57,113 nt of DNA, from contig CP070697.1 in the NCBI GenBank assembly GCA_020353555.1, positions 3,652,124 to 3,709,236 on the forward strand, read 5' to 3'. The notes under the pieces were generated by a model. It saw only the letters and a program-made list of their open reading frames with translations, ran no database searches and was not told where the DNA came from. Each line of letters begins with the position of its first letter. Within the stretch, counting starts at the first letter, position 1. Below are positions 1 through 57,113 of the stretch, piece after piece. Made by a program: the position numbers and the translations under genes. This DNA comes from Desulfobacterales bacterium (lineage in GTDB: Bacteria > Desulfobacterota > Desulfobacteria > Desulfobacterales > G020353555).

Positions 1-139
1 AACAATACTGCGGGATAGGCGGAAAATGATTGACGGCACGGTTATTTTCACACTTGACAAAATTCCGGATAATTGTCAACCTACGCCGAATGGAGCGAGT
101 TAGACTCCGGAAATCAGCCAAGAATAATTGGAAGGCCCC

Positions 140-352
140 ATGTCTGATACAGTGGATATCAGCACGATCAAAGATAGAGGCGGCCGACGCCGAGTGCCAG
201 ACCGGCGCAAAGTTACCTCCTCTGACCATTTCCCCGAAAGAAGAATTCTCCGCCACCGCCGCAGTGATTCCGACCGCCGAAGCTTGCAGAATATGAAAAT
301 CAAAGCCAGGCTGGAACGCCGACGCGCATTTAAGGAAAAATTCTCGAATTGA
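140..352 (+). CDS. Small basic Arg-rich protein, unknown function
   Basis: This frame encodes 70 residues. An upstream TTG at 128 also exists, but the ATG at 140 follows a GGAAG-like ribosome binding site and is preferred. The protein has no signal peptide and no membrane segment. It is strikingly rich in arginine, with repeated paired or triple Arg blocks (GGRRR, PDRRK, PERR, RHRR, SDRR, LERRR), so it should be strongly positively charged and could bind nucleic acid or an acidic surface. I do not recognise a family. A competing plus-strand frame at 30-296 overlaps most of it and looks like a shadow. The gene stands alone. Confidence 0.5.
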   Translation: MSDTVDISTIKDRGGRRRVPDRRKVTSSDHFPERRILRHRRSDSDRRSLQNMKIKARLERRRAFKEKFSN

Positions 353-615
353 TCGCCGGGTTGGTTTAAAAAAAAACGTTGGGAACCTTTCCGGTCTCCC
401 CTCCTTCGCCGGGCTAGACCGCTCCGGCGATCGAATCGCGCCTCCTGTCCCGACGCGACCGCCCTGGACGAACCTCATCGACCTCTATCCCTGATCACGC
501 TGTCGAAACCCTCGGTGCTCAGAGCGGAGGTGCCTTCCGGGAACGTGCGTTCGGGGGATTAATCTAACGGTTGCGCTTATGCCAAATAAGCAGGGCGGGA
601 AGGTCCTTAAACCAG

Positions 616-642
616 GAGTGGCACATCGTCGATGTGCCACTC
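616..642. repeat. Perfect 27-bp palindrome
   Basis: The arms GAGTGGCACATCG (616-628) and its exact reverse complement (630-642) flank a single T at 629. As RNA the innermost pairs would open to form a loop, giving a strong hairpin. No T-run follows on either strand, so it is not a simple terminator. It lies directly upstream of the AAAGGAG ribosome binding site of a micro-ORF, so it could be an operator, a REP-like element or a translation-controlling hairpin. Confidence 0.7.
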
Positions 643-659
643 GCGAAAGGAGAATAAAA

Positions 660-728
660 ATGGTAAAAGAGGCGGCTGGGCCGCCTGAAATTAAACGCAA
701 AGCAAGTATTGTGCCAGCCATAATTTGA
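660..728 (+). CDS. Possible 22-residue micro-ORF
   Basis: An ATG at 660 stands 7 bases after a consensus AAAGGAG at 646-652 and opens 22 codons ending in TGA. The peptide begins MVKEAAGPP and ends SIVPAII. A hairpin (AGGCGGC/GCCGCCT) lies inside the frame, and the 27-bp palindrome is immediately upstream. The ribosome binding site is as good as those of the real genes here, but the length gives no coding statistics and no downstream gene exists for it to lead. It may be a leader-like peptide or a chance match. Confidence 0.25.
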   Translation: MVKEAAGPPEIKRKASIVPAII

Positions 729-1288
729 CCGGACTGTAAGAATTTCAAAGAGTTACGCAAACAATTCAAGATCTGGACGCGGCAAATTGTGAAAATTTTT
801 GCATATTTTCATGGAATCCGGTACATAGGCCTGCCGCAAATGCGATCTCAGGTGTTGATTCAGCGATCGAATTCGGCAGCCGGGCTCGTCAAGATTTTGA
901 CGTGATTCTTTGGCCCCTTCCGCCTGGGCGATCGTCCTTCGTCATCACCCGCCGGCCCAATCGCGGAATTCTCGAAAATTTCGGAAAACCCAAGCGCTTA
1001 GCAAACCAGCCCGCGACGTCCCCGGCCTCAAAAGTTGCCCGCCGACGGAAGGATGGGGAGTCTGAATCATGCCACGGTGGACGCCGGCGTAATCTGATTT
1101 CATCGGCAAATTCCATTTTCGGGTGAACGCCGTATCCATCAAGTCCCTTTTCCCGTTTCATCTGCTGATGCAGACCTTCCAGATGTCTGGCCAAATGTAA
1201 GGTACACGTCCGGCATGTCTATCGATCCTTTTCAGCTGGAATCGCCCTTGGGGAGTCTCCTCGTGACAGGCAGGAAAATTGTTGTGGG

Positions 1289-1371
1289 GTAACCGTTCAG
1301 CCCTTTGAAAAACCATGGATAAGCCGATAAGCTGTCGGCCGGGATATTTTTCATACAGCTAGATTGATACC
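1289..1371 (+). repeat. Dispersed palindromic repeat, copy 1
   Basis: This copy starts near GTAACCGTTCAGCCC, continues TTTGAAAAACC, has a central imperfect inverted repeat (AGCCGAT...GTCGGCC) and then CGGGATATTTTTCATACAG followed by a TTGATACC-like end. Related copies occur at 43085-43156 and 50606-50688 on the plus strand, with partial copies on the minus strand at 12641-12683 and 12851-12902. No open frame crosses it, so it behaves like a non-coding intergenic repeat. Confidence 0.75.
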
Positions 1372-1427
1372 ACGAGTTTAATCACCGGGCTCGCAATGCA
1401 GGCGACCGTCAGGTCAGCGGTTGCCCC

Positions 1428-1460
1428 AAAAAAAAGAGGGTGATTCCGAGAATCACCCTC
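1428..1460 (-). terminator. Rho-independent terminator (minus strand)
   Basis: A 10-bp stem (GAGGGTGATT at 1436-1445 pairing with 1451-1460, five-base loop) is followed on the minus strand by eight T residues (the A-run at 1428-1435). This is a textbook intrinsic terminator for leftward transcription. The only visible upstream source is the small lipoprotein gene at 1722-1931 and its long 3' region. Confidence 0.8.
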
Positions 1461-1660
1461 CGCATTGGGATAACAGCGCGACCGCCAACGCGCTGTTAGA
1501 TTGATTATCGGCATTCAGGGGGAGAACTTTAGAAAATTTTAAAAAAAAACAGACGCTGCCGGATCGCTCATTTCCAAGAAATCCCAAGACCTCAAAATCA
1601 TGGCCCGGATATTTCTCCCGCCATTGCGGTTTGCCAGAAATATCCGGGCCCAAGAAAAAG
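1461..1660 (-). ncRNA. Structured 3' region, candidate small RNA
   Basis: Between the lipoprotein stop and the terminator are two further strong hairpins. One has perfect 10-bp arms at 1471-1480 and 1489-1498. The other has perfect 15-bp arms at 1602-1616 and 1636-1650 around a 19-base loop. Together with the terminator stem this makes three stem-loops in about 220 bases with no open frame of interest. It may be a 3'-UTR-derived or independent small RNA read leftward. No promoter could be assigned by eye. Confidence 0.35.
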
Positions 1661-1721
1661 TTACATTCTGAGGTGAAAGCCAAAAATTATCTTAACTCAT
1701 TGATAAGCTTTACCATTAGGA

Positions 1722-1931
1722 TTATTCTGCTGGTATGTAAGGAATTTCTTGCCCCCACCATCCCTGTTCCGTCGAGTTTTGAACATCCTCTTGGGTGGGT
1801 TGTCTGTACCCCCACCAGCTGAATCTCATATGATCCCAATTTTTGTAAGTGGTGTCATGAGCCATAAAATCGGAGCTGCAACCATAAAACAGCAAGCCCA
1901 CCAAAAAAAACAATAAAACAAATTTCTTCAT
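1722..1931 (-). CDS. Small lipoprotein, unknown function
   Basis: This frame encodes 69 residues starting at an ATG preceded by a strong AAAGGAGGT ribosome binding site. The N-terminus MKKFVLLFFLVGLLFYGCSS is a lipoprotein signal peptide with the lipobox cysteine at residue 18. The mature part is about 50 residues, rich in Trp, Tyr and Gln, without recognisable domains. It should be anchored in the inner or outer membrane facing the periplasm. It is transcribed alone toward a structured region and terminator ending at 1428. I do not recognise the family. Confidence 0.75.
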   Translation of the reverse strand: MKKFVLLFFLVGLLFYGCSSDFMAHDTTYKNWDHMRFSWWGYRQPTQEDVQNSTEQGWWGQEIPYIPAE

Positions 1932-2377
1932 TATCTTACCTCCTTTCTAATTTAGACCGCGTTTAATTTGACAGGCAGACTATTTGAATCAAACATATAC
2001 AATAAACATATCCTCGCCAAAGTCCACTCGGGCCTATCGGTCAGCACGCTAAATCCTGGCGGGCGGGCACCCGGAACCTTGAGATGTTAAGTTCCCCCCA
2101 AAGTCAATCTCAAAAATGATTCAACGTTAATTAAAGTTAGGGCTCCCCGTGACCGATGATTAAGATATTGATCCCGACGGAATACTCTCACAAGAAGCTC
2201 CGATCTCACTGATGCCAGTGGCTTCAACATGTCAAAAATGTGTGAGCTTGTCAAAGACTTTTTTGATTCGCATTCCTGAAGGGACTTACAGACTTGACGA
2301 CCTAGATTGCGATGATATTTCTGATGACGCAGCGGGCGATTGGAAAACCTGTGCTCTTTCTCCTCCCATATGGACGC
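1932..2377. other. Divergent intergenic region
   Basis: This region lies between the leftward lipoprotein gene and the rightward M48 protease gene. It is AT-rich near 1960-2030 and should hold promoters for both directions, but no convincing -35/-10 pair or operator could be assigned by eye. No additional gene is supported. Confidence 0.5.
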
Positions 2378-3544
2378 ATGCAGTTCATCGTGGGGGTCTT
2401 GGCGCTGTGCTTGTTGGCCGTCGGGTGCTCGTCTGCGCCACGGTCCGCTGTAAACCCAAATTTGACGCTCCAGGAAGATCAAGACCAGCTACTGCGCCTG
2501 GCCGAAGAAGAACAAAAAATTCTGGATGAGAGCGGGTTGCTATACCGTGATCAGGCGCTGGAAGAATACCTGAATGAAATTGTGAGGAGGCTCCAAGCAG
2601 CTGAAATTTCTGCCAAGACACCGATCCAGGTCATCGTTGTCGAGGATCCTTATTTAAATGCCTTCGCCCTTCCGAACGGTGTCATTTATGTGCATACGGG
2701 TATCCTGGCCCGAATGGATAATGAAGCTCAACTGGCCATTCTCCTGGCACACGAGATGACCCATTGCACCCGCCGGCATGCTTTGAGAGTTTACCAGCGT
2801 CTTAAAAACAAACCGGCTTTCCTGGCGGCGGTCCGCGACACGCTGAACCAATGGGGCAAACTGGGTGCCCTGGCATCCCTTCTCGGTTCAACCGGCTTAA
2901 CCCCCGGGTTTACCCAGGATCTTGAAAATGAGGCCGACCGCGTTGGATTGGAATTAGCCTCCGCCGCAGGCTATGATTCCTGCGAAGCACTCAAACTTTT
3001 TGCCCACTTAAAAGAAGAACTTGAGACCGAAAATCTAAAGGAGCCTTTTCTCTTCGGGACCCACCCGAAGTTAGCCAAGCGCTTGAAATACTATCAAGCA
3101 TTTTGTGAAAACCATTTCCAGGAAGACGCGGACAAAATCACCAATACAGAGGTTTTTCTGGCGAAGATCCACCCCCTAATCCTGGATAACGCTTGGCTGG
3201 ACCTCAAACGGGGAAGGTTTCGCTCGGCCCAGCGAGGGGCCGAAAGGTATTTGGCGATCCAGGCCGATGATGGGAGGGCTTACTATCTTCTAGGTGAGGT
3301 CTTCCGGCAGAGAGGAAAAGATAATGATCTTCAAAAGGCCAAGATCTATTACCAGCAAGCCATCTCCCGCGACCCTGCTTATGCGGAACCTTACAGAGCA
3401 ATGGGGCTGATCTACTATAAGGAAGGTCAAAAGCGACTTGCGCGGCCCTTTTTTGAGTCCTGCTTGTCCCTGGCACCCAATATATCTGACAAAGCCTATA
3501 TTGAGGGATATTTGAGAAAATGCACCCCTCATGAAGGAGGATAA
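2378..3544 (+). CDS. M48 family metalloprotease lipoprotein with TPR tail (BepA-like)
   Basis: This is a periplasmic zinc protease of the M48 family, 388 residues from the ATG chosen here. A signal peptide ends in LLAVGC, so it is probably a lipoprotein. The catalytic motif HEMTH lies at residues 125-129, and the third zinc ligand is in ENEAD near residue 183. The C-terminal third (about 285-380) has TPR-like helices (AYYLLGEVF, AYAEPYRAMGLIYYKEG). This order matches BepA/YfgC-type proteases, which act on stalled outer membrane assembly substrates; that role is inferred. The start is uncertain: in-frame starts exist at 2312, 2324 and 2351 and none has a clear ribosome binding site. The stop overlaps the next start as TAATG, implying coupled translation. 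Confidence 0.85.
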   Translation: MQFIVGVLALCLLAVGCSSAPRSAVNPNLTLQEDQDQLLRLAEEEQKILDESGLLYRDQALEEYLNEIVRRLQAAEISAKTPIQVIVVEDPYLNAFALPNGVIYVHTGILARMDNEAQLAILLAHEMTHCTRRHALRVYQRLKNKPAFLAAVRDTLNQWGKLGALASLLGSTGLTPGFTQDLENEADRVGLELASAAGYDSCEALKLFAHLKEELETENLKEPFLFGTHPKLAKRLKYYQAFCENHFQEDADKITNTEVFLAKIHPLILDNAWLDLKRGRFRSAQRGAERYLAIQADDGRAYYLLGEVFRQRGKDNDLQKAKIYYQQAISRDPAYAEPYRAMGLIYYKEGQKRLARPFFESCLSLAPNISDKAYIEGYLRKCTPHEGG

Positions 3545-4101
3545 TGAAAAAGCTAATTTGCGTGTTGATACCCTTTATAATCACCGCCTGTGCTTCGCGG
3601 ATCAACGGCGGGGGAGGCTTGTATGAATCCTCGACCCATCATTTTGCGGTGGATATCCCGGCCGGATGGGTACAATTGAATACCGATAAATATCTCATGT
3701 TATCCAAGGAAGATCCTTTCCTCCAATATGTGCTGATTCAAGCGCGCCCGATTGACAAACCCTTCAAACATACCAGAAAGAAACTGAAGCCAAGAATGCT
3801 GCCCCAAGAGGCAGCGGAAATCATTCTGGATGAAATCAGTTCCGATCGAAACGTTGTAAACTTCGCGCTGGTTGAAAATATCCCCGTGTCTCTTGACGGT
3901 TATGACGCGTTTAAAGTCATATTTACCTACAGCACCGAGAACAGCTTAAATCTGAAAACCATCTACTATGGTCTCCTCTCACAGGAGCGCTTCTACAACA
4001 TCCGGTATACGGCCGTCGAAAAATACTATTTTAAAAGAGATATCGAAGCCTTTGAAGCGATTTTAAACAGTTTTAAGCTCCATGACGCCCCGGCCGGTTG
4101 A
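3544..4101 (+). CDS. Putative lipoprotein, unknown function
   Basis: This frame encodes 185 residues. It starts at an ATG overlapping the stop of the M48 protease gene, with GAAGGAGG just upstream, so the two are translated together. The N-terminus MKKLICVLIPFIITACAS is a lipoprotein signal with the lipid-attachment Cys at residue 16. The remainder reads as a compact alpha/beta domain: HFAVDIPAGW and later GYDAFKVIFTY and LLSQERFYNIRYTA are typical of small periplasmic domains that follow user-friendly names such as PsbP-like or DUF-type surface proteins, but I cannot name the family. Coupling suggests it works with the M48 protease at the envelope. Confidence 0.75.
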   Translation: MKKLICVLIPFIITACASRINGGGGLYESSTHHFAVDIPAGWVQLNTDKYLMLSKEDPFLQYVLIQARPIDKPFKHTRKKLKPRMLPQEAAEIILDEISSDRNVVNFALVENIPVSLDGYDAFKVIFTYSTENSLNLKTIYYGLLSQERFYNIRYTAVEKYYFKRDIEAFEAILNSFKLHDAPAG

Positions 4102-4146
4102 GAGTTAGCACGCATCCGCTTAGCGATCATGTCTTTGCAGTGCATC

Positions 4147-4728
4147 CTAGTCTTCGACCACGAAGTGGGCGCGGCGGTTTTTCGCCTGCGCCTCTTCACT
4201 GCTGCCAGGATCGATAGGACGCTCCTCACCGTAGCTTACCGTATTTAGCCGCGATGGATCAAGGCCCAGATCGACGAAAAATAATCGCGCGCTTTCCGCC
4301 CGTCTATCTCCCAGGGCCAGGTTATACTCATTCGTGCCGCGATTGTCGCAGTGGCCTTCAATTATCACCTTGACCTGCCGGTTCTCCCTCAGCCATTGGG
4401 CTTTTTTCCTGAGAATCTCCTGAGCCTCCAATGAAAGCGCGGAGCTGTCGAATGCAAAATGGATATCTTCGTTCTGGAACAATTCTCTTTCGCTGGCTTG
4501 CCGCTCTTCATCCATTTTTTCGCGCAGACGCGCTTCGCCCAGGTTTTCTTCGCCGAGCGTCTCCTCTTTGAGCTCGGACGCGTCGCCGGCCCCCATCGGG
4601 GCTTCTTCTCCGAGGGTCGGCGTCGAGTAAGGTACGGAACTTATTCTCTTCTTACCACACGAGGGCACCACCAAAATTGCCGCCATCATAAGAACCAAAA
4701 CCACGGACGTCCAATTCTCACATTTCAT
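4147..4728 (-). CDS. pal: Peptidoglycan-associated lipoprotein Pal (OmpA-like)
   Basis: This frame encodes 193 residues starting after a strong AAGGAGG site. A signal peptide ends at VVPSC, giving an outer membrane lipoprotein. After an acidic, Glu-rich linker (about 45-85), the OmpA-like domain runs from about 88 to the end: [10 protein letters not shown], then [20 protein letters not shown] and the final NRRAHFVV. The HCDxRGTxEYN pattern is characteristic of Pal, which binds peptidoglycan and partners with TolB in the Tol-Pal system. No tol genes lie next to it here, which is not rare. It converges with the lipoprotein gene ending at 4101. Confidence 0.88.
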
Positions 4729-4804
4729 GTTGCTTTCCTCCTTAAATCGCCAAGTTAAAATATGCGGGGTGGATCATTTGTGCCAATGTATACAGCATCG
4801 AAGG

Positions 4805-4854
4805 CTAGTTTGTCAAAAAGCAATCAATACTAGTTTGTCAAAAAGCAATCAATA
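4805..4854. repeat. Tandem repeat, 2 x 25 bp
   Basis: The 25-bp unit starting CTAGTTTGTCAAAAAGCAAT occurs twice head to tail at 4805-4829 and 4830-4854 with no mismatch. It lies upstream of pal in a stretch without genes. It may be a recent slippage duplication or a pair of binding sites. Confidence 0.8.
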
Positions 4855-5377
4855 TTAGACCCCGCATTTCTCACCAACATCTCCGCCGCGCCTACCCGGT
4901 TAGCGGCGGCGGCCAGGGCCTGATATCCCAATTGCCACTGAGTCGTATTTCAAGTTTCTCATTTGGAAGTGCAGACCGGCAGCTGACCTTGATGTCAAAG
5001 AGATGGAGGTTTTAACCGACATGCAATCAGGGGAATCGACCAAACGCCTCGAAAATGCTGCTTGGGTCGACATATCCCCGCCTCACCATCCTTTGATTGG
5101 ATCCCAAGCCAATCTTTCTACTTGGGCTTCATCGGCGCGCAGCAGCGCATTGCATCCTACGACTTCCGCAACAACGCTTGATATGAGCAGCCTCAACCCA
5201 TCAGGTGTAGGAAAATCCATATAGCAATAAAACGTTTAATCCCCAGCCACTTATGTCGGTAATTCATTTTTCCCATGTTTTCTGGCGTAGGATATTTCCT
5301 GCACCACGATTGAACGCCAAAACCCGATTAATTCTAATAATATATTAATATCAGATAGTTATTACGATCGATGGTTT
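4855..5377. other. Intergenic region without supported gene
   Basis: A plus-strand open frame at 5003-5224 has a Ser/Thr-rich, featureless translation and no ribosome binding site, so it is not accepted. The right part is AT-rich and runs into the sigma-54 promoter match at 5378. Confidence 0.5.
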
Positions 5378-5393
5378 TGGTACACCAATTGCA
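5378..5393 (+). promoter_or_regulatory. Sigma-54 (RpoN) -24/-12 promoter match
   Basis: The sequence TGGTACACCAATTGCA fits the sigma-54 consensus TGGCACRNNNNTTGCW with one clear mismatch (T for C). The invariant GG (5379-5380) and GC (5391-5392) are separated by exactly 10 bases, as required. It points at the small exported protein gene starting at 5570, leaving a leader of about 165 bases. Enhancer sites for an activator were not identified. Confidence 0.6.
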
Positions 5394-5569
5394 CTCCTAT
5401 TAACAGTACGGACGATTGTTTGAATGCCAAAATGTGTACCCAAGCGAAAGGGGGTGATGCTTGAAAGGAGAGAAGTTACGTGACAAGGGGGAGTAATCAA
5501 TAATTGATGCTTATATGCATGCGTCAGTGAATCAAGAACAAAATCAATAGGATCTTCAAGGAGGTAGGA

Positions 5570-5848
5570 ATGGTGAAAAAATTCGTATCAATGCTGGTTG
5601 TGACCCTTTTTGTATTCTCATTTATCGCTATCACCGGTGTCGCCGCGGAAGAGATGCAAAAGATTACCGGAACGGTCATGTCCGTCAATCCCGACGCCGG
5701 TGAGTTGATGGTTAAGGACGAAGCAGGCGAGGAGAAATCATTTACCGCCGGGGCGGAAGTTGACCTGAAAACCTGTAAAGAAGGGGATAAGGTAAGTGTG
5801 GAAGCCGATGCCGACGGTAATATCAAATCGCTTTCCGTTATCCAATAA
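5570..5848 (+). CDS. Small exported periplasmic protein
   Basis: This frame encodes 92 residues after a strong AAGGAGGT site. Residues 1-26 form a Sec signal peptide ending near GVAAEE. The mature 66 residues start with KITGTVMSVNPDAGELMVKD, then EKSFTAGAEVDL, GDKVSVEADADG and IKSLSVI. This beta-rich pattern with a GxVxxVxxxxxxxxV start resembles small OB-like or CusF-like periplasmic domains, but metal-binding Met/His/Trp residues of CusF are not evident, so no function is assigned. One cysteine is present. A sigma-54 promoter match upstream and an intrinsic terminator downstream make it a self-contained, probably stress- or nutrient-regulated unit. Confidence 0.8.
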   Translation: MVKKFVSMLVVTLFVFSFIAITGVAAEEMQKITGTVMSVNPDAGELMVKDEAGEEKSFTAGAEVDLKTCKEGDKVSVEADADGNIKSLSVIQ

Positions 5849-5874
5849 AACCAACCTCTGACAATGGAATCAGA

Positions 5875-5905
5875 AGGGGCACAGCGTTGCGTGCCCCTTT
5901 TTTTT
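5875..5905 (+). terminator. Rho-independent terminator
   Basis: An 8-bp stem (AGGGGCAC at 5875-5882 with GTGCCCCT at 5891-5898, eight-base loop) is followed by a run of T residues to 5905. It ends the transcript of the small exported protein gene. Confidence 0.9.
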
Positions 5906-5975
5906 GAACAGCAATTTGGAGATATTATCTGTTCAATGGGAGACAAATCTTAGATCTTGGAAAGGAGGTAGAAGC

Positions 5976-6269
5976 ATGAAACACGTTATCGCGGTACTAG
6001 CCGTTCTGGCGTTAATAGCTTTTTCGGCCTGTGAACAATCCGAAAAAGGCGATCAACCGCCCCAAGGCCAGGTCGAGACTTCCGCGGAAGCGGTAAAAGA
6101 GCAAGCCGCGGAAACCGCTGAATCCGCTAAAGAAGCCGCCTCAGCGGTCGAGGAAAAAGCTTCGGAGGTCGCCGAAGAGGCCAAGGAGGAGGTCTCTGAA
6201 GCGGCTGAAACCGTGAAGGAAACCGCCTCCGAAGCGGTTGAAGAGGCCACCGAAAAAAAATCCGAATAA
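5976..6269 (+). CDS. Ala/Glu-rich helical lipoprotein
   Basis: This frame encodes 97 residues. The ATG at 5976 follows AAAGGAGGT, so the longer frame from 5904 is not used. A signal peptide ends at ALIAFSAC, giving a lipoprotein. From about residue 38 to the end the chain is almost only Ala, Glu, Lys, Ser, Thr and Val in repeating 11- and 7-residue patterns (AAETAESAKEAASAVEEKAS and similar). This predicts one long amphipathic helix like those of LEA-like or apolipoprotein-like proteins. It may act as a periplasmic spacer or stress protectant; this is inference. It is separated from its upstream neighbour by a terminator. Confidence 0.75.
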   Translation: MKHVIAVLAVLALIAFSACEQSEKGDQPPQGQVETSAEAVKEQAAETAESAKEAASAVEEKASEVAEEAKEEVSEAAETVKETASEAVEEATEKKSE

Positions 6270-6398
6270 GCTTCAGAAACTGCCGGTCAGGCATCCACTG
6301 CAAATACCTTCACAGTGCCGCCGGCCCCGTTGAAGACGGGTGTTGATACCTTGACCGGCAAAATCAAAGAAGTTTCCCTCCCCAGAGGCAATCCCCTG

Positions 6399-7067
6399 TC
6401 ATTTAAAAGTCAACTTAAACAGCACGATTCGAATTTTTTCGCCTTCAGAGCGCAGGACCTTTTTCTGCGCTTGGATCTTGAAAATCGGTTCCATCTGTTT
6501 GAAGAACGCCCCGATCGTTTTTCTCATTTCCGAAACCAGAATGACCTCGCCTTCGGGCTTTAAGTACGTCTGAAAAAGCCGCCCCAACGCCTGCAAAGAG
6601 CCTTCTCTATATATCACTTCCGATCCCACAATATAATCAAATCGGCCCTTCAATCCCGGCCGGTTCCAGTCCAGCGGCATGATGGATAGTTGCGGCAAAC
6701 CATTCAGATGGGCGTTGGCGCGTGCGAATTGAAGGGCGTCGGAATCATACTCGGTCATCGTCATATGATGTCCGGCCGTCGCGGCCACGATACTGACCAC
6801 TCCCACCCCGGCACCGATCTCAAGGAAACGCTTTTGCGGGTTAACCGGCATATCCGCTAAATATCCGGCTAACGCCCAGGATGCCTGCCAAATCTTAGTC
6901 CACAACGGAAAATCCTGGAAAATGTCGTCAGGATTGATGAATCGATCCAAGGTTTTGGGAAGCAGAATGCTGAATTTGCGCCCGTTTACCGTCAATTCCG
7001 TGGTATCGGCTTCATAATTGTTATAGAAGGTTTCGATTGAAAACATATTGGGTGTCCATTCCGCCAT
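6399..7067 (-). CDS. Class I SAM-dependent methyltransferase
   Basis: From the internal ATG at 7067 the protein has 222 residues. The open frame reaches 7127, and another start is possible at 7046; none has a strong ribosome binding site. The Rossmann motif I is FLEIGAGVGVVSIVAA, followed by the acidic residue in MTEYDSDALQFARAN. A VGSEVIYREGSL segment stands at the motif post-II position, and the pre-motif region contains FPLWTKIWQASWALAGYL. This pattern is typical of the METTL21/nicotinamide N-methyltransferase-like group of protein or small-molecule methyltransferases. The substrate cannot be told from sequence. It is divergent from the aminotransferase gene. Confidence 0.8.
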   Translation of the reverse strand: MAEWTPNMFSIETFYNNYEADTTELTVNGRKFSILLPKTLDRFINPDDIFQDFPLWTKIWQASWALAGYLADMPVNPQKRFLEIGAGVGVVSIVAATAGHHMTMTEYDSDALQFARANAHLNGLPQLSIMPLDWNRPGLKGRFDYIVGSEVIYREGSLQALGRLFQTYLKPEGEVILVSEMRKTIGAFFKQMEPIFKIQAQKKVLRSEGEKIRIVLFKLTFK

Positions 7068-7375
7068 AGCCACCAAACCCAAGAAATTAAAACAAAAAAC
7101 CGACTGTTCCTGCCTTGTGACGGGCACTTGGATACAATCTGCGGCGCATCGGGTGGCCTTTCCAAATCAACCGTTATCCGAGAATCTCAAAATTTCAGGC
7201 CGAAGTCAAAACTATTTCCCGTTTTCAGGAGCGATCCGGATGAGGTCGGCAAACGACAATCTCCGATTCGAGCAAACAATGCGCTTGTAACCGCTCGTTC
7301 AAGGCATTATATTAACGCATTTTGAACGCCATTCAAAAAGCAAGCCCGGTGGGGAATTCGGTTCTAGGAGCGCTG
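7068..7375. other. Divergent intergenic region
   Basis: About 300 bases separate the leftward methyltransferase and rightward aminotransferase genes. Short overlapping frames on both strands lack ribosome binding sites and are treated as noise. No operator or promoter could be named. Confidence 0.5.
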
Positions 7376-8218
7376 ATGAAGGACATCTATTACGTGGATG
7401 GCGAATTCGTAACGGCCGATAAAGCCGTGATTCCGGCCGACGATCTAGCCATACTGCGGGGATATGGGGTATTCGATTTCCTGCGGACATACCATGGTAA
7501 GCCGCATTTTATAACCGAACACATCGAGCGTTTGATGAATTCGGCCCGTCAGATCGGCCTGGATTTACCCTGGTCGCAGGAAGAAATTACCGACCTGGTG
7601 CGGCAGACCTTAAGCCGCAATACCCATCGCGAATCCAACATTCGCATTGTCGTAACCGGCGGCTCCAGCCCTGATTATATCACCCCCCAAGGGAAACCCC
7701 GTCTGCTCATTCTGGTAACCCCGTTGCCTGAAATGCCCGCGTGGTGGTACAGGGACGGGGTGAGGATCATCACGATACACTCCGCACGCAATATCCCCGG
7801 CGCCAAGAGCATCGATTATATTTCGGCCACCATCGCGTTGAAGGAAGCGCGGCGACAAAAGGCCGTTGAAGCCGTTTACATTGATCGCGATGGAAGGGTT
7901 CTGGAAGGAACCACCAGCAATCTTTTTGTTTTCAACGGCGACACCCTCTTCACACCGGGCCGGTTCATTCTAAACGGGATCACTCGCAGGGTTGTCTTAG
8001 AAATCGCCGCTCGCTGGCATGCCATCGAGGTTCGGGATATTGAGCTCCCGGAACTCCTATCCGCCGACGAGGTATTCATCACCGGATCGAACAAAGAGAT
8101 TGTCCCTGTCATTGCCGTCGATGATACCATTATCGGCGACGGCCAACCCGGGCACCGCACGCGTAACTTAATGCAAGCCTTTGCCGCGTCCCATGACCAC
8201 GATGTGTGTTCGCCGTGA
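7376..8218 (+). CDS. Class IV PLP-dependent aminotransferase
   Basis: From the ATG at 7376, which follows TAGGAG, the protein has 280 residues, the usual size for branched-chain or D-amino acid aminotransferases. Fold-type IV marks are visible: YYVDGEFV at the start, RGYGVFDFLRTYHGKPHFI, the expected catalytic lysine at 144 in PGAKSIDYI, and EGTTSNLFVF at 177-186 with the PLP-binding Glu. It could be IlvE-like (branched-chain amino acids), a D-amino acid aminotransferase or 4-amino-4-deoxychorismate lyase. The sequence alone does not decide, though the full HxxRL region (HIERLMNSA) fits an aminotransferase. It stands alone on the plus strand. Confidence 0.85.
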   Translation: MKDIYYVDGEFVTADKAVIPADDLAILRGYGVFDFLRTYHGKPHFITEHIERLMNSARQIGLDLPWSQEEITDLVRQTLSRNTHRESNIRIVVTGGSSPDYITPQGKPRLLILVTPLPEMPAWWYRDGVRIITIHSARNIPGAKSIDYISATIALKEARRQKAVEAVYIDRDGRVLEGTTSNLFVFNGDTLFTPGRFILNGITRRVVLEIAARWHAIEVRDIELPELLSADEVFITGSNKEIVPVIAVDDTIIGDGQPGHRTRNLMQAFAASHDHDVCSP

Positions 8219-8578
8219 CGATTTGCCGTGCCACACCCATCCAGGACTCGGGGACTCTGAGGACCACAATTTTCACCCCAAAAAGGGCCCCATGCTTGAT
8301 CGCAAAACTGACAAAGGCTATACTGGCCCCGGAAGTTATCCGACCCCCGCAGTGTCTCTGCGGAAATGGCTATTTTTCCCGATTTCAGCGTCAGGCACCC
8401 ATTTTGATTCGCGAAATACCCTCTGGATTCCTGTGGTTGATCCCGCCGGCGCGGGACAAGCTTTCCTTGAACGTGAATCCCGCCGCGGGCGGCACTCATT
8501 TCCGGGCGGACCCTGCGAATTCACATTTCAATGTCATTGACTCATTCTGGAAGACAATTTCCCCCAAAGGAGGTTAAG
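8219..8578. other. Intergenic region without supported gene
   Basis: Open frames on both strands here are Pro/Arg-rich and have no ribosome binding sites. The right end carries AAAGGAGGT at about 8565-8573, the ribosome binding site of the thioredoxin reductase gene. Confidence 0.5.
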
Positions 8579-9559
8579 ATGGCGGTCACAGAGCTCTACG
8601 ATTTGATTATCATCGGCGCCGGCCCCGGCGGACTTACGGCCGGGATCTATGCCATGCGAGCGGCCTTAAAAACGGCCTTAATCGAAATGGGGGCGCCGGG
8701 CGGCCAGGTGAACAATTCGGATTCGGTGGAGAACTGGCCGGGTGAAGAGCATATCAGCGGCTCCGAGCTGGCCGAGAAGTTGGCCCGGCATGCCCAATCA
8801 TATGGGCTGGAGATCATCTCCCAAGAAGTGGTGGGATTAGAACCCGCGTTGGAGCATCATACCGTGCGACTCGCCAACGGTGATAGCCTCCACGCCCATG
8901 CCATAATTTTGGCAACTGGCGGGAGTCCCCGCAAAATCAATGTCCCGGGGGAAGGGGAATTTTATGGCAAGGGGGTTTCCTACTGCGCGGTCTGCGACGG
9001 CTTTTTCTTTCGGGGTAAAACGGTCGTGGTGGTGGGCGGTGGTGATACGGCGGCGGAAGAATCGCTCTATCTAGCTAAACTGGCCAAGAGAGTTTATATT
9101 GTCCATCGCCGTGATGCCTTGCGGGCGGGCGCACTGCTGCAACAGCGCGTCAAGGCCGATTGCAACATCGAAATTCTCTGGAACAAGGTCGTCACCGCAA
9201 TTAAAGCCCATGACGAAGGGGTTTATGCCGTGGATTTGAAGGATACCCAGACCGGCGCGCAAAGCGAATTGCCCACCGACGGGGTTTTCATTTTCATTGG
9301 CTTTGAGCCGAATAACCAGTTGGTGCCGGCCGGCACCAAAATGAACGCCGACGGCTACGTGGTCACCGATGAAACCTGTCTGACCAATACGCCCGGCATC
9401 TACGTTATTGGGGATCTCAGGGAAAAATATGCCCGGCAGATCGTCCTTTCCGCCGCGGATGGCTGCACTGCAGCGCTGGCCGCCGCCCACTATGTCGAAA
9501 CGCGCAAAGCCTCCGATGTCTGCGAACTACCGGAAGCATTGCAGAGCCAAGCCCTCTGA
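8579..9559 (+). CDS. trxB: Thioredoxin-disulfide reductase
   Basis: This frame encodes 326 residues from the ATG at 8579 behind AAAGGAGGT. It transfers electrons from NAD(P)H through FAD to a thioredoxin. The FAD-binding motif IIGAGPGGLTAGIYA lies at 11-25, the redox-active pair in SYCAVCDG is C136/C139, and the NADPH domain has GGGDTAAEE at 153-161 and HRRD at 176-179, the latter typical of NADPH specificity. A second FAD motif is YVIGDLREKYARQIVLSAADG near the C-terminus. No thioredoxin gene is adjacent. The next gene, a membrane protein, starts 24 bases after the stop and may be co-transcribed. Confidence 0.93.
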   Translation: MAVTELYDLIIIGAGPGGLTAGIYAMRAALKTALIEMGAPGGQVNNSDSVENWPGEEHISGSELAEKLARHAQSYGLEIISQEVVGLEPALEHHTVRLANGDSLHAHAIILATGGSPRKINVPGEGEFYGKGVSYCAVCDGFFFRGKTVVVVGGGDTAAEESLYLAKLAKRVYIVHRRDALRAGALLQQRVKADCNIEILWNKVVTAIKAHDEGVYAVDLKDTQTGAQSELPTDGVFIFIGFEPNNQLVPAGTKMNADGYVVTDETCLTNTPGIYVIGDLREKYARQIVLSAADGCTAALAAAHYVETRKASDVCELPEALQSQAL

Positions 9560-9583
9560 TTTGGGATTGAAGATGAAGACAGT

Positions 9584-10690
9584 TTGCGAAACTTCTTGCT
9601 GAAATTTACCATCCTGGCGGTGATGCTGCTGGGACTGCCGTTGCTCGGAGTCTTTCTGGCGGGTCAACCGGTGGGCCGATATCTGGAATTTCCACCCCAA
9701 ACGCGTTATGTGCGCCCCGCACCTTTTTCGTGGCCCGCATTTGCGGCCTACGCCCTTTTGATTGCGGCGGTGGTCTTCCCCCTGATCATCAGGGGCTGGA
9801 ATTCGTATCGAAGGGCTCGATCCGGCTTCCTCCGCTTCCACTCCTTTCCCTGGTGGGGGTGGGTGGGTCTCATTATGGGCACCACTTTCTGGTGTTTGGC
9901 CTGGACGCGTTTTTCCTGGCTGGCGCCGTTCCAGCCGCATACCTTTACCCCTTTGTGGCTGGCCTTCATTCTGGTGTTCAATGCCTTGTGTTGGCGGCGG
10001 ACCGGACACTGTCTGCTGACGGATCGTCCGGGATATTTCCTGCTGCTTTTTCCGGCCAGCGCGTTGTTTTGGTGGTTTTTTGAATACCTAAACCGCTTTG
10101 TGCAAAACTGGTTTTATGTGGGGAGCCGCTTTGGTCCCTGGTCCTATATCCTGTATGCAACCCCGCCCTTTTCAAGTGTCCTCCCAGCGGTTTTAAGCAC
10201 ACGGGAATGGTTGGGCTCTTTTCCCTGGATTGGGAAAGGCTTTAACGACTTCCAGCCGTTTACGATCCCCCGCGCCCGGTTGCTGGCCGGGATCACCCTG
10301 CTGATGTCCGCGGCCGGACTGGCCGGCATCGGCATCTGGCCCAATTATCTCTTTCCCTTGTTATGGATATCGCCGTTGTTGATCATCGTGTCCATGAAGG
10401 CGTTGATGAAAGAGCGTCATATCCTTTCGGAGATGGCCGACGGCAACTGGAATCTGGCGATCGCTTCGGCCCTAGCCGCCCTTTTTTGCGGGTTTTTCTG
10501 GGAAATGTGGAACTATTTCAGCCTGGCCAAGTGGAAATACAGCGTGCCGTTTGTCCATCGGTTCCCAATTTTTGAAATGCCGCTTTTGGGATATGCCGGC
10601 TATCTGCCCTTTGGCCTGGAGTGTGCAGTGGTTGCCGAGATGCTCGCACAACTGGGGTCCCGCCAGGGGCAAAGTAAAACAGCGAACTAA
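9584..10690 (+). CDS. Multi-pass membrane protein, unknown function
   Basis: This frame encodes 368 residues from a TTG start. The ribosome binding site is weak, and the start lies 24 bases after trxB, so the exact start is uncertain. About nine to ten hydrophobic segments alternate with short loops, many rich in Trp and Phe (SFPWWGWVGLIMGTTFWCLA, ALFWWFFEYLNRFVQNWFY, FFWEMWNYFSLAKWKYSVPF). The repeated WFFEYLNR and FFWEMWNYF motifs, one in each half, suggest an internal duplication or paired functional sites. I cannot name the family. Co-transcription with trxB is possible but not shown. Confidence 0.75.
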   Translation: MRNFLLKFTILAVMLLGLPLLGVFLAGQPVGRYLEFPPQTRYVRPAPFSWPAFAAYALLIAAVVFPLIIRGWNSYRRARSGFLRFHSFPWWGWVGLIMGTTFWCLAWTRFSWLAPFQPHTFTPLWLAFILVFNALCWRRTGHCLLTDRPGYFLLLFPASALFWWFFEYLNRFVQNWFYVGSRFGPWSYILYATPPFSSVLPAVLSTREWLGSFPWIGKGFNDFQPFTIPRARLLAGITLLMSAAGLAGIGIWPNYLFPLLWISPLLIIVSMKALMKERHILSEMADGNWNLAIASALAALFCGFFWEMWNYFSLAKWKYSVPFVHRFPIFEMPLLGYAGYLPFGLECAVVAEMLAQLGSRQGQSKTAN

Positions 10691-10951
10691 ACGCCAAGTT
10701 AAGCGCTAAAGATTCGCACACGTGCATTTGCGCGGGCGGTGGGTTTGTGTAATGAGGGGTAAGCTGACGAATATCCAAATTGAATTACCCGTGCGGGGTT
10801 GTATCGAGGGGATCCATCCTTAATTTATTCGGTTAGCCCCGGCTGCGACCGCCTCATCGGCGATTGAAAACCCAAAGTTCTCCTCAGGAGAACTCGCAAC
10901 TCAGATTTAACTGCAACTGGATCTTTCAACCGTACGCTCGGGAGTTCTGCC

Positions 10952-11134
10952 ATGGCCTATATATCAATTCCGGGATTGAAGGGCAAAGTTTACGTACCGC
11001 AGGAAAAAGCCGAGAGTTCCCGAAAGCATCCCTGTCGGGACTGTTATTCCTGCCAAATGTGCGGGGATGAACGCTGTCAGCTATGTCTCGCGCGGGAATC
11101 CTGCCAATGTAAAAAGCCTGCCGGTCGCAAGTGA
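10952..11134 (+). CDS. Cys-rich 60-residue protein
   Basis: The ATG follows GGGAG at about 10940. The 60 residues have no signal peptide. Eight cysteines are packed in the C-terminal half in the order CRDC, YSCQMC, ERCQLC, ESCQC. Such spacing could bind zinc or an iron-sulfur cluster, or form a small redox or regulatory knuckle. The N-terminal part (YISIPGLKGKVYVP) reads as a short beta hairpin. I recognise no family. It precedes a small membrane protein gene by 116 bases on the same strand. Confidence 0.65.
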   Translation: MAYISIPGLKGKVYVPQEKAESSRKHPCRDCYSCQMCGDERCQLCLARESCQCKKPAGRK

Positions 11135-11250
11135 TACCCCCCTGAGCCGGCCCAGCAGACAAATTGACTTTTTGATTCCCGGTCTTAAACTCAGAGGCCG
11201 AAGACCCAGATCTTGAAATCCATCATTACTTTGTCGTGGGAGGTGTCATC

Positions 11251-11478
11251 ATGACCCGCTTAAGCTGCTTTTTTGAAAAAGTTTCCGACTTAGGCGTCGG
11301 ATTGATTTTGCTGTTTATCGGTCTGCTTTTTGCCGTTATCAGCTTTGCGATCGTTCCGGTTATTGGCTTGTTATTTGCGATACCAATTATAGTTCTCGCT
11401 GTGGCGTTTCTCTTCGCACGGCGCAGCCGGGCGTGCGCGCTGCTGGCCGACCGCACCCGCAACGTTCTGTGGACTTAA
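11251..11478 (+). CDS. Small two-segment membrane protein
   Basis: From the ATG at 11251, which follows GGGAGGT, the protein has 75 residues. A short polar N-terminus (MTRLSCFFEKVSDLG) leads into two adjoining hydrophobic segments, VGLILLFIGLLFAVISFAIV and IGLLFAIPIIVLAVAFLFA, followed by an Arg-rich tail. It is probably a small inner membrane protein of unknown role. It lies just before the convergent htpX gene. Confidence 0.65.
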   Translation: MTRLSCFFEKVSDLGVGLILLFIGLLFAVISFAIVPVIGLLFAIPIIVLAVAFLFARRSRACALLADRTRNVLWT

Positions 11479-11638
11479 ATCAGATTCGTTCGCGCTGAAA
11501 ATCCCGGCGGGAGGGCGCAGCTTGAAGAAACCTCCGGCGGATGCCAACGCCCGGCGCCGATCCTAATGCAAACCGGGTTTTCTTACCGGGTTTTTGCTTT
11601 GCATCACGCCGCCCCGGCATTGGGTCATTCGTTCCAGT

Positions 11639-12565
11639 TCAACCGGAAAGCCGATCCCAGAAGGCTCTGCCGGCTGCTTCACGCCGGTCACGGCCGTTTC
11701 CTCCGCCGGGGGTGGTAGTGCGATAACCCCGCAGGCGCGCAATTCGTTCTTCCAGCGGCGGATGCGTCGAAAACAGGTTCATCAGACTGCTCCCGGAGAA
11801 CGGATTAACGATCAACATGTGCGCCGTGGATGGGTTGGCCTGCAGCCGAAGTCGGCCCGCATACGCGCCAAGTTTTTCAAGGGCCCGGGCCAGTCCCTCG
11901 GGCTTCCCGGCAATGCGGGCCCCCGTGGCATCGGCCAAGTATTCCCGGGAACGTGAAATCGCCATCTGAATAATCATCGCCGCCATGGGGGCTAGAATTG
12001 ACATGGCGATCAGTCCGATCAAACCGGCGCCTCCGCCTTCCTCGTCATCGCCGCGACCGCCGCCGAAGATGGCGCCCCATCGCGCCATGTGCGCCAGCAC
12101 CATGATGGCCCCCGCCATGGTGGCCGCAATACTGCCGATGAGGATATCTCGGTTTTTGACATGCGCCAGTTCATGGGATATAACTCCCATTACTTCTTCC
12201 CGATCCATGATCTTGAGAAGTCCTTCCGTCACCGCCACCACCGCATGCTCCGGATCGCGCCCCGTGGCAAATGCATTGGGTGCTTCCTGGGGGATCACAT
12301 ACACTTTCGGTATCGGCAGCCCCGCTTGACCGGCCAGGGTTTGTACCATCGCATGGAGCTCCGGCGCCCGTCGCGGGCTCACTTCTTGGGCCTGATACAT
12401 TCGCAATACCATTTTGTCCGAATACCAGTAACTGAAAAAATTCAACCCTGCCGCTAGAAAAAGCGCCATGATCATCCCTTGACGTCCGCCCAGAAGCTGA
12501 CCGACCCATATGATCAGAGCAGTCATTACGGCCAACAGAATGGTTGTTCGGATCTGATTTCCCAT
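11639..12565 (-). CDS. htpX: Membrane zinc metalloprotease HtpX (M48B)
   Basis: This frame encodes 308 residues. HtpX is an inner membrane protease that degrades misfolded membrane proteins. Two N-terminal membrane segments (about 8-25 and 30-48) precede the catalytic motif HELAH at 131-135. The third zinc ligand sits in [11 protein letters not shown], the hallmark of the family, and two more hydrophobic stretches surround 140-200. The C-terminus carries [14 protein letters not shown], also typical. A Gly/Asp/Glu-rich loop near 167-178 ([12 protein letters not shown]) is likely a flexible insert. A repeat fragment starts 28 bases upstream of the start codon. Confidence 0.93.
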
Positions 12566-12593
12566 ACTTTCCCTATCCTTTCAAATTTAACAC

Positions 12594-12633
12594 GAAAATA
12601 AAATTTTCATGCATTGTGGTGGCCCACAGGGCC
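12594..12633. repeat. Dispersed repeat B, copy 1
   Basis: The stretch beginning AAATAAAATTTTCATGCA and continuing GTGGTGGCCCACAGGGCC recurs with three differences at 18917-18955. Both copies sit just upstream of a gene, and both adjoin fragments of the palindromic repeat, so A and B may be parts of one larger mobile or intergenic element. Confidence 0.65.
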
Positions 12634-12640
12634 ATAAATC

Positions 12641-12683
12641 TTTAGCTGTCTGAAAAATATCCCGCCCGACCGCGCATCGGCTT
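12641..12683 (-). repeat. Dispersed palindromic repeat, left-half fragment
   Basis: On the minus strand this reads AGCCGATGCGCGGTCGGGCG then GGATATTTTTCAGACAGC, matching the second half of the repeat at 1289. Its missing first half is found 167 bases away at 12851-12902, so the element may be split or present as two partial copies. Confidence 0.55.
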
Positions 12684-12850
12684 GGGGCCTCGGGAAACGG
12701 TCTGAGAAAAATAGAGGTCGTTCAACCGAACCGTAAAAAGGAGTTCCCCTCCAGGCCCGGATTGACCTTCCTTTTCCCGGCCTCCTGTTTGAAATCAGCG
12801 CGTGCGTGGGCTTTACGAACCCTTATTTGCGCGTTTTTTCCGCTGCCCAA

Positions 12851-12902
12851 AGCCGATCAGCGGTCGGCCTATCCCTGGTTTTTCAAAGGACTAAACGGTT
12901 AC
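12851..12902 (-). repeat. Dispersed palindromic repeat, first-half fragment
   Basis: On the minus strand this reads GTAACCGTTTAGTCC, TTTGAAAAACCAGGGATAGG and then the hairpin CCGACCGCTGATCGGCT. It is nearly identical to the first 50 bases of the copy at 50606. Confidence 0.65.
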
Positions 12903-13385
12903 ATTTCAACCTGTGCCGGTTGGGCAGTTTTGAGACTATAAATGAAGCTAACGGGTCCCGCTGGTTGTCCCGGTAAGAAAAATATAAAACCGATCCGGCC
13001 CAACGCAACTGAATTGTGTCGGCCTTAAATCGTGCCCTCACCCGCAACCCCTCCCGCGTGACTTCGCCGGGAACCCGTGGTTCGCTCACTAAATTATACT
13101 GTTTTAGGGAATAATAAAAAATCAGTCGCTAAATGCAATTTAGTTTAATAATTCAATTTTTTCAATAGGTTCTGAAACTTTTGAGTTGCATTTGTGGTTT
13201 TCGTGTGTTAAGGAAAATTGGATATTCATAGGCGGGGTTTCTAAATTTCAACCCCGGATACCGAAATGGGGGTGAAAATTCAGCCGGGCTTCTAAACCGA
13301 TGGCCCCAAATTAGCGCGCTGCAATTCCGGACCCTGAAGGGGCTTTTCCAGCTAAAGTTAACCATCAACCACGAAGGGAGACGGA

Positions 13386-15536
13386 ATGAAAAGCGTGACC
13401 AAAAACTTTCAGATAATCAGCACCGACACCGCAGCCAGTCCCCCGGCTGAATTGCCGCAGGCCCCTTTGTCAGCGGCTAGTCAGGAAGTTGGCCAACTGC
13501 AAAAAGAGGGCCCATCTCAAAGGTCCAGTTCCAAACCCGACGCTGGCGAACAGAATGAACAAAAGCTTGTAAGTAAACAACAACTGATCAATCGAATCAA
13601 CTACATTAATTTTCAAGACGAGACCCTGGTCGTTAATTTCCACCACACCCGATTTGACAAAATCATCGCTCTCCATGCCAAGCCGCAGCCCTGCCTCGGC
13701 GACCTGCTGGACTGTCAGTGGGTGGATGCCAATGGTTTCCGCCAAATCATTCAATCCTATGAATTTCAGAGTTTTTTCCTCACCCACGGGTCAACGCTTT
13801 GGGTGGTGGAACCTGAATTGATCCGCTTAGACGAAAAGGGTATCAGCCTCCTTCTGCCGGAAACAGGATTCGAATTCAGATCCCGCAAAACCAAAAGGCA
13901 CACCTGTAAGGGCGTCAAGGCGCAATTCAGCCAGCACGGCTCTGTTTTTTACGGCGCTTTGCTGGATTTCAACGCCCTGTCCTTTCGAATCGAACTCCGG
14001 ACGGGACCTCGTCAGACCTTCGACTGGATCAATCCGGAATTACCGGTCAATCTCATCCTGTCAGGCGGTCGCCAGGCTTTCTACAGCGGCGAATGCAAGA
14101 TCGTCCGGCAAACTCCCGGCCAAAAGACACGTAACCTGGTGCTGACGCCACTCAGGCATGAGATCCATCGGTTCAGGCATAAGGAACACCGCAGCGAACG
14201 CCAGGAGCTGAACCCCTCGCCCGAGATTATTTTCCGTCATCCCTTCACGAAGAATAAATTCCATCTTAAAGCCCTCAACCTGTCGGGCTCCGGTCTTGCG
14301 GTGGAGGAGGACGAAAGCAACGCCGTACTTGTGCCGGGCTTGCTCCTGCCGGAACTGGAGTTGAGTTTTGCGAAACGCTTCAGAATCAAATGCCAAGCCC
14401 AGGTGGTCTATCGCCGGGTGGTGGATGACGGGCCGAAGCGCAGCTGGGTGAAATGCGGCTTGGCGTTGCTCGATATGGACCTTCACGATCACATCAGCCT
14501 GATTGGGTTGTTGGACCAGGCCAAAAACCCCAATTCCTACCTCTGCAATGATGTCGATCTGAACGATTTGTGGGATTTCTTCTTCGAAACCGGGTTTATT
14601 TACCCCGACAAATATGCTTTCATCCAGCAGAATAAAGCGCAGATTAAAGAGACTTACGCCAAACTTTACACCTGTAGCCCCCACATAGCCCGCCATTTTA
14701 TTTACCAGGAAAAAGGCCGCATCCTCGGCCATATGGCCATGCTGCGATTTTACCAAAACACCTGGCTGATCCATCACCATGCCGCCCGCAAATCAGCGGC
14801 CACCCGCGCCGGACTCATCGTGTTGGACCAGATTGGACGAATGTGCAATGATTCCCATCGGCTTTATTCCCTGCACATGGATTACATGATCTGCTATTAC
14901 CGGCCCGACAACAAGTTTCCGAACCGGGTGTTCGGCGGCGCCGCCAAGAGCATCAATGACCCGAGCGGGTGTTCCATCGACTGTTTCGCCTATTTCCATT
15001 ACCACAAGGACTTCAATTCCGACGCCAGGCTAGCAGATCCCTGGGAGGTGACCGCAATCCAAACGGAAGACTTTGATGAGTTGGAAAGTTATTATACCCA
15101 TACCTCCGGCGGATTGATGCTCAATGCGCTGGATCTGAAACCGGAGCTGGTCCAATGCCGCGAACTGACCGCCGAATATCAGCGCCTGGGATTAACCCGC
15201 GAACGGCATCTTTTTGCTTTGAAATGCCACGGCCGTCTGAAAGCCCTTTTCGTCGCCGATATTTCGGATTTGGGCCTGAACCTTTCGGATCTGACGAACT
15301 GTATCAAAGTCGTCGTCCTGGATCATGAAGGCCTTCCGGGAGCTATCCTCAGCTCCGCCCTTTATGCGGTCATGGACCGAATCCAGCAAAAACTAATGCC
15401 CGTTCTCCTGTATCCGATGGCTTACGCCGATCGCCAGAGAATAAAATACGATAAATTATATAACCTGTGGGTGTGCAGTCTGGATTACTCGGATCAGTAT
15501 TTCAGCTATCTCAAACGCCTGCTGCGCTTTATTTGA
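13386..15536 (+). CDS. PilZ-containing protein with probable acyltransferase-like C-terminus
   Basis: This frame encodes 716 residues after GAAGGGAG. Residues 1-65 are a Gln/Pro/Ser-rich flexible tail. The next 300 residues look like two successive PilZ-type barrels: a degenerate one (FRSRKTKRHTC, then LLDFNALSFRIEL) and a clearer one (RHKEHRSERQE, then LKALNLSGSGLAVEE), the latter approximating the RxxxR and (D/N)xSxxG pattern that binds cyclic di-GMP. The C-terminal 300 residues (DLNDLWDFFFETGFIYPDKY through LRFYQNTWLIHHHAARKSA) resemble a GNAT-type acyltransferase, though this match is tentative. If correct it is a c-di-GMP-controlled transferase. No signal peptide or membrane segment is visible. 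Confidence 0.7.
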   Translation: MKSVTKNFQIISTDTAASPPAELPQAPLSAASQEVGQLQKEGPSQRSSSKPDAGEQNEQKLVSKQQLINRINYINFQDETLVVNFHHTRFDKIIALHAKPQPCLGDLLDCQWVDANGFRQIIQSYEFQSFFLTHGSTLWVVEPELIRLDEKGISLLLPETGFEFRSRKTKRHTCKGVKAQFSQHGSVFYGALLDFNALSFRIELRTGPRQTFDWINPELPVNLILSGGRQAFYSGECKIVRQTPGQKTRNLVLTPLRHEIHRFRHKEHRSERQELNPSPEIIFRHPFTKNKFHLKALNLSGSGLAVEEDESNAVLVPGLLLPELELSFAKRFRIKCQAQVVYRRVVDDGPKRSWVKCGLALLDMDLHDHISLIGLLDQAKNPNSYLCNDVDLNDLWDFFFETGFIYPDKYAFIQQNKAQIKETYAKLYTCSPHIARHFIYQEKGRILGHMAMLRFYQNTWLIHHHAARKSAATRAGLIVLDQIGRMCNDSHRLYSLHMDYMICYYRPDNKFPNRVFGGAAKSINDPSGCSIDCFAYFHYHKDFNSDARLADPWEVTAIQTEDFDELESYYTHTSGGLMLNALDLKPELVQCRELTAEYQRLGLTRERHLFALKCHGRLKALFVADISDLGLNLSDLTNCIKVVVLDHEGLPGAILSSALYAVMDRIQQKLMPVLLYPMAYADRQRIKYDKLYNLWVCSLDYSDQYFSYLKRLLRFI

Positions 15537-15561
15537 TGTGGCCGGGAGCCCGGCGATGGGA

Positions 15562-16368
15562 TCACGCCGTGGGTTTACGTCCCCGGCAGGAGATCAGAGG
15601 GGTGTACGTAAATCGTCGCCGATCGGCGAAAAAGGCCTTGAATTCCTCAAAAAATTCCTCATAGCCGCCCTCAAATTCTTCAAACCGATAACCTGAATGT
15701 CTGGCGGCTATTTCCACTTTTTGGGTCCAGTTGAAATTGTCTTTTGCCTTTAATTCCCCGAATATCAGGTTATGGGGCGTCACATTGACATCAATCTCGT
15801 GGTAGCCTAAATCGTAAAGGTAGGCATATAGCTTGATGCCGACATAGGGGTCGAAGTCGAAGCGTTGCAGATTTGTCATGATTCCGTTCAGCGCATTTTC
15901 CAAGCGGGCCGACAGCCCGTGATGGCGCAAACAGTTGCAGTCCAAATCAATCAGACACATGATACCTCCGGGCTTCAAGCTTTTGGATATATGCTTGACG
16001 ATATCAAAACTGCTCGCAAGGTAATACTCGAGCACAAACCGGACCCAAACAAAATCGAACAGGCCCAGATCTTCCAGAGGTTCCCGGATGTCGCGGCAGA
16101 TATACTCAAGCTGCTCGTGGGGATACCGTTCTTGAGCGAATCGAACCCGTTGTTCGGCGATATCGACACCGAGAGCTCCCCCTCCTGGCTGCACCAGCTT
16201 ATTCAGATGAAAAGTGGTTTTTCCCGATCCGCATCCCAGATCAGCCACCCGCATGCCCGGTTGAATACCGGCCCAAAGCGCTTGTTTTTCTGCCACCTGC
16301 CCGTCGGTCTTCAGATCCAACCGCAGGGCTTCTTCTTCACTTTCCATCAAATATGCGCCGTGAGGCAT
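15562..16368 (-). CDS. Class I SAM-dependent methyltransferase
   Basis: The start at 16368 (MPHGAYLMES) is chosen because AAGGAG stands 7 bases upstream; the open frame itself extends to 16407. The protein has 268 residues. Motif I is VADLGCGSGKTTFHL, motif II is LGVDIAEQRVRFA, and YICRDIREPL and FDFVWVRFVLEYY follow in the expected places for a Rossmann-fold small-molecule methyltransferase. The C-terminal part (IDVNVTPHNLIFGEL, then EEFEGGYEEFFEEFKAFFAD) may form the substrate lid. The substrate is unknown. It is divergent from the S1 gene with 194 bases between the starts. Confidence 0.85.
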   Translation of the reverse strand: MPHGAYLMESEEEALRLDLKTDGQVAEKQALWAGIQPGMRVADLGCGSGKTTFHLNKLVQPGGGALGVDIAEQRVRFAQERYPHEQLEYICRDIREPLEDLGLFDFVWVRFVLEYYLASSFDIVKHISKSLKPGGIMCLIDLDCNCLRHHGLSARLENALNGIMTNLQRFDFDPYVGIKLYAYLYDLGYHEIDVNVTPHNLIFGELKAKDNFNWTQKVEIAARHSGYRFEEFEGGYEEFFEEFKAFFADRRRFTYTPLISCRGRKPTA

Positions 16369-16562
16369 CGTCGCAACTCCTTGAAAAAATTGCCGCAGAG
16401 TGTCCAAAGCTATATGATGGTCTTATCTTTGTCAATGGCATCCTGGATTTTCCACAGGCGTTCAGCCTGCATTTGCCCTTGCAATTGAGTGGCTCCGCTG
16501 TTAATTTCGGCCTAAATCAAACTCTTCCTCATGGAAGTGCCTCAGTATTAGGAGTATACAAA

Positions 16563-18029
16563 ATGACAGATCATTTGACCGATGAAACCAATGAAGATAA
16601 TGAAAAATCTTTTGCGGAGCTTCTGGATTCCTTTGCGGCCGCCAACGGCGCCGATATTCAGATCGGGGATAAAATTCGCGGAAAAATCATCGCCATCGGC
16701 CGCGATACCGTTTTCGTCGATACTGGCACCAAAATTGACGCCGTCGTCGAAAAGGCGGAACTCCTGGATGAAAACCAGCACCTGCCCTACGGGGAAGGCG
16801 ACACTCTCGAATTATTTGTGGTGGGGCTGACCGAAAATGAGATCAAACTCTCCAGAGCCCTTTCAGGTATCGGGGGTCTTTATCTTCTAAAAGATGCCTT
16901 CGAAAAAGCGGTCCCCGTGGAAGGCAAGATCAAAGCGACCTGCAAAGGCGGGCTTAACATTGAGGTGATGCAAAGAAGGGCTTTTTGTCCGGTCAGCCAA
17001 TTAGATCTGAAATTTGTTGATAACCCTGAAGACTATGTCGGCCAAACGCTTACCTTCTTAATCACCCAGTTTGAAGAAAACGGCCGCAATATTGTCCTTT
17101 CGCGGCGCCAGCTTCTCGCCCAGGAGCAGGAGAAATCCAAGAAGCAGTTCTTGGCCAACCTCGCGGTTGGAACCATTCTGGAAGGCCGGGTCACCAAATT
17201 GATGCCCTATGGGGCGTTCCTGGAATTGTCGGCGGGCGTTGAGGGGATGGTCCATGTGTCCGAGCTCAGTTGGTCGAAGGTCGAAAAACCGGAAGATGTG
17301 GTCCAGGTCGGAGATTTACTGTCGGCCAAAGTCATTGAAGTTGAAGCCGGCAAACGGCCGGATCAGACCAAAATCGCCCTTTCGGTCAAAAAGGTGGGCG
17401 AAGATCCCTGGAACCGCGTCGCCGAAGAATTCCACGTGGGTCAGCGTGTGAAAGGCCGCGTCACCCGCTGCATGAGTTTCGGCGCCTTTGTGGAGATCGC
17501 CCCCGGGATCGAAGGATTGATCCACATCAGTGAAATGAGTTACCGCAAAAGAGTGGTGAAATCCGAGGATGTCGTCACTCCCGGGGAAACGGTGCCGGTC
17601 CTCATCAAAGACATTGACTCCGCCCACAGGCGCATTTCCTTGAGCTTGCGGGAGGCCGAAGGCGACCCCTGGTTGGAGGTGGCCGACAAATTTGCCGTGG
17701 GTCAGTCGACGGAAGGTCCGATCGAAAAGAAGGAGAAATTCGGATATTTTATCACCCTGGCGCCCGGCATCACGGGACTGTTGCCAAAATCTAAGCTCAA
17801 CAAGCTGGCCAACCCGGCCTCGATCGAAAAACTGCGGGAGGGCGATCCCATCCCCGTTATTGTTGAAGAAATCAAACTCCATGAACGCAAAATAACGCTG
17901 GCCCCCGGAGATGCCGCCAATGAGCGAGACTGGCGCAAATATGCGCAAGGCCCTCCCCCGGCCCTGGGTTCCCTGGGAGAAAAGCTGCAACAGGCCCTGG
18001 TATCCAAAAAGGACCGTTCCCCCGAATAG
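16563..18029 (+). CDS. rpsA: S1 RNA-binding protein (ribosomal protein S1-like, five S1 domains)
   Basis: From the ATG at 16563, preceded by TAGGAG, the protein has 488 residues. S1 domains bind single-stranded RNA and help load mRNA onto the 30S subunit. Five OB-type repeats are visible, starting near residues 38 (GDKIRGKIIAIGRDTVFVDT), 116 (VEGKIKATCKGGLNIEV), 203 (GTILEGRVTKLMPYGAFLEL), 290 (GQRVKGRVTRCMSFGAFVEI) and 377 (GQSTEGPIEKKEKFGYFITL). Repeats 3 and 4 are the most canonical, ending in MVHVSELSW and LIHISEMSY. E. coli S1 has six. This may be the cell's S1 or a second S1-domain protein; the usual neighbours cmk and ihfB are absent. Confidence 0.85.
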   Translation: MTDHLTDETNEDNEKSFAELLDSFAAANGADIQIGDKIRGKIIAIGRDTVFVDTGTKIDAVVEKAELLDENQHLPYGEGDTLELFVVGLTENEIKLSRALSGIGGLYLLKDAFEKAVPVEGKIKATCKGGLNIEVMQRRAFCPVSQLDLKFVDNPEDYVGQTLTFLITQFEENGRNIVLSRRQLLAQEQEKSKKQFLANLAVGTILEGRVTKLMPYGAFLELSAGVEGMVHVSELSWSKVEKPEDVVQVGDLLSAKVIEVEAGKRPDQTKIALSVKKVGEDPWNRVAEEFHVGQRVKGRVTRCMSFGAFVEIAPGIEGLIHISEMSYRKRVVKSEDVVTPGETVPVLIKDIDSAHRRISLSLREAEGDPWLEVADKFAVGQSTEGPIEKKEKFGYFITLAPGITGLLPKSKLNKLANPASIEKLREGDPIPVIVEEIKLHERKITLAPGDAANERDWRKYAQGPPPALGSLGEKLQQALVSKKDRSPE

Positions 18030-18228
18030 TCACCGCCGCACCCTGGGTCCGCAGACCAAAATCGGATGACCCCGGCCGAAGACAAAAGCGATTGCCTGCG
18101 GAAGGTGAAATACGGAATCTGCTCAATTCCTTAGGAGCGCTTGCTCCCCATTCCCTTCCATCCGATTCTCCGGCATTCGATTCGGCCACCGTCCGGCCGG
18201 GTCGGCCACCGCCCCGGCCCGCATCGAC

Positions 18229-18573
18229 TCACGAAGTCGGCGTTTGAAACATCTTGCGGTCTTTAAATTCGGCCTGTTTGCCTTCATTCCATTGGGCCAC
18301 GGGCCGAAGGTAACCCACCACCCGGCTGTAGACTTCGCATTTCTGATAATTGGTTAACCGCGGGTTTTTTTGGTAACAAGTTTCGCACTTGTTGATATAC
18401 TTTTCGGGCTCCGGCTCGAAGACCGCCCCGCCCGCGATCACAAACCCTTCCGGTGCCAGCGACACGCCTACTTCCACGTAGCAGCCACAATCATGGCAAC
18501 GACCCTCAAAAGCCAACGCATTTTCATCCGGGTTTTCATCGAATAAAGCATGCAAGCGCTCCACATTCATCAT
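18229..18573 (-). CDS. Stand-alone NrdD C-terminal-like (glycyl radical domain) protein
   Basis: This 114-residue protein ends with CEVYSRVVGYLRPVAQWNEG and then KQAEFKDRKMF. This closely follows the C-terminal tail of class III anaerobic ribonucleotide reductase NrdD, where the Gly in the VVGY position (here G87) carries the radical. Cysteine pairs C26/C29 and C63/C66 could bind zinc, as the CxxC pairs of NrdD do. The roughly 500-residue catalytic barrel is absent, and no remnant lies around it, so this is a small separate protein and not a truncation visible here. It could be a spare-part radical domain, as GrcA is for pyruvate formate-lyase, or an accessory or regulator. An NrdR-like site lies upstream. 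The exact role is inference. Confidence 0.75.
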   Translation of the reverse strand: MMNVERLHALFDENPDENALAFEGRCHDCGCYVEVGVSLAPEGFVIAGGAVFEPEPEKYINKCETCYQKNPRLTNYQKCEVYSRVVGYLRPVAQWNEGKQAEFKDRKMFQTPTS

Positions 18574-18620
18574 GATGCTCGGTTTCCTTTCTAACGATTG
18601 CTCCGAATAACTTTAATATA

Positions 18621-18665
18621 TCCCTATTTTGGGTGTCAAGAAAAATGTTATACAACATATAGTGA
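18621..18665 (-). promoter_or_regulatory. NrdR-box-like pair overlapping a TTGACA -35 element
   Basis: The 16-mer ATACAACATATAGTGA at 18650-18665 matches the published NrdR consensus acaCwAtATaTwGtgt at 13 of 16 positions, including all the strongly conserved ones. A weaker half-match, TCCCTATTTTGGGTGT, lies at 18621-18636. The start-to-start distance is 29 bases, a little shorter than the usual 31-32. A minus-strand TTGACA (18634-18639) overlaps the weaker site. NrdR represses ribonucleotide reductase genes, so the site supports the RNR link of the downstream gene. The consensus comparison was done by eye. Confidence 0.45.
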
Positions 18666-18916
18666 TTGACCGCCTTTTCGATGCTCGGCAGGCGAGCCGG
18701 TCAGAACAAGTGATGGAGCTCATTTTCGGGGCGGCCCCGCTGCCGGCCTCGCGGAATCACGCCGTCAGGGTTGATAAAAAGAGCTGATGTGATTACAATC
18801 AATCCTAAAGATCTGTTTCGGCCTGATCTGACTTTTCCAGTCAATGACTCCGTGGGCACGGATATTTTTCAGATTAAGAGTCCTGCGAATAAAAAAAGTT
18901 GGTATCAATTAGTACG

Positions 18917-18955
18917 CAAATAAAATTTTCATGCACCGTGGTGGCCCAAAGGGCC
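18917..18955. repeat. Dispersed repeat B, copy 2
   Basis: This is the second copy of the element at 12594-12633, reading AAATAAAATTTTCATGCACC and then GTGGTGGCCCAAAGGGCC. Confidence 0.65.
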
Positions 18956-18959
18956 GTGG

Positions 18960-18985
18960 TTATTCAAAGGGCTAAGTTGTTACAA
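18960..18985 (-). repeat. Fragment of the dispersed palindromic repeat
   Basis: On the minus strand it reads TTGTAACAACTTAGCCCTTT followed by GAATA, matching the first 20 bases of the repeat at 50606. It adjoins repeat B. Confidence 0.45.
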
Positions 18986-19051
18986 ATTATCATTTTTTTG
19001 ATATCATATGTCAAGCGTGAAATGAGCCTTCGCCTATTGATAGGAGATACC

Positions 19052-19498
19052 ATGGCTGCAAAACTGATACAGACCAAAGCGCTCCCCAACGGCTTAACGT
19101 TGGAACTCTATGATGCTTCCCGCAAAGTCGCCGGCGACCGCTGGCGGGTGTCTTTGATTGCCGCAATGGACATTCATTTGAACGGGTTGCCCCGCAGCGC
19201 CGATGACCCAGCCAGCTTCAAGATAGATGAAATCCGCAGATCTTTGGGCGCGATCGTGCGCTTTGAGCAGAAAAGAGAGCGCAATTTCATCGGTTCGAAC
19301 CAAAAGGAAGAAGTGCTTGGGGGATTATTGGATGCCTTTCTGACCAGTTCCCTGGCTTATCTTTCCCACCCGGACTTTGCGCGCAGATTTCTTTTGAAAC
19401 AATACAAAGCCTACCTGGCAAGGCACCCCGCGTCTTGTCTGGCGGCGAAGGCTGACCACGGTTCGGATGACGGGGCCAGAGGGTGCGAGGAGTCCTAA
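19052..19498 (+). CDS. Conserved-looking protein of unknown function
   Basis: From the ATG at 19052, which follows TAGGAG, the protein has 148 residues; the longer open frame from 18899 runs through repeat sequence and is not used. It has no signal peptide or membrane segment. The visible order is a short N-terminal beta part (KALPNGLTLELYDASRKVAG), a DRWRVSLIAAMDI strand, a charged middle (FEQKRERNFIG) and a helical C-terminal part ending with HPASCLAAK. I recognise no family. It starts the rightward set that continues with the threonine-synthase-like gene 160 bases later, so it may belong to the same pathway. Confidence 0.7.
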   Translation: MAAKLIQTKALPNGLTLELYDASRKVAGDRWRVSLIAAMDIHLNGLPRSADDPASFKIDEIRRSLGAIVRFEQKRERNFIGSNQKEEVLGGLLDAFLTSSLAYLSHPDFARRFLLKQYKAYLARHPASCLAAKADHGSDDGARGCEES

Positions 19499-19615
19499 TC
19501 CCGAGAGAAAATCCGGCGAGTTGCGGTGCGGGTTGCTGCGAAGTCCGGCCCCTGAAAGGTTAGAGCACCATTTTAGGGCTGTTTTTCCCTTTTTGCGTGT
19601 GCTAAATAATATTTA

Positions 19616-19628
19616 TGGCACCGTGCCA
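19616..19628. promoter_or_regulatory. Short palindrome upstream of the PLP enzyme gene
   Basis: TGGCAC and GTGCCA flank a single C in an AT-rich setting (TTTA before, AATTTTTTT after), 31 bases before the next start codon. It could be an operator. As a terminator the stem is short and followed by seven T residues, so attenuation is also possible. Confidence 0.3.
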
Positions 19629-19658
19629 ATTTTTTTCCAAAAGAGGAGACTTGCCCAC

Positions 19659-20777
19659 ATGCCTGATCAATCCGTCAAAAGGGAATTTACGCTCTTAAGC
19701 AACGATCGGCCCTTCAACTTAATGGACGGCGCCACCGGCGAAGCAACGGAAGTCGTCCGCCACGTCGATCAGCAACTCAAAATTTCGAACAACCCGGCGT
19801 TGCCTTTGGCGCAGCGGCTGGAAGCCTATGAGGATATTGTTGATTCCGAAGTCGGTGATACGTCCATGGTGCGGGCCCGTAACATTGAGCGTGAAGTGGG
19901 CCTGCGGCAGATCTATCTCAAATTTGAAGGGGGAAATCCCACCGGCACCCAAAAGGACCGAATCGCCTTTGCCCAAGCGATGGATGCTCTCCGCCGCGGT
20001 TACGACAGTATCAGCGTGGCTACGTGCGGAAACTACGGGGTGGCCGTCGCCTTGGCGGCTTCCCTAGCGGGCTTGCGCTGTCGGATCCATATCCCGGAAA
20101 GCTACCATACCAGCCGGATTAAGGAAATGACGGACTTAGGCGCGTCGATTATCCGGGTCGCCGGCGATTACGAACATGCGGTGATCGTCTCCATGCAAGA
20201 CGCCCGAAAAAACGAATGCTACGATGCCAACCCGGGGGGGGACAATACGGTTTTGCAGTTGCGGACCTATGGAGAGATCGCCCATGAAATTTATGACGAG
20301 CTGCGGGATGCGCCCTGGGCCGTGACGGCGCCGGTGTCAAACGGGACAACGCTGGCCGGAATTAGCAGGGGTTTTTTGAGCTTGTATCGGCGCGGCAAGA
20401 CTTCGCGGATGCCGCGCATCGTGGCGGGGTCCTCCTTCCGCAAGAATCCGATTGTGCATGCGTTTTTGAAGAACAGGCCGAGCTGCGAAGATCTGAATCC
20501 CGATCAAATTCATGAAACCAGTGTGAACGAGCCGCTGATAAACTGGCATGCCATCGACGGCGATCATGCCCTGGAGGCCATCCGCCGTAACAGCGGATGG
20601 GCCGTCAACGCCTCGGATAAAGACCTGCGCATCTATTCGCGCTTGATACGTGAAAAAGAAGGCTTACAGGTGCTGCCGGCATCAACGGCCGGATTGATTG
20701 CCCTGATGGATCAGCACCACAAAGAGCCACTTCCCAACGACCGCTACGTCGTCGTTTTAACGGGAAGAAAGTCTTAG
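19659..20777 (+). CDS. Threonine-synthase-like PLP-dependent enzyme
   Basis: The ATG at 19659 follows AAGAGGAG; the longer frame from 19467 lacks such a site. The 372 residues form a fold-type II PLP enzyme: the Schiff-base lysine is K99 in GGNPTGTQKDRIA, and the phosphate-binding loop is SVATCGNYGVAVALAAS. VSNGTTLAGISRGF and VLPASTAGLIAL provide the later cofactor contacts. The closest known pattern is threonine synthase, which converts O-phosphohomoserine to threonine, but relatives make other beta- or gamma-substituted amino acids. Its place beside the QueC-creatininase fusion and away from other threonine genes suggests a pathway-specific amino acid supplier. That is inference. Confidence 0.8.
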   Translation: MPDQSVKREFTLLSNDRPFNLMDGATGEATEVVRHVDQQLKISNNPALPLAQRLEAYEDIVDSEVGDTSMVRARNIEREVGLRQIYLKFEGGNPTGTQKDRIAFAQAMDALRRGYDSISVATCGNYGVAVALAASLAGLRCRIHIPESYHTSRIKEMTDLGASIIRVAGDYEHAVIVSMQDARKNECYDANPGGDNTVLQLRTYGEIAHEIYDELRDAPWAVTAPVSNGTTLAGISRGFLSLYRRGKTSRMPRIVAGSSFRKNPIVHAFLKNRPSCEDLNPDQIHETSVNEPLINWHAIDGDHALEAIRRNSGWAVNASDKDLRIYSRLIREKEGLQVLPASTAGLIALMDQHHKEPLPNDRYVVVLTGRKS

Positions 20778-20822
20778 AGCGCCTGCGTGTATCAGCATTT
20801 CAACCCGCAAGAAAGGCCAACC

Positions 20823-23222
20823 ATGGCACGGGAAGATCCCTCCGGGAAAAATTCGCAAAAAGATATTCCCCGCCCCCCGGCGGCGGACCCGCTTGCAATT
20901 CTTGAGGTCTTTGAACGGTTGGAAGTCGGGCCGGTCAAGCTGGAACCCAAACGGCTGATTGCGCCTTACCGGCTGGTTTGGGGGGGAAAAGAAGATCATA
21001 CAGAGCTGATCTACAGCTACGAAGAGGCCGTATTCGAACCGTCCGAACCGGAATCCGCCAACTTGGCCGATATGATTGCCGCCCAGGTGGCCCTCAATTA
21101 CGGTTTGTTTTGCCGGACGATTGTCTTGCGCGGTGCTTTTGACCAGATCGATCGCCGATTTTTGCGGGAGGCGGCGGAAAATACGGCCCGGGAGATTTTT
21201 GTGAAAAAATTCCTGGAGCCCAACCCGTTCTTGATCGGCGAGGCGGCCCAGATGGCGCCGACAAGAAATCCGAACTATTTGAGGGCCGTTTTGGAATTCC
21301 CGGATGCCCTGAAAAAAAAATCGAAGTCGATCTGGCGGCTGTGGCCGGTTGACAAAAAGCGTCACGGCATCCTGTCCAGCGGCGGTAAAGACAGCCTTTT
21401 GAGTTACGGACTGATCAATGAGTTGGGCCTGGAGGTCCATCCCCTTTTTGTGAATGAATCCGGCCGGCACTGGTTTACAGCGCTCAATGCCTACCGCTAT
21501 TTTAAAGCGCATATCCCCCACACGGCCCGGGTATGGGTCAACTCCGATCGGCTCTTCGCTTGGGTGCTCAACCGCATGCCCTTTATTCGCAAAAATTTTG
21601 CTGATATACGCAGCGACACCTACCCTATTCGGCTGTGGACGGTGGCGGTGTTTCTCTTCGGTGCCCTGCCGCTTTTACGCAAACGCGGCATCGGGCGCCT
21701 GATTATCGGAGATGAGTTTGATACCACCGTGCGCAAGTCCTTGGAAGGGATCTCGCATTACGACGGTCTGTATGACCAGAGTCTTTATTTTGATCAGGCG
21801 CTCTCGCGCTATTTTATGCAAAAAGGCTGGGCGGTCAGCCAGTTTTCCGTGTTGCGACCCCTTTCGGAACTTTTGATTGAAAAGATCCTGGTAGAGCGTT
21901 ACCCTGATCTGCAAGTCCACCAAACCTCCTGTCATGCGACGCATAAAGAGGGTGAACGCGTATACCCGTGCGGCCGCTGCGAGAAATGCCGCCGAATTGT
22001 CGGTATGTTGGTGGCGCTCGACGCCGACCCCATCCGCTGCGGGTATAAAGCGTCGCAGATTGAAGAATGTCTGAGAGGGCTGCGGCAGAAAGGGGTTTCG
22101 CAGGAAGAGGCCGGAGCGCAGCAGCTGGGTTACATGCTTGCTCAGAAAGGAATGATCGATGTTGCCGCTTCCCGACCCCACACGTTCAAGGCGCATCCGG
22201 AAGTTCTCAAGCTGCGGTTTGATGCGCGACGATCACCGTTGTCCGGAATTCCGCAAGATCTCCGCCGACCGCTGTGGCGCATTTATCGCGAGCATGCCGA
22301 CGGCGCCGTCCGGCGAACCGGCCGGACTTGGACCGAATTTGATCCGCTGACGGATCCTGAGATGCACCGGAGCTACCCCTTTGAACTGGGTACCATCAAA
22401 CCGGAGACGCACTCCCCAGAAAGTGGAATTTCAGCTGCACCGCACGGTTTTTTGTGGGGGGAATTAACCTGGCCCGATGCGGGCGAGCGTATCAAAGCGG
22501 TGGATGTAGCGCTGCTGCCGGTGGGGTCCATCGAACAGCATGGGCCCCATCTGCCGCTGGATACCGATACGTTTGATGCTGAATATCTGGCCCGCCGCGT
22601 GGCCGCAGCTTGCAGTGACCCCCAACCCTTGATGCTGCCCGCGGTTTCCTACGGCGTTTCCTATCATCACGATGATTTCCCGGGAACCGTCAGCATTTCC
22701 AATGAAACGCTCGCCCGTCTGGTTTATGAAATCGGCATGAGCGTCGCGCGCCATGGAATCAACAAGCTGGTCATCATCAATGGCCATGGGGGCAACGGTC
22801 CGGCCCTCAATTATGCGGCGCAGATGATTAACCGGGACGCCCGTATCTTTGTATGTGTCGATACCGGTGAGACCAGCGACGTCGACATAGCCAGTCTGAT
22901 TGAGACGCCCAACGATGTCCATGCGGGTGAAATTGAGACCAGTACGAGCCTGGCGGTGCGGCCGCATCTGGTTAAACTGGATCGCAGGGCGCCGTCGGTT
23001 CCGGAGTTTTCCAGCCGGTATCTAGACTTCAGCTCCCTGCGCGGCGTTTCGTGGTACGCTTACACCCGCAAGATTTCGGCCAGCGGGGTGATGGGCGACC
23101 CCACCCGGGCCAGCGGCCAGAAAGGCGCAAAAATCTGGGAGATCATGATTGCCCACCTGGTGGCTTTTGTGGAGGATTTAAAACACATGACCTTGGAAGA
23201 AATCCATCACCGGCGGCACTAG
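20823..23222 (+). CDS. QueC-like PP-loop ATPase fused to a creatininase-family amidohydrolase
   Basis: The ATG at 20823 follows AAAGG and gives 799 residues; a GTG at 20787 is possible. In the N-terminal half, SGGKDS at 186-191 is a PP-loop that binds ATP and activates a carboxylate or carbonyl as adenylate. Downstream, C370 and the trio in PCGRCEKCRR (C383, C386, C389) match the zinc site of QueC. The C-terminal quarter (about 560-799) is a creatininase-family domain: PVGSIEQHGPHLPLDTD, IINGHGGN and DVHAGEIETS carry the expected metal ligands. Such domains hydrolyse small cyclic or linear amides and include MftE of mycofactocin maturation. A single chain could thus both form and open an amide. 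MurL-like epimerases are another PP-loop relation to consider. It follows the PLP enzyme by 45 bases. Confidence 0.8.
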   Translation: MAREDPSGKNSQKDIPRPPAADPLAILEVFERLEVGPVKLEPKRLIAPYRLVWGGKEDHTELIYSYEEAVFEPSEPESANLADMIAAQVALNYGLFCRTIVLRGAFDQIDRRFLREAAENTAREIFVKKFLEPNPFLIGEAAQMAPTRNPNYLRAVLEFPDALKKKSKSIWRLWPVDKKRHGILSSGGKDSLLSYGLINELGLEVHPLFVNESGRHWFTALNAYRYFKAHIPHTARVWVNSDRLFAWVLNRMPFIRKNFADIRSDTYPIRLWTVAVFLFGALPLLRKRGIGRLIIGDEFDTTVRKSLEGISHYDGLYDQSLYFDQALSRYFMQKGWAVSQFSVLRPLSELLIEKILVERYPDLQVHQTSCHATHKEGERVYPCGRCEKCRRIVGMLVALDADPIRCGYKASQIEECLRGLRQKGVSQEEAGAQQLGYMLAQKGMIDVAASRPHTFKAHPEVLKLRFDARRSPLSGIPQDLRRPLWRIYREHADGAVRRTGRTWTEFDPLTDPEMHRSYPFELGTIKPETHSPESGISAAPHGFLWGELTWPDAGERIKAVDVALLPVGSIEQHGPHLPLDTDTFDAEYLARRVAAACSDPQPLMLPAVSYGVSYHHDDFPGTVSISNETLARLVYEIGMSVARHGINKLVIINGHGGNGPALNYAAQMINRDARIFVCVDTGETSDVDIASLIETPNDVHAGEIETSTSLAVRPHLVKLDRRAPSVPEFSSRYLDFSSLRGVSWYAYTRKISASGVMGDPTRASGQKGAKIWEIMIAHLVAFVEDLKHMTLEEIHHRRH

Positions 23223-23274
23223 AGACCCACGCAGGCGGGGAACCGCTTCGACCGCCCCACGGGTCAACGCGGAA

Positions 23275-25524
23275 TCAGATGGATTTGCGGTAGACGGCTT
23301 TGGCTTCCCCTGGAGCGTAAAAATCATCCAGCACGGATTCTACCCGATACCCACAACCTTCATAAAAGGCACGGGTGCTGGCATATTGAACACGCATGGA
23401 TGTATCGACATAGACGCGCGTGCCGCCGGCTTCGCGAATCAAGCGTTCCGTTTCCTTTAACAGCCGCCGGCCCACGCCCTTGCCCTGATAATCAGGGTGG
23501 ACGGCAATCCAGTATAGATCGTAGCTGGAAGCCGTGGCGGGTACCGGCCCGTAGCAAGTATAACCCGCCAGCCGGCCGTAATGCTCCCCTAAGAGAAAAT
23601 GATATCCACTGGCCACACCCCTGGCGAGATGCTCATTGGCCAGTTCGCAGGCCATTTCGATTTCAGCCGGACTGAAGAATCCGGTAATTTCCACCAGCCG
23701 GCGAATTCTTTCGACGTCGGGCGCTGAGATCTCGCGACGGAGCTTAAGACCATGAAAGCGCTCCTGGCGTGACGGCCGGCGGAAAATGGCATGATAGCTG
23801 GCAGCGGCCATCCCGTAAAGAAAACGGCGGGCGTTGGTCCCGAGCGTTCGGGTGCGATAGCCGCCTTCCTGAACGACGACGATGGGAAGGCCCAGCTCTC
23901 CGATCAGGCGGCCATTGGACTCGAAGTCGCGGGCTGTCAGGGACCAGGTGCCGGTGGGATCGGCCTTGGCCGTGTCAAAACCCAGGGCCACGACGAGAAA
24001 ATCGGGAGCGAAATCAGCGACGCGTTGTAAAGCCTGGCTGAGTGTTTTGCGATACCGGTTGCCGTCAATCGACTCGGGCAGCGGCAGGTTCAGGTTAAAG
24101 CCCTCGCCTTCGCCCTCGCCGGTGTCTTCCTTGAATCCGGAAAAATAGGGGTAGGCAAAACTTGGGTGTCCATGGATGGAAACGGTCAGGACATCCGGGC
24201 GGCGGTAGAAGATATCCTGCTGTCCGTTGCCATGATGGTAGTCGATATCAAGGATCGCCACTCTGCCATAGTTGCAGAGGTACTCGGCGACGATCGCGTT
24301 GTTGTTGAAATAACAGAAGCCTCCGAAAGCCCGACGCTCGGCGTGGTGGCCCGGGGGGCGCACCAGGGCATAAGCGATCCGCCGGCCTTCAATGATCTCC
24401 CGGGCGGCGGTCAAGGCACAATCCACCCCGCGCCGGGCCGCGGGATAGGCGTTGCGGTTGAGCGGGGTAAAGGTGTCGATGCAGTAGTAACCGGAAAGCA
24501 CCGAGCGCTCTTTGGGCGGCCGGGTTTTATTGCGGATGGGGAAGATATAGGGGTAAAGCGACTTGCTGTCCGGAACTTCCTGGCAGGCCCGCCGGATATA
24601 ATGCACGAAATCCACGTCGTGGACCGCGTAAATGGGTTTGTCCGGGAAAACGCGGGGTTTGATTTGATCACACAGGCCGCTTTTCTCCAGTTCGGCCAGA
24701 ATGCTTCTGACCCGCACCGGCGACTCCACATATCCATGTTCGTGAATGTGGTGGATCGTATGGCGATCGTTGACCACCAGGGCGATTTGTTCGGTCGAGC
24801 GTCCCTTGACCGTTGCCACGACCGCCGCCGGTTTGACATAGCGAAATTCCCTCAACCGCACCGGGTTGTCGCGAAGCGATTCCACGACTTTCTGAACATA
24901 GTCCGGCGGGCAATAATTCGCATACTTTTTCTCGAGGATCGCCCGAGCCACCTGGCGCGCAAAAGTCCGGTTTAGCGGTTTTTCGGTGCCGATGCCGTCA
25001 TAAACCAAAAAGGGCATGCAGGTGTCGCCGGCGCTCACCGGTGTTTCATAGGCCGTGTTGACGATCGGCCGCGCCCCATACCGCTCATAGAATCGCAACC
25101 GCGCCCGATTTTGCCGCAGCAGATTGTCATCCGGGCAAGCCTCGGCTTCGTCCGGCAGGCATTCGAAAAACAGGCCTTTGACGCCCAGGGCGGCAGCCTC
25201 CTGGCGTACGCGTTCGTAAAGCGCGCCTCCGATGCCGCCGCTGGATTTTTCCCGGAGGCTGGCAATCCAGTCCAGGTAACAGAAACCGATTTGGGGCTCG
25301 TGCAAAAGCACTGCAAACCCCAGGACTTTATTGCGAATGTTCTCCGCCACAAAGAGGATGGAGCGCAGCCGCTGCTTGAACGGGTTGCTCAGCTTCTCGC
25401 CGACCTGTTCGATCTCCTCCTCGGCCACCTCGCTGAACCGGCTGCGCAAAAGGTCTTTAACCTGCCGCAAGGTGTCTTTGTTGAGGGGCAACACCTCGTC
25501 GTAAATCCTGCGTATACGTAACAA
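23275..25524 (-). CDS. GNAT-HDAC-GNAT triple-domain protein
   Basis: This frame encodes 749 residues from a TTG placed directly after the stop of the upstream ligase gene; no in-frame ATG occurs near the N-terminus. Domain 1 (about 1-180) is GNAT-like, with SSGGIGGALYERV as the CoA loop and FYERYGARP. Domain 2 (about 250-585) is a class II-type deacetylase/acetylpolyamine amidohydrolase: RPPGHHAERRAFGGFCYFNN, metal ligands D428, H430 and D522 (DIDYHHGNG, GFDTAKADP) and catalytic Tyr in EGGY. Domain 3 (about 598-749) is a standard GNAT: VHPDYQGKGVGRRLL and STRAFYEGCGY. It can plausibly add and remove acetyl groups on an amine substrate. All key residues look intact. It converges with the creatininase fusion, with 52 bases between stops. 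Confidence 0.85.
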   Translation of the reverse strand: MLRIRRIYDEVLPLNKDTLRQVKDLLRSRFSEVAEEEIEQVGEKLSNPFKQRLRSILFVAENIRNKVLGFAVLLHEPQIGFCYLDWIASLREKSSGGIGGALYERVRQEAAALGVKGLFFECLPDEAEACPDDNLLRQNRARLRFYERYGARPIVNTAYETPVSAGDTCMPFLVYDGIGTEKPLNRTFARQVARAILEKKYANYCPPDYVQKVVESLRDNPVRLREFRYVKPAAVVATVKGRSTEQIALVVNDRHTIHHIHEHGYVESPVRVRSILAELEKSGLCDQIKPRVFPDKPIYAVHDVDFVHYIRRACQEVPDSKSLYPYIFPIRNKTRPPKERSVLSGYYCIDTFTPLNRNAYPAARRGVDCALTAAREIIEGRRIAYALVRPPGHHAERRAFGGFCYFNNNAIVAEYLCNYGRVAILDIDYHHGNGQQDIFYRRPDVLTVSIHGHPSFAYPYFSGFKEDTGEGEGEGFNLNLPLPESIDGNRYRKTLSQALQRVADFAPDFLVVALGFDTAKADPTGTWSLTARDFESNGRLIGELGLPIVVVQEGGYRTRTLGTNARRFLYGMAAASYHAIFRRPSRQERFHGLKLRREISAPDVERIRRLVEITGFFSPAEIEMACELANEHLARGVASGYHFLLGEHYGRLAGYTCYGPVPATASSYDLYWIAVHPDYQGKGVGRRLLKETERLIREAGGTRVYVDTSMRVQYASTRAFYEGCGYRVESVLDDFYAPGEAKAVYRKSI

Positions 25525-26559
25525 TTACCTTTTACTCCTTGTCTGGGCCGCGCTCAAAATCCGCTCGACCGCGGCGCCGAAATTCAAGCCGGATTTTGCA
25601 ACAGCCGCTGCGAACCCGGCATCCGGAGACAGACACGGATTCGCGTTGATCTCCAGAATCCAGGGCTGTCCGCGTCCATCCACGCGAAAGTCGATGCGGG
25701 CATAACCGCTCAGGGCGAAGACTCGCCAGCATCGTTGCGCCACGGCGGCCAGCTTCCCGAGCAGGGGTGTATCATGGGGCGCAAAGTCGAAACATCGCGG
25801 GGTGTGTTTGTATTCGAAGGATTCGGGCTCCCATTTGGCCCGATAGCCCACAATCCGTAATTTGTCAGCCGGATAATCTTGAAAAATGATTTCGGCCGGC
25901 GGCAAAACCTGCGGGTCTTCCGGCCCGGCCAAAAGGGAAAGGTTGAACTCGCGGCCGTCGACATACGCTTCGGCATAGCATGCCCCGCCAAGCTGGGGTG
26001 CTTTTTGCTTTAAAAGCTTTTGGACCTGAACGGTATCGTCACTGAGAACCAGTTCATCTTCGTTTATTCCCACGGAAGCATGCTCCCAGAGGGATTTGAG
26101 GATCCATTTGGTCTGAGGGCCCTCGGCCTTGGCGACGGGGGCCGACTGGTCGGGGCGGCCGAGGGTCGGCATCTCCGGCGGGTAGGGTCCGATCCAGGGC
26201 GGTGTCGCCAGATCGGCGGCCGCCATGGCCTGTTTGGCCAGGATTTTGTGCGAAGTAAGATAAACGGCCGGTGATCCCGATCCGGTATAAGGCACACCTA
26301 TGGCGTCGAGCAATGCCGGAAATAGATGGATCAGGCTTCCCTGTCCGTTCAGGGATTCCACCAGGTTAAAAACGACATCCGGCTCAATCTCCCGCAGCCG
26401 GTCCTGCACGGCCGCTAGATCTAAAGTACAAGCAAGCCGGACCGGCTGATGGCCGAGTTGTTGCAGGGCTTCGGCGACCGCATCGGCCTGCACCAGAACA
26501 TCGCGTTCGTCCGGCGCGCTCTCATCGCCTACCGCATTGTGAACGACGGCTATGCGCAT
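25525..26559 (-). CDS. ATP-grasp ligase (D-Ala-D-Ala ligase-like), second of a pair
   Basis: The start at 26559 (MRIAVVHNAV) follows GGGAGG and overlaps the end of the upstream ligase by 10 bases. The protein has 344 residues. The usual Ddl order is visible: PDVVFNLVESLNGQGSL, then PYTGSGSPAVYLTSHK, WILKSLWEHASVGI as the ATP lysine strand, CYAEAYVDGREFNLSLL, and the magnesium site WILEINANPCLSPDAG. ATP-grasp enzymes join a carboxylate to an amine through an acyl phosphate. It is too divergent to be assigned to peptidoglycan synthesis, and the context with KamA suggests a dedicated peptide or amide ligase. The stop codon directly abuts the next start. Confidence 0.85.
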   Translation of the reverse strand: MRIAVVHNAVGDESAPDERDVLVQADAVAEALQQLGHQPVRLACTLDLAAVQDRLREIEPDVVFNLVESLNGQGSLIHLFPALLDAIGVPYTGSGSPAVYLTSHKILAKQAMAAADLATPPWIGPYPPEMPTLGRPDQSAPVAKAEGPQTKWILKSLWEHASVGINEDELVLSDDTVQVQKLLKQKAPQLGGACYAEAYVDGREFNLSLLAGPEDPQVLPPAEIIFQDYPADKLRIVGYRAKWEPESFEYKHTPRCFDFAPHDTPLLGKLAAVAQRCWRVFALSGYARIDFRVDGRGQPWILEINANPCLSPDAGFAAAVAKSGLNFGAAVERILSAAQTRSKR

Positions 26560-27572
26560 TGCCGCCTCCCGTTCCCGCCAGCAGAACCGCGGGAAATTCT
26601 TGCCGCCGCCGATGCGACGATGCGGGCGATCAGCTCGCGGTAAGGGATTCCTAACTGGGCGCAGATAATCGGCAGATCGGAATGCTCCGGATGCAAACCG
26701 GCCAACGGATTGATCTCCATAAAATGCGGCTGGCCGTCGGCGTCGCAGCGCAGATCGATGCGACCCCCGTCCCGGCCGCCGAGTATCCGCCAAACCTTCA
26801 GAGCGATTTCTTCGGCTTCGGCGATTACCGGATCTTCCTGGGGCCGAACTAACCGGTATTCAATCAGCTCTTCACAGTGTTCTTTGTTGAAGTATGAATA
26901 AACACCCGGCTCGGCGGAGGGCCGCAGATGCAATTCGATGGTCCCCAACACCTCGGCCGCCGGGCCGGTGCCGGCAAGGCCCACCGTAAATTCCCGCCCC
27001 GGCAGGTAGCGTTCGATCAAGACGGGCTGGCGGTAGGCCGCGAGCAGCGCCTCGCATGCGGCCGGAAGGTCTTGGCGCCTGTGCACGAGGGAGTTTGGTG
27101 AGACGCCTTTTCCGGTGCCTTCCGCAACGGGTTTGACGAAGAAGGGCGGGGCCAAGGGGACGTCCCTGGCGTCGTCAACGCATTCGACAACCTTAAAATC
27201 GGAAGTCGGCACACCGGCATCGCGGATCACCCGTTTGGTCAGGCCTTTGTGCAGGGTAAGGCTCATGACCAGCGGATCCGAAAACGTGTACGGGATCGCG
27301 TAGGCGTCTAGAATAGCGGGAACCTGCGCTTCCCGGCCGATGCCGTAAAGCCCCTCGGCGATGTTGAACACCAAATCCCAACGGTCGCCGGCCGCCAGCC
27401 GCTGGATCAGCTGCCGGACGTTTCCGATGCGGGCGGTTGTGTGACCCAGCTGTTTCAGCGTGTTTTCCAGGACATCGATGGTGTCCTCACGATCGAATTC
27501 GGCGGTTTCATCAGCGCTGTAGCCTTGGGCCAGATATTCAGATCGTAAATCGTAGGCCAATCCTATATGCAT
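26550..27572 (-). CDS. ATP-grasp ligase (D-Ala-D-Ala ligase-like), first of a pair
   Basis: The start at 27572 (MHIGLAYDLRSEYL) follows TAGGAG; the open frame extends further to 27635 without a better site. The protein has 340 residues. Visible motifs are WDLVFNIAEGLYGIGREAQV, PYTFSDPLVMSLTLHKGLTK, FFVKPVAEGTGKGVS (ATP-binding), VLIERYLPGREFTVGLAG and HFMEINPLAGLHPEHSDLP (magnesium ligands E and N). It differs clearly from its neighbour in the substrate-side loops, so the pair probably uses two different substrates. The unusual SYFNKEHCEELIEY segment may contact the substrate. Confidence 0.85.
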   Translation of the reverse strand: MHIGLAYDLRSEYLAQGYSADETAEFDREDTIDVLENTLKQLGHTTARIGNVRQLIQRLAAGDRWDLVFNIAEGLYGIGREAQVPAILDAYAIPYTFSDPLVMSLTLHKGLTKRVIRDAGVPTSDFKVVECVDDARDVPLAPPFFVKPVAEGTGKGVSPNSLVHRRQDLPAACEALLAAYRQPVLIERYLPGREFTVGLAGTGPAAEVLGTIELHLRPSAEPGVYSYFNKEHCEELIEYRLVRPQEDPVIAEAEEIALKVWRILGGRDGGRIDLRCDADGQPHFMEINPLAGLHPEHSDLPIICAQLGIPYRELIARIVASAAARISRGSAGGNGRRQCA

Positions 27573-27916
27573 GGTCAATCTCCTAACGCGGACAAGCCGG
27601 AACGAAAACGTTTCGCCGCCAAGTCCCAAAGACACAAGGGCAAGTTATTCGCAGTGCTTCTTCGTGCCTGGGATGCCGCGGGTGCGCGTAACCGATTTTT
27701 GCCACAAAGGCGCGCTTTTCATGGTTAAGGAAAATCTAATGATCCCGCCAAATGTCAAAATTCCCGCTCTCCCGTGACGAAAGAAGACCGCGGTGAAGAA
27801 GGGAAATTTCAATCGGCGATATCCCCTGGGCCTGAATCCCCTCCCGCAGGGGAGGGGAAGCAAGGCTTTTGCGGAATCATTGTTTTTAAGGGATTAATTT
27901 TTGCCTGTCAATGGAT
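27573..27916. other. Gap between kamA and the ligase genes
   Basis: The 344 bases hold no accepted gene. A GC-rich hairpin with 8-bp arms (CCCCTCCC at 27838-27845 and GGGAGGGG at 27850-27857) lies just beyond the kamA stop, without a T-run on either strand. It may slow or process a message running from kamA into the ligase genes. Open frames on both strands here lack ribosome binding sites. Confidence 0.5.
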
Positions 27917-29248
27917 TTACGGCATCTCGGCGTCAGGATAGCGGAAGGTCCTGCCTTCGTAGTTACGCAACAGCAAAGAGCCTTCGCTGCGTCCGAGGAC
28001 GTAGTCCGGCATGAGCGGGATCTTGCCGCCGCCGCCCGGGGCATCGATGACGTAGGTCGGCACGGCGTATCCGCTGGTGAATCCGCGCAGCCCCCGGATG
28101 AGCTCCAGTCCTTTTTCCACCGGGGTGCGAAAGTGGCCGGAACCGGAAATCGGATCGCACTGGTAAAGATAATAGGGCCGTACACGCATGCGCAGCAGGT
28201 GGTGGACCAGCGCTTTCATGGTATCGATGTTGTCGTTGATTCCCTTGAGCAGCACCGTCTGGGAACCGAGCGGAATACCGGCATTGGCAAGCCGGTTACA
28301 GGCGCGGTAGGCGTCCGGGGTACACTCCGCCGGGTGGGTGAAGTGCAGACTCATCCACACGGGATGGTGCTTGCGCAGCGTGCGGACCAGTTTGGGCGTA
28401 ATACGCTGGGGCAGCACGGCCGGGATCTTGGTGCCGATCCGGATGATTTCCACATGGGGAATCTGGCGCAGGCGACCCAGGAGCCAATCCAAACGCTCGT
28501 CATTGAGTGTCAGGGGGTCACCGCCGGAAAGCAGGACGTCCCGGATACCGGGGGTGGAGCGGATATAATCGATGGCTCTTTCAAGGCGCGCTGTGCTCGG
28601 GTGAAAGCCCCCGTGTCCGACAATGCGGGAGCGGGTGCAGTACCGGCAGTAAGTCGAACAGAAGTCCAGTACCAGCAAGAGTACCCGGTCGGGGTAACGA
28701 TGCACCAGCCCCGGCACCGGGCTTTGACGGTCTTCGTCCAGGGGGTCATCGGCCTCGCCCGGCATCTGGCGAAACTCATGCACGGTGGGTACGACCGTCC
28801 GCCGTAAAGGTTGATCCGGCGCGTCCCTGGCCAAGAGGCTCATGTAGTACGGGGTGATTCCCACCGGCAACTTGGCGCCCAGCATTTCAACGCCCTGGCG
28901 TTCGGCGTCGGACAGGTTCAAAATTTTTTCAAGTTGCTCGAGGCTACGAATTCTGTTTCTAATCTGCCAGCGCCAATCGGACCAGTCCTTGTCGGTGGAA
29001 CCGGGGAAAAAATTACGGCGAAAGGCGGTGGTCCTCAGTGGGACACAGGCGCAGTGTTGCCTCAGGGCGGTGGGGAGCACCGGTGCGGTTGAACGCCGAC
29101 GGCACTCCAAAGGGGAAATTGTTAGTACTTTGGCAAGGCCAGAGCTAGTACCTGGAGGTTCTTCATCATTTTCTCCTGCCGGCTCGTTTGCGGGTCCGGT
29201 TGTTGGGGTGCCGGCAGGTAAGCGAAAAGCAGCCTTTTTTTGTATCAC
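27917..29248 (-). CDS. kamA: Lysine 2,3-aminomutase (KamA, radical SAM)
   Basis: The enzyme moves the alpha-amino group of lysine to the beta carbon, using SAM, a 4Fe-4S cluster and PLP. The cluster ligands are C197, C201 and C204 in FCSTYCRYCTR. PLP binds the lysine K409 in DAPGGGGKIP. The two acidic residues that hold the lysine side chain in the clostridial enzyme (D293 and D330 there) match D365 and D402 with the same 37-residue spacing, and D402 to K409 keeps the spacing of 7. Glutamate 2,3-aminomutases carry Lys and Asn instead. This supports lysine as substrate. A GTG start behind GGAAGGAG gives 443 residues, with about 80 N-terminal residues unlike the family, so the start is uncertain. 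Confidence 0.9.
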   Translation of the reverse strand: MIQKKAAFRLPAGTPTTGPANEPAGENDEEPPGTSSGLAKVLTISPLECRRRSTAPVLPTALRQHCACVPLRTTAFRRNFFPGSTDKDWSDWRWQIRNRIRSLEQLEKILNLSDAERQGVEMLGAKLPVGITPYYMSLLARDAPDQPLRRTVVPTVHEFRQMPGEADDPLDEDRQSPVPGLVHRYPDRVLLLVLDFCSTYCRYCTRSRIVGHGGFHPSTARLERAIDYIRSTPGIRDVLLSGGDPLTLNDERLDWLLGRLRQIPHVEIIRIGTKIPAVLPQRITPKLVRTLRKHHPVWMSLHFTHPAECTPDAYRACNRLANAGIPLGSQTVLLKGINDNIDTMKALVHHLLRMRVRPYYLYQCDPISGSGHFRTPVEKGLELIRGLRGFTSGYAVPTYVIDAPGGGGKIPLMPDYVLGRSEGSLLLRNYEGRTFRYPDAEMP

Positions 29249-29832
29249 TTTTTTTCTCCTTCCTCATGCTTCGCGACGACCTCCGCTCAACCGGGCGTTG
29301 AGTGAAGGGTGCCATGGAAATCCGTGCGTTGATCCGCAAACTGGAATTTTGTAAGCATTAGAACCAAATATCGTGCCAACTTTATAAGATATTTATTTTA
29401 TTGCATAAATTTATTCCAACGCCGATAGAATCGGAATTCTTGATTCTGATATTGCGCCGCCGCATTTGTCTCAGGCGGGCAATTCTAGGGAGATCTATTA
29501 TAACCAACTAACATTATTATTAAAACAATATGAGAAGTATCAATTCCGATTTTGGCCGAAGTAGAAGTCAGAGTTCTTTTCTGCAGGCGCAGGGGGAGAA
29601 TCGCAACCGCGCCGCGAGGGCATTGGGGCTTATTTGCGTCCGGTTTCTGCGGGAAGGCTGCGTTGCGCCCCTGCGCGAGGGGCGATCTGTTTCCGGGGCA
29701 CAAAATCAGAGACCGGAAGCCAGTTTGAATTGATTCCAGCGGCCGCGGGATTTCCATCCCTCCGTTTGCACTTGAATTATTTCCCCTAAAGGCTTATGGT
29801 TGGGGCACAAATTGAGAGGTGCGTCGCTGCCG
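29249..29832. other. Divergent intergenic region
   Basis: This AT-rich stretch separates kamA and tamA. On the minus strand at 29379-29364, TGGCACGATATTTGGT resembles a sigma-54 promoter, but the -12 GC dinucleotide is GG, so it is not called. A plus-strand fragment near 29585-29660 translates to a short Fis-like helix (GENRNRAARALGL) without a surrounding gene. Confidence 0.5.
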
Positions 29833-31794
29833 ATGAACATGACCGCTGCAATTTCAAGAAATCGCCTTATTTTAGGCGTCATATTTTTCCTTCTAGGCTG
29901 GAACCACGCCCAGGGAAGCGATCCCCCTGCGGAGTTCAAATTGGCGGGGGTCAAATTCCTTGGTATCAAGAGCGTCTCCAAGAAGGAGCTGGCGAAGACG
30001 CTGTCAGCGCGGGTGCCGCCGATATGGAAGTTTTGGAGGGCTCCCCCCCGCATGACGTACGACGATCTGGAGGACGATCTTCTCCGAATTCAACAGTTTT
30101 ACGAACCACGGGGATACTACAATGTGCGGGCCAGCTATGAGATCCAAGAACTAACGCCCGAGGAGGACACGCCCCCATCGCCCCAACCCCCGGAGGCGCC
30201 GCGTGCCAAACCGGTTTCCGCCTCGCCAGGCAAAGTACCTTCGATTAAAGTGACGTTTGTCATTGTTGAAGGACCTCCGGTCAAAATCCGAAACGTTAAT
30301 TTGAAAGGTCGGGGGGTAGAGGGTCTAGCGGAACACGACCTCTTGGCCGCGATTCCGTTAAAAACCGATCAAATTTTTGAAATCGCAGAATACCAGAATG
30401 CGAAAAAAGAGATCGCCAAAGCGCTCGGCAACAAAGGTTATCCATTTGCCAAGCCCAACGGTCGGGTGGCCATCGATACGTTCGAAAATGTGGCTGAAAT
30501 CGATTTTGAGATCGATCCGGGTCCTCCCTGCGCCTTTGGTTCGGTGTCGATCGTGCAAGATGATGATTATATCAAAGAAGAAGTCGTGCGGCGGGCCCTG
30601 GCGTTCAAAGCGGGGGAGACCTATTCGGCCGACAAGGTGAGCCGCAGTCAGCAAAATCTGTTCAACCTGGATATTTTCAAGGTCGTCCAGATTAAACCGG
30701 AAGCGCCCCAAGCAACAGAGACGGCCGTGCACGCGGTACCCATGCGGATCGACGTCAAGCGCAAAAAAAGACAGAGTGTCAAACTTGGCGCGGGCTACGG
30801 TACCGAAGACGGCATTCGGGTCCGAGCCGCGTGGACCTACCGCAATTTGTTCGGCTGGGGCGGTCGCCTGTCTTTTAACGCCAAACGCTCGGATTTGATC
30901 GAGAGCGGCCGCTTCGAATATACCCAGCCGTATTTTCTGGATGCCAAAAACACGCTCGGGGCTTCCTCGGGAATTGAGCGGGAGAAACTGGTATCCTTCA
31001 CGAATTTAAAGATATTCGGAAATGCGGCGTTGCAACGGAATTTTGCCCGCAACTGGTGGTGGAGCGTCGGCTATAACCTGGAATTCAACCGCACGGAGGA
31101 CATCCAGGTAACCGATCCGGTCGAATTGACGCAACTCGACGAAGAGAAGGACTTTCTGGTTTCATCCGTCCGATTGGGAATAACACGCAACACCACGGAT
31201 AGCGAGCTTAATCCGACCAAAGGGTCTGTTGCTTCCTTCACGATGGAAGGGGCCTCAGGGTATATAGGGTCGGAGCTTGATTTTTTCAAGCCGGCGGTGG
31301 AGCTAAGAAAATATCTCCCGCTGCCTTGGAAAATGGTTCTGGCGGGGCGGGCACGTCTCGAAACCATTGAACCGATCGCGGAAACGGATGCGATTCCGAT
31401 TTCGAAGCGGCTGTTCCTCGGCGGGGATAACACGGTCCGGGGCTACGATTTTCAGGGCCTTCCACCGCTCGATTCCGGCGAGGATCCCTTGGGGGGGCTG
31501 ACATCGATCAACGCCAACGTGGAGCTGCGTTATCCCATTTACAAGGACCTGGCGGGTGTGGTTTTTCTGGATGTGGGGCTGCTGGATGAATCCGCTTTCA
31601 GCGCGGACTTCGGCGAGGAACGCTACAGTGCCGGTCTGGGTTTGCGCTATCATACCATCGTGGGTCCGATCCGACTTGACTTCGGCTATAAGCTGAATCC
31701 CCCCAAGCGCAGGGATATAGGCGATTTCAACGATCCGGATAAGGAAATCGGCGACCGGTGGAAAATCCATTTCAGCATTGGACAGGCCTTTTAG
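29833..31794 (+). CDS. tamA: TamA/BamA-type outer membrane assembly protein
   Basis: From the ATG at 29833 the protein has 653 residues; the ribosome binding site (AGAGGT) is rather far, and a second ATG follows two codons later. A signal peptide (RLILGVIFFLLGWNHAQG) leads into POTRA-type domains: FKLAGVKFLGIKSVSKKEL, PPVKIRNVNLKG and CAFGSVSIVQDDDYI mark their first strands. A Pro-rich loop lies near 120-145. The C-terminal half is a 16-strand barrel of the Omp85 family, with RLFLGGDNTVRGYDFQG (the VRGY/F loop) and a terminal FSIGQAF. TamA works with TamB in outer membrane assembly and lipid transport. The tamB gene follows directly, which confirms the pairing. Confidence 0.9.
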   Translation: MNMTAAISRNRLILGVIFFLLGWNHAQGSDPPAEFKLAGVKFLGIKSVSKKELAKTLSARVPPIWKFWRAPPRMTYDDLEDDLLRIQQFYEPRGYYNVRASYEIQELTPEEDTPPSPQPPEAPRAKPVSASPGKVPSIKVTFVIVEGPPVKIRNVNLKGRGVEGLAEHDLLAAIPLKTDQIFEIAEYQNAKKEIAKALGNKGYPFAKPNGRVAIDTFENVAEIDFEIDPGPPCAFGSVSIVQDDDYIKEEVVRRALAFKAGETYSADKVSRSQQNLFNLDIFKVVQIKPEAPQATETAVHAVPMRIDVKRKKRQSVKLGAGYGTEDGIRVRAAWTYRNLFGWGGRLSFNAKRSDLIESGRFEYTQPYFLDAKNTLGASSGIEREKLVSFTNLKIFGNAALQRNFARNWWWSVGYNLEFNRTEDIQVTDPVELTQLDEEKDFLVSSVRLGITRNTTDSELNPTKGSVASFTMEGASGYIGSELDFFKPAVELRKYLPLPWKMVLAGRARLETIEPIAETDAIPISKRLFLGGDNTVRGYDFQGLPPLDSGEDPLGGLTSINANVELRYPIYKDLAGVVFLDVGLLDESAFSADFGEERYSAGLGLRYHTIVGPIRLDFGYKLNPPKRRDIGDFNDPDKEIGDRWKIHFSIGQAF

Positions 31795-31926
31795 GCGCGC
31801 GTCGAACGCGATCGCCCCACCGGCGGCCGGACGAGGGAGCCGCCCCGGGCCGGAGAAGACAACCGTGATGGAACGCCCATTTGGGAGCGGTCATTGCACA
31901 GGCCTCGGCGACCACAGGACAAAAAA

Positions 31927-34900
31927 ATGAAAAACCGGAAGCAGGCAGCGACTGAAAAGCGAACCCCCCAAGGGAAAAGATCTGCGGGTCGATTGCGCAA
32001 GATCCTTGTCAGAACGCTTTTGGTTCTGAGCGCTGGTGTCCTCCTCCTCATCCTGGCATCCTTTGTGTTGCTGCAATTCACGACGGTGCAGAAAAAAATC
32101 AAAGACCTGGCCGTTCAGACGGTGGCCCAAAAACTTGGCGCCCAGCTGAAGGTGGGGAAGATATCCGGGGATGGTTGGCATCGGCTCGCCGTGGAGGGAA
32201 TTGGGTTATCCACCCCCGAAGGGCCGGTCCTGAGCCTCGACCGTATTTCCGTCAGCTATGCGCTGCCCCTGTTGCTCAAGCGCGTCATCTTCATCCGCGA
32301 TGTCCGGATTGAAGGGTTGTCCCTCAATCTGGTCGAAGATCCTGGCGGCACCTGGAATATTACCAAGCTCATCCCACCCGCGAGCCAGGAGACCTCCGAC
32401 CGGCCACCGGCGTTCAACTTCGTCTTAAACCGCCTATCAATCGCCAATAGCGACGTAAGCCTCGTCCAACAGCGCGATCAGGGCGAGGAGCGCCGCCGCA
32501 TCCAAGACATTCAGCTGGATGTCCGCCTCAAACTCGGACCGCCCGTTACGGCCACCATCGGCGAAATGCGGTTTGCGCTGGATCGGCCGCGCCTTGACTT
32601 GGCGAGCCTGACGGGCAAAGTCACTTATGTTCCTGAGACCAAGCAGCTGCAATTGACGATGGTGCGGATAAAGACCCCCGAGTCGGATCTCGGGTTGAAC
32701 GGCGACCTGCGGTTGCAGGATCAGGAACCGGATGTGGATGTCAACCTTGATATTACCGCGTTATCCCTGCAGGAGGTCGGCCGACTGCTTGAGCTGGAGG
32801 CGTTGCAACCGGGCGTTGTCGCCGGCATACTCAACCTCCAGGGGACACCGCGCCGATTGCAGCATCAAATTGATTTGGAGCTCGGCCGATTGGCCTTCAT
32901 GAGCCGGGGATGGCTGGATTTGACGGGCGCGGCGGGGCTTAGTCTGGATGTCAATGCCACCCTCCGTCATATGAATCCGGCCGCATTGCCCTATGCGGGT
33001 CTGCCGGCACTGGCCGGCGACCTTAATGCGGATTTGGCGATCAAAGGCGAGGGCCTCACCCAAGCGCAGCGAGGTGGCCACGTCAAACTCGTTTTAGGGC
33101 CTTCCCACGTGGCCGGATATGATTTACAGGCGGGCGAGATTAATTTAACCCTGGCGCAAGATGATCTCATCCTGGCTCCGAGCCGACTGGCGGCGCCCCT
33201 CGGCACGGTGCAATTCAGCGGCCATTTGAAGGGGATCGCAGATCCCCAGGCGCCGAAGAAAGCCGAGTTTGCGACATCCGTGAGGGATTTTGACCTGGCG
33301 GCGCTGCCGGGTAACCAGGGTCTCCAAGGGCGCATTAACCTGGATCTTACCGCCGCTGCCGCCTGGCCGCCCTCAGCGGATCCGGTGCAATCAACGGCGT
33401 CGGCCGATCTCCGCCTGTCGGCTTCCGAGGTCAACCATATCGCCATTGAGCGAGGCCGACTCAAGGCGCAGTGGAACGGGGAGCAACTGGAATTGAGTAT
33501 TTTGGATATCGCCAGCAATATGGGGCGGCTGGTCTCCAAGGGGTCGGCGGCCCCGTATCGGGGCGGTTATAACCTGCAAACGGAGGCGGATTTGCCGGAT
33601 CTGGCCAAGCTCATGACTTTGCTGCGCCCCTTGGCGCCGGAGCGGCTGCAACGCTTCACGATCGGCGGTCAGCTCCAGTTGACGGCGGAAATGCAGGGCC
33701 AGCTTGATCGCCCGAAGACCGCCCCTTCCAAGAAAGACGCCGGGCAGGTTGCGGATTCTCTTGGGGCGGGGCCGTGGAAAATAGACCCGGCCAAGATGTC
33801 CGGCCGGCTGAACACGCGCTTGCAGGGTGTATCGTTGAATGGGGCCAAGATCGACCGGGGAGGACTGCAAGGTCAGTGGACGGGAAAAGAATTGAGGATT
33901 AAGGCCCTGGAGATCGCCAGTGATATGGGACAGCTGTCGCTGAACGGCGCGGCGGGGCTTCGCTCCCGGGCCGGCCGGTTCCAACTGCAGATGGACTTGC
34001 CGGATCTGGCCAAGCTCATGGCTTTCTTGCGGCCGCTGGTGCCGCAGCTGCCGGAGGACTTGGACGTGACCGGCAACCTGCAACTCGCGGCGGAAATGCA
34101 GGGCCGGCTCGAGGCGCCGGAAATTGCCGCGAAGATCGAGAGCGCCGGTATAACGTACAATGAGATCGCCGCCGATTCACTTGCACTGGATGCGGACTGG
34201 CAAGGTGTGCGCGAAAAGTTCAAAAGCGCGGCGACTTTAAATGTGACGGCCCTCAAAATCAAAGACAACCGTTTTCCCCGTGTGGCACTGACGACCCGCC
34301 TTTCGCCGGCGGCGGCGATGATGGATTTAAACCTCAAACACCAAGCGGGCGAAGACGTTGACCTGACCGGTCGCGTGGACGATTGGTTGAAGACCGATAA
34401 GTTGATTACGATAGAGAAACTGAACATCACCAACGTCCGAGCCCCTTTCAACAAGATCGTTACGCGTGTGAACAACCGCGAACCCATCCGCATCGCGTTC
34501 CGGCCGGAAAAAGTGGATATCCGCTCGTTGAGCCTATTGCTGGATCGGGCTCTCCTTTCCTTGAGCGGTCAATGGACTCCGGCGGGAAGCCAGAATTTGA
34601 CCCTTGCGCTGGCAAATCTGGACGTGCAACGGATTTCATCTTTGTGGAAGGATGAAGAACCGCTCGGTGGGACCGCCTCCGCCAACATCAAAGTCACCGG
34701 CACCGCGCAGTCACCGCAAATCGAGGCGCAAATAGCAGTCAAGGATGCGTCGGGCTTTGAAGTCCGTCCCTGCGATCTGGACGTCTGGCTGCGGTATGCC
34801 GATTCCGAGGCGACGGTCAGGTCCTCTCTTTACCAGCAGAAGAAAAGACTTCTCGAGCTGAACGGGAAGAACGGGGTTGTCTTGAAGTTGATGCCGGTAG

Positions 34901-36231
34901 TATTCCAGCCCCAACCCGAAAGTCTGGAACTGACGCTGGTGAGCCGCGATCTGAAAATAGGAGACCTGCCCATCCCCTTCCCCAAAGGCGTCGATATGGA
35001 CGGGGGCCTGGACATCGATTTGCGTGCCAGCGGCGATATGACCCATCCCAAAGTTTCCGGGCAACTGGGCCTGAAGGACGGCAAGTTGTCTCTGGCAACG
35101 CCCCGGGTCAGCTATGAAACGGTTGAAGCCGCCATCCGGCTGACACCCGAAAAAATATGGATTGACCGACTGCGACTGCAGGGGGACAAGGAAGGCACGT
35201 TGAGCATTGCGGGCGATGTTACCCACAGCGGGTTGGCACCGAGCGCCCTCAATCTCCGGCTGACCGGGGAGGAGGTCGCGATCCCTTACAGGAAGGCCAT
35301 TCAGGCCCTGATTCAAACGGATTTGACGCTGGACGGGAGCCTGGCGGCGCCCCGCCTCACCGGTGAGGTCGCCATTCTGAAAAGCCGAATATATCTCGAC
35401 CGGCTCGGCGAACAGGGGCCGGCTGAAATTCGGGTCATCCGGGAAAAGACGGGTGCGAAGACCAAGGTCTATTTGCCCGAAGAAGAAAGTGGGGGCCCGT
35501 CGTTTATGAAACCCCTGGCCGCGGATGTGATGGTGGATGTGCCCAAAAATTCCTGGCTGAAGGGCCATGGCATCAGCACCGAAATCGCCGGCCAGATCAA
35601 CCTCAAAAAAGATCCGCAAAAGCCATTCGTGCTGGTAGGCGACATGCGGACGGTCCGGGGCACGTTTGATTTTCGCGGGAAAATATTTAAGATCACCAAC
35701 GGCAATGTGGCCTTTATGGGATTGGAGGAGCCCAACCCGAATCTGGATCTCCAGGCTGAAACCCGGATCCAGAATGTAACGATCAACGTCAACATCACCG
35801 GCACGGCCAAAGAAATGAAGCTGTCTTTGGACAGCGATCCCCAAATGGAGGAGGCCGACATCGTCTCCTACCTGGTTTTCGGCAAACCGGTGAGCGCTCT
35901 GAATACCCAGGAGGCGACGAGCGCCGAGCAAGCCGCTTTGAATATGACCGGGCAAATGGCGGCCGGGGAACTGAAAAAAATCCTGGGCGATGCCGCTTTC
36001 CTGGATACCCTTTCCTTTGATACCAGCGGCGAGGATGTCTCGCAAGGATCGGTCTCCATGGGCAAATATATCACCCCGGATGTCTTTGTCACCTACAAAC
36101 GGGGATTTCGATCCGAGAATTCGGGAGAAGCCGAAATCACCTATGAGATCAACCGCAATTTCAGCGTATCCACCCAGGTCGGCGAAGAGGGAAATACCGG
36201 TGTTGACTTTTTCTGGCAGTATGATTTTTAA
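31927..36231 (+). CDS. tamB: Translocation and assembly module protein TamB
   Basis: From the ATG at 31927 the protein has 1434 residues. A basic N-terminus is followed by one membrane anchor (VRTLLVLSAGVLLLILASFV). The long beta-rich AsmA-like body spans the periplasm, and the C-terminal TamB (DUF490) domain has MRTVRGTFDFRGKIFKITNG, the terminal EADIVSYLVFGKPVSAL and a final FFWQYDF. It forms a groove that moves lipid between membranes and partners TamA. An internal duplication is visible: residues about 499-597 and 632-731 share IASxMG, DLPDLAKLM and LTAEMQG/LAAEMQG segments. The gap after tamA is 132 bases. Confidence 0.92.
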   Translation: MKNRKQAATEKRTPQGKRSAGRLRKILVRTLLVLSAGVLLLILASFVLLQFTTVQKKIKDLAVQTVAQKLGAQLKVGKISGDGWHRLAVEGIGLSTPEGPVLSLDRISVSYALPLLLKRVIFIRDVRIEGLSLNLVEDPGGTWNITKLIPPASQETSDRPPAFNFVLNRLSIANSDVSLVQQRDQGEERRRIQDIQLDVRLKLGPPVTATIGEMRFALDRPRLDLASLTGKVTYVPETKQLQLTMVRIKTPESDLGLNGDLRLQDQEPDVDVNLDITALSLQEVGRLLELEALQPGVVAGILNLQGTPRRLQHQIDLELGRLAFMSRGWLDLTGAAGLSLDVNATLRHMNPAALPYAGLPALAGDLNADLAIKGEGLTQAQRGGHVKLVLGPSHVAGYDLQAGEINLTLAQDDLILAPSRLAAPLGTVQFSGHLKGIADPQAPKKAEFATSVRDFDLAALPGNQGLQGRINLDLTAAAAWPPSADPVQSTASADLRLSASEVNHIAIERGRLKAQWNGEQLELSILDIASNMGRLVSKGSAAPYRGGYNLQTEADLPDLAKLMTLLRPLAPERLQRFTIGGQLQLTAEMQGQLDRPKTAPSKKDAGQVADSLGAGPWKIDPAKMSGRLNTRLQGVSLNGAKIDRGGLQGQWTGKELRIKALEIASDMGQLSLNGAAGLRSRAGRFQLQMDLPDLAKLMAFLRPLVPQLPEDLDVTGNLQLAAEMQGRLEAPEIAAKIESAGITYNEIAADSLALDADWQGVREKFKSAATLNVTALKIKDNRFPRVALTTRLSPAAAMMDLNLKHQAGEDVDLTGRVDDWLKTDKLITIEKLNITNVRAPFNKIVTRVNNREPIRIAFRPEKVDIRSLSLLLDRALLSLSGQWTPAGSQNLTLALANLDVQRISSLWKDEEPLGGTASANIKVTGTAQSPQIEAQIAVKDASGFEVRPCDLDVWLRYADSEATVRSSLYQQKKRLLELNGKNGVVLKLMPVVFQPQPESLELTLVSRDLKIGDLPIPFPKGVDMDGGLDIDLRASGDMTHPKVSGQLGLKDGKLSLATPRVSYETVEAAIRLTPEKIWIDRLRLQGDKEGTLSIAGDVTHSGLAPSALNLRLTGEEVAIPYRKAIQALIQTDLTLDGSLAAPRLTGEVAILKSRIYLDRLGEQGPAEIRVIREKTGAKTKVYLPEEESGGPSFMKPLAADVMVDVPKNSWLKGHGISTEIAGQINLKKDPQKPFVLVGDMRTVRGTFDFRGKIFKITNGNVAFMGLEEPNPNLDLQAETRIQNVTINVNITGTAKEMKLSLDSDPQMEEADIVSYLVFGKPVSALNTQEATSAEQAALNMTGQMAAGELKKILGDAAFLDTLSFDTSGEDVSQGSVSMGKYITPDVFVTYKRGFRSENSGEAEITYEINRNFSVSTQVGEEGNTGVDFFWQYDF

Positions 36232-36332
36232 TCGAACGGCATGCGTGCACCCAGCCGCAAGGGATAAGACAGACACGCCACTTCTTTGACCCGTGGCTTC
36301 GGTTACAACGAATCAACTAAGGGAGAAATGAA

Positions 36333-36629
36333 ATGTTCGAAAAGAAATTCACGGCAAAACCCAAACGCAGGAGAATAACCTTTTCTCTGGAATCCCCGGA
36401 GGCCCAGGAAGTTATTCTGTTGGCGGACTTTAACCGCTGGGATCCTAAAATTCATCCCATGCAAAAAGACAAAGACGGCATCTGGCGGAAAATCGTCATG
36501 GTTTTCCCCGGAAGGTACGAATACCGGTTTCTAGTGGATGGGAAGTGGTTTAACGATCCCCAAAATGACGAGAAGTGCTCCAACTGTTATGGGAGTCAAA
36601 ACAATATCCTAAACGTGAATTCGAAGTAA
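36333..36629 (+). CDS. Stand-alone CBM48 / early-set glycogen-binding protein
   Basis: This frame encodes 98 residues after AAGGGAG. Almost the whole length is one carbohydrate-binding module 48: ITFSLESPEAQEVILLADFN and RWDPKIHPM, then GIWRKIVMVFPGRYEYRFLV and DGKWFNDP. This is the pattern of the N-terminal domain of isoamylases and branching enzymes and of AMPK-beta glycogen-binding domains. No catalytic domain is attached. It probably binds glycogen or other alpha-glucans; alpha-glucan phosphorylase is encoded 856 bases downstream. Two cysteines in CSNC near the end are unusual. Confidence 0.85.
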   Translation: MFEKKFTAKPKRRRITFSLESPEAQEVILLADFNRWDPKIHPMQKDKDGIWRKIVMVFPGRYEYRFLVDGKWFNDPQNDEKCSNCYGSQNNILNVNSK

Positions 36630-36683
36630 ATCCTTGGCGGTCGGCACCTCTCGCGTGAATCGCCGAATTTGGAAGACCGCGGT

Positions 36684-37145
36684 TTAAGAGTCATTTTCGG
36701 TATCGAGGGATTCCTCCTCTTCCAGTTGTATCCGATCGTCTTGGCTTTTGATTTCGGGTCCGTCGTCAAGCAGACCGTCGAGTTCATCCTCGGCCTCGTC
36801 CAAATCCCCTTCGATATCCTCGACGGCCTCGAATTCCTCCTGTGACTGGATAAAGAATTCTTTGTCGTCAAATAGGACTTCCAGGGATTCCTCGGTTCCG
36901 GAAGCATATAACTGCGCGACCGATTCAGCGATTTTATCAGCGACCAGTCCCGGTGGATAGAAGTTCTTGGTTCTTATGACGGAGGTGAGACCCGGCCGGC
37001 TGTTACCGATGGCCGATTCAATCTCCTGCGCGCTGTAGGTTTCCGCGCAGAGGAGCGCGAAGATATCTTTGTCGATTTCGGCAAATTCTTTGATCGTGAG
37101 CTCTTTGTTTTTGTCATCCTTGATAAGCAGATACTTTTCCTTCAT
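36684..37145 (-). CDS. Acidic protein of unknown function
   Basis: The start at 37145 (MKEKYLLIKDDKNKE) follows AAGGAG; the frame extends to 37247 without reason to use it. The 153 residues split into an ordered N-terminal part (LTIKEFAEIDKDIFALLCAE, EIESAIGNSRPGLTSVIR, FYPPGLVADKIAESVAQLY) and a very acidic tail from about 105 on (DIEGDLDEAEDELDGLLDDG and EEEESL). There is no signal peptide. I recognise no family. It lies between the CBM48 and phosphorylase genes but on the opposite strand. Confidence 0.7.
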   Translation of the reverse strand: MKEKYLLIKDDKNKELTIKEFAEIDKDIFALLCAETYSAQEIESAIGNSRPGLTSVIRTKNFYPPGLVADKIAESVAQLYASGTEESLEVLFDDKEFFIQSQEEFEAVEDIEGDLDEAEDELDGLLDDGPEIKSQDDRIQLEEEESLDTENDS

Positions 37146-37484
37146 GGTTTTAGCTCCTTGATTATCATAAAGTGTCAGCTCAACAGTATTGCGCCCACCC
37201 CAAGGGTTGCCATCGGGAACCGGGATATACCGCTGAAGACGTCTCAAATTGGAATAGTTTTGATATGAATAGTTTAGGTTTTAATTAGTTAGCATATGAT
37301 TTGAGGCCAGTCAATAGGAACGAAGATAGGGGACATCTTTTCCGCCAGGCGTCGCTGACATCGGCTTGAAACTGATTTTGCTGGCCGGCGCAAGGCAACC
37401 AGGGGGTATGGACGGCCGAGGGGCGATCCCTGCCGCCCGCGGTGAAGATTATCGCAAGAAACAGACGTTGAAAGGAAGACGAAG
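37146..37484. other. Divergent intergenic region
   Basis: About 340 bases lie between the leftward acidic-protein gene and the rightward phosphorylase gene. No repeat or extra gene was seen. The AT-rich segment 37245-37310 is the likely promoter area, but no clear element could be named. Confidence 0.5.
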
Positions 37485-39620
37485 ATGAACCTTCAACCGA
37501 CCGAGTTTCCGAGCCTTCCGCAACGCCTAAGCGGTTTGGGGGAGCTGGCCGAGAACCTCTGGTGGAGCTGGAATCCGTCCGCGCGCATGCTTTTTAAGAT
37601 GCTGAATCGCCAGGCCTGGAAGGAAAGCGGTCACAATCCGGACAAAATGCTCAGGGAGCTGCCCCCTGCAATTTTACAGACCGCCGCCGAAAATCAGGAC
37701 TATTTGCGCTATTACGACGTGGCTCTGTCTCAATTTCAGAAATATATGCGCAATAAACGTTTTGGGTTGTTAGATGATTTTCCAGCGGCCGACACTGTGG
37801 CCGTGGCCTATTTCTCAGCCGAATACGGACTGCACCGCTCCCTGCCTTTCTATGCCGGGGGTTTGGGATTTCTAGCGGGCGATTATCTCAAGGAATGCAG
37901 CGACTTGACGGTGCCCTTGGTGGCGGTGGGATTCATGTATCCGGACGGCTATTTGCATCAGAAAATGCGCGAAGACGGCTGGCAGGAGAATATAACCGAA
38001 CCCCTGGACCGGGAGGCGGCTTCGATTTCGCGGGTGGCGGCGGAAGACGGCCGGCAGCTGGTGGTCAGAGTGCCGCGCATTGAGCCCCCCATCCACGTTG
38101 GGGTGTGGAAGGTGGCCGTCGGGCGTGTAAGCCTTTTTTTGATGGATACGGACATTGAGGTCAATGATCCTTGGAACCGGGGGATTTCGGCGCGGCTGTA
38201 CACCGGCGATCTGGAGCAACGTTTACGCCAGGAAATCGTGCTGGGAATCGGGGGGGCCGAAGTGTTGGAGACTTTGGGAATTAAACATTCGCTCCTCCAC
38301 CTGAACGAAGGTCACGCCGCCTTTGCCCTGCTGGAACGGATCCGGGACCGGGTGCAAAGCGGGATGTCCTATGCAGAGGCGCTGGAAAGGGTTCGAAGAA
38401 CGACCATTTTTACGACCCATACCCCCGTCCCGGCGGGGCACGATGTTTTCCCCTTCTATTTATTGGAAAAATATTTGCATTCCTACTGGCCGGCCCTGGG
38501 ATTGGATCGTGATACGTTTTTTAAGCTGGGGATTCACCCGGAAAGACCCGAGGCCGGCTTCAATATGACGGCCTTTGCGTTAAGGTTGTCGAAGTACCGC
38601 AACGCGGTCAGCAAGCGGCATGGAGAAATTTCGCGGCAAATGTGGCAAAGCCTGTGGCCGGGGATCCCGGTCGACAAGGCGCCCATTGACAGTGTGACCA
38701 ACGGCGTGCACGTTCCTACCTGGATCGAGCCGAAAATCAAACTGCTTTTCGATAAATACCTGGGGCCGGGGTGGGTGGAGGATCACGATGCTCCGGCCGT
38801 CTGGCAGTTGATCGATAAAATACCGGACGAGGAGCTTTGGAAAACCCATTACTGGTTAAAGATCAAGTTGATCGACGCCATCCGCGAACGTTCGCGCCAG
38901 CGTTGGGCCCAGGACCGTGCCAATCCGTCCATCGCATTGGCGGGCGGGGCTTTGCTGGATCCTTCGATCCTGACCCTTGGTTTTGCGCGGCGATTTGCCA
39001 CCTATAAACGGGCGGATCTGATCTTTGATGATCTGGAAAGGTTGAAAAAGCTTTTGAACGATCGCTGGCAGCCGATTCAGGTCATTTTTGCCGGCAAAGC
39101 CCATCCGGCCGATGATCCCGGCAAACGCCTCCTGCAGCGAATATTTAATGCCAGCCGTGATCCCGCTCTGGGGGGACGGATTGCATTTGTTGAGGATTAC
39201 GGCGAACAATTGGCCCAGTATCTGGTTCACGGCGTCGATGTCTGGCTGAACACCCCGCAGCCGCCCATGGAAGCCTGCGGAACCAGCGGTATGAAGGCCG
39301 CTTTGAACGGGGTCCCCCAGCTGAGCCTCATGGACGGTTGGTGGATTGAAGGGTATAACGGCAAGAACGGCTGGGCCTTCGGCCAGGAAGCAATCGACGG
39401 GAATCGCGACCAGGCAGATGGCGCCGCGATTTATCACCTCCTGGAAGAAGAAGTAATTCCCTTATACTATCAGGTATCCGATGAGGGTGTTCCCCACGGC
39501 TGGGTGAGGGTCATGAAGGAATCCATCAGAAGCAATGCCGCGCGGTTTTCGGCCCGGCGGATGGTGAAAGAGTACACCGCGAAGTTCTATGTGAGTGCTC
39601 TAAGTGAGATTTCAGTATGA
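37485..39620 (+). CDS. glgP: Alpha-glucan (glycogen/maltodextrin) phosphorylase
   Basis: This frame encodes 711 residues after GAAAGGAAG. The enzyme releases glucose-1-phosphate from the non-reducing ends of alpha-1,4-glucans with PLP as cofactor. It has the shorter bacterial/archaeal GT35 form: [17 protein letters not shown] at the start, [53 protein letters not shown], and the PLP lysine around residue 604 in [35 protein letters not shown] and [15 protein letters not shown] are the glucosyl-phosphate binding region. It forms a functional group with the nearby CBM48 protein. A terminator follows at 39719. Confidence 0.92.
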
Positions 39621-39718
39621 TCCGCAGGGCATGGAGATTTGACCCCTGACATTTTACCATGACCGCAGGCGTCATTGCGGGCTGCGGGGAAGAAATAGGG
39701 GTCCCGCGGGGCTTGATC

Positions 39719-39762
39719 AAAAGGCAGTGGCGACAAGCGCGCATCGCTGCCTTTATTTTTTT
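39719..39762 (+). terminator. Rho-independent terminator
   Basis: AAAGGCAG pairs with CTGCCTTT (39747-39754), the inner GCGA/TCGC pairs extend the stem, and ATTTTTTT follows. It ends the phosphorylase transcript. Four T residues on the opposite side mean it might also serve the convergent OmpA-type gene, though weakly. Confidence 0.8.
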
Positions 39763-39797
39763 AAGGCTCAATGGCCGCCTCCCCCGGCTTCAGATGA

Positions 39798-41273
39798 TCA
39801 TTCGCTAGTCCCGGGCTGAGGCTTAACCACAACGTCAATGCGCCGGTTGATCGCCCGGCCGGCGGGGGTTTCATTGGATGCCAGGGGCCGCATGGATCCG
39901 TAGCCGACCGCGACGATTTTGGAATACGGCAGCGTTTGGTTCGCGACCAGATATTCACGCACGGATTCGGCCCTCTTTTGTGATAAGTGCTCGTTGATTT
40001 CGTCGGAACCGGTACTGTCCGTGTGACCCTCGATCACTACGTCCGGCTCGCCGAAAGTGCGAATGGCTTTTTGGACCTTGCTCAGCAGTTCGTAATTGGC
40101 GGGCATGATTATTTCCTTGCCCACCGGAAATTGAATCGCTTTTAGGCGAATCACCAGCTGATTTCCCTGTTTATACACTTCGGCTTCATCCGGCTCGAAG
40201 TAATTCTGGATCTGGGTAAATTTCTGATTGAATTCTTGCTTGGCTGCCAGACGTTCTTTGGCCAGTTGTTGCTCCCGGGTCTGCCCTTCCAGGTCGGTGA
40301 TTTCCTGCTTCAAGGCGTTGATTTCCTCTTTTTGGGTTTTGGCCTGGTCGATCATGAAATCGTGATCCGCTTGCAGAGCCGCTATGGATTGAACGACATT
40401 TTCGACCTGGGTTTCCAATGATTCATTACGCATGTCGGGTGCCGCAAGCTCACGGGTTGCTTTGTGCAGCAGGGCTTCAATCCAGAGGGCAATCTGTTCG
40501 GAGTGCATGGTCTGAATCTGGCGGCTTTGTTGGGTCATTTGCATCAGCCGTTGGGCGTAGAAGAGCGCATCTGCGGCCATCGCGTGCATCTTTTCTTTCT
40601 CATAGGGGTTTTTCGTAATAAATGTATCCGTGGCATCCAATTTTTGATGGGCCAACGCAAGTGATGCCGGCGCAAATTTCCTGGCACCCTCTTTTTCGGC
40701 CTGGGCCAGCAATTGGCGAACTTCACCGATGGTCTGGTTTTTGATCGCGCGCAGCTCCAGTTCGCGAAAAGCTTCGTTCACCCGGGCTCGATCCCGCTGG
40801 GCCAAACGCAAGTTGTTTTCCTCAATCGCCTTTGTGAGCGTAAGGAACTGATCTTCCACCCGCGCATAACCATCTAATTTGGTGGCACCCGCGGCGCGCG
40901 CCATATTGCGACTTTCAATCACATTGGGCAGAGTGGTCTGGGCGACGCGCGCCATTTCCTCGGCGGTCTTCAGTTGGCTGCGTCCTTCGTCCACATACTG
41001 AAAGATGGCCGCAATTTCCTCCCCTCCCGCCAAACTCTTCTTGGCCTTGGAAAGCGATGTTTCGGCCTTGGAGAACCAGTCCGGCGAAAGCACATTGAGC
41101 TGGTTTTTGCGTGCGCCGGCAATCTCACTGTCAAACGCGTTCACCACGTCCATGGGATTGGCGGACCTTGGGACGGTTTCCAGGCCGGGTTGGCTTCCCG
41201 CGCAAGCGACGATCAAAAACAGTAGGACCGCAAGGGCCGCCCGAGCGGGAATCTGATAGGGAAATCTTGGCAT
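39798..41273 (-). CDS. OmpA-family lipoprotein with long helical region
   Basis: This frame encodes 491 residues. A signal peptide ends in FLIVACAG, giving a lipoprotein. Residues about 30-360 are mostly helical, with heptad-like stretches (FSKAETSLSKAKKSLAGGEE; AQTQKEEI-type repeats near 310-350), and form a coiled-coil stalk. The C-terminal OmpA-like domain (about 370-485) has IQFPVGKEIIMPANYELLSK, VVIEGHTDSTGSDEINEHLS, QKRAESVREYL and AINRRIDVVV, the peptidoglycan-binding pattern. It probably links the outer membrane to the cell wall or belongs to an envelope stress machine. It is the second OmpA-domain lipoprotein in the window beside Pal, and differs by its long stalk. Confidence 0.87.
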   Translation of the reverse strand: MPRFPYQIPARAALAVLLFLIVACAGSQPGLETVPRSANPMDVVNAFDSEIAGARKNQLNVLSPDWFSKAETSLSKAKKSLAGGEEIAAIFQYVDEGRSQLKTAEEMARVAQTTLPNVIESRNMARAAGATKLDGYARVEDQFLTLTKAIEENNLRLAQRDRARVNEAFRELELRAIKNQTIGEVRQLLAQAEKEGARKFAPASLALAHQKLDATDTFITKNPYEKEKMHAMAADALFYAQRLMQMTQQSRQIQTMHSEQIALWIEALLHKATRELAAPDMRNESLETQVENVVQSIAALQADHDFMIDQAKTQKEEINALKQEITDLEGQTREQQLAKERLAAKQEFNQKFTQIQNYFEPDEAEVYKQGNQLVIRLKAIQFPVGKEIIMPANYELLSKVQKAIRTFGEPDVVIEGHTDSTGSDEINEHLSQKRAESVREYLVANQTLPYSKIVAVGYGSMRPLASNETPAGRAINRRIDVVVKPQPGTSE

Positions 41274-41356
41274 TGCTTATCTCCTTTCATTGGTTTTGAG
41301 AGACAACTGTGTGTCTCTTAAGGGTGGGTTGTTCACGCTAGGGACAAAAGCCTGAT

Positions 41357-42601
41357 CTAGGCATGTTGTTGGGTCGCCTCGTAGATTAAAATCGGATTCC
41401 CCTTTTTCCGGACGACGTCTTCGCCAATGACGCATTCCTTAACATTCTCCAACGAGGGGAGTTCATACATGATATCGAGCATGCACGCTTCCATGATCGC
41501 CCGCAGGCCCCTTGCCCCGGACTTGCGCCGGATCGCTTCTTTAGCCACCGCTTGGCAGGCGCCCTCGGTAAAGGCGAGGTAGACGCCCTCCATTTCGAAA
41601 AGCTTCTGAAACTGCTTGACCAGCGCGTTCTTAGGTTCTTTCATTATCCGGATCAGCGCCTCTTCATCCAGATCATGCAGGGGGGCGATCACCGGCAGGC
41701 GTCCCAACAACTCCGGTATCAAGCCGAATTTGAGCAGGTCTTCGGGATGAACCATTTCCAGCACCGACCTCCGCCTTCGGTCTTCTGCCCCCACGATTTT
41801 AGCGCCAAATCCCATCACCTTCGCACCCAGGCGGCGTTCGATAATTTTCTCCAGACCGGTAAATGTTCCTCCGCAAATGAAAAGTATGTTTGTGGTATCA
41901 ACTTTGACAAAGTCCTGCTGCGGATGTTTCCGGCCCCCCTTCGGGGGCACGTTGGCCACCGTTCCTTCGATAATTTTCAATAAAGCCTGTTGAACACCTT
42001 CGCCCGAAACATCCCGCGTCACGGAGGCGTGCTCAGGCTTCTTTGCGATTTTGTCGATTTCATCGATGTAAACGATGCCGCGTTTGGCGCGTTCGATGTC
42101 GTAGTCTGCATTCTGCAGCAGATAAAGGATAATGTTTTCAACATCTTCACCGACATAGCCGGCTTCCGTGAAACTCGTGGCATCCGCGATGGCAAACGGC
42201 ACATTGAGAAACTTCGCCAACGATTGCGCCAGCAGGGTTTTGCCGGTGCCGGTGGGCCCGATCAGCAGAATATTGCTTTTTTGAACTTCAACCTCGCCGC
42301 TGTTAAGCGAACTCTCAAGCCGTTTGTAATGATTGTAGACGGCCACGGATAGAACTTTTTTCGCCGTTTCCTGTTGAATCACGTAGGCATCCAATTTTTC
42401 CTTAATTTCCTTGGGTATTAAGATGCGTTTGAGATTTTTTTTGTTCTTGTCACTCTCCTCTTCAATGATTTCACTGCACAGCCGGAGACATTCGTTACAA
42501 ATATATACCGCCGGGCCGGCAATTAATTTTTCCACATCCATTTGATTTTTTCCGCAAAATGAACAGGATAAGTTTTCACTTTGGTCCTTTTTGTCTGGCA
42601 T
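41357..42601 (-). CDS. clpX: ATP-dependent Clp protease ATP-binding subunit ClpX
   Basis: The start at 42601 ([10 protein letters not shown]) follows GGAG, and the open frame upstream to 42640 is not needed. The 414 residues have the N-terminal C4 zinc domain (C13, C16, C35, C38), Walker A GPTGTGKT at 115-122, Walker [14 protein letters not shown], the [13 protein letters not shown] pore-2 region and the sensor/C-terminal domain with [15 protein letters not shown] (the RxxGR and IGF-like parts). ClpX unfolds tagged proteins and feeds them into ClpP. The usual neighbours tig, clpP and lon are not here; an OmpA-type gene lies downstream. Confidence 0.95.
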
Positions 42602-43084
42602 GGCACTTCTCCGCCTCTTCCAAATGATTGAGATCATCACCGCGGGTGATCACAGACTTACGCCGCCCGCAAGTTCCCGCATCTGCGACCGTCGTATTAT
42701 AATCGCTATCCGGATCCATCGCAATCCAAATTAGCATCGGACCCGCAGATTGGGCCAGGAATTTGTTTAGGATCGCGCGCATTAGATTTTCAGCAATATC
42801 TGTACCACCACCAGCGCGTCGAAGCGCGCTGCGGGTTGCGCGTTGTACGTCGTCGGTGGTGGGCTGAACTCCGCAGGGAACGGATCTTATTTCCGACTGA
42901 ATTTAGCCTTGCCGAGCGCCAAACCATCCTTTGCGCCGTGGGTTTTGGAGAATCAGAAGAAGCAGTTCCTGCCGAACGAGATATCGGAACTTGCAGTTCC
43001 TTTATGGGGGGGGAATTACTGGGCGCTAGACCAACTGAAGCGGTTTCTTCCGCAAGAGTTTCCGGAGAAATTCTTAGCTTGGGG

Positions 43085-43156
43085 GTAACAGTTTAGCCCT
43101 TTGAAAAACCCGATCAGCGGTCGACCGGGATATTTTTCATACAGGTAAATTGATAC
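43085..43156 (+). repeat. Dispersed palindromic repeat, copy 2
   Basis: It reads GTAACAGTTTAGCCC, TTTGAAAAACCCGATCAGCG, GTCGACCGGGATATTTTTC and ATACAGGTAAATTGATAC. It matches the copies at 1289 and 50606 but lacks about 10 bases of the central region. Confidence 0.75.
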
Positions 43157-43389
43157 GTTTGGGGTTATTTCCGGTGCTGGGGAGGAGCAAATGCGCTTGA
43201 TTGAATTCAGCCGCATGTCAACCTCCCCCTTGGCATGTCAATTGCTGTTTAGATTAATCTTGAAGGCCGGGATACCCCGATCGCAAACTCGGTTACCGGA
43301 GGGCTCCTAAAATCGAATGGCAGCTCAGCCAAAACAGGTGCCAGTTGCCTGCATGATTGCGCAAGGGCTCTTCGCGTGGCGTTGCAGTT

Positions 43390-43663
43390 CAGGGAGTGCT
43401 TGGGCGGGAAAAGTTGCTGAGCGCGGATGAATTTAAAAAGGCCTTTCCGGATACGGGGGATGGTGTTAAGGTAAAAAATATGAGATGCAAAAATAGCGCG
43501 GACATAACGGTTTCCAGGCCCTCCCTTGCCAAGCGCTCCATTTCCAGCAACGCACGACGGGCATGCCCTCGATCGCCGAACCGGGAATCAGAGGGGTGTC
43601 GCGGAGCCGGCGCGGCAATTCGGAGCCGGTACAGGAAACATTGAATGAAGCATTGATGAACAC
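43390..43663 (-). pseudogene. Frameshifted RAMP-superfamily-like fragment
   Basis: On the minus strand one frame gives SFNVSCTGSELPRRLRDTPL then IPGSAIEG, and the next frame continues GHARRALLEMERLAREG. Adding one G at about 43566 joins them into a single reading (SAIEGHARRALLEM). PLIPGSAIEGHARRALLEM closely resembles the IPGSSLKGALR-type glycine-rich loop motif of CRISPR RAMP proteins (Csm3, Cmr4 and relatives). The flanks are short and no start is visible, so this is at most a remnant. No CRISPR array or other cas gene was seen in the window. Confidence 0.35.
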
Positions 43664-43743
43664 GGGTCGTTTTTGTCGCGAACCGGCGCAGGGAAAACAG
43701 CCCGTGGGCCGGTTGATTCGCGAACAGCCCTCTGGAGGTCAGC

Positions 43744-44394
43744 ATGTTGAGTTTCTTTTTTACCAAGGAACGGCAGCTTGAAACCCTGATTTACAGTTAT
43801 TTGGAAAATCTCGGCCTGATTCAGAAGCAATTTGTCAAAGCCCTGAACATGTGCCTGGCCAAAGGTGTCTGTGACGACTTTCAATTTTTGGCGGATCAGA
43901 CGCATAAATATGAATCTCGGGCGGATGATATCCGCGACGAAGTCAATATGCTGATGTACAGCCGGGCGCTGATACCCGAGTCCCGGGAGGATATCATGGG
44001 GCTGTTAGCGTCCGCCGATGAAATTCCCCGCTATTTTGAGCTGATTCTGAACCTGATTCGGACGCAAAAGATCTTGATACCTGATTTCATCGTTCTGGAT
44101 ATTCAGGAACTCATCCGGGTTTCGATGGAAAGCTGCGATCTGATGATCAAGCAGATTGATGTCATGATCAAGAAAAAAGAAGGCATTCGGGCATTACTAT
44201 CCACAATTGACCAGAATGAGAGTCATTGTGATCATATTGAACGCCGCATTATCAGCAAGGTTTTTGACTCCGATCTGGATCCGTTTTTGAAACTGCAATT
44301 GAAGGAAATGGTGGTCTGCATGGGTGAGATATCGGATCAGGCCGACCGGGTTTCCAAACAGGTGAACATCCTGACCATGAAAAGGCGCGTCTGA
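43744..44394 (+). CDS. DUF47 / PhoU-like protein
   Basis: This frame encodes 216 residues after TGGAGG. It is an all-helical PhoU-like protein of the DUF47 family: FFTKERQLETLIYSYLE, CDDFQFLADQTHKYESRADD (helix-bundle metal motif with E and D), SREDIMGLLASADEIPRYFE and LQLKEMVVCMGEISDQAD. Such proteins are normally encoded beside PiT phosphate transporters and are thought to regulate them. Here the stop codon overlaps the PiT start as TGATG, so the two are translated together. Confidence 0.9.
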   Translation: MLSFFFTKERQLETLIYSYLENLGLIQKQFVKALNMCLAKGVCDDFQFLADQTHKYESRADDIRDEVNMLMYSRALIPESREDIMGLLASADEIPRYFELILNLIRTQKILIPDFIVLDIQELIRVSMESCDLMIKQIDVMIKKKEGIRALLSTIDQNESHCDHIERRIISKVFDSDLDPFLKLQLKEMVVCMGEISDQADRVSKQVNILTMKRRV

Positions 44395-45338
44395 TGTTTT
44401 CTCTGCTGGGTGCTGTTTTTTTGGGGTGGTCCTTGGGTGCCAATGATGCATCGAATGTATTTGGTTCGGCTGTTTCCTCCCGAATGCTCAAATTCTGGAC
44501 GGCGGCGGTTTTAGCCTCCCTCTTTGTCCTGATAGGAGCCCTCCTCGAGGGCCGGGCCGGCATCGAAACCTTGCAGGGCCTCACCGCACTAACCCTCAAG
44601 AAGGCGGTGATTTCATCGTTCGCCGCCGCCGTGACCGTGACCATCATGACCTTCCTGGGTCTTCCGGTTTCGACCTCCCAGGCCGCCGTCGGCGCCATTT
44701 TGGGTATCGGGTTTCTCAACCGCCAGATCAACGTGGCGGGACTGGGCAAGGTGGTGGCATGCTGGTTCGGGACCCCGGTCGGCGGCTTGGTCATCGCCGT
44801 GATCATCTATAAAATATTGGCCTTCGTTTATAACCGCATGAATATCGATCTATTCGAATCGGATATCCTGCTGCGCCTCGCCCTGATTGCTGCGGGTTCG
44901 TATGCCGCCTATGCGTTGGGCGCCAACAATGTTGCCAACGTCACGGCCGTCTTTGTCGGCGCCGGCCAGCTGAGTGTTTTTGCGGCGGCCTTGATCGGCG
45001 GTTTGAGCATTGCTCTGGGTATTCTGACTTTTAGCCGGCGGGTGATGGAAACGGTCGGCCGCAAGCTGGTCCGCCTGGATCCCTTTTCCGCCCTGATCGT
45101 GGTCCTGGCGGAGGCAATTACCGTGCATTTTTATACCGTTTTAGGGGTTCCGGTTTCCACCTCCCAGGCGGTGATCGGCGCAGTGCTGGGCGTCGGTATT
45201 GTGAAAGGCATCAATACCGTCAGCCGGCGGACGCTGACCAATATTCTCATCGGATGGTTTCTCACCCCGGTCGTGGCGTGCTTTATCGCGCTTGCGCTCA
45301 ATTTTGCCATCAACTTGCGCTATGTGCCGGAAGGTTGA
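44394..45338 (+). CDS. PiT-family inorganic phosphate transporter
   Basis: This frame encodes 314 residues. PiT proteins import phosphate with H+ or Na+ through about ten membrane segments built as an inverted repeat. The signature GANDASNVFGSAVSSR occurs near the N-terminus and its partner GANNVANVTAVFVGAGQL in the middle; the second pair of motifs is PVSTSQAAVGAILGIG and PVSTSQAVIGAVLGVG. The short length, without a central cytoplasmic loop, is usual for bacterial PiT. Its start overlaps the DUF47 stop. Sulfate permease of the same superfamily is an alternative but less likely with a DUF47 partner. Confidence 0.9.
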   Translation: MFSLLGAVFLGWSLGANDASNVFGSAVSSRMLKFWTAAVLASLFVLIGALLEGRAGIETLQGLTALTLKKAVISSFAAAVTVTIMTFLGLPVSTSQAAVGAILGIGFLNRQINVAGLGKVVACWFGTPVGGLVIAVIIYKILAFVYNRMNIDLFESDILLRLALIAAGSYAAYALGANNVANVTAVFVGAGQLSVFAAALIGGLSIALGILTFSRRVMETVGRKLVRLDPFSALIVVLAEAITVHFYTVLGVPVSTSQAVIGAVLGVGIVKGINTVSRRTLTNILIGWFLTPVVACFIALALNFAINLRYVPEG

Positions 45339-45409
45339 GCAAGGGGCGGCATGGGGGGCGGCCGGCCCGCGTCAAGTGACCGCGGTTTAAAAAGAAGAGG
45401 AGCGCCGGC

Positions 45410-46372
45410 ATGCTGACCTATGTCCTTTTGGTTTTGGGGTTTGGATTATTGATCAAAGGCGCCGATTGGCTGGTGGACGGCGCGGCATCCATCGCCCGAC
45501 GGGCAAACGTCTCCGACCTGGTCATCGGTTTGACGGTGGTGGCGTTCGGCACCTCCACACCGGAACTGTTTGTCAATATCATTGCCAGCCTCAGGGGCAA
45601 CACCGACATCGCCATCGGCAACGTCCTGGGGAGCAACGTCGCCAATGTCGTGCTGATCCTCGGCGTGTCGTCGATGATTTATCCCTTAGCCGTCACCCAG
45701 GGGACTGTCTGGAAGGAGATCCCGTTCAGTCTCCTGGCCGCGGCCGTCCTGTACTTTACGGCCAATGACCAGCTCATTGATCACGCCGGGGCTTCGGTTT
45801 TGACGCGGATCGATGGTCTCGTCTTTCTTTCATTCTTTACGATTTTTATTTATTATTCCTTTTCCATTGCCGCGCGCATCAACGGGATGGAAGCCCACGT
45901 GCCGGCCAAACCGCGCGGCTGGATTCCATCGGTGGTGTTTATTCTGGGGGGCCTCATGGGATTGACCCTGGGCGGCCGATGGATTATCGACGGCGCGGTT
46001 GCCCTGGCCACGCGGTTCGGCATGAGCGAGTCGATCCTCGGTTTGACCATTGTGGCGGTGGGCACATCGCTGCCGGAATTGGCGACGTCGGCCGTGGCGG
46101 CGTACAAAAAAAATGCGGATATTGCGGTGGGCAATGTCGTCGGATCCAATATCTTCAACATCTTTTTCGTTCTGGGAATCAGCGCGCTGATCAAACCGTT
46201 GCCGTTTCAACCCCGAAATAATTCCGACATCGGCGCGGTGATTCTGGCCAGCCTGCTTTTATTCGTGTTTATGTTTACCGGCAAGAAACGCTCTTTGGAC
46301 CGCTGGGAGGGCCTCGTTTCTTTGATTCTGTATGGAGGATACATCGCCTTGCTCGTCAGCCTTGAAACTTAG
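45410..46372 (+). CDS. CaCA-family calcium/sodium antiporter (YrbG-like)
   Basis: This frame encodes 320 residues after AGAGGAG. It has the ten-segment fold of K+-independent Na+/Ca2+ exchangers, with two alpha repeats: VVAFGTSTPELFVNIIASL, GNVLGSNVANV in the first half and VAVGTSLPELATSAVAA, GNVVGSNIFNIFF in the second. The GTSxPE motifs hold the ion-binding glutamates. It follows the PiT gene by 71 bases on the same strand, so the three genes may form one ion/phosphate homeostasis operon. Which cations it moves cannot be told here. Confidence 0.9.
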   Translation: MLTYVLLVLGFGLLIKGADWLVDGAASIARRANVSDLVIGLTVVAFGTSTPELFVNIIASLRGNTDIAIGNVLGSNVANVVLILGVSSMIYPLAVTQGTVWKEIPFSLLAAAVLYFTANDQLIDHAGASVLTRIDGLVFLSFFTIFIYYSFSIAARINGMEAHVPAKPRGWIPSVVFILGGLMGLTLGGRWIIDGAVALATRFGMSESILGLTIVAVGTSLPELATSAVAAYKKNADIAVGNVVGSNIFNIFFVLGISALIKPLPFQPRNNSDIGAVILASLLLFVFMFTGKKRSLDRWEGLVSLILYGGYIALLVSLET

Positions 46373-46530
46373 CCGTCCGTGGGCCGCTGCCCCGTTTCTT
46401 TGTCCGGCGGCAGATTTCAGCGGGGAGCCGGGTAGGCGGCCAAATCGCGGGGCGGGGCTAAACCGATCCAGGTGCCACTCCGCCCTACGGATTCTCCCGG
46501 ACGGCACCGGGCTCTCTGTGAAGAGTGGCG

Positions 46531-47998
46531 TCACCTTTTGGCCGTAACGAGTTCATACAGGAGACCTTTCGTGACCATAAGCTCCTCATAGGCTCCCATT
46601 TCCACGATCTTGCCTGATTTCATGACCCCGATCTTGTCATAGCCTTTGATGATATCCAGCCGGTGGACGACGGCGATCAAGGTGGTTTTCCCCTTCCAAT
46701 GCGTATCCAGCAGATTCTGGATGGGCGTTTGCGACTTGTTGTCCAGCGCCGATGTCGCTTCGTCCGTTATCAATATTTTGGGTTTCTTCAAAAAAACCCT
46801 GGCAATCGCTAATTTCTGGCGTTGGCCTCCGGAAAGCCGGTCACCTCTGCTGCCGACCTGAAATTGCAGGCCGATTTCTACGACGGGTTCCAGAAGATCT
46901 TCTTCAATCAGCAATTGCACGATTTGTTCATCGAGCTTTTTGTATCCGTCCAGTTCTTCGGGGAGGATGGGACTTTGTTCGAAAAAGGTTTCATCCGGGG
47001 TAAGATGACCCAGGATGTCCACGGTTTGTTGGCCCAGGTTGGCGCCCAAGGCCAGCAGCGGCGGCCGCAGATGGGTCTCTTCCAGAAACCGCAGAAAATA
47101 ATCATTCTTCGATAAGTTTTTCTCCTCGATGGTGCCATCGAAAATAAACGGCGTCTGGGAAACCAATCCGATGCCCTTTGATTGGCAGGTAGCCGCCCAG
47201 GATGAAAATCAGAAACGGGCTGAAGCTGGTAAAAAAATTGCTGAGGACCTTAATTCCCTGCCGGTAGAGATTCCAGGTAATCCGGATTTGGAGCAGGCTG
47301 TCCGCGAGGCGGTCGAACTTGCGGTTTTCGATGCGATGGGCGCTGTTGCCCTGAATTTCATGGATGCCGGTCACCGCTTCGGCGATTTTGCTGGACAGGT
47401 TGCGGGAGGCGTCGACACGCTTTTTGTTTTCCAGACAGGCCCGTTTCTGCCAGCCGGGGCAGGAGGAATAGAAAGAACGGGTAAATCGAAAATGACACGA
47501 GCCCCAAAAGAGGGTTCAACCAGAGCAGATAACCAGCAAAAGCCAGCAGGTCAAGATGCTGGTCACGGGGATAGCCACCGCCACACCCTCGAAATCCCCG
47601 AGGGTGGCCCGCTCGGAAACCAGGGACTGGACGACCATGCCGGGTTGCGTTTTTCGGAAGAAGCTTAAAGGAAGCGTTAACATATGGTGAAACAGCTCCT
47701 TGCGCATGTCGGCCGCCGCCCGCTGCCCGATGAAGGTCTGCAGGACGCCGATGAGATATTTAAGCCCGCCGGCCAGGATGACGGCCGCCAGGTACAAACC
47801 GCAGTAGAGCACCAACAAGTCGAAGGCCTGCAGCTTGATGGCCTGATTGACAATGCGTTTCTGCATTTCCAGGGGAAAGACCCGCGCCAAAACCGAGACG
47901 ATGATCGTCAGCAGCAGGATCATCTGAAGTTTGACATTGGCGCAAAACACCCAGTTGCACAGCGATTTATTGAGCACGGGAGTTTTGATTGTTTGCAT
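46531..47998 (-). pseudogene. Decayed ABC exporter (TMD-NBD) gene
   Basis: Three pieces of one ABC exporter lie in order on the minus strand. The start piece from 47998 has membrane helices (LQMILLLTIIVSVLARVFPL; LLVLYCGLYLAAVILAGGL) and FFRKTQPGMVVQSLVSERA. Near 47535 and 47430 the frame changes (YLLWLNPLLGLVSF and then NLSSKIAEAVTGIHEIQGNS). Near 47180 the text jumps from a membrane helix (FLIFILGGYL) straight to the NBD Q-loop part IGLVSQTPFIFDGTIEE, so the rest of the TMD and the whole Walker A are missing. The remaining NBD still has LSGGQRQKLAIARVF, ILITDEATSALD and VVHRLD. Two frameshifts and an in-frame-like deletion mean no transport activity. Confidence 0.8.
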
Positions 47999-48366
47999 GA
48001 ATCGGCACCCCATCGGATTAGGATCGGAAAATCAAGCCACAAGCGTCAGCGCCTATATTGGGGGCTTGAAAGTTGGCGGTCGGGTTCTTCGCTACACGAT
48101 TTTTGAGCTTTCTTAAAGGGGAAGGGGATATCGCGGCGCGGCCCGGCCCGGGAAGAGACTCTTGCTTGACATCCGGGGTGGATTAGGTGAAAATCGCGTT
48201 GGAGCTCCCCACCGGGGGGGTGGGCGTGGTAAGTATTCAAAACAATGTGTTGCCCGGCAATAGGCTAATGCTGAACCCCGGGGCGTGTCCGGGAAAGCAA
48301 AGAAGCGGCCGCCACGGATAGTGCGGCCTTATTCGATAAGGGCCCGACACGGGGGAGAAATCTAAC
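47999..48366. other. Intergenic region
   Basis: No gene is supported. A TTGACA at 48166-48171 with a weak -10 (GAAAAT, 17-base spacing) points right, toward the gene at 48367, but the match is poor. Confidence 0.45.
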
Positions 48367-48894
48367 ATGAGCAAGATCTTGGCGATTTGTATCTGGGTCG
48401 TCGCAATCTCGGTTCCGCAGATATCCTGCGCGGAAAATAGGGCCATTCATTTTGCCGATATTCGGCCCAGACTGGAAGCCATTTTAGCCGATTTGTCCCA
48501 TGACTTGGATCAGTTTGAAAACCTTCAGAACCGAATGGATGATTCGGCCCGCGCCAGCGAGAATTATGATGAGCAAAAGAATATCTTCCTTTCCTCGGTG
48601 CTCGCCATCACGACCATCGCGGCCATATGTGAGTATGAAACGGATCTGATGACATTATTTATCGATTTGAGAGAAGAAAATCGCCAGAAATTCTACGAGG
48701 TGCGAATCGAAAGTCTGGAGACCTCCGTCAAGCAGATTAACAACATGCATAAGCAAATCCAGATTAATTACGCCCTATCGCCGCCGGATTTTTTCGAAAC
48801 TGCGTTGGTCAATCAAGAAAGGCGCACCATATTATCATCCCTTGAACTGTTAAACCGCAGTATCGAACTGTTGAAATCGGTAACCAGGCAATAA
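48367..48894 (+). CDS. Exported helical protein, unknown function
   Basis: This frame encodes 175 residues after GGGGGAG. Residues 1-21 are a signal peptide ending at QISCAEN; the cysteine could be a lipid site, but the pattern is not a clean lipobox. The mature part is predicted almost entirely helical, with HFADIRPRLEAILADLSHDL, FENLQNRMDDSARASENYDE and ETSVKQINNMHKQIQINYAL as amphipathic stretches and a hydrophobic patch ILSSVLAITTIAAICEY-like in the middle. I recognise no family. It stands alone between an ABC pseudogene and a membrane protein gene. Confidence 0.7.
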   Translation: MSKILAICIWVVAISVPQISCAENRAIHFADIRPRLEAILADLSHDLDQFENLQNRMDDSARASENYDEQKNIFLSSVLAITTIAAICEYETDLMTLFIDLREENRQKFYEVRIESLETSVKQINNMHKQIQINYALSPPDFFETALVNQERRTILSSLELLNRSIELLKSVTRQ

Positions 48895-49038
48895 ACGATT
48901 GGCCGGAGACGCGTGGGAATGGAGAAAGGGTTCGATGATATCTATAAAGGTTTGCGAAAGATAACCGGCGAATCGTTCCGCCCAAGGCCGATGAAGCCGG
49001 CTCGGATCAAAGATCTTTGAATTGACGATCTTAAGAAG

Positions 49039-49599
49039 ATGGATGCAAGCACCCTTCTCACCGGTTTCTTGATTATGGTGGCTCGAATTTGCGACGTTTC
49101 GATCGGGACCGTCCGGACAATTGTAACTGTGCAAGGACGGAGCGTCATCGCTTTTTTTCTGGCGATTTTTGAGCTGCTGATCTGGATTTCGGTCGTGAGT
49201 ACGGTTATTTACAAAATCAAAGATCAGCCCCTTCTAGCCGTATTCTATGCCCTGGGCTATGCCACCGGTAATGTGGTGGGGATCGCCGTGGAGCGCAAAC
49301 TGGCACTGGGAATAATGGTTCTGCGGGTGATCACCCGCACTGCCGGCAAGAGCATGGCTGAGCACCTGCGACATGCAGGCCAGCCGGTCACTATTTTTCG
49401 CGGTGAGGGAATGCGCGGCCCTGTCGACGAACTTTATATTGCCTGTCGGCGGCGTGAGTTAAAGAGGATCCTGGGTATTGTGCAAAAAGAAGATCCCCAA
49501 GCCTTCTACATTACCGAAATGGCGCGGGATGTGCGCAAAGCGGTCCGCCCCTTGTATTTTGAATTCAGCGGCTGGCGGTCGGTTTTTAAGAAAAAATAG
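49039..49599 (+). CDS. UPF0316 / DUF2179 membrane protein
   Basis: This frame encodes 186 residues; the ribosome binding site (AAGAAG) is modest. Three membrane segments fill the first half: LLTGFLIMVARICDVSIGTV with the characteristic ARICDVSIGTVRTI, then AFFLAIFELLIWISVVSTVI and LAVFYALGYATGNVVGIAVE. The C-terminal cytoplasmic DUF2179-type domain follows (VTIFRGEGMRGPVDELYIAC, RRRELKRILGIVQKEDPQAF). This order is that of the UPF0316 family. No biochemical function is established for it; a nucleotide- or ion-linked regulatory role is often guessed because the soluble domain is compact and conserved. Confidence 0.85.
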   Translation: MDASTLLTGFLIMVARICDVSIGTVRTIVTVQGRSVIAFFLAIFELLIWISVVSTVIYKIKDQPLLAVFYALGYATGNVVGIAVERKLALGIMVLRVITRTAGKSMAEHLRHAGQPVTIFRGEGMRGPVDELYIACRRRELKRILGIVQKEDPQAFYITEMARDVRKAVRPLYFEFSGWRSVFKKK

Positions 49600-49664
49600 A
49601 GGCGGAATGGATAATCAGATTTGAAATCGTGTAATTGTTTGAGGGCCTTAGGGATCGTTAAGGA

Positions 49665-49692
49665 AGCCCCGCGCGGTGGCACCGCTTCTTTT
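49665..49692 (+). terminator. Possible weak terminator
   Basis: GCGGT (49673-49677) pairs with ACCGC (49681-49685) around a three-base loop, followed by TTCTTTT. The outer AAG/CTT pairs can extend it. The U-tract is interrupted, so this is only a plausible end for the UPF0316 gene. Confidence 0.35.
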
Positions 49693-49871
49693 AAAAACCT
49701 GGGAAAAGGGTGGAGGCCATGCTTGTTCATTTTTAGCGCGTCTTCGGGGCTTTCTTTACGAGCCCTTAGGCACGAGTTTTACATGGTTTCAAATCTGATT
49801 ATACATGGAGCACCTCATGGTTAACATGGCTAATGTAACAAAGTAGGAATAAAGACCAAAGGCAGAAAAGC

Positions 49872-50603
49872 ATGCTTCCAATTATAATCTTCCTGGTACT
49901 CATGGGTTGCTATAACGCAGGTCTGGCGCAGGATTCAGGCGAGAGTTCCGTGGAGTTGGTCACCGAAGGCGAGTATTTGATGCCGGCGGGCAGCTCCAAG
50001 CCATTGGCCCGGGCGCTCGCCCTGTTCGAAGCCCAAAAAAAGGCTGTCGAAGCGGCGGGGAAATATCTCTCCAGCCGACGTCTGATTGACAACTACGAAC
50101 TCAAGAAGGAGGAAATTTACAGTCTGACCGCCCGGAGGGTCCGTTCCGAAATACTGGCGGAGGACATGCAGCCTGTGGGGCAGGTTTCGAAATATCATAT
50201 TCGCATCCGCGCCCGGATCCGGTCCTCCGATTACATCGAAAGTGATTTTCTGGATGAAAGGTTGGAAAACGAGGAAGCCCAAGCGGCTTTGAAGGAAGCA
50301 CTGGAGCCTGCGATTGCGCCGGAAATCGATCCGGGCCTGGACCTGTCCAAAGCCTACCGGCTCTTGCGGCACGAAAAATTACGGCCGGCGATGATCTATT
50401 TGGATCGCTTGGAAACAAAATACCCCAACTGGGGCGCGGTTCATATGGCCAAGGCCATTGGGTACTACCTGCTGCGCGAACCCTTGCGAATGAAAGCGTC
50501 TTTGCAGCAAGCCTGCACCCTGGGCAGTGCGAACGCTTGCGCGGACCTGAAAAGTCTAAAACGGGTCCATCAGTTTGATCTTGAGACGGAAAAATTTGAT
50601 TGA
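49872..50603 (+). CDS. Exported protein with Sel1/TPR-like C-terminus
   Basis: This frame encodes 243 residues after AAAGG. Residues 1-20 are a signal peptide; the FLVLMGCYNAG part could instead be a lipobox with Cys13. The middle (PLARALALFEAQKKAVEAAG, KYLSSRRLIDNYELKKEEIY) is a helix-strand module resembling the LPP20-type lipoprotein domain, where a processed ALAxxxAxxxAxE helix precedes a strand with RVRS. The last 80 residues have helical repeats, and LQQACTLGSANACADLKSLK has the spacing of a Sel1-like/TPR unit. A repeat copy begins three bases after the stop. I do not know its function. Confidence 0.7.
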   Translation: MLPIIIFLVLMGCYNAGLAQDSGESSVELVTEGEYLMPAGSSKPLARALALFEAQKKAVEAAGKYLSSRRLIDNYELKKEEIYSLTARRVRSEILAEDMQPVGQVSKYHIRIRARIRSSDYIESDFLDERLENEEAQAALKEALEPAIAPEIDPGLDLSKAYRLLRHEKLRPAMIYLDRLETKYPNWGAVHMAKAIGYYLLREPLRMKASLQQACTLGSANACADLKSLKRVHQFDLETEKFD

Positions 50604-50605
50604 AG

Positions 50606-50688
50606 CTAACCGTTTAGCCCTTTGAAAAACCAGGGAGAGGCCGACCGCTGATCGGCCGGGATATTTTTCATACAGCCAAATTGATGCC
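50606..50688 (+). repeat. Dispersed palindromic repeat, copy 3
   Basis: It reads TAACCGTTTAGCCCTTTGAA, AAACCAGGGAGA, a perfect hairpin GGCCGA CCGCTGA TCGGCC, then GGGATATTTTTCATACAGCC and AAATTGATGCC. It begins two bases after the stop of the preceding gene, so transcription of that gene would include it. Confidence 0.75.
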
Positions 50689-50765
50689 ATTGAAGAAAGG
50701 TGCCGGCCTGACGGACCACAGCCGGCAGGCGGCCTCCTGAAGGCCCGCAGCCCGGATTCGCCCGA

Positions 50766-51686
50766 CTAAAGCTCTTCGGGCGTGAACGCCACGACCTCAT
50801 CAATTTTACTGGCCCCCGTAAAAAGCATCACCAGCCGGTCAACACCCAAGGCATTGCCGGCGGCGGCGGGCATAGCCGCCAGGGCATCCAGGAATTTCTC
50901 CGGCAGCGGGTAACACGTTTGGCCGGATGATTTCCGCCGGGCGAGTTCCTCTTCGAACCGGGCGCGCTGCTCCGCGGGATCATTTAATTCGCTGAATCCA
51001 TTGCATACCTCGAGTCCGCCCAGGTACAGTTCAAATCTTTCCGCCAGCATCGGGTTTTCCGGCTTTAATCGGGCCAGGGCCCCGCGCGCCGCGGGGTAGT
51101 CGAAGAGAAAAACGGGTTGTGTCCGTTCGAGGGCGGGCTCGATTTCTGCCACCATGACCTGGTCAAAGCGGCCGTTTTCCAGCGCCCATGCCATCGTGAC
51201 GGACGCATAGCGATCAAATGCTTCGGTCACCGACATTCTAAGCCAGGGCGCCTTGAGGTTGATTCGGAAATCCTGGTAAACGAGGCGGTCGCCGGTGTGC
51301 AAGTCACGGGCGATATAGCGGATGAGGTCTTCGGTCTGAACCATCAGATCCCGATAATCCCGCTGGGCGCCGTACCACTCGAGCATGGTCAGTTCGGGAA
51401 GATGGGTGCGGCCGCGCTCGTTTCTCCGAAAGCATTTGCAGATCTGGAATAGCCTCGGAAAGCCGGCGGCCAGCAGCCGTTTCAGGCAAAGTTCCGGGGA
51501 GGTTTGCAGAAACCAGTCGGCGGAGGCCACGGCCTCGATGTGGGCTTCCGGTGCGGGAGCGGGAATGCGGATCGGTGTCTCGACTTCGAGATAATCGTCT
51601 TCAGCGAAAAAGCGGCGCATAGCGCAAATGATCTGCGCCCTGCGTCCCAGGTTCTTTTTAAGAGATATTTGTCTCGCCGTGCTCAT
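50766..51686 (-). CDS. epmA: EF-P beta-lysyl ligase EpmA (GenX/PoxA)
   Basis: This frame encodes 306 residues. EpmA is a shortened class II lysyl-tRNA synthetase that attaches (R)-beta-lysine, made by EpmB, to a conserved lysine of elongation factor P. It lacks the anticodon-binding domain of LysRS, as expected for its length. Class II motifs are visible: DDYLEVETPIRIPAPAPEAH (motif 1 region), FRRNERGRTHLPELTMLEWY (motif 2) and GNALGVDRLVMLFTGA (motif 3). LEVCNGFSELNDPAEQRARF is the conserved active-site stretch. No efp or epmB gene is in this window; the only beta-lysine-making enzyme seen is the KamA at 27917. It is downstream of the DUF2845 gene with 71 bases between. Confidence 0.92.
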   Translation of the reverse strand: MSTARQISLKKNLGRRAQIICAMRRFFAEDDYLEVETPIRIPAPAPEAHIEAVASADWFLQTSPELCLKRLLAAGFPRLFQICKCFRRNERGRTHLPELTMLEWYGAQRDYRDLMVQTEDLIRYIARDLHTGDRLVYQDFRINLKAPWLRMSVTEAFDRYASVTMAWALENGRFDQVMVAEIEPALERTQPVFLFDYPAARGALARLKPENPMLAERFELYLGGLEVCNGFSELNDPAEQRARFEEELARRKSSGQTCYPLPEKFLDALAAMPAAAGNALGVDRLVMLFTGASKIDEVVAFTPEEL

Positions 51687-51757
51687 GATTGGCGCCTGCG
51701 CGTATCCGGGCCGAGCTAACCTGGGGCTTCACCGGCGCGGCATCTGGGCCTCGATTT

Positions 51758-52057
51758 TTATTCGCCGTAACCGCCCACCTCGATTTTTTCCAGCGAGCCC
51801 TCTGCGAATGTAAGATAGTAAAAAAACTCCGTCGGACCGAAATTGTAAGTCCACTGCTCAAAACCGGCGCCTGACCCCGGGGTGATCCGCGTGGGCTCAC
51901 CACATTTCACTCTAACATCGAACTGAGTGTCCCCAACGGATACGATTTCGGTGCCGCATTGCATATCGGCCGCCGAATCCAAAGCCCTGGCAGGGTAATG
52001 TAAAATAGATACGGCAAGCAGTGTCAGCAAGATGATCCCGTAAGCCCTTTTTTGCAT
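51758..52057 (-). CDS. DUF2845 small exported protein
   Basis: The start at 52057 (MQKRAYGIIL) follows GAGGAGG; the long frame above it is not used. The protein has 99 residues: a signal peptide (ILLTLLAVSILHYPARA) and a mature domain with MQCGTEIVSVGDTQFDVRVK and CGEPTRI, the paired CGxxxVxxGxxxxxVxxxCGEP pattern of DUF2845. The two cysteines may form a disulfide. WTYNFGPTEFFYYLTFAEG and IEVGGYG complete a beta-rich fold. Function is unknown. It probably shares a message with epmA. Confidence 0.82.
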   Translation of the reverse strand: MQKRAYGIILLTLLAVSILHYPARALDSAADMQCGTEIVSVGDTQFDVRVKCGEPTRITPGSGAGFEQWTYNFGPTEFFYYLTFAEGSLEKIEVGGYGE

Positions 52058-52473
52058 TTTTTTTGGCCTCCTCTGGTGCGAATCCCTTGAAAAAACGTTC
52101 GACCCAATTACATTAAGCATCGATATGTTTCGGTCAGTTAGGGCACGTCGCCGGCGCCACGGCCTTGGTCGGAGCAGGCCGACCGTTGGAGGCACCGGTA
52201 GGGTTGAAGGTCAAATATCCAATGGGAATCGTCATGGGAATCGATAAACGCTTGTGTTTTCCCGTCAGGGAGTTTAGAAGAATATACTTGCCAAGTAAAG
52301 TAGTGCCGCCGGATGGTTTGTAAAGGGCTCCCGACGGCGTCCCGGGTTGCCCGGACGCTTCTATTTTTGAGTTTGGATTCAATGCGCTCAACCGTTGCAG
52401 CGGCAGCGCTGTGAAGAGGCGGATAAGATCCATCGGGCGTAAGAACTCCCGCAGGGCAAAAGGAGGTTTTGGT
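52058..52473. other. Divergent intergenic region
   Basis: About 415 bases lie between the leftward DUF2845 and the rightward Hsp20 gene. A minus-strand open frame at 52134-52529 runs through most of it and over the Hsp20 start, but it has no ribosome binding site or recognisable domain and is not accepted. No sigma-32-type element could be assigned with confidence. Confidence 0.45.
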
Positions 52474-52920
52474 ATGACCGAACTGACCTTATGGAAAAAA
52501 CAGGAAATCGAGAAACTGAGAAGAGACATGGATCTTCTCTTTCGACGCTTTCGCCGGGGTTTCGGCGTGCCCCGGGCTTTATTGGAAGCGGCCGAATCAT
52601 TCGCCGTGGATCTGTCGGAAACCGAGAATTCGCTGATCCTGAGGGTGGAGGTTCCGGGCTTAAAACCCGAGGATATTCAAGTCACCGTGACCGAGGATAC
52701 CCTGACCCTAAAAGGGGAGACCAGGGAGCGTCGGGTTGAAAAAGGTGAAACCTATCAGCGGGTCGAAAAAAGATCCCAGTCTTTCTCACGCACCCTGACC
52801 CTGCCCTGCCGCGTATTAACGGATGAGGTCAAGGCGACCTATAAGGATGACATCTTGCAGATCGTTTTGCCCAAATGCAAGCCCCAAGAGGCCCGCGGGA
52901 TCACGATCGAAGTCCGCTAA
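52474..52920 (+). CDS. Hsp20/alpha-crystallin small heat shock protein
   Basis: From the ATG at 52474, which follows AAAGGAGG, the protein has 148 residues. Small heat shock proteins hold unfolding proteins as oligomers without ATP. The alpha-crystallin domain spans about 43-148: FAVDLSETENSLILRVEVPG and LKPEDIQVTVTEDTLTLKGE, then SFSRTLTLPCRVLTDEVKAT with DDILQIVLPK. The N-terminal arm is short and Arg-rich (LFRRFRRGFG). The terminal IxI-type tail is ITIEV. It is followed at 144 bases by a Lon-like protease gene, suggesting one heat-stress unit. Confidence 0.92.
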   Translation: MTELTLWKKQEIEKLRRDMDLLFRRFRRGFGVPRALLEAAESFAVDLSETENSLILRVEVPGLKPEDIQVTVTEDTLTLKGETRERRVEKGETYQRVEKRSQSFSRTLTLPCRVLTDEVKATYKDDILQIVLPKCKPQEARGITIEVR

Positions 52921-53063
52921 CACCCTTGATGCCCGCGCCCGCGAACGCTTCTTCGCCGAAGCCATCGCCCGGGGCGTGCCGTTGCGGATGTCAAAAATCT
53001 CAGTAAAACGGCTTCGGGCGTTATCCCCGTCCGAAGGCGACGGCTGAAACCAAGGAGGAAAAA

Positions 53064-55514
53064 ATGCCCCAGGAAAAACCATCCAACGCCGTTCCGATAG
53101 AAAAACTCAGGTGGCGTCTTGATCCCACCACCCTGTCCTTTGAAACGACGCAAGATCTTCAGCCGTTGCAGGAAATCATCGGCCAGGATCGGGGCGTGCA
53201 GGCCCTGCGATTCGGAATTAACATCGACAAGCCGGGATACAACGTCTTCGTTACCGGCTTGGCGGGCTCGGGTCGGAAGGCGACGGTACAGAAACTGCTC
53301 GAAGAGATGTCGCGCAAAGAACGCGTGCCGGATGACCTTTGCTATGTGAACTGCTTTAAGAATCCCGAAGCCCCCATTTTACTGCGGCTTGCAGGCGGTA
53401 CCGGGGCGGTATTCAAAAAAGATGTCAAGAATCTGGTGGATGCCCTGAAAAAGGAAATACCTCAGCTCTTCGAGAGCCAGGAATACATCAACACCAAGAA
53501 AGAGATCATGGAAACCTATGAGCGTAAGGCCGGCAGCTTTTTCAAGGCCTTGGACCAGAAAGTCAAGGAAGAAGGCTTTACGATTGTGGATGTCCAGGTG
53601 GGCCAATTCAAGCGGCCCGAGGTAATGCCCCTGGTCGATGGCAAACCGGTCCCCATCGACCAGCTCGAAGCGCTGGTCGCCAAGGGCCGGTTTCCCCAGG
53701 CGGAGTTCGATGATTTGAAACAGAAGCAGGCCACGCTGCGCAATCAAATCGACCAGATCTTTCTCGAACTTAGAGATTTGCAGCGCGAGGTGACGCAGAA
53801 AATTGAAAAAATGGACCGCGCGACTTTCATGAAAACCGCCTCCGACCTGGCCGCGACGATCAATGACAAATATAAGAACGACAAGATTAGAAAATATCTG
53901 GAGGAGATGCTGGGCGACATGGCCGATAATCTCAAAATTTTCGGCCCCCCGACTCCGTCGGCGGCCCCCGGTCTTGCCCCTTTGGTCCCCGAAACCGATG
54001 TGTTTCAACCTTACCAGGTCAATTTGATGGTTGACAACAGCCGACGCAAGAGTCCTCCGGTCATCATTGAGGAGTATCCCACCTATCGGAATATTTTCGG
54101 CAGCATCGAGCGGATCGTTGATCGCAGCGGCGTGTGGCGCACGGATTTCAGCAAGATCAAGGCGGGGTCTTTCGTGAAAGCCAACGGCGGCTACCTGGTC
54201 ATCAATCTGCGGGACGCCATCATGGAGCCCGGGGTCTGGCCGGCCCTTAAAAGGGCCCTTAAAAGCAAAAGGCTTGAAATTCAGACCTTTGATCCTTTCT
54301 ACTTTTTCACCACCACCGGTTTGAAACCGGAGCCCATCGAGCTGAACGTCAAAGTAGTGCTGATTGCAGATGCGTTCCTTTACCAGCTCCTCTTGCACTA
54401 TGACGAGGATATCAAGAAGATTTTCAAAGTCCGGGCGGATTTCGACACCGCCATGGATAAAGACGATCGAAGCATTCAACAGTTTGCCCAATTTATCAAA
54501 ATGGCGACGGATGAGGAAAAATTGAAGCCTTTTGACCGGAGCGCCGTGGCCGCCCTGGTGGAGCAGGCCGTCCGCATGACCGGCCGGCAGGAGAAGATCT
54601 CCACCAGTTTTCCAGCCATCACCGATCTTATCCGGGAGGCGGATTTCTGGGCCGGGCAGGAAAATGCGGCCACCGTTGCGGAAAGGCACGTGGACAAGGC
54701 CGTGGAGGCCAAAATCCATCGATCCAGTCTGTTGGAGGAGCAGATCCAGGAGATGATCAATCGCGGGACCCTGATGATTGATGTGGAGGGGGAGATCGTC
54801 GGACAGGTCAACGGTCTGGCGGTTTATTCTCTCGGTGATTACGTGTTCGGGAAACCCTCCCGCATTACCGCTTCCACCTCCATGGGTCGCGCCGGGGTCA
54901 TCAATATCGAGCGGGAGGCCGACCTGTCCGGCAGCACACACAACAAAGGAGTCCTGATTTTGGGCGGATACCTGCGCCAGAAATATGCCCAGGACAAACC
55001 CCTCACCATGAGCGCCAGTATCGCCTTTGAACAGTCCTACAGCGGGGTGGACGGTGACAGCGCCTCCTCGACCGAGATTTATGCGTTGTTGTCCAGCCTG
55101 TCGGAGGTGCCGATCAGACAGAATATCGCCGTTACCGGTTCCGTCAATCAAAAGGGCGAGATCCAGGCCATCGGGGGTGTGAATCAGAAAATCGAGGGGT
55201 TCTTCGATTGCTGCCGGCATAAAGGGCTGAACGGCGACCAGGGGGTCATGATCCCCGCGAGTAACGTTAAAGATCTGATGCTGCGCAAGGATGTGGTGGA
55301 GGCGGTTCGAGCCGCAAGTTTCCATGTTCGCGCCGTAAGAAGCATCGACGAAGGCATTGAAATCCTCACGGGCAAAGCGGCCGGGCGCCAGCAGCCCGAC
55401 GGAACCTATCCGGAAGGCACCATCAATTATCTGGTCGATCGGAAACTCAAGGAACTGGCCGAAGGGCTCAAGAAGTTTGGCGGCGGGCCGGAAACGGAAG
55501 ACAAAAAAAAGTAG
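53064..55514 (+). CDS. Lon-like AAA+ protease (LonB/YcbZ-type)
   Basis: This frame encodes 816 residues after AAGGAGG. It belongs to the Lon-related group without the N-terminal LonA domain. The P-loop region is NVFVTGLAGSGRKATVQ, a Gly-rich variant with RK in place of the usual KT. A coiled-coil insertion (about 190-290) follows. The C-terminal Lon protease domain has the catalytic Ser666 in GVDGDSASS and Lys709 in GGVNQKIEG, spaced 43 residues apart as in E. coli Lon. VPIRQNIAVTGSVNQKGEIQ is the conserved strand between them. It most likely degrades misfolded or specific proteins. The upstream Hsp20 gene fits a proteostasis role. Confidence 0.92.
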   Translation: MPQEKPSNAVPIEKLRWRLDPTTLSFETTQDLQPLQEIIGQDRGVQALRFGINIDKPGYNVFVTGLAGSGRKATVQKLLEEMSRKERVPDDLCYVNCFKNPEAPILLRLAGGTGAVFKKDVKNLVDALKKEIPQLFESQEYINTKKEIMETYERKAGSFFKALDQKVKEEGFTIVDVQVGQFKRPEVMPLVDGKPVPIDQLEALVAKGRFPQAEFDDLKQKQATLRNQIDQIFLELRDLQREVTQKIEKMDRATFMKTASDLAATINDKYKNDKIRKYLEEMLGDMADNLKIFGPPTPSAAPGLAPLVPETDVFQPYQVNLMVDNSRRKSPPVIIEEYPTYRNIFGSIERIVDRSGVWRTDFSKIKAGSFVKANGGYLVINLRDAIMEPGVWPALKRALKSKRLEIQTFDPFYFFTTTGLKPEPIELNVKVVLIADAFLYQLLLHYDEDIKKIFKVRADFDTAMDKDDRSIQQFAQFIKMATDEEKLKPFDRSAVAALVEQAVRMTGRQEKISTSFPAITDLIREADFWAGQENAATVAERHVDKAVEAKIHRSSLLEEQIQEMINRGTLMIDVEGEIVGQVNGLAVYSLGDYVFGKPSRITASTSMGRAGVINIEREADLSGSTHNKGVLILGGYLRQKYAQDKPLTMSASIAFEQSYSGVDGDSASSTEIYALLSSLSEVPIRQNIAVTGSVNQKGEIQAIGGVNQKIEGFFDCCRHKGLNGDQGVMIPASNVKDLMLRKDVVEAVRAASFHVRAVRSIDEGIEILTGKAAGRQQPDGTYPEGTINYLVDRKLKELAEGLKKFGGGPETEDKKK

Positions 55515-55584
55515 CGCGATTCTTTAAAGACGGCATGGGGAAGGTGCAAGGTTTGCGCGTCTTGCCTCCCGGTGCTCGCTTTTT

Positions 55585-56199
55585 CTACCCAAGGGTGGTC
55601 ACAATCATCCGATATTCGCCCTGAAACCATTTTCTTTTTAATAAACGGTTTTCTTTGATTAAAACCCCTTGGTCCTTCAAAAGCGCGAAAAAATCCTTTT
55701 CGTAGGTGACGCTCCCGAAATCGATGCCGGTAACATACTTCAGGTTGGGTTTTATGGCTTCCATCATCCGGAGTCTTTTGGTGTACATGGTTTGAAAAAA
55801 GACAATTTCGCCCCCCGGTTTGATCCAATCTTTCAGGCGCTTCAGCACCAAGCTTTGATCGTTGAAAAGCATGAAACTCATGCTGAAGAAAATAAAATCG
55901 AAAAGGCCTCTCGTCCCCGGTTCGTAAGCTTCCACCGGCTTGCAGTGAATTTCGATATTTTTTTCGAGCGCATATTTTTTGATCAGGCTGTCGCAGTGTT
56001 TCAGATAATTCTGGTTGATATCAATGCCGGTTATCTTTAGATCCTTTGATTTTATCAGGTCGTGAAATTTCTTGATCATGATGCCATTGCCGATGCCCAC
56101 GTCGAGGATAGAGGCATTCTTCGAAAAATGCGCCAAACACGTTTGGTAGCAAAGGTCGGTTACCGATTTGATTAAAATCTGGTATATTTGATTAATCAT
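55585..56199 (-). CDS. Class I SAM-dependent methyltransferase
   Basis: The start at 56199 (MINQIYQILIK) is preferred because the frame above it covers tandem repeats and Ser/Gln-rich text; its ribosome binding site is weak. The 204 residues have motif I SILDVGIGNGIMIKKF, the acidic residue in ITGIDINQNYL, and FDFIFFSMSFMLFNDQSLV and KPGGEIVFFQT in their places. The substrate is unknown. Codons are AT-richer and Lys/Ile-richer than in the flanking genes, which may reflect separate ancestry. It converges with the Lon-like gene, with 70 bases between stops. Confidence 0.8.
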   Translation of the reverse strand: MINQIYQILIKSVTDLCYQTCLAHFSKNASILDVGIGNGIMIKKFHDLIKSKDLKITGIDINQNYLKHCDSLIKKYALEKNIEIHCKPVEAYEPGTRGLFDFIFFSMSFMLFNDQSLVLKRLKDWIKPGGEIVFFQTMYTKRLRMMEAIKPNLKYVTGIDFGSVTYEKDFFALLKDQGVLIKENRLLKRKWFQGEYRMIVTTLG

Positions 56200-56638
56200 G
56201 GCAGGTACCAATCTAATTTCAATCTGTTCCAATCGTGGAATTGATTGAGAGTTTGATTGAGAGTTTGATCGATAGCGAAGATACGGGGTTATACCAATGC
56301 CGGGTAATGGACGCACCCTTTAGTAACATATCTACCCGATAAATGAAAAGAACTATTGATATAATAATTTGGGGCATTTTTATTTTTTGAAAACAGAACA
56401 CCAAATTGCGCCAATTTGCGCGGATTCGGATGAATCTTGCGGCTTATTTGGCTATGGAAGGGCCCAGATTGGAGAATATCCCTCTAATCCGTTTTTCTCT
56501 GGGCCCGATTCTGTAACGCGCTTAAGATCGGATAACAATACGGACACCAAAGCCTAGGGGGAGATCAAGAAGTTGCACCTTGAACGGCCAATTCGGGCAG
56601 TACGCTAGCACCGCCCGGATAAGTCGTGGAGGGTTGGA
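56200..56638. other. Divergent AT-rich intergenic region
   Basis: The region contains a 12-bp tandem repeat at 56243-56266 and an isolated TATAAT at 56360-56365 with no suitable -35. No gene is supported. Confidence 0.5.
56243..56266. repeat. Tandem repeat, 2 x 12 bp
   Basis: The unit GATTGAGAGTTT occurs twice in a row, followed by a partial GATCGA. It explains the repetitive Ser/Gln text (SQSNSQSN) in the open frame above the methyltransferase start. Confidence 0.7.
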
Positions 56639-57113
56639 GTGAAGAAGCGTTTGATCCTGATCGTTTTTCTGGCTTTGCTGTTGGGGGTGGGAGCTCTGGT
56701 CTATTGGGGGCAGCATCAGGAACGTTCGTCCGAGTTGTACTACTCCGGAACCATTGAGGCGACCCAAGCCAACCTGGCCTTTCAGGTGAACGGCCGGGTG
56801 CAAGATGTCCTCGTTGATGAGGGGCACGCCGTGGAAAAGGATCAACCGCTGGCCCGACTCGAACCGGACGAATTGAGCGCACGCTGCGATCAGGCCCGGG
56901 CCGAGATGGTGCGCGCGCAGGCCAACCTGAAACAACTGGAAGCGGTCCTGGAGCTGAATCGCAAAATACTCCCGGCGGAAGTAGAAAGAGCGGAGGCCGC
57001 GGTGAGTTCGCTGCAGTCCCAACTTGCGGAACTCGAAGCAGGCTATCGGAGCCAGGAGGTGGCGCGCGCCCGGCTGGCATTTGAGGAAGCGCGCTTTACC
57101 ATGGAGGAAGCCC
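56639..57113 (+). CDS. HlyD-family membrane fusion protein (partial, cut by window edge)
   Basis: A GTG start at 56639 follows GGAGG by 6 bases. The frame stays open to the window end, giving 158 residues of an incomplete gene. An N-terminal membrane anchor (KKRLILIVFLALLLGVGALV) is followed by LYYSGTIEATQANLAFQVNG and VQDVLVDEGHAVEKDQPLAR, the biotinyl-lipoyl-like half that starts HlyD/MFP proteins. A helical hairpin then begins (QARAEMVRAQANLKQLEAVL; AEAAVSSLQSQLAELEAGYR). Such proteins bridge an inner membrane pump and the outer membrane; ABC transporter genes often follow (YbhG/YhiI-type). The partner would lie outside this window. Confidence 0.88.
   Translation, partial: MKKRLILIVFLALLLGVGALVYWGQHQERSSELYYSGTIEATQANLAFQVNGRVQDVLVDEGHAVEKDQPLARLEPDELSARCDQARAEMVRAQANLKQLEAVLELNRKILPAEVERAEAAVSSLQSQLAELEAGYRSQEVARARLAFEEARFTMEEA

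Follow-up and report, generated by a model that had tools for sequence, protein, structure and literature searches.

What does an enzyme do that carries an ATP-using PP-loop domain and an amidohydrolase in a single polypeptide? The question is raised by one gene in the window, as we call the whole 57,113-nucleotide stretch of Desulfobacterales DNA analysed here. A first-pass annotation had read this gene as a QueC-like PP-loop ATPase fused to a creatininase, and had proposed that it performs an unusual amide step on a small molecule or peptide, possibly the product of the neighbouring ligases. The two-part enzyme is confirmed as real, a predicted ATP-using, acid-activating domain being joined to a predicted amide-cutting one, and the general idea of an amide step on a small molecule or peptide stands. 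Computation shows both folds, intact motifs in each, a conserved fusion, its fission into two genes at two loci and a conserved cassette of genes around it.

The fusion gene and its distribution

Translation of positions 20823–23222 (+) gives 799 residues with no internal stop. The ATG lies 45 bases past the stop codon of the upstream gene and is preceded by a AAGAAAGG-like ribosome site. Numbered from M1 at 20823, the SGGKDS motif and the four cysteines of the zinc-type site fall where the first-pass annotation had placed them. The features of the gene are as follows.

20823..23222, + strand: fusion gene, QueC/MurL-like PP-loop domain plus creatininase-family amidohydrolase (799 aa, ATG start)
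20823..22427, + strand: N-terminal region, residues 1–535 (AlphaFold2 model, Foldseek and alignment); subparts are an extension (about 20–175), the PP-loop/zinc core (about 176–420), a C-terminal extension (about 420–515) and a low-confidence linker (about 524–540)
21378..21395, + strand: SGGKDS PP-loop motif, residues 186–191 (translation and homologue alignment)
21930..21989, + strand: zinc-type cysteine site C370/C383/C386/C389, spaced C-x12-C-x2-C-x2-C, in SCHA...PCGRCEKCRR (homologue alignment)
22461..23171, + strand: creatininase-family domain (PF02633), residues 547–783 (full-length profile match)
22533..22568, + strand: EQHG...D candidate metal-site motif, residues 571–582 (invariant alignment columns and alignment to P. 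putida creatininase)
22785..22787 and 22929..22937, + strand: further candidate metal-site residues, H655 and E703/E705 respectively (invariant columns)

The predicted structure of the full-length protein has a pTM of 0.68. Its linker (residues 524–540) is of low confidence, and we therefore make no claim about the placement of the two domains relative to each other.

The creatininase half is intact, as had been proposed from the sequence. Residues 547–783 match positions 2–238 of the 238-position PF02633 profile (E = 2e-71; 240.6 bits against a gathering cut-off of 31.3), and E571, H573, D580, D582, H655, E703 and E705 are invariant in an alignment of 20 sequences. Members of the creatininase family cleave amides. 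The metal ligands of P. putida creatininase, which we take to be E34, H36, D45, H120 and E122, provide a point of reference; E122 aligns with Gly657 of the fusion, as it does in NGHGGN-type members. The likeness to the family extends over the whole domain, with E/H/D/H/E positions invariant in the fusion. Among sub-models the best is MftE (TIGR03964), at 166.9 bits against an equivalog cut-off of 172, and the creatininase model TIGR04448 gives 104.6 bits against 235. The fusion domain differs from creatininase and MftE in lying under both equivalog cut-offs and in being joined, as the C-terminal half, to another domain in one larger protein.

Homologues that match over the whole length, at 64–71% identity, are present in 6 of the 57 other genomes of the same order, and homologues at 53–69% identity occur on 23 contigs from Desulfobacterota, Acidobacteriota, Bacteroidota/Ignavibacteriota, Myxococcota and Spirochaetota, a set in which some fusions are cut by contig ends and two loci (L042 and L043) carry the halves as separate genes. 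The fusion was found in 7 of 395 sampled Desulfobacterota; it is widespread but sparse. At the two loci where the halves are encoded apart, they are adjacent. On the Spirochaetaceae chromosome of L042 a few codons separate the stop of the N-domain gene from the creatininase gene, which has an ATG of its own, while at L043 the stop codon of the N-domain gene and the GTG start of the creatininase gene overlap. These two loci do not group together in the tree. At a third locus, L037, the fusion frame is interrupted by a stop. The window's genome, although assembled as one contig of 6.84 Mb, is rated only 79.6% complete with 4.7% contamination. An assembly artefact is ruled out by the recurrence of the intact fusion in many genomes across phyla. 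The fusion is old as well as real.

Fold and relatives of the N-terminal domain

No significant Pfam match was obtained for the N-terminal half of the window fusion. An AlphaFold2 model of residues 1–535, built on 24 homologues, has a mean pLDDT of 88 and a pTM of 0.87, and its Foldseek matches in the PDB with E < 0.001 are solely QatC (two chains), QueC (two) and Cap9. QatC ranks first and Cap9 fifth among the five best matches. The predicted structure thereby bears out a PP-loop domain of QueC type that carries a zinc-type site of cysteines, and the N-terminal half did not align best with any family outside the PP-loop proteins. The match to QatC is long (444 alignment columns) but its TM-scores are modest (0.39 by query, 0.46 by target) and its r.m.s.d. 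is high, so that the fold of the core is secure and that of the extensions is not.

The motifs of the domain are not a matter of chance, since SGGK[DE]S, QxSCHA and PCGxCEKCRR recur in all 24 aligned homologues; the stricter SGGxDS is kept in 21. NESGRHW, YPxRLWTVAVF and (L/Y)(Y/F)DQSxxFD are each present in 24/24 as well. C370, C383, C386 and C389 are invariant across the 24 homologues, with a spacing of x12–14 between the first two.

The domain shares with QueC, QatC and Cap9 its predicted fold, a PP-loop of the SGGxDS type and a C-x(n)-CxxCxxC site, and it appears from the model to share N- and C-terminal extensions with QatC. It departs from them in several respects. The cysteine spacing of x12–14 compares with x8 in QueC and x19 in QatC, and the QatC zinc variant C-x19-CGxCxxRR was found in none of the 24 aligned homologues. 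PF06508 (QueC) scores 14.1 bits against the window fusion, under its Pfam gathering cut-off of 22, and matches 11 of the 24 homologues at E ≤ 1, the best with E = 0.017. A profile of the family aligns weakly with a real QueC from a related genome (E = 1e-3, 20% identity over 198 columns), although the alignment is co-linear through both motifs. The substrate signatures described for QueC, YxQxHxxE, VPxRN and YPDC (PMC13329287), are each absent from all 24 aligned homologues. PADLOC gave no QatC match, and neither qat nor other defence genes were identified among the conserved neighbours of the fusion. Motifs and profile models together rule out a canonical QueC or a defence protein.

These data bear on two alternative functions. 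In the first, QueC-type amide chemistry would act on a small molecule other than a peptide: the N-domain would convert a carboxylate to a nitrile or primary amide, and the creatininase domain would open a formamide or a cyclic amide, as ArfB does. A pathway for deazapurines or pterins would be one setting. We consider this improbable. The N-domain does have the fold of QueC, and the formamide hydrolase ArfB is a creatininase-family enzyme too, but the missing substrate signatures argue against it, as do the partners of the fusion in its cassette, which are enzymes of amino acids and dipeptides. A QueC-family search of the seven genomes that carry the fusion returned a full-length QueC from three and a partial match or none from the other four. 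The second alternative is the modification of a protein or ribosomal peptide, in which the N-domain would conjugate a small acid to a protein N-terminus, like Cap9 and as proposed for QatC, and the creatininase domain would cleave a peptide in the manner of MftE, as in mycofactocin maturation. The ranking of QatC and Cap9 among the structural matches and of MftE among the creatininase sub-models fits such a role. The conserved genes, however, include no QatB-like or CD-NTase partner, and no small precursor-peptide or mycofactocin gene was recognised in the cassettes; we regard this function as highly improbable.

By sequence, the N-domain is nearer to MurL-like proteins than to QueC, while by fold it is QueC-like. 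Affinity to MurL, raised in the first-pass annotation as something to examine, is supported by model matches, by a family search and by a profile alignment. The MurL model NF041275 matches the window fusion weakly (E = 8e-5) over residues 318–392, the QxSCH...C region, and matches all 24 homologues, the best with E = 1.9e-7; scores of about 20 bits stand well short of the equivalog cut-off of 700. When 297 Desulfobacterota genomes were searched with this model, one free-standing protein of 453 residues was recovered (L052, 1147–2508 (-), genome G138), and matches were absent from 14 control genomes and from plasmids. Like the fusion N-domain, this rare MurL-like protein carries a PP-loop (SFGKDS), an NE/DE motif and a cysteine region, QVSCH...CHDCYRCAR, that includes the CxxCxRC site. 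It was found independently by a search with the fusion family (E = 5.8e-10), and in an alignment with the family profile (98% probability, E = 3e-13) it is 25% identical over 236 columns. It is the strength of this alignment, set against the weakness of that to a real QueC, that places the N-domain nearer to MurL-like proteins. Judged from NF041275 and this one remote protein, the N-domain and MurL-type proteins share a common ancestor. The same matches, with the protein from L052 as a bridge, suggest that MurL itself is a PP-loop/zinc enzyme of the QueC fold.

MurL uses ATP, forms AMP and has been proposed to adenylate an alpha-carboxylate (PMC5808125, PMC8788868); it epimerizes in one direction (PMC8788868), and its mechanism was reported to be unclear, known domains being lacking (PMC5808125). 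ATP-dependent activation of a carboxylate is plausible for MurL and the fusion N-domain alike. The fusion differs in having a creatininase domain at its C terminus, which MurL does not, and in lacking a MurD2 partner; no MurD-type gene was identified among its conserved neighbours. The likeness raises the alternative that the fusion is a one-way peptide epimerase of the MurL type joined to a dipeptidase. In that case adenylation and hydrolysis by the N-domain would invert the residue at the C terminus of a dipeptide, and the inverted amino acid would then be released by the creatininase domain. We think this unlikely. MurL, a one-way ATP-driven epimerase, is the nearest named family by sequence, and MftE, which ranks first among NCBIfam equivalogs for the creatininase part, cleaves peptides; yet the match to MurL is remote, and the cassette already holds a dipeptide epimerase, so that a second would be redundant unless it acted on another centre.

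The conserved cassette and its partner enzymes

Comparison of flanks shows a conserved gene order at other loci: a PALP gene, a DUF1611 gene, the fusion and an enolase-superfamily epimerase. All four are present at 22 loci from several phyla. Most loci that lack the full set are cut by contig ends; those with enough flank are L033, without the epimerase, L037, without PALP, and L029, without DUF1611. The window locus keeps PALP and the fusion, and both DUF1611 and the epimerase are missing in cis. Its neighbour in the tree is the fusion of genome G028, which carries the complete cassette (the forks, at 89/85 and 93/88, are below the tool's threshold for firm support). Given that neighbour, the short form in the window is most simply a loss. 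The persistence of PALP and the fusion on their own at two loci shows that DUF1611 and the epimerase are not strictly required at the locus.

The immediate upstream partner of the fusion in the window is the following gene.

19467..20777, + strand: PALP, a fold-type-II PLP enzyme, threonine-synthase-like (PRK06381 type)

The part of it that is conserved in homologues begins near 19665, and it keeps the KDRIA lysine motif. That PALP is the cell's threonine synthase is unlikely, as each of the seven genomes with the fusion also encodes another ThrC that scores over the cut-off.

The cassette DUF1611 protein is closest to DgcN among NCBIfam models and has a P-loop, GTDSAxGKRTT. The best PDB matches of the cassette epimerase are dipeptide epimerases, and the nearest enzyme is L-Ala-D/L-Glu epimerase or DgcA. 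Its catalytic lysine motifs, KxK and K, are conserved, GC[ML]DE is present in 22 of 22 cassette epimerases, and a DxD motif (DLDGH) is found in 20, one of the remaining two being cut by a contig end. The DxD motif marks dipeptide specificity, consistent with the PDB alignments. DgcN and DgcA form a D-glutamate route that uses an N-acyl tag, and the logic is similar to a cycle of binding, inversion and release (PMC10845958). Although the cassette proteins are nearest to or near this pair, their scores fall far short of the equivalog cut-offs for DgcN and DgcA, and the cassette differs further in having PALP and the ATP-using fusion besides.

Within the order, all seven genomes that carry the fusion have exactly one DUF1611 gene each, and clear DUF1611 genes are present in 11 of 58 genomes. 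That of the window's genome lies about 85 kb off, beside a second epimerase that is 39–41% identical to the cassette types. Rescue in trans by this distant pair is suggested, but not more than that, since about one in ten genomes lacking a cassette copy would be expected to carry a DUF1611 gene by chance alone. The pair (L051 5868–9911; about 3756867–3760910 on the single contig, C1, of the window's genome, G000) is divergent from a gene for an M20-type peptidase and could be a separate dipeptide salvage unit.

Directly upstream of the cassette, three loci (L022, L027 and L031) have SLC12-type amino-acid permeases. Within a few kilobases of it, four Desulfobacterota genomes encode a sigma-54-dependent regulator (L044 15634–17037, L046 15325–16776, L077 1188–2204 and L081 2109–3512; 51–63% identical to the L046 copy), which may control the cassette.

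On the other side of the fusion in the window stands a compact gene cluster.

23275–29248, - strand: KamA-like aminomutase, two D-Ala-D-Ala-ligase-like ATP-grasp proteins and an HDAC-GNAT fusion

That the fusion acts on the ligation product of these genes, as the first-pass annotation had suggested, is extremely improbable. Physical proximity in one window speaks for the link. The genes are, however, on the opposite strand and convergent with the fusion, and their proteins have no match in the flanks of other fusion loci save one HDAC-like match at 28% identity (L046). They are also widespread without the fusion: the ATP-grasp gene is strong in 22 of 58 related genomes, where it often adjoins its weaker paralogue, and four of the seven fusion carriers are among these, against 2.7 expected. 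The link was rejected on the flank comparison and the co-occurrence counts. The cluster most likely belongs to a separate system, possibly one for the ligation of beta-amino acids. Within it, the first ~75 codons of the frame at 25525–26793 (-) overlap the adjoining ATP-grasp gene (26550–27635). Homologues often match from about residue 75 on and several of the longer matches carry in-frame stops, so that the true start, judged from these alignments, is probably near 26560.

A tentative reaction scheme and its meaning

Which reaction joins these enzymes? Our preferred reading, held tentatively, is that the fusion is an enzyme with two active sites in the metabolism of amino acids or dipeptides, and that adenylation, epimerization by a partner and amide cleavage follow one another. 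QueC-fold families such as QueC and Cap9 activate carboxylates with ATP (PMC13329287). In a first step, the N-terminal PP-loop domain would likewise use ATP to adenylate an amino acid or short peptide on a carboxylate; PPi and later AMP would leave, and the acid could then either be coupled to an amine or have its alpha-carbon acidified. The enolase-superfamily dipeptide epimerase would then invert the alpha-carbon in the resulting amide or dipeptide, a role for which the epimerase–DUF1611 pair some 85 kb away may serve in the window's genome. Finally, the fused, putatively metal-dependent creatininase domain would cleave the amide and the product would be released. PALP would produce or consume the amino acid in question, which the DUF1611 protein would probably acylate or prepare. 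A domain that forms an amide fused to one that cleaves it would be futile, and this calls for another step in between or for two different bonds. A cycle of binding, inversion and release is attractive because the dipeptide epimerase is constant in full cassettes.

In favour of this scheme we count the fold shared with QatC, QueC and Cap9, the affinity to MurL, the intact creatininase domain, the 22 cassettes, the lysine and DxD motifs of the partner epimerase, the nearness of the partners to DgcN and DgcA, the separate adjacent genes at L042 and L043, and the upstream permeases. Against it stand the window and L029, which keep PALP and the fusion without the intervening DUF1611, the missing cis epimerase of the window locus, and the low identity of the trans epimerase–DUF1611 pair to the cassette type. 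If DUF1611 is an acyltransferase, moreover, a scheme of attachment, epimerization and release may have no need of a further domain that forms amides. We found no assayed enzyme close to the N-domain family.

The four-gene cassette points to an undescribed pathway that reworks amino acids or dipeptides. Neither the creatininase fusion architecture, nor its signature, nor the DUF1611 cassette was found in the open-access literature searched, and a 2026 survey of the QueC family mentions neither creatininase nor MurL (PMC13329287). A bolder version, which we rate as rather unlikely, is a widespread but undescribed cycle, driven by ATP, for the inversion or salvage of an amino acid: the MurL/QueC-type domain would tie it into an amide or dipeptide, the epimerase invert it and the creatininase domain release it, together with a dedicated PLP enzyme and DUF1611. 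If true, this would be the first pathway in our searches to join QueC-fold activation, dipeptide epimerization and creatininase cleavage, and it would suggest that MurL, reported without known domains, is itself a PP-loop enzyme.

Roles in both tRNA modification and phage immunity have recently emerged for QueC-fold enzymes (PMC13329287, PMC13279940), and the fusion branch would place the fold in amino-acid or dipeptide metabolism. The cassette links four enzymes across several, mostly uncultured, phyla and offers a concrete gene set to assay. For MurL, the sequence link suggests a PP-loop/zinc enzyme, and with that its mechanism becomes accessible to direct tests.

Follow-up and report, generated by a model that had tools for sequence, protein, structure and literature searches.

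Introduction

In the AblA/AblB pathway to N-epsilon-acetyl-beta-lysine, a lysine-type 2,3-aminomutase adjoins a GNAT acetyltransferase, AblB, which is the known N-acetyl-beta-lysine enzyme. The gene cassette described here has the same type of aminomutase adjoining a GNAT, but adds to them two ATP-grasp ligases and an HDAC. N-acetylglutaminylglutamine (NAGGN) synthetase is a fusion of a GNAT to an ATP-grasp ligase, and compared by architecture it resembles the fused ligase–acetyltransferase (AG2-GNAT_C) of four loci related to ours (L021, L023, L024 and L027); the cassette differs in what is probably a beta-lysine-type precursor, in its two ligases and in its HDAC unit. In ectoine metabolism, EctA and DoeB acetylate and deacetylate the same small diamino acid, a pairing like the one reported below, although there the deacetylase is of a different family and the two activities reside in separate proteins. 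The acetylpolyamine amidohydrolases (ApaH; cluster 4 of the classical deacylases) deacetylate acetylputrescine and acetylcadaverine (PMC11532494, PMC4784309), and the polyamine gatekeeper positions of such enzymes have been described (PMC11532494).

The window analysed is a stretch of 57,113 nucleotides from the genome of a Desulfobacterales bacterium (contig CP070697.1). A sequence-only reading of it had claimed a chain of 749 residues at 23275-25524, in which two acetyltransferase domains flank an HDAC domain. The open-access literature that we searched yielded no description of such a GNAT-HDAC fusion or of the cassette, and the passages that the search returned from a 2024 survey of bacterial deacylases make no mention of a GNAT-HDAC fusion.

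A conserved GNAT–HDAC–GNAT protein

The open reading frame, Pfam matches to the HDAC and to both GNATs, and full-length relatives all bear out the claimed fusion, to which we add that it lies on the minus strand. The gene and its parts are as follows.

23275..25524, minus strand: triple-fusion gene, 749 aa, TTG start
24985..25524, minus strand: GNAT_N, the N-terminal acetyltransferase domain (residues 1-180), from profile, conservation and model
24730..24984, minus strand: linker from GNAT_N to HDAC (residues 181-265), with two conserved helices
23818..24729, minus strand: HDAC / acetylpolyamine-amidohydrolase-like domain (residues 266-569), Pfam Hist_deacetyl 263.8 bits
23278..23754, minus strand: GNAT_C, the C-terminal acetyltransferase domain (residues ~591-749), Pfam 71.5 bits

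The TTG start is preceded by AAGGAG and is supported by relatives in many genomes, which align from residue 1 to residue 749 at 63-70% identity. Such full-length relatives rule out a chance reading frame or a mis-joined assembly, and a pseudo-enzyme is ruled out at residue level by motif residues that are invariant among 45 relatives. The fusion is real and conserved, and its parts are of known kinds. A structure model of the full chain reached pLDDT 83.6 and pTM 0.62, with low confidence in the linkers; helices 186-200 and 207-216 of the first linker are present in both structure models and are conserved in bidomain relatives. Among plasmid records no place reached 80% query coverage, and the matches listed there are to the HDAC domain only.

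Both GNAT domains keep the CoA loop that had been claimed for them. GNAT_N is weak when taken alone (PF00583, 23.4 bits against a Pfam cut-off of 20.7), but a GNAT family is matched by the GNAT_N of 32/32 relatives, and an AlphaFold2 model of the domain shows a confident GNAT fold (pLDDT 90.5, pTM 0.88). A fold search (VIA) with GNAT_N returned generic GNATs only, the best being 2wpx with Z 15.5, rmsd 2.8 and 167 aligned. Its CoA loop, G97-x-G99, is invariant in the 45 relatives, as are E121, N139, R142, F145 and Y146. Streptothricin acetyltransferases acetylate the beta-lysine part of streptothricin, and one of them is the best PDB profile match of GNAT_N; at E 0.0018 the apparent kinship is weak and near noise, and we give it little weight. 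For GNAT_C, the Pfam match spans residues 640-727, and the GxG loop, TS and FY are invariant in 16 sequences. Its closest solved relative (2r7h, E 2.4e-43) is the Desulfovibrio GNAT Dde_3044, a stand-alone protein with the putative annotation 'putative D-alanine N-acetyltransferase', whereas GNAT_C is part of a fusion.

Neither GNAT of the fusion matches the AblB family, TIGR03827, so that identity with AblB is not supported; no AblB was found in the source genome. AblB is distributed independently of the cassette, and since three of 11 AblB genomes also carry the cassette, a mutual exclusion that might have signalled a shared role is not seen.

The HDAC domain

Residues H393, H394, D426, D428, H430, D517 and Y556 are invariant in the 45 relatives; among them are the double His (H393 H394), the Zn ligands (D428, H430, D517) and the catalytic Tyr (Y556), and the earlier claim that every metal and catalytic residue is in place holds. 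At sequence level, then, neither a missing CoA loop in the GNATs nor an inactive deacetylase site was found.

The best five PDB matches of the domain are all ApaH, with 6phr at the top (E 3.9e-75), and msAPAH (6phr), PsApaH (9gkz) and MrApaH (3q9b) are of the same sequence type at E 4e-75 to 3e-63. Fold (Foldseek against msAPAH, TMt 0.83), Zn ligands, double His and Tyr are all shared with these enzymes. Unlike them, the domain is joined to one or two GNATs and tied to the KamA/ATP-grasp cassette, and its gatekeepers differ: the acidic polyamine gatekeeper is absent, Ser341 aligning to Glu106 of MrApaH, and PTG (P523 T524 G525, invariant in the 45 relatives) stands where HDAC10 has PEG and PsApaH has PIS. 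PsApaH also does without Glu106, yet acts on acetylpolyamines (PMC11532494), so this residue is no strict requirement of the ApaH family. The change at both published gatekeepers hints that the substrate is not one of the common polyamines.

The same genome encodes a second large HDAC protein (L002 1372-3840, minus strand; G000:C1 near 912,000; HDAC 300 bits), whose ~490 N-terminal residues are without a Pfam match and look partly GNAT-like, by eye only.

The neighbouring cassette genes

The fusion gene ends a four-gene run on the minus strand, in the order KamA, AG1, AG2, fusion.

29363..29379, minus strand: sigma-54-like -24/-12 site, TTGGCACGATATTTGGT, 131 nt upstream of KamA, with an imperfect -12 element
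27917..29248, minus strand: KamA, radical-SAM aminomutase of lysine type (2a5h, E 8e-144)
26550..27572, minus strand: AG1, ATP-grasp amide ligase, D-Ala-D-Ala-ligase-like (PF07478, 87.1 bits; 6u1c, E 5e-23)
25525..26568, minus strand: AG2, ATP-grasp amide ligase, D-Ala-D-Ala-ligase-like (PF07478, 53.7 bits; 8evx, E 8e-15)

KamA aligns over 360 residues to the lysine 2,3-aminomutase 2a5h and keeps its Asp293 and Asp330 (in YQCD and DAPGGGGK), the PLP Lys and the radical-SAM Cys triad (CSTYCRYC). In lysine 2,3-aminomutase it is this Asp pair that sets lysine specificity. The NCBIfam score of KamA for TIGR03820 is 499.1 bits, below the cut-off of 525.4, and the C-terminal part of LAM_C is absent (57/127 positions). 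AG1 and AG2 score 143.8 and 100.7 bits against an NCBIfam D-Ala-D-Ala ligase cut-off of 243, and by these profile scores are relatives of that enzyme, not members. AG1 likely starts at an ATG at 27572, and its stop overlaps the likely ATG start of AG2 at 26568; homologues of AG2, with relatives at 36-61% identity, align from about residue 75-79 of its longest open frame.

Sigma-54-like sites scoring at least 11/13 lie upstream of 14/36 KamA genes, the window's own included, as against 42/733 background windows (5.7%; binomial p 5e-9, kinship ignored). A Desulfovibrio sigma-54 paper makes no mention of the cassette.

Some further genes may be recorded here. In eight relatives (L028 5446-5964 and seven other loci) KamA and AG1 are separated by an optional cysteine-rich gene of ~173 aa; none was seen in the window. 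Elsewhere in the source genome there is a second KamA-family protein of 603 aa (L094 1279-3090, minus strand; G000:C1 near 567,000), which is much extended at its N terminus and lacks the lysine-type YQCD. On the plus strand of the window, at 20787-23222, lies an 811-aa protein. Its C-terminal domain is a creatinine amidohydrolase (240 bits) akin to mycofactocin MftE; the N-terminal part, which contains a GGKDS motif, weakly matches MurL-like proteins.

Distribution and modular history

We surveyed 326 Desulfobacterota genomes, counting AG1 as strong at 300 bits or more. GNAT_N and HDAC are a fixed pair: GNAT_N occurs in 32 of these genomes, each time in an open frame of at least 577 aa, long enough for the HDAC too and never in a short one, and the HDAC is carried by 45/45 aligned members. 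Strong AG1 is found in 67 genomes, namely 25 of the 32 with GNAT_N-HDAC and 42 of the other 294 (Fisher p 1.2e-13, kinship ignored). Six of the seven GNAT_N-HDAC genomes without strong AG1 (G023, G065, G155, G232, G296 and G376) have KamA, an ATP-grasp ligase and GNAT_C, fused or separate, and the seventh, G356, has its copy on a short contig; when weaker AG1 relatives are counted the tally rises to 31/32. The exception, G023, has KamA and an AG2-GNAT_C fusion (L081); no AG1 was found between these two genes or, at E 1e-25, elsewhere in the genome, so this organism may manage without AG1.

The converse does not hold. The pair is absent from 42 of the 67 strong-AG1 genomes, a figure somewhat inflated by missing contigs of draft genomes. 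Mapped onto a phylogeny of 61 AG1 proteins, the presence of the pair requires 22 gains or losses, of which supported branches force at least 11, and 474/500 sets of shuffled labels score as low, which is to say that the pair is as scattered as random; close relatives such as G362 and G185 differ in having it and lacking it, respectively. The GNAT_N-HDAC pair is on these grounds optional: it depends on the cassette, while the cassette is independent of it. A query with the HDAC domain found a match in 56/58 relatives, and because a separate ApaH elsewhere in the pair-free genomes could do the job, deacetylation as such might still be essential.

The two acetyltransferases are not equivalent partners of the HDAC, since GNAT_C belongs to the ligases of the cassette and GNAT_N to the HDAC. 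GNAT_C is fused to AG2 in L021, L023, L024, L027 and L081, the first four without an HDAC in the stretch examined, and is a gene of its own in L051, L061, L067, L083 and L088-L091. GNAT_N-HDAC in turn occurs as a protein of ~580 aa in Bacteroidota, Planctomycetota, Spirochaetota and other Desulfobacterota, within the cassette or away from it. Within it three orders are seen: KAM-AG1-AG2-[N-HDAC]-GNAT_C, KAM-AG1-AG2-GNAT_C-[N-HDAC] and KAM-[N-HDAC]-AG1-AG2-GNAT_C. For the stand-alone genes we looked for a conserved neighbour and found none.

In Desulfobacterales, most loci whose contig reaches upstream keep the order KamA-AG1-AG2-triple fusion, and three (L042, L043 and L048) lack a cassette in their vicinity. 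The triple form makes up one supported group (SH-aLRT 99), in which only L047 has two domains, most readily explained by loss of the third. The three-domain chain goes back to one later fusion event, within the Desulfobacterales.

A second type of cassette, in which the ATP-grasp pairs have diverged (AG1 ~35-39% and KamA 47-56% identical), is present in L073, L074, L076, L078 and L080; in L073 (G065, 2540-8399) a triple fusion stands beside it.

Proposed role and alternatives

Drawing on the gene order, fusion history, residue conservation, co-occurrence and optional distribution observed above, we infer the following substrates and order of reactions, and with them a possible osmolyte role. 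KamA would convert L-lysine to beta-lysine, AG1 and AG2 would spend ATP on amide bonds linking beta-lysine with further small acids or amines, and GNAT_C would acetylate the ligase product to give a beta-lysine peptide or amide that carries an N-acetyl group and might be a compatible solute; by analogy with AblAB and NAGGN, the product possibly serves as an osmolyte. As the unit needs the pathway and the pathway does not need the unit, the target of GNAT_N-HDAC is most probably the product or an intermediate, in tailoring, recycling or control. Our tentative preference, held with somewhat less than even confidence, is for an optional unit that resets or recycles acetyl groups on the beta-lysine-derived product: the HDAC would strip acetyl from a small amine of the pathway and GNAT_N would place an acyl group on an amine, and between them they would reset or recycle acetylation across the product pool. 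Where the fusion stands last in the beta-lysine cassette, in Desulfobacterales, this add-on was joined to the cassette's GNAT_C, such that one chain might make, remove and remake the acetyl amide.

The interpretation offered by the sequence-only reading is partly supported, and its guess at acetylated beta-lysine is strengthened by the genes nearby. The lysine-type Asp pair of KamA and an ApaH-like HDAC, of a kind used for small acetylated amines, speak for it; because the HDAC groups with enzymes for small acetylated diamines, an acetyl on beta-lysine or its amide would be a suitable candidate substrate. Should the preferred reading be true, a widespread and apparently undescribed beta-lysine metabolite pathway would exist in Desulfobacterota, Bacteroidota and Planctomycetota, along with a natural case of small-amine acetylation and deacetylation welded in one chain.

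A protecting-group cycle, as first proposed for the fusion, would have GNAT_N acetylate one of the two amines of beta-lysine, which leaves the other for coupling by the ligases, and would have the HDAC deprotect afterwards. Both activities are predicted in one chain with both active sites conserved, and in L067 and L092 the genes for KamA and the ligases are separated by GNAT_N-HDAC. The pair is, however, missing from most cassettes, even among very close relatives, and its history calls for no fewer than 11 gains or losses, which disfavours an obligatory cycle. We regard this explanation as unlikely, though it might yet apply where the product is a variant.

Similarly unlikely is a purely catabolic unit, in which the HDAC would begin to degrade the acetylated product so that lysine and acetate can be used again, and GNAT_N would be a regulatory or detoxifying side activity. 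ApaH enzymes are catabolic in Pseudomonas aeruginosa (PMC4784309), and the optional, cassette-dependent distribution is as expected, but breakdown alone hardly explains GNAT_N's kept CoA loop and obligate link to the HDAC.

An enzyme acetylating and deacetylating polyamines (spermidine, putrescine, cadaverine), beside the cassette by chance, would suit an HDAC closest to ApaH, given that PsApaH tolerates the loss of Glu106; the tight link to the cassette across many gene orders and phyla, and the change of both gatekeepers, make it improbable. We hold out no greater hope for a dedicated acetyl-transposing or acetyl-exchanging enzyme of a previously undescribed beta-lysine peptide family, in which the HDAC would free one amine and a GNAT of the same chain acylate another, fixing the metabolite's final form.

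Least probable of all is an acetylation switch on a lysine of KamA or the ligases, after the manner of AcuA/AcuC for acetyl-CoA synthetase: optional distribution suits a regulator and PsApaH has some lysine deacetylase activity, but ApaH-type sites are sterically narrow, for small molecules (PMC11532494), and the fusion of GNAT_C to a ligase in other genomes fits a biosynthetic role.
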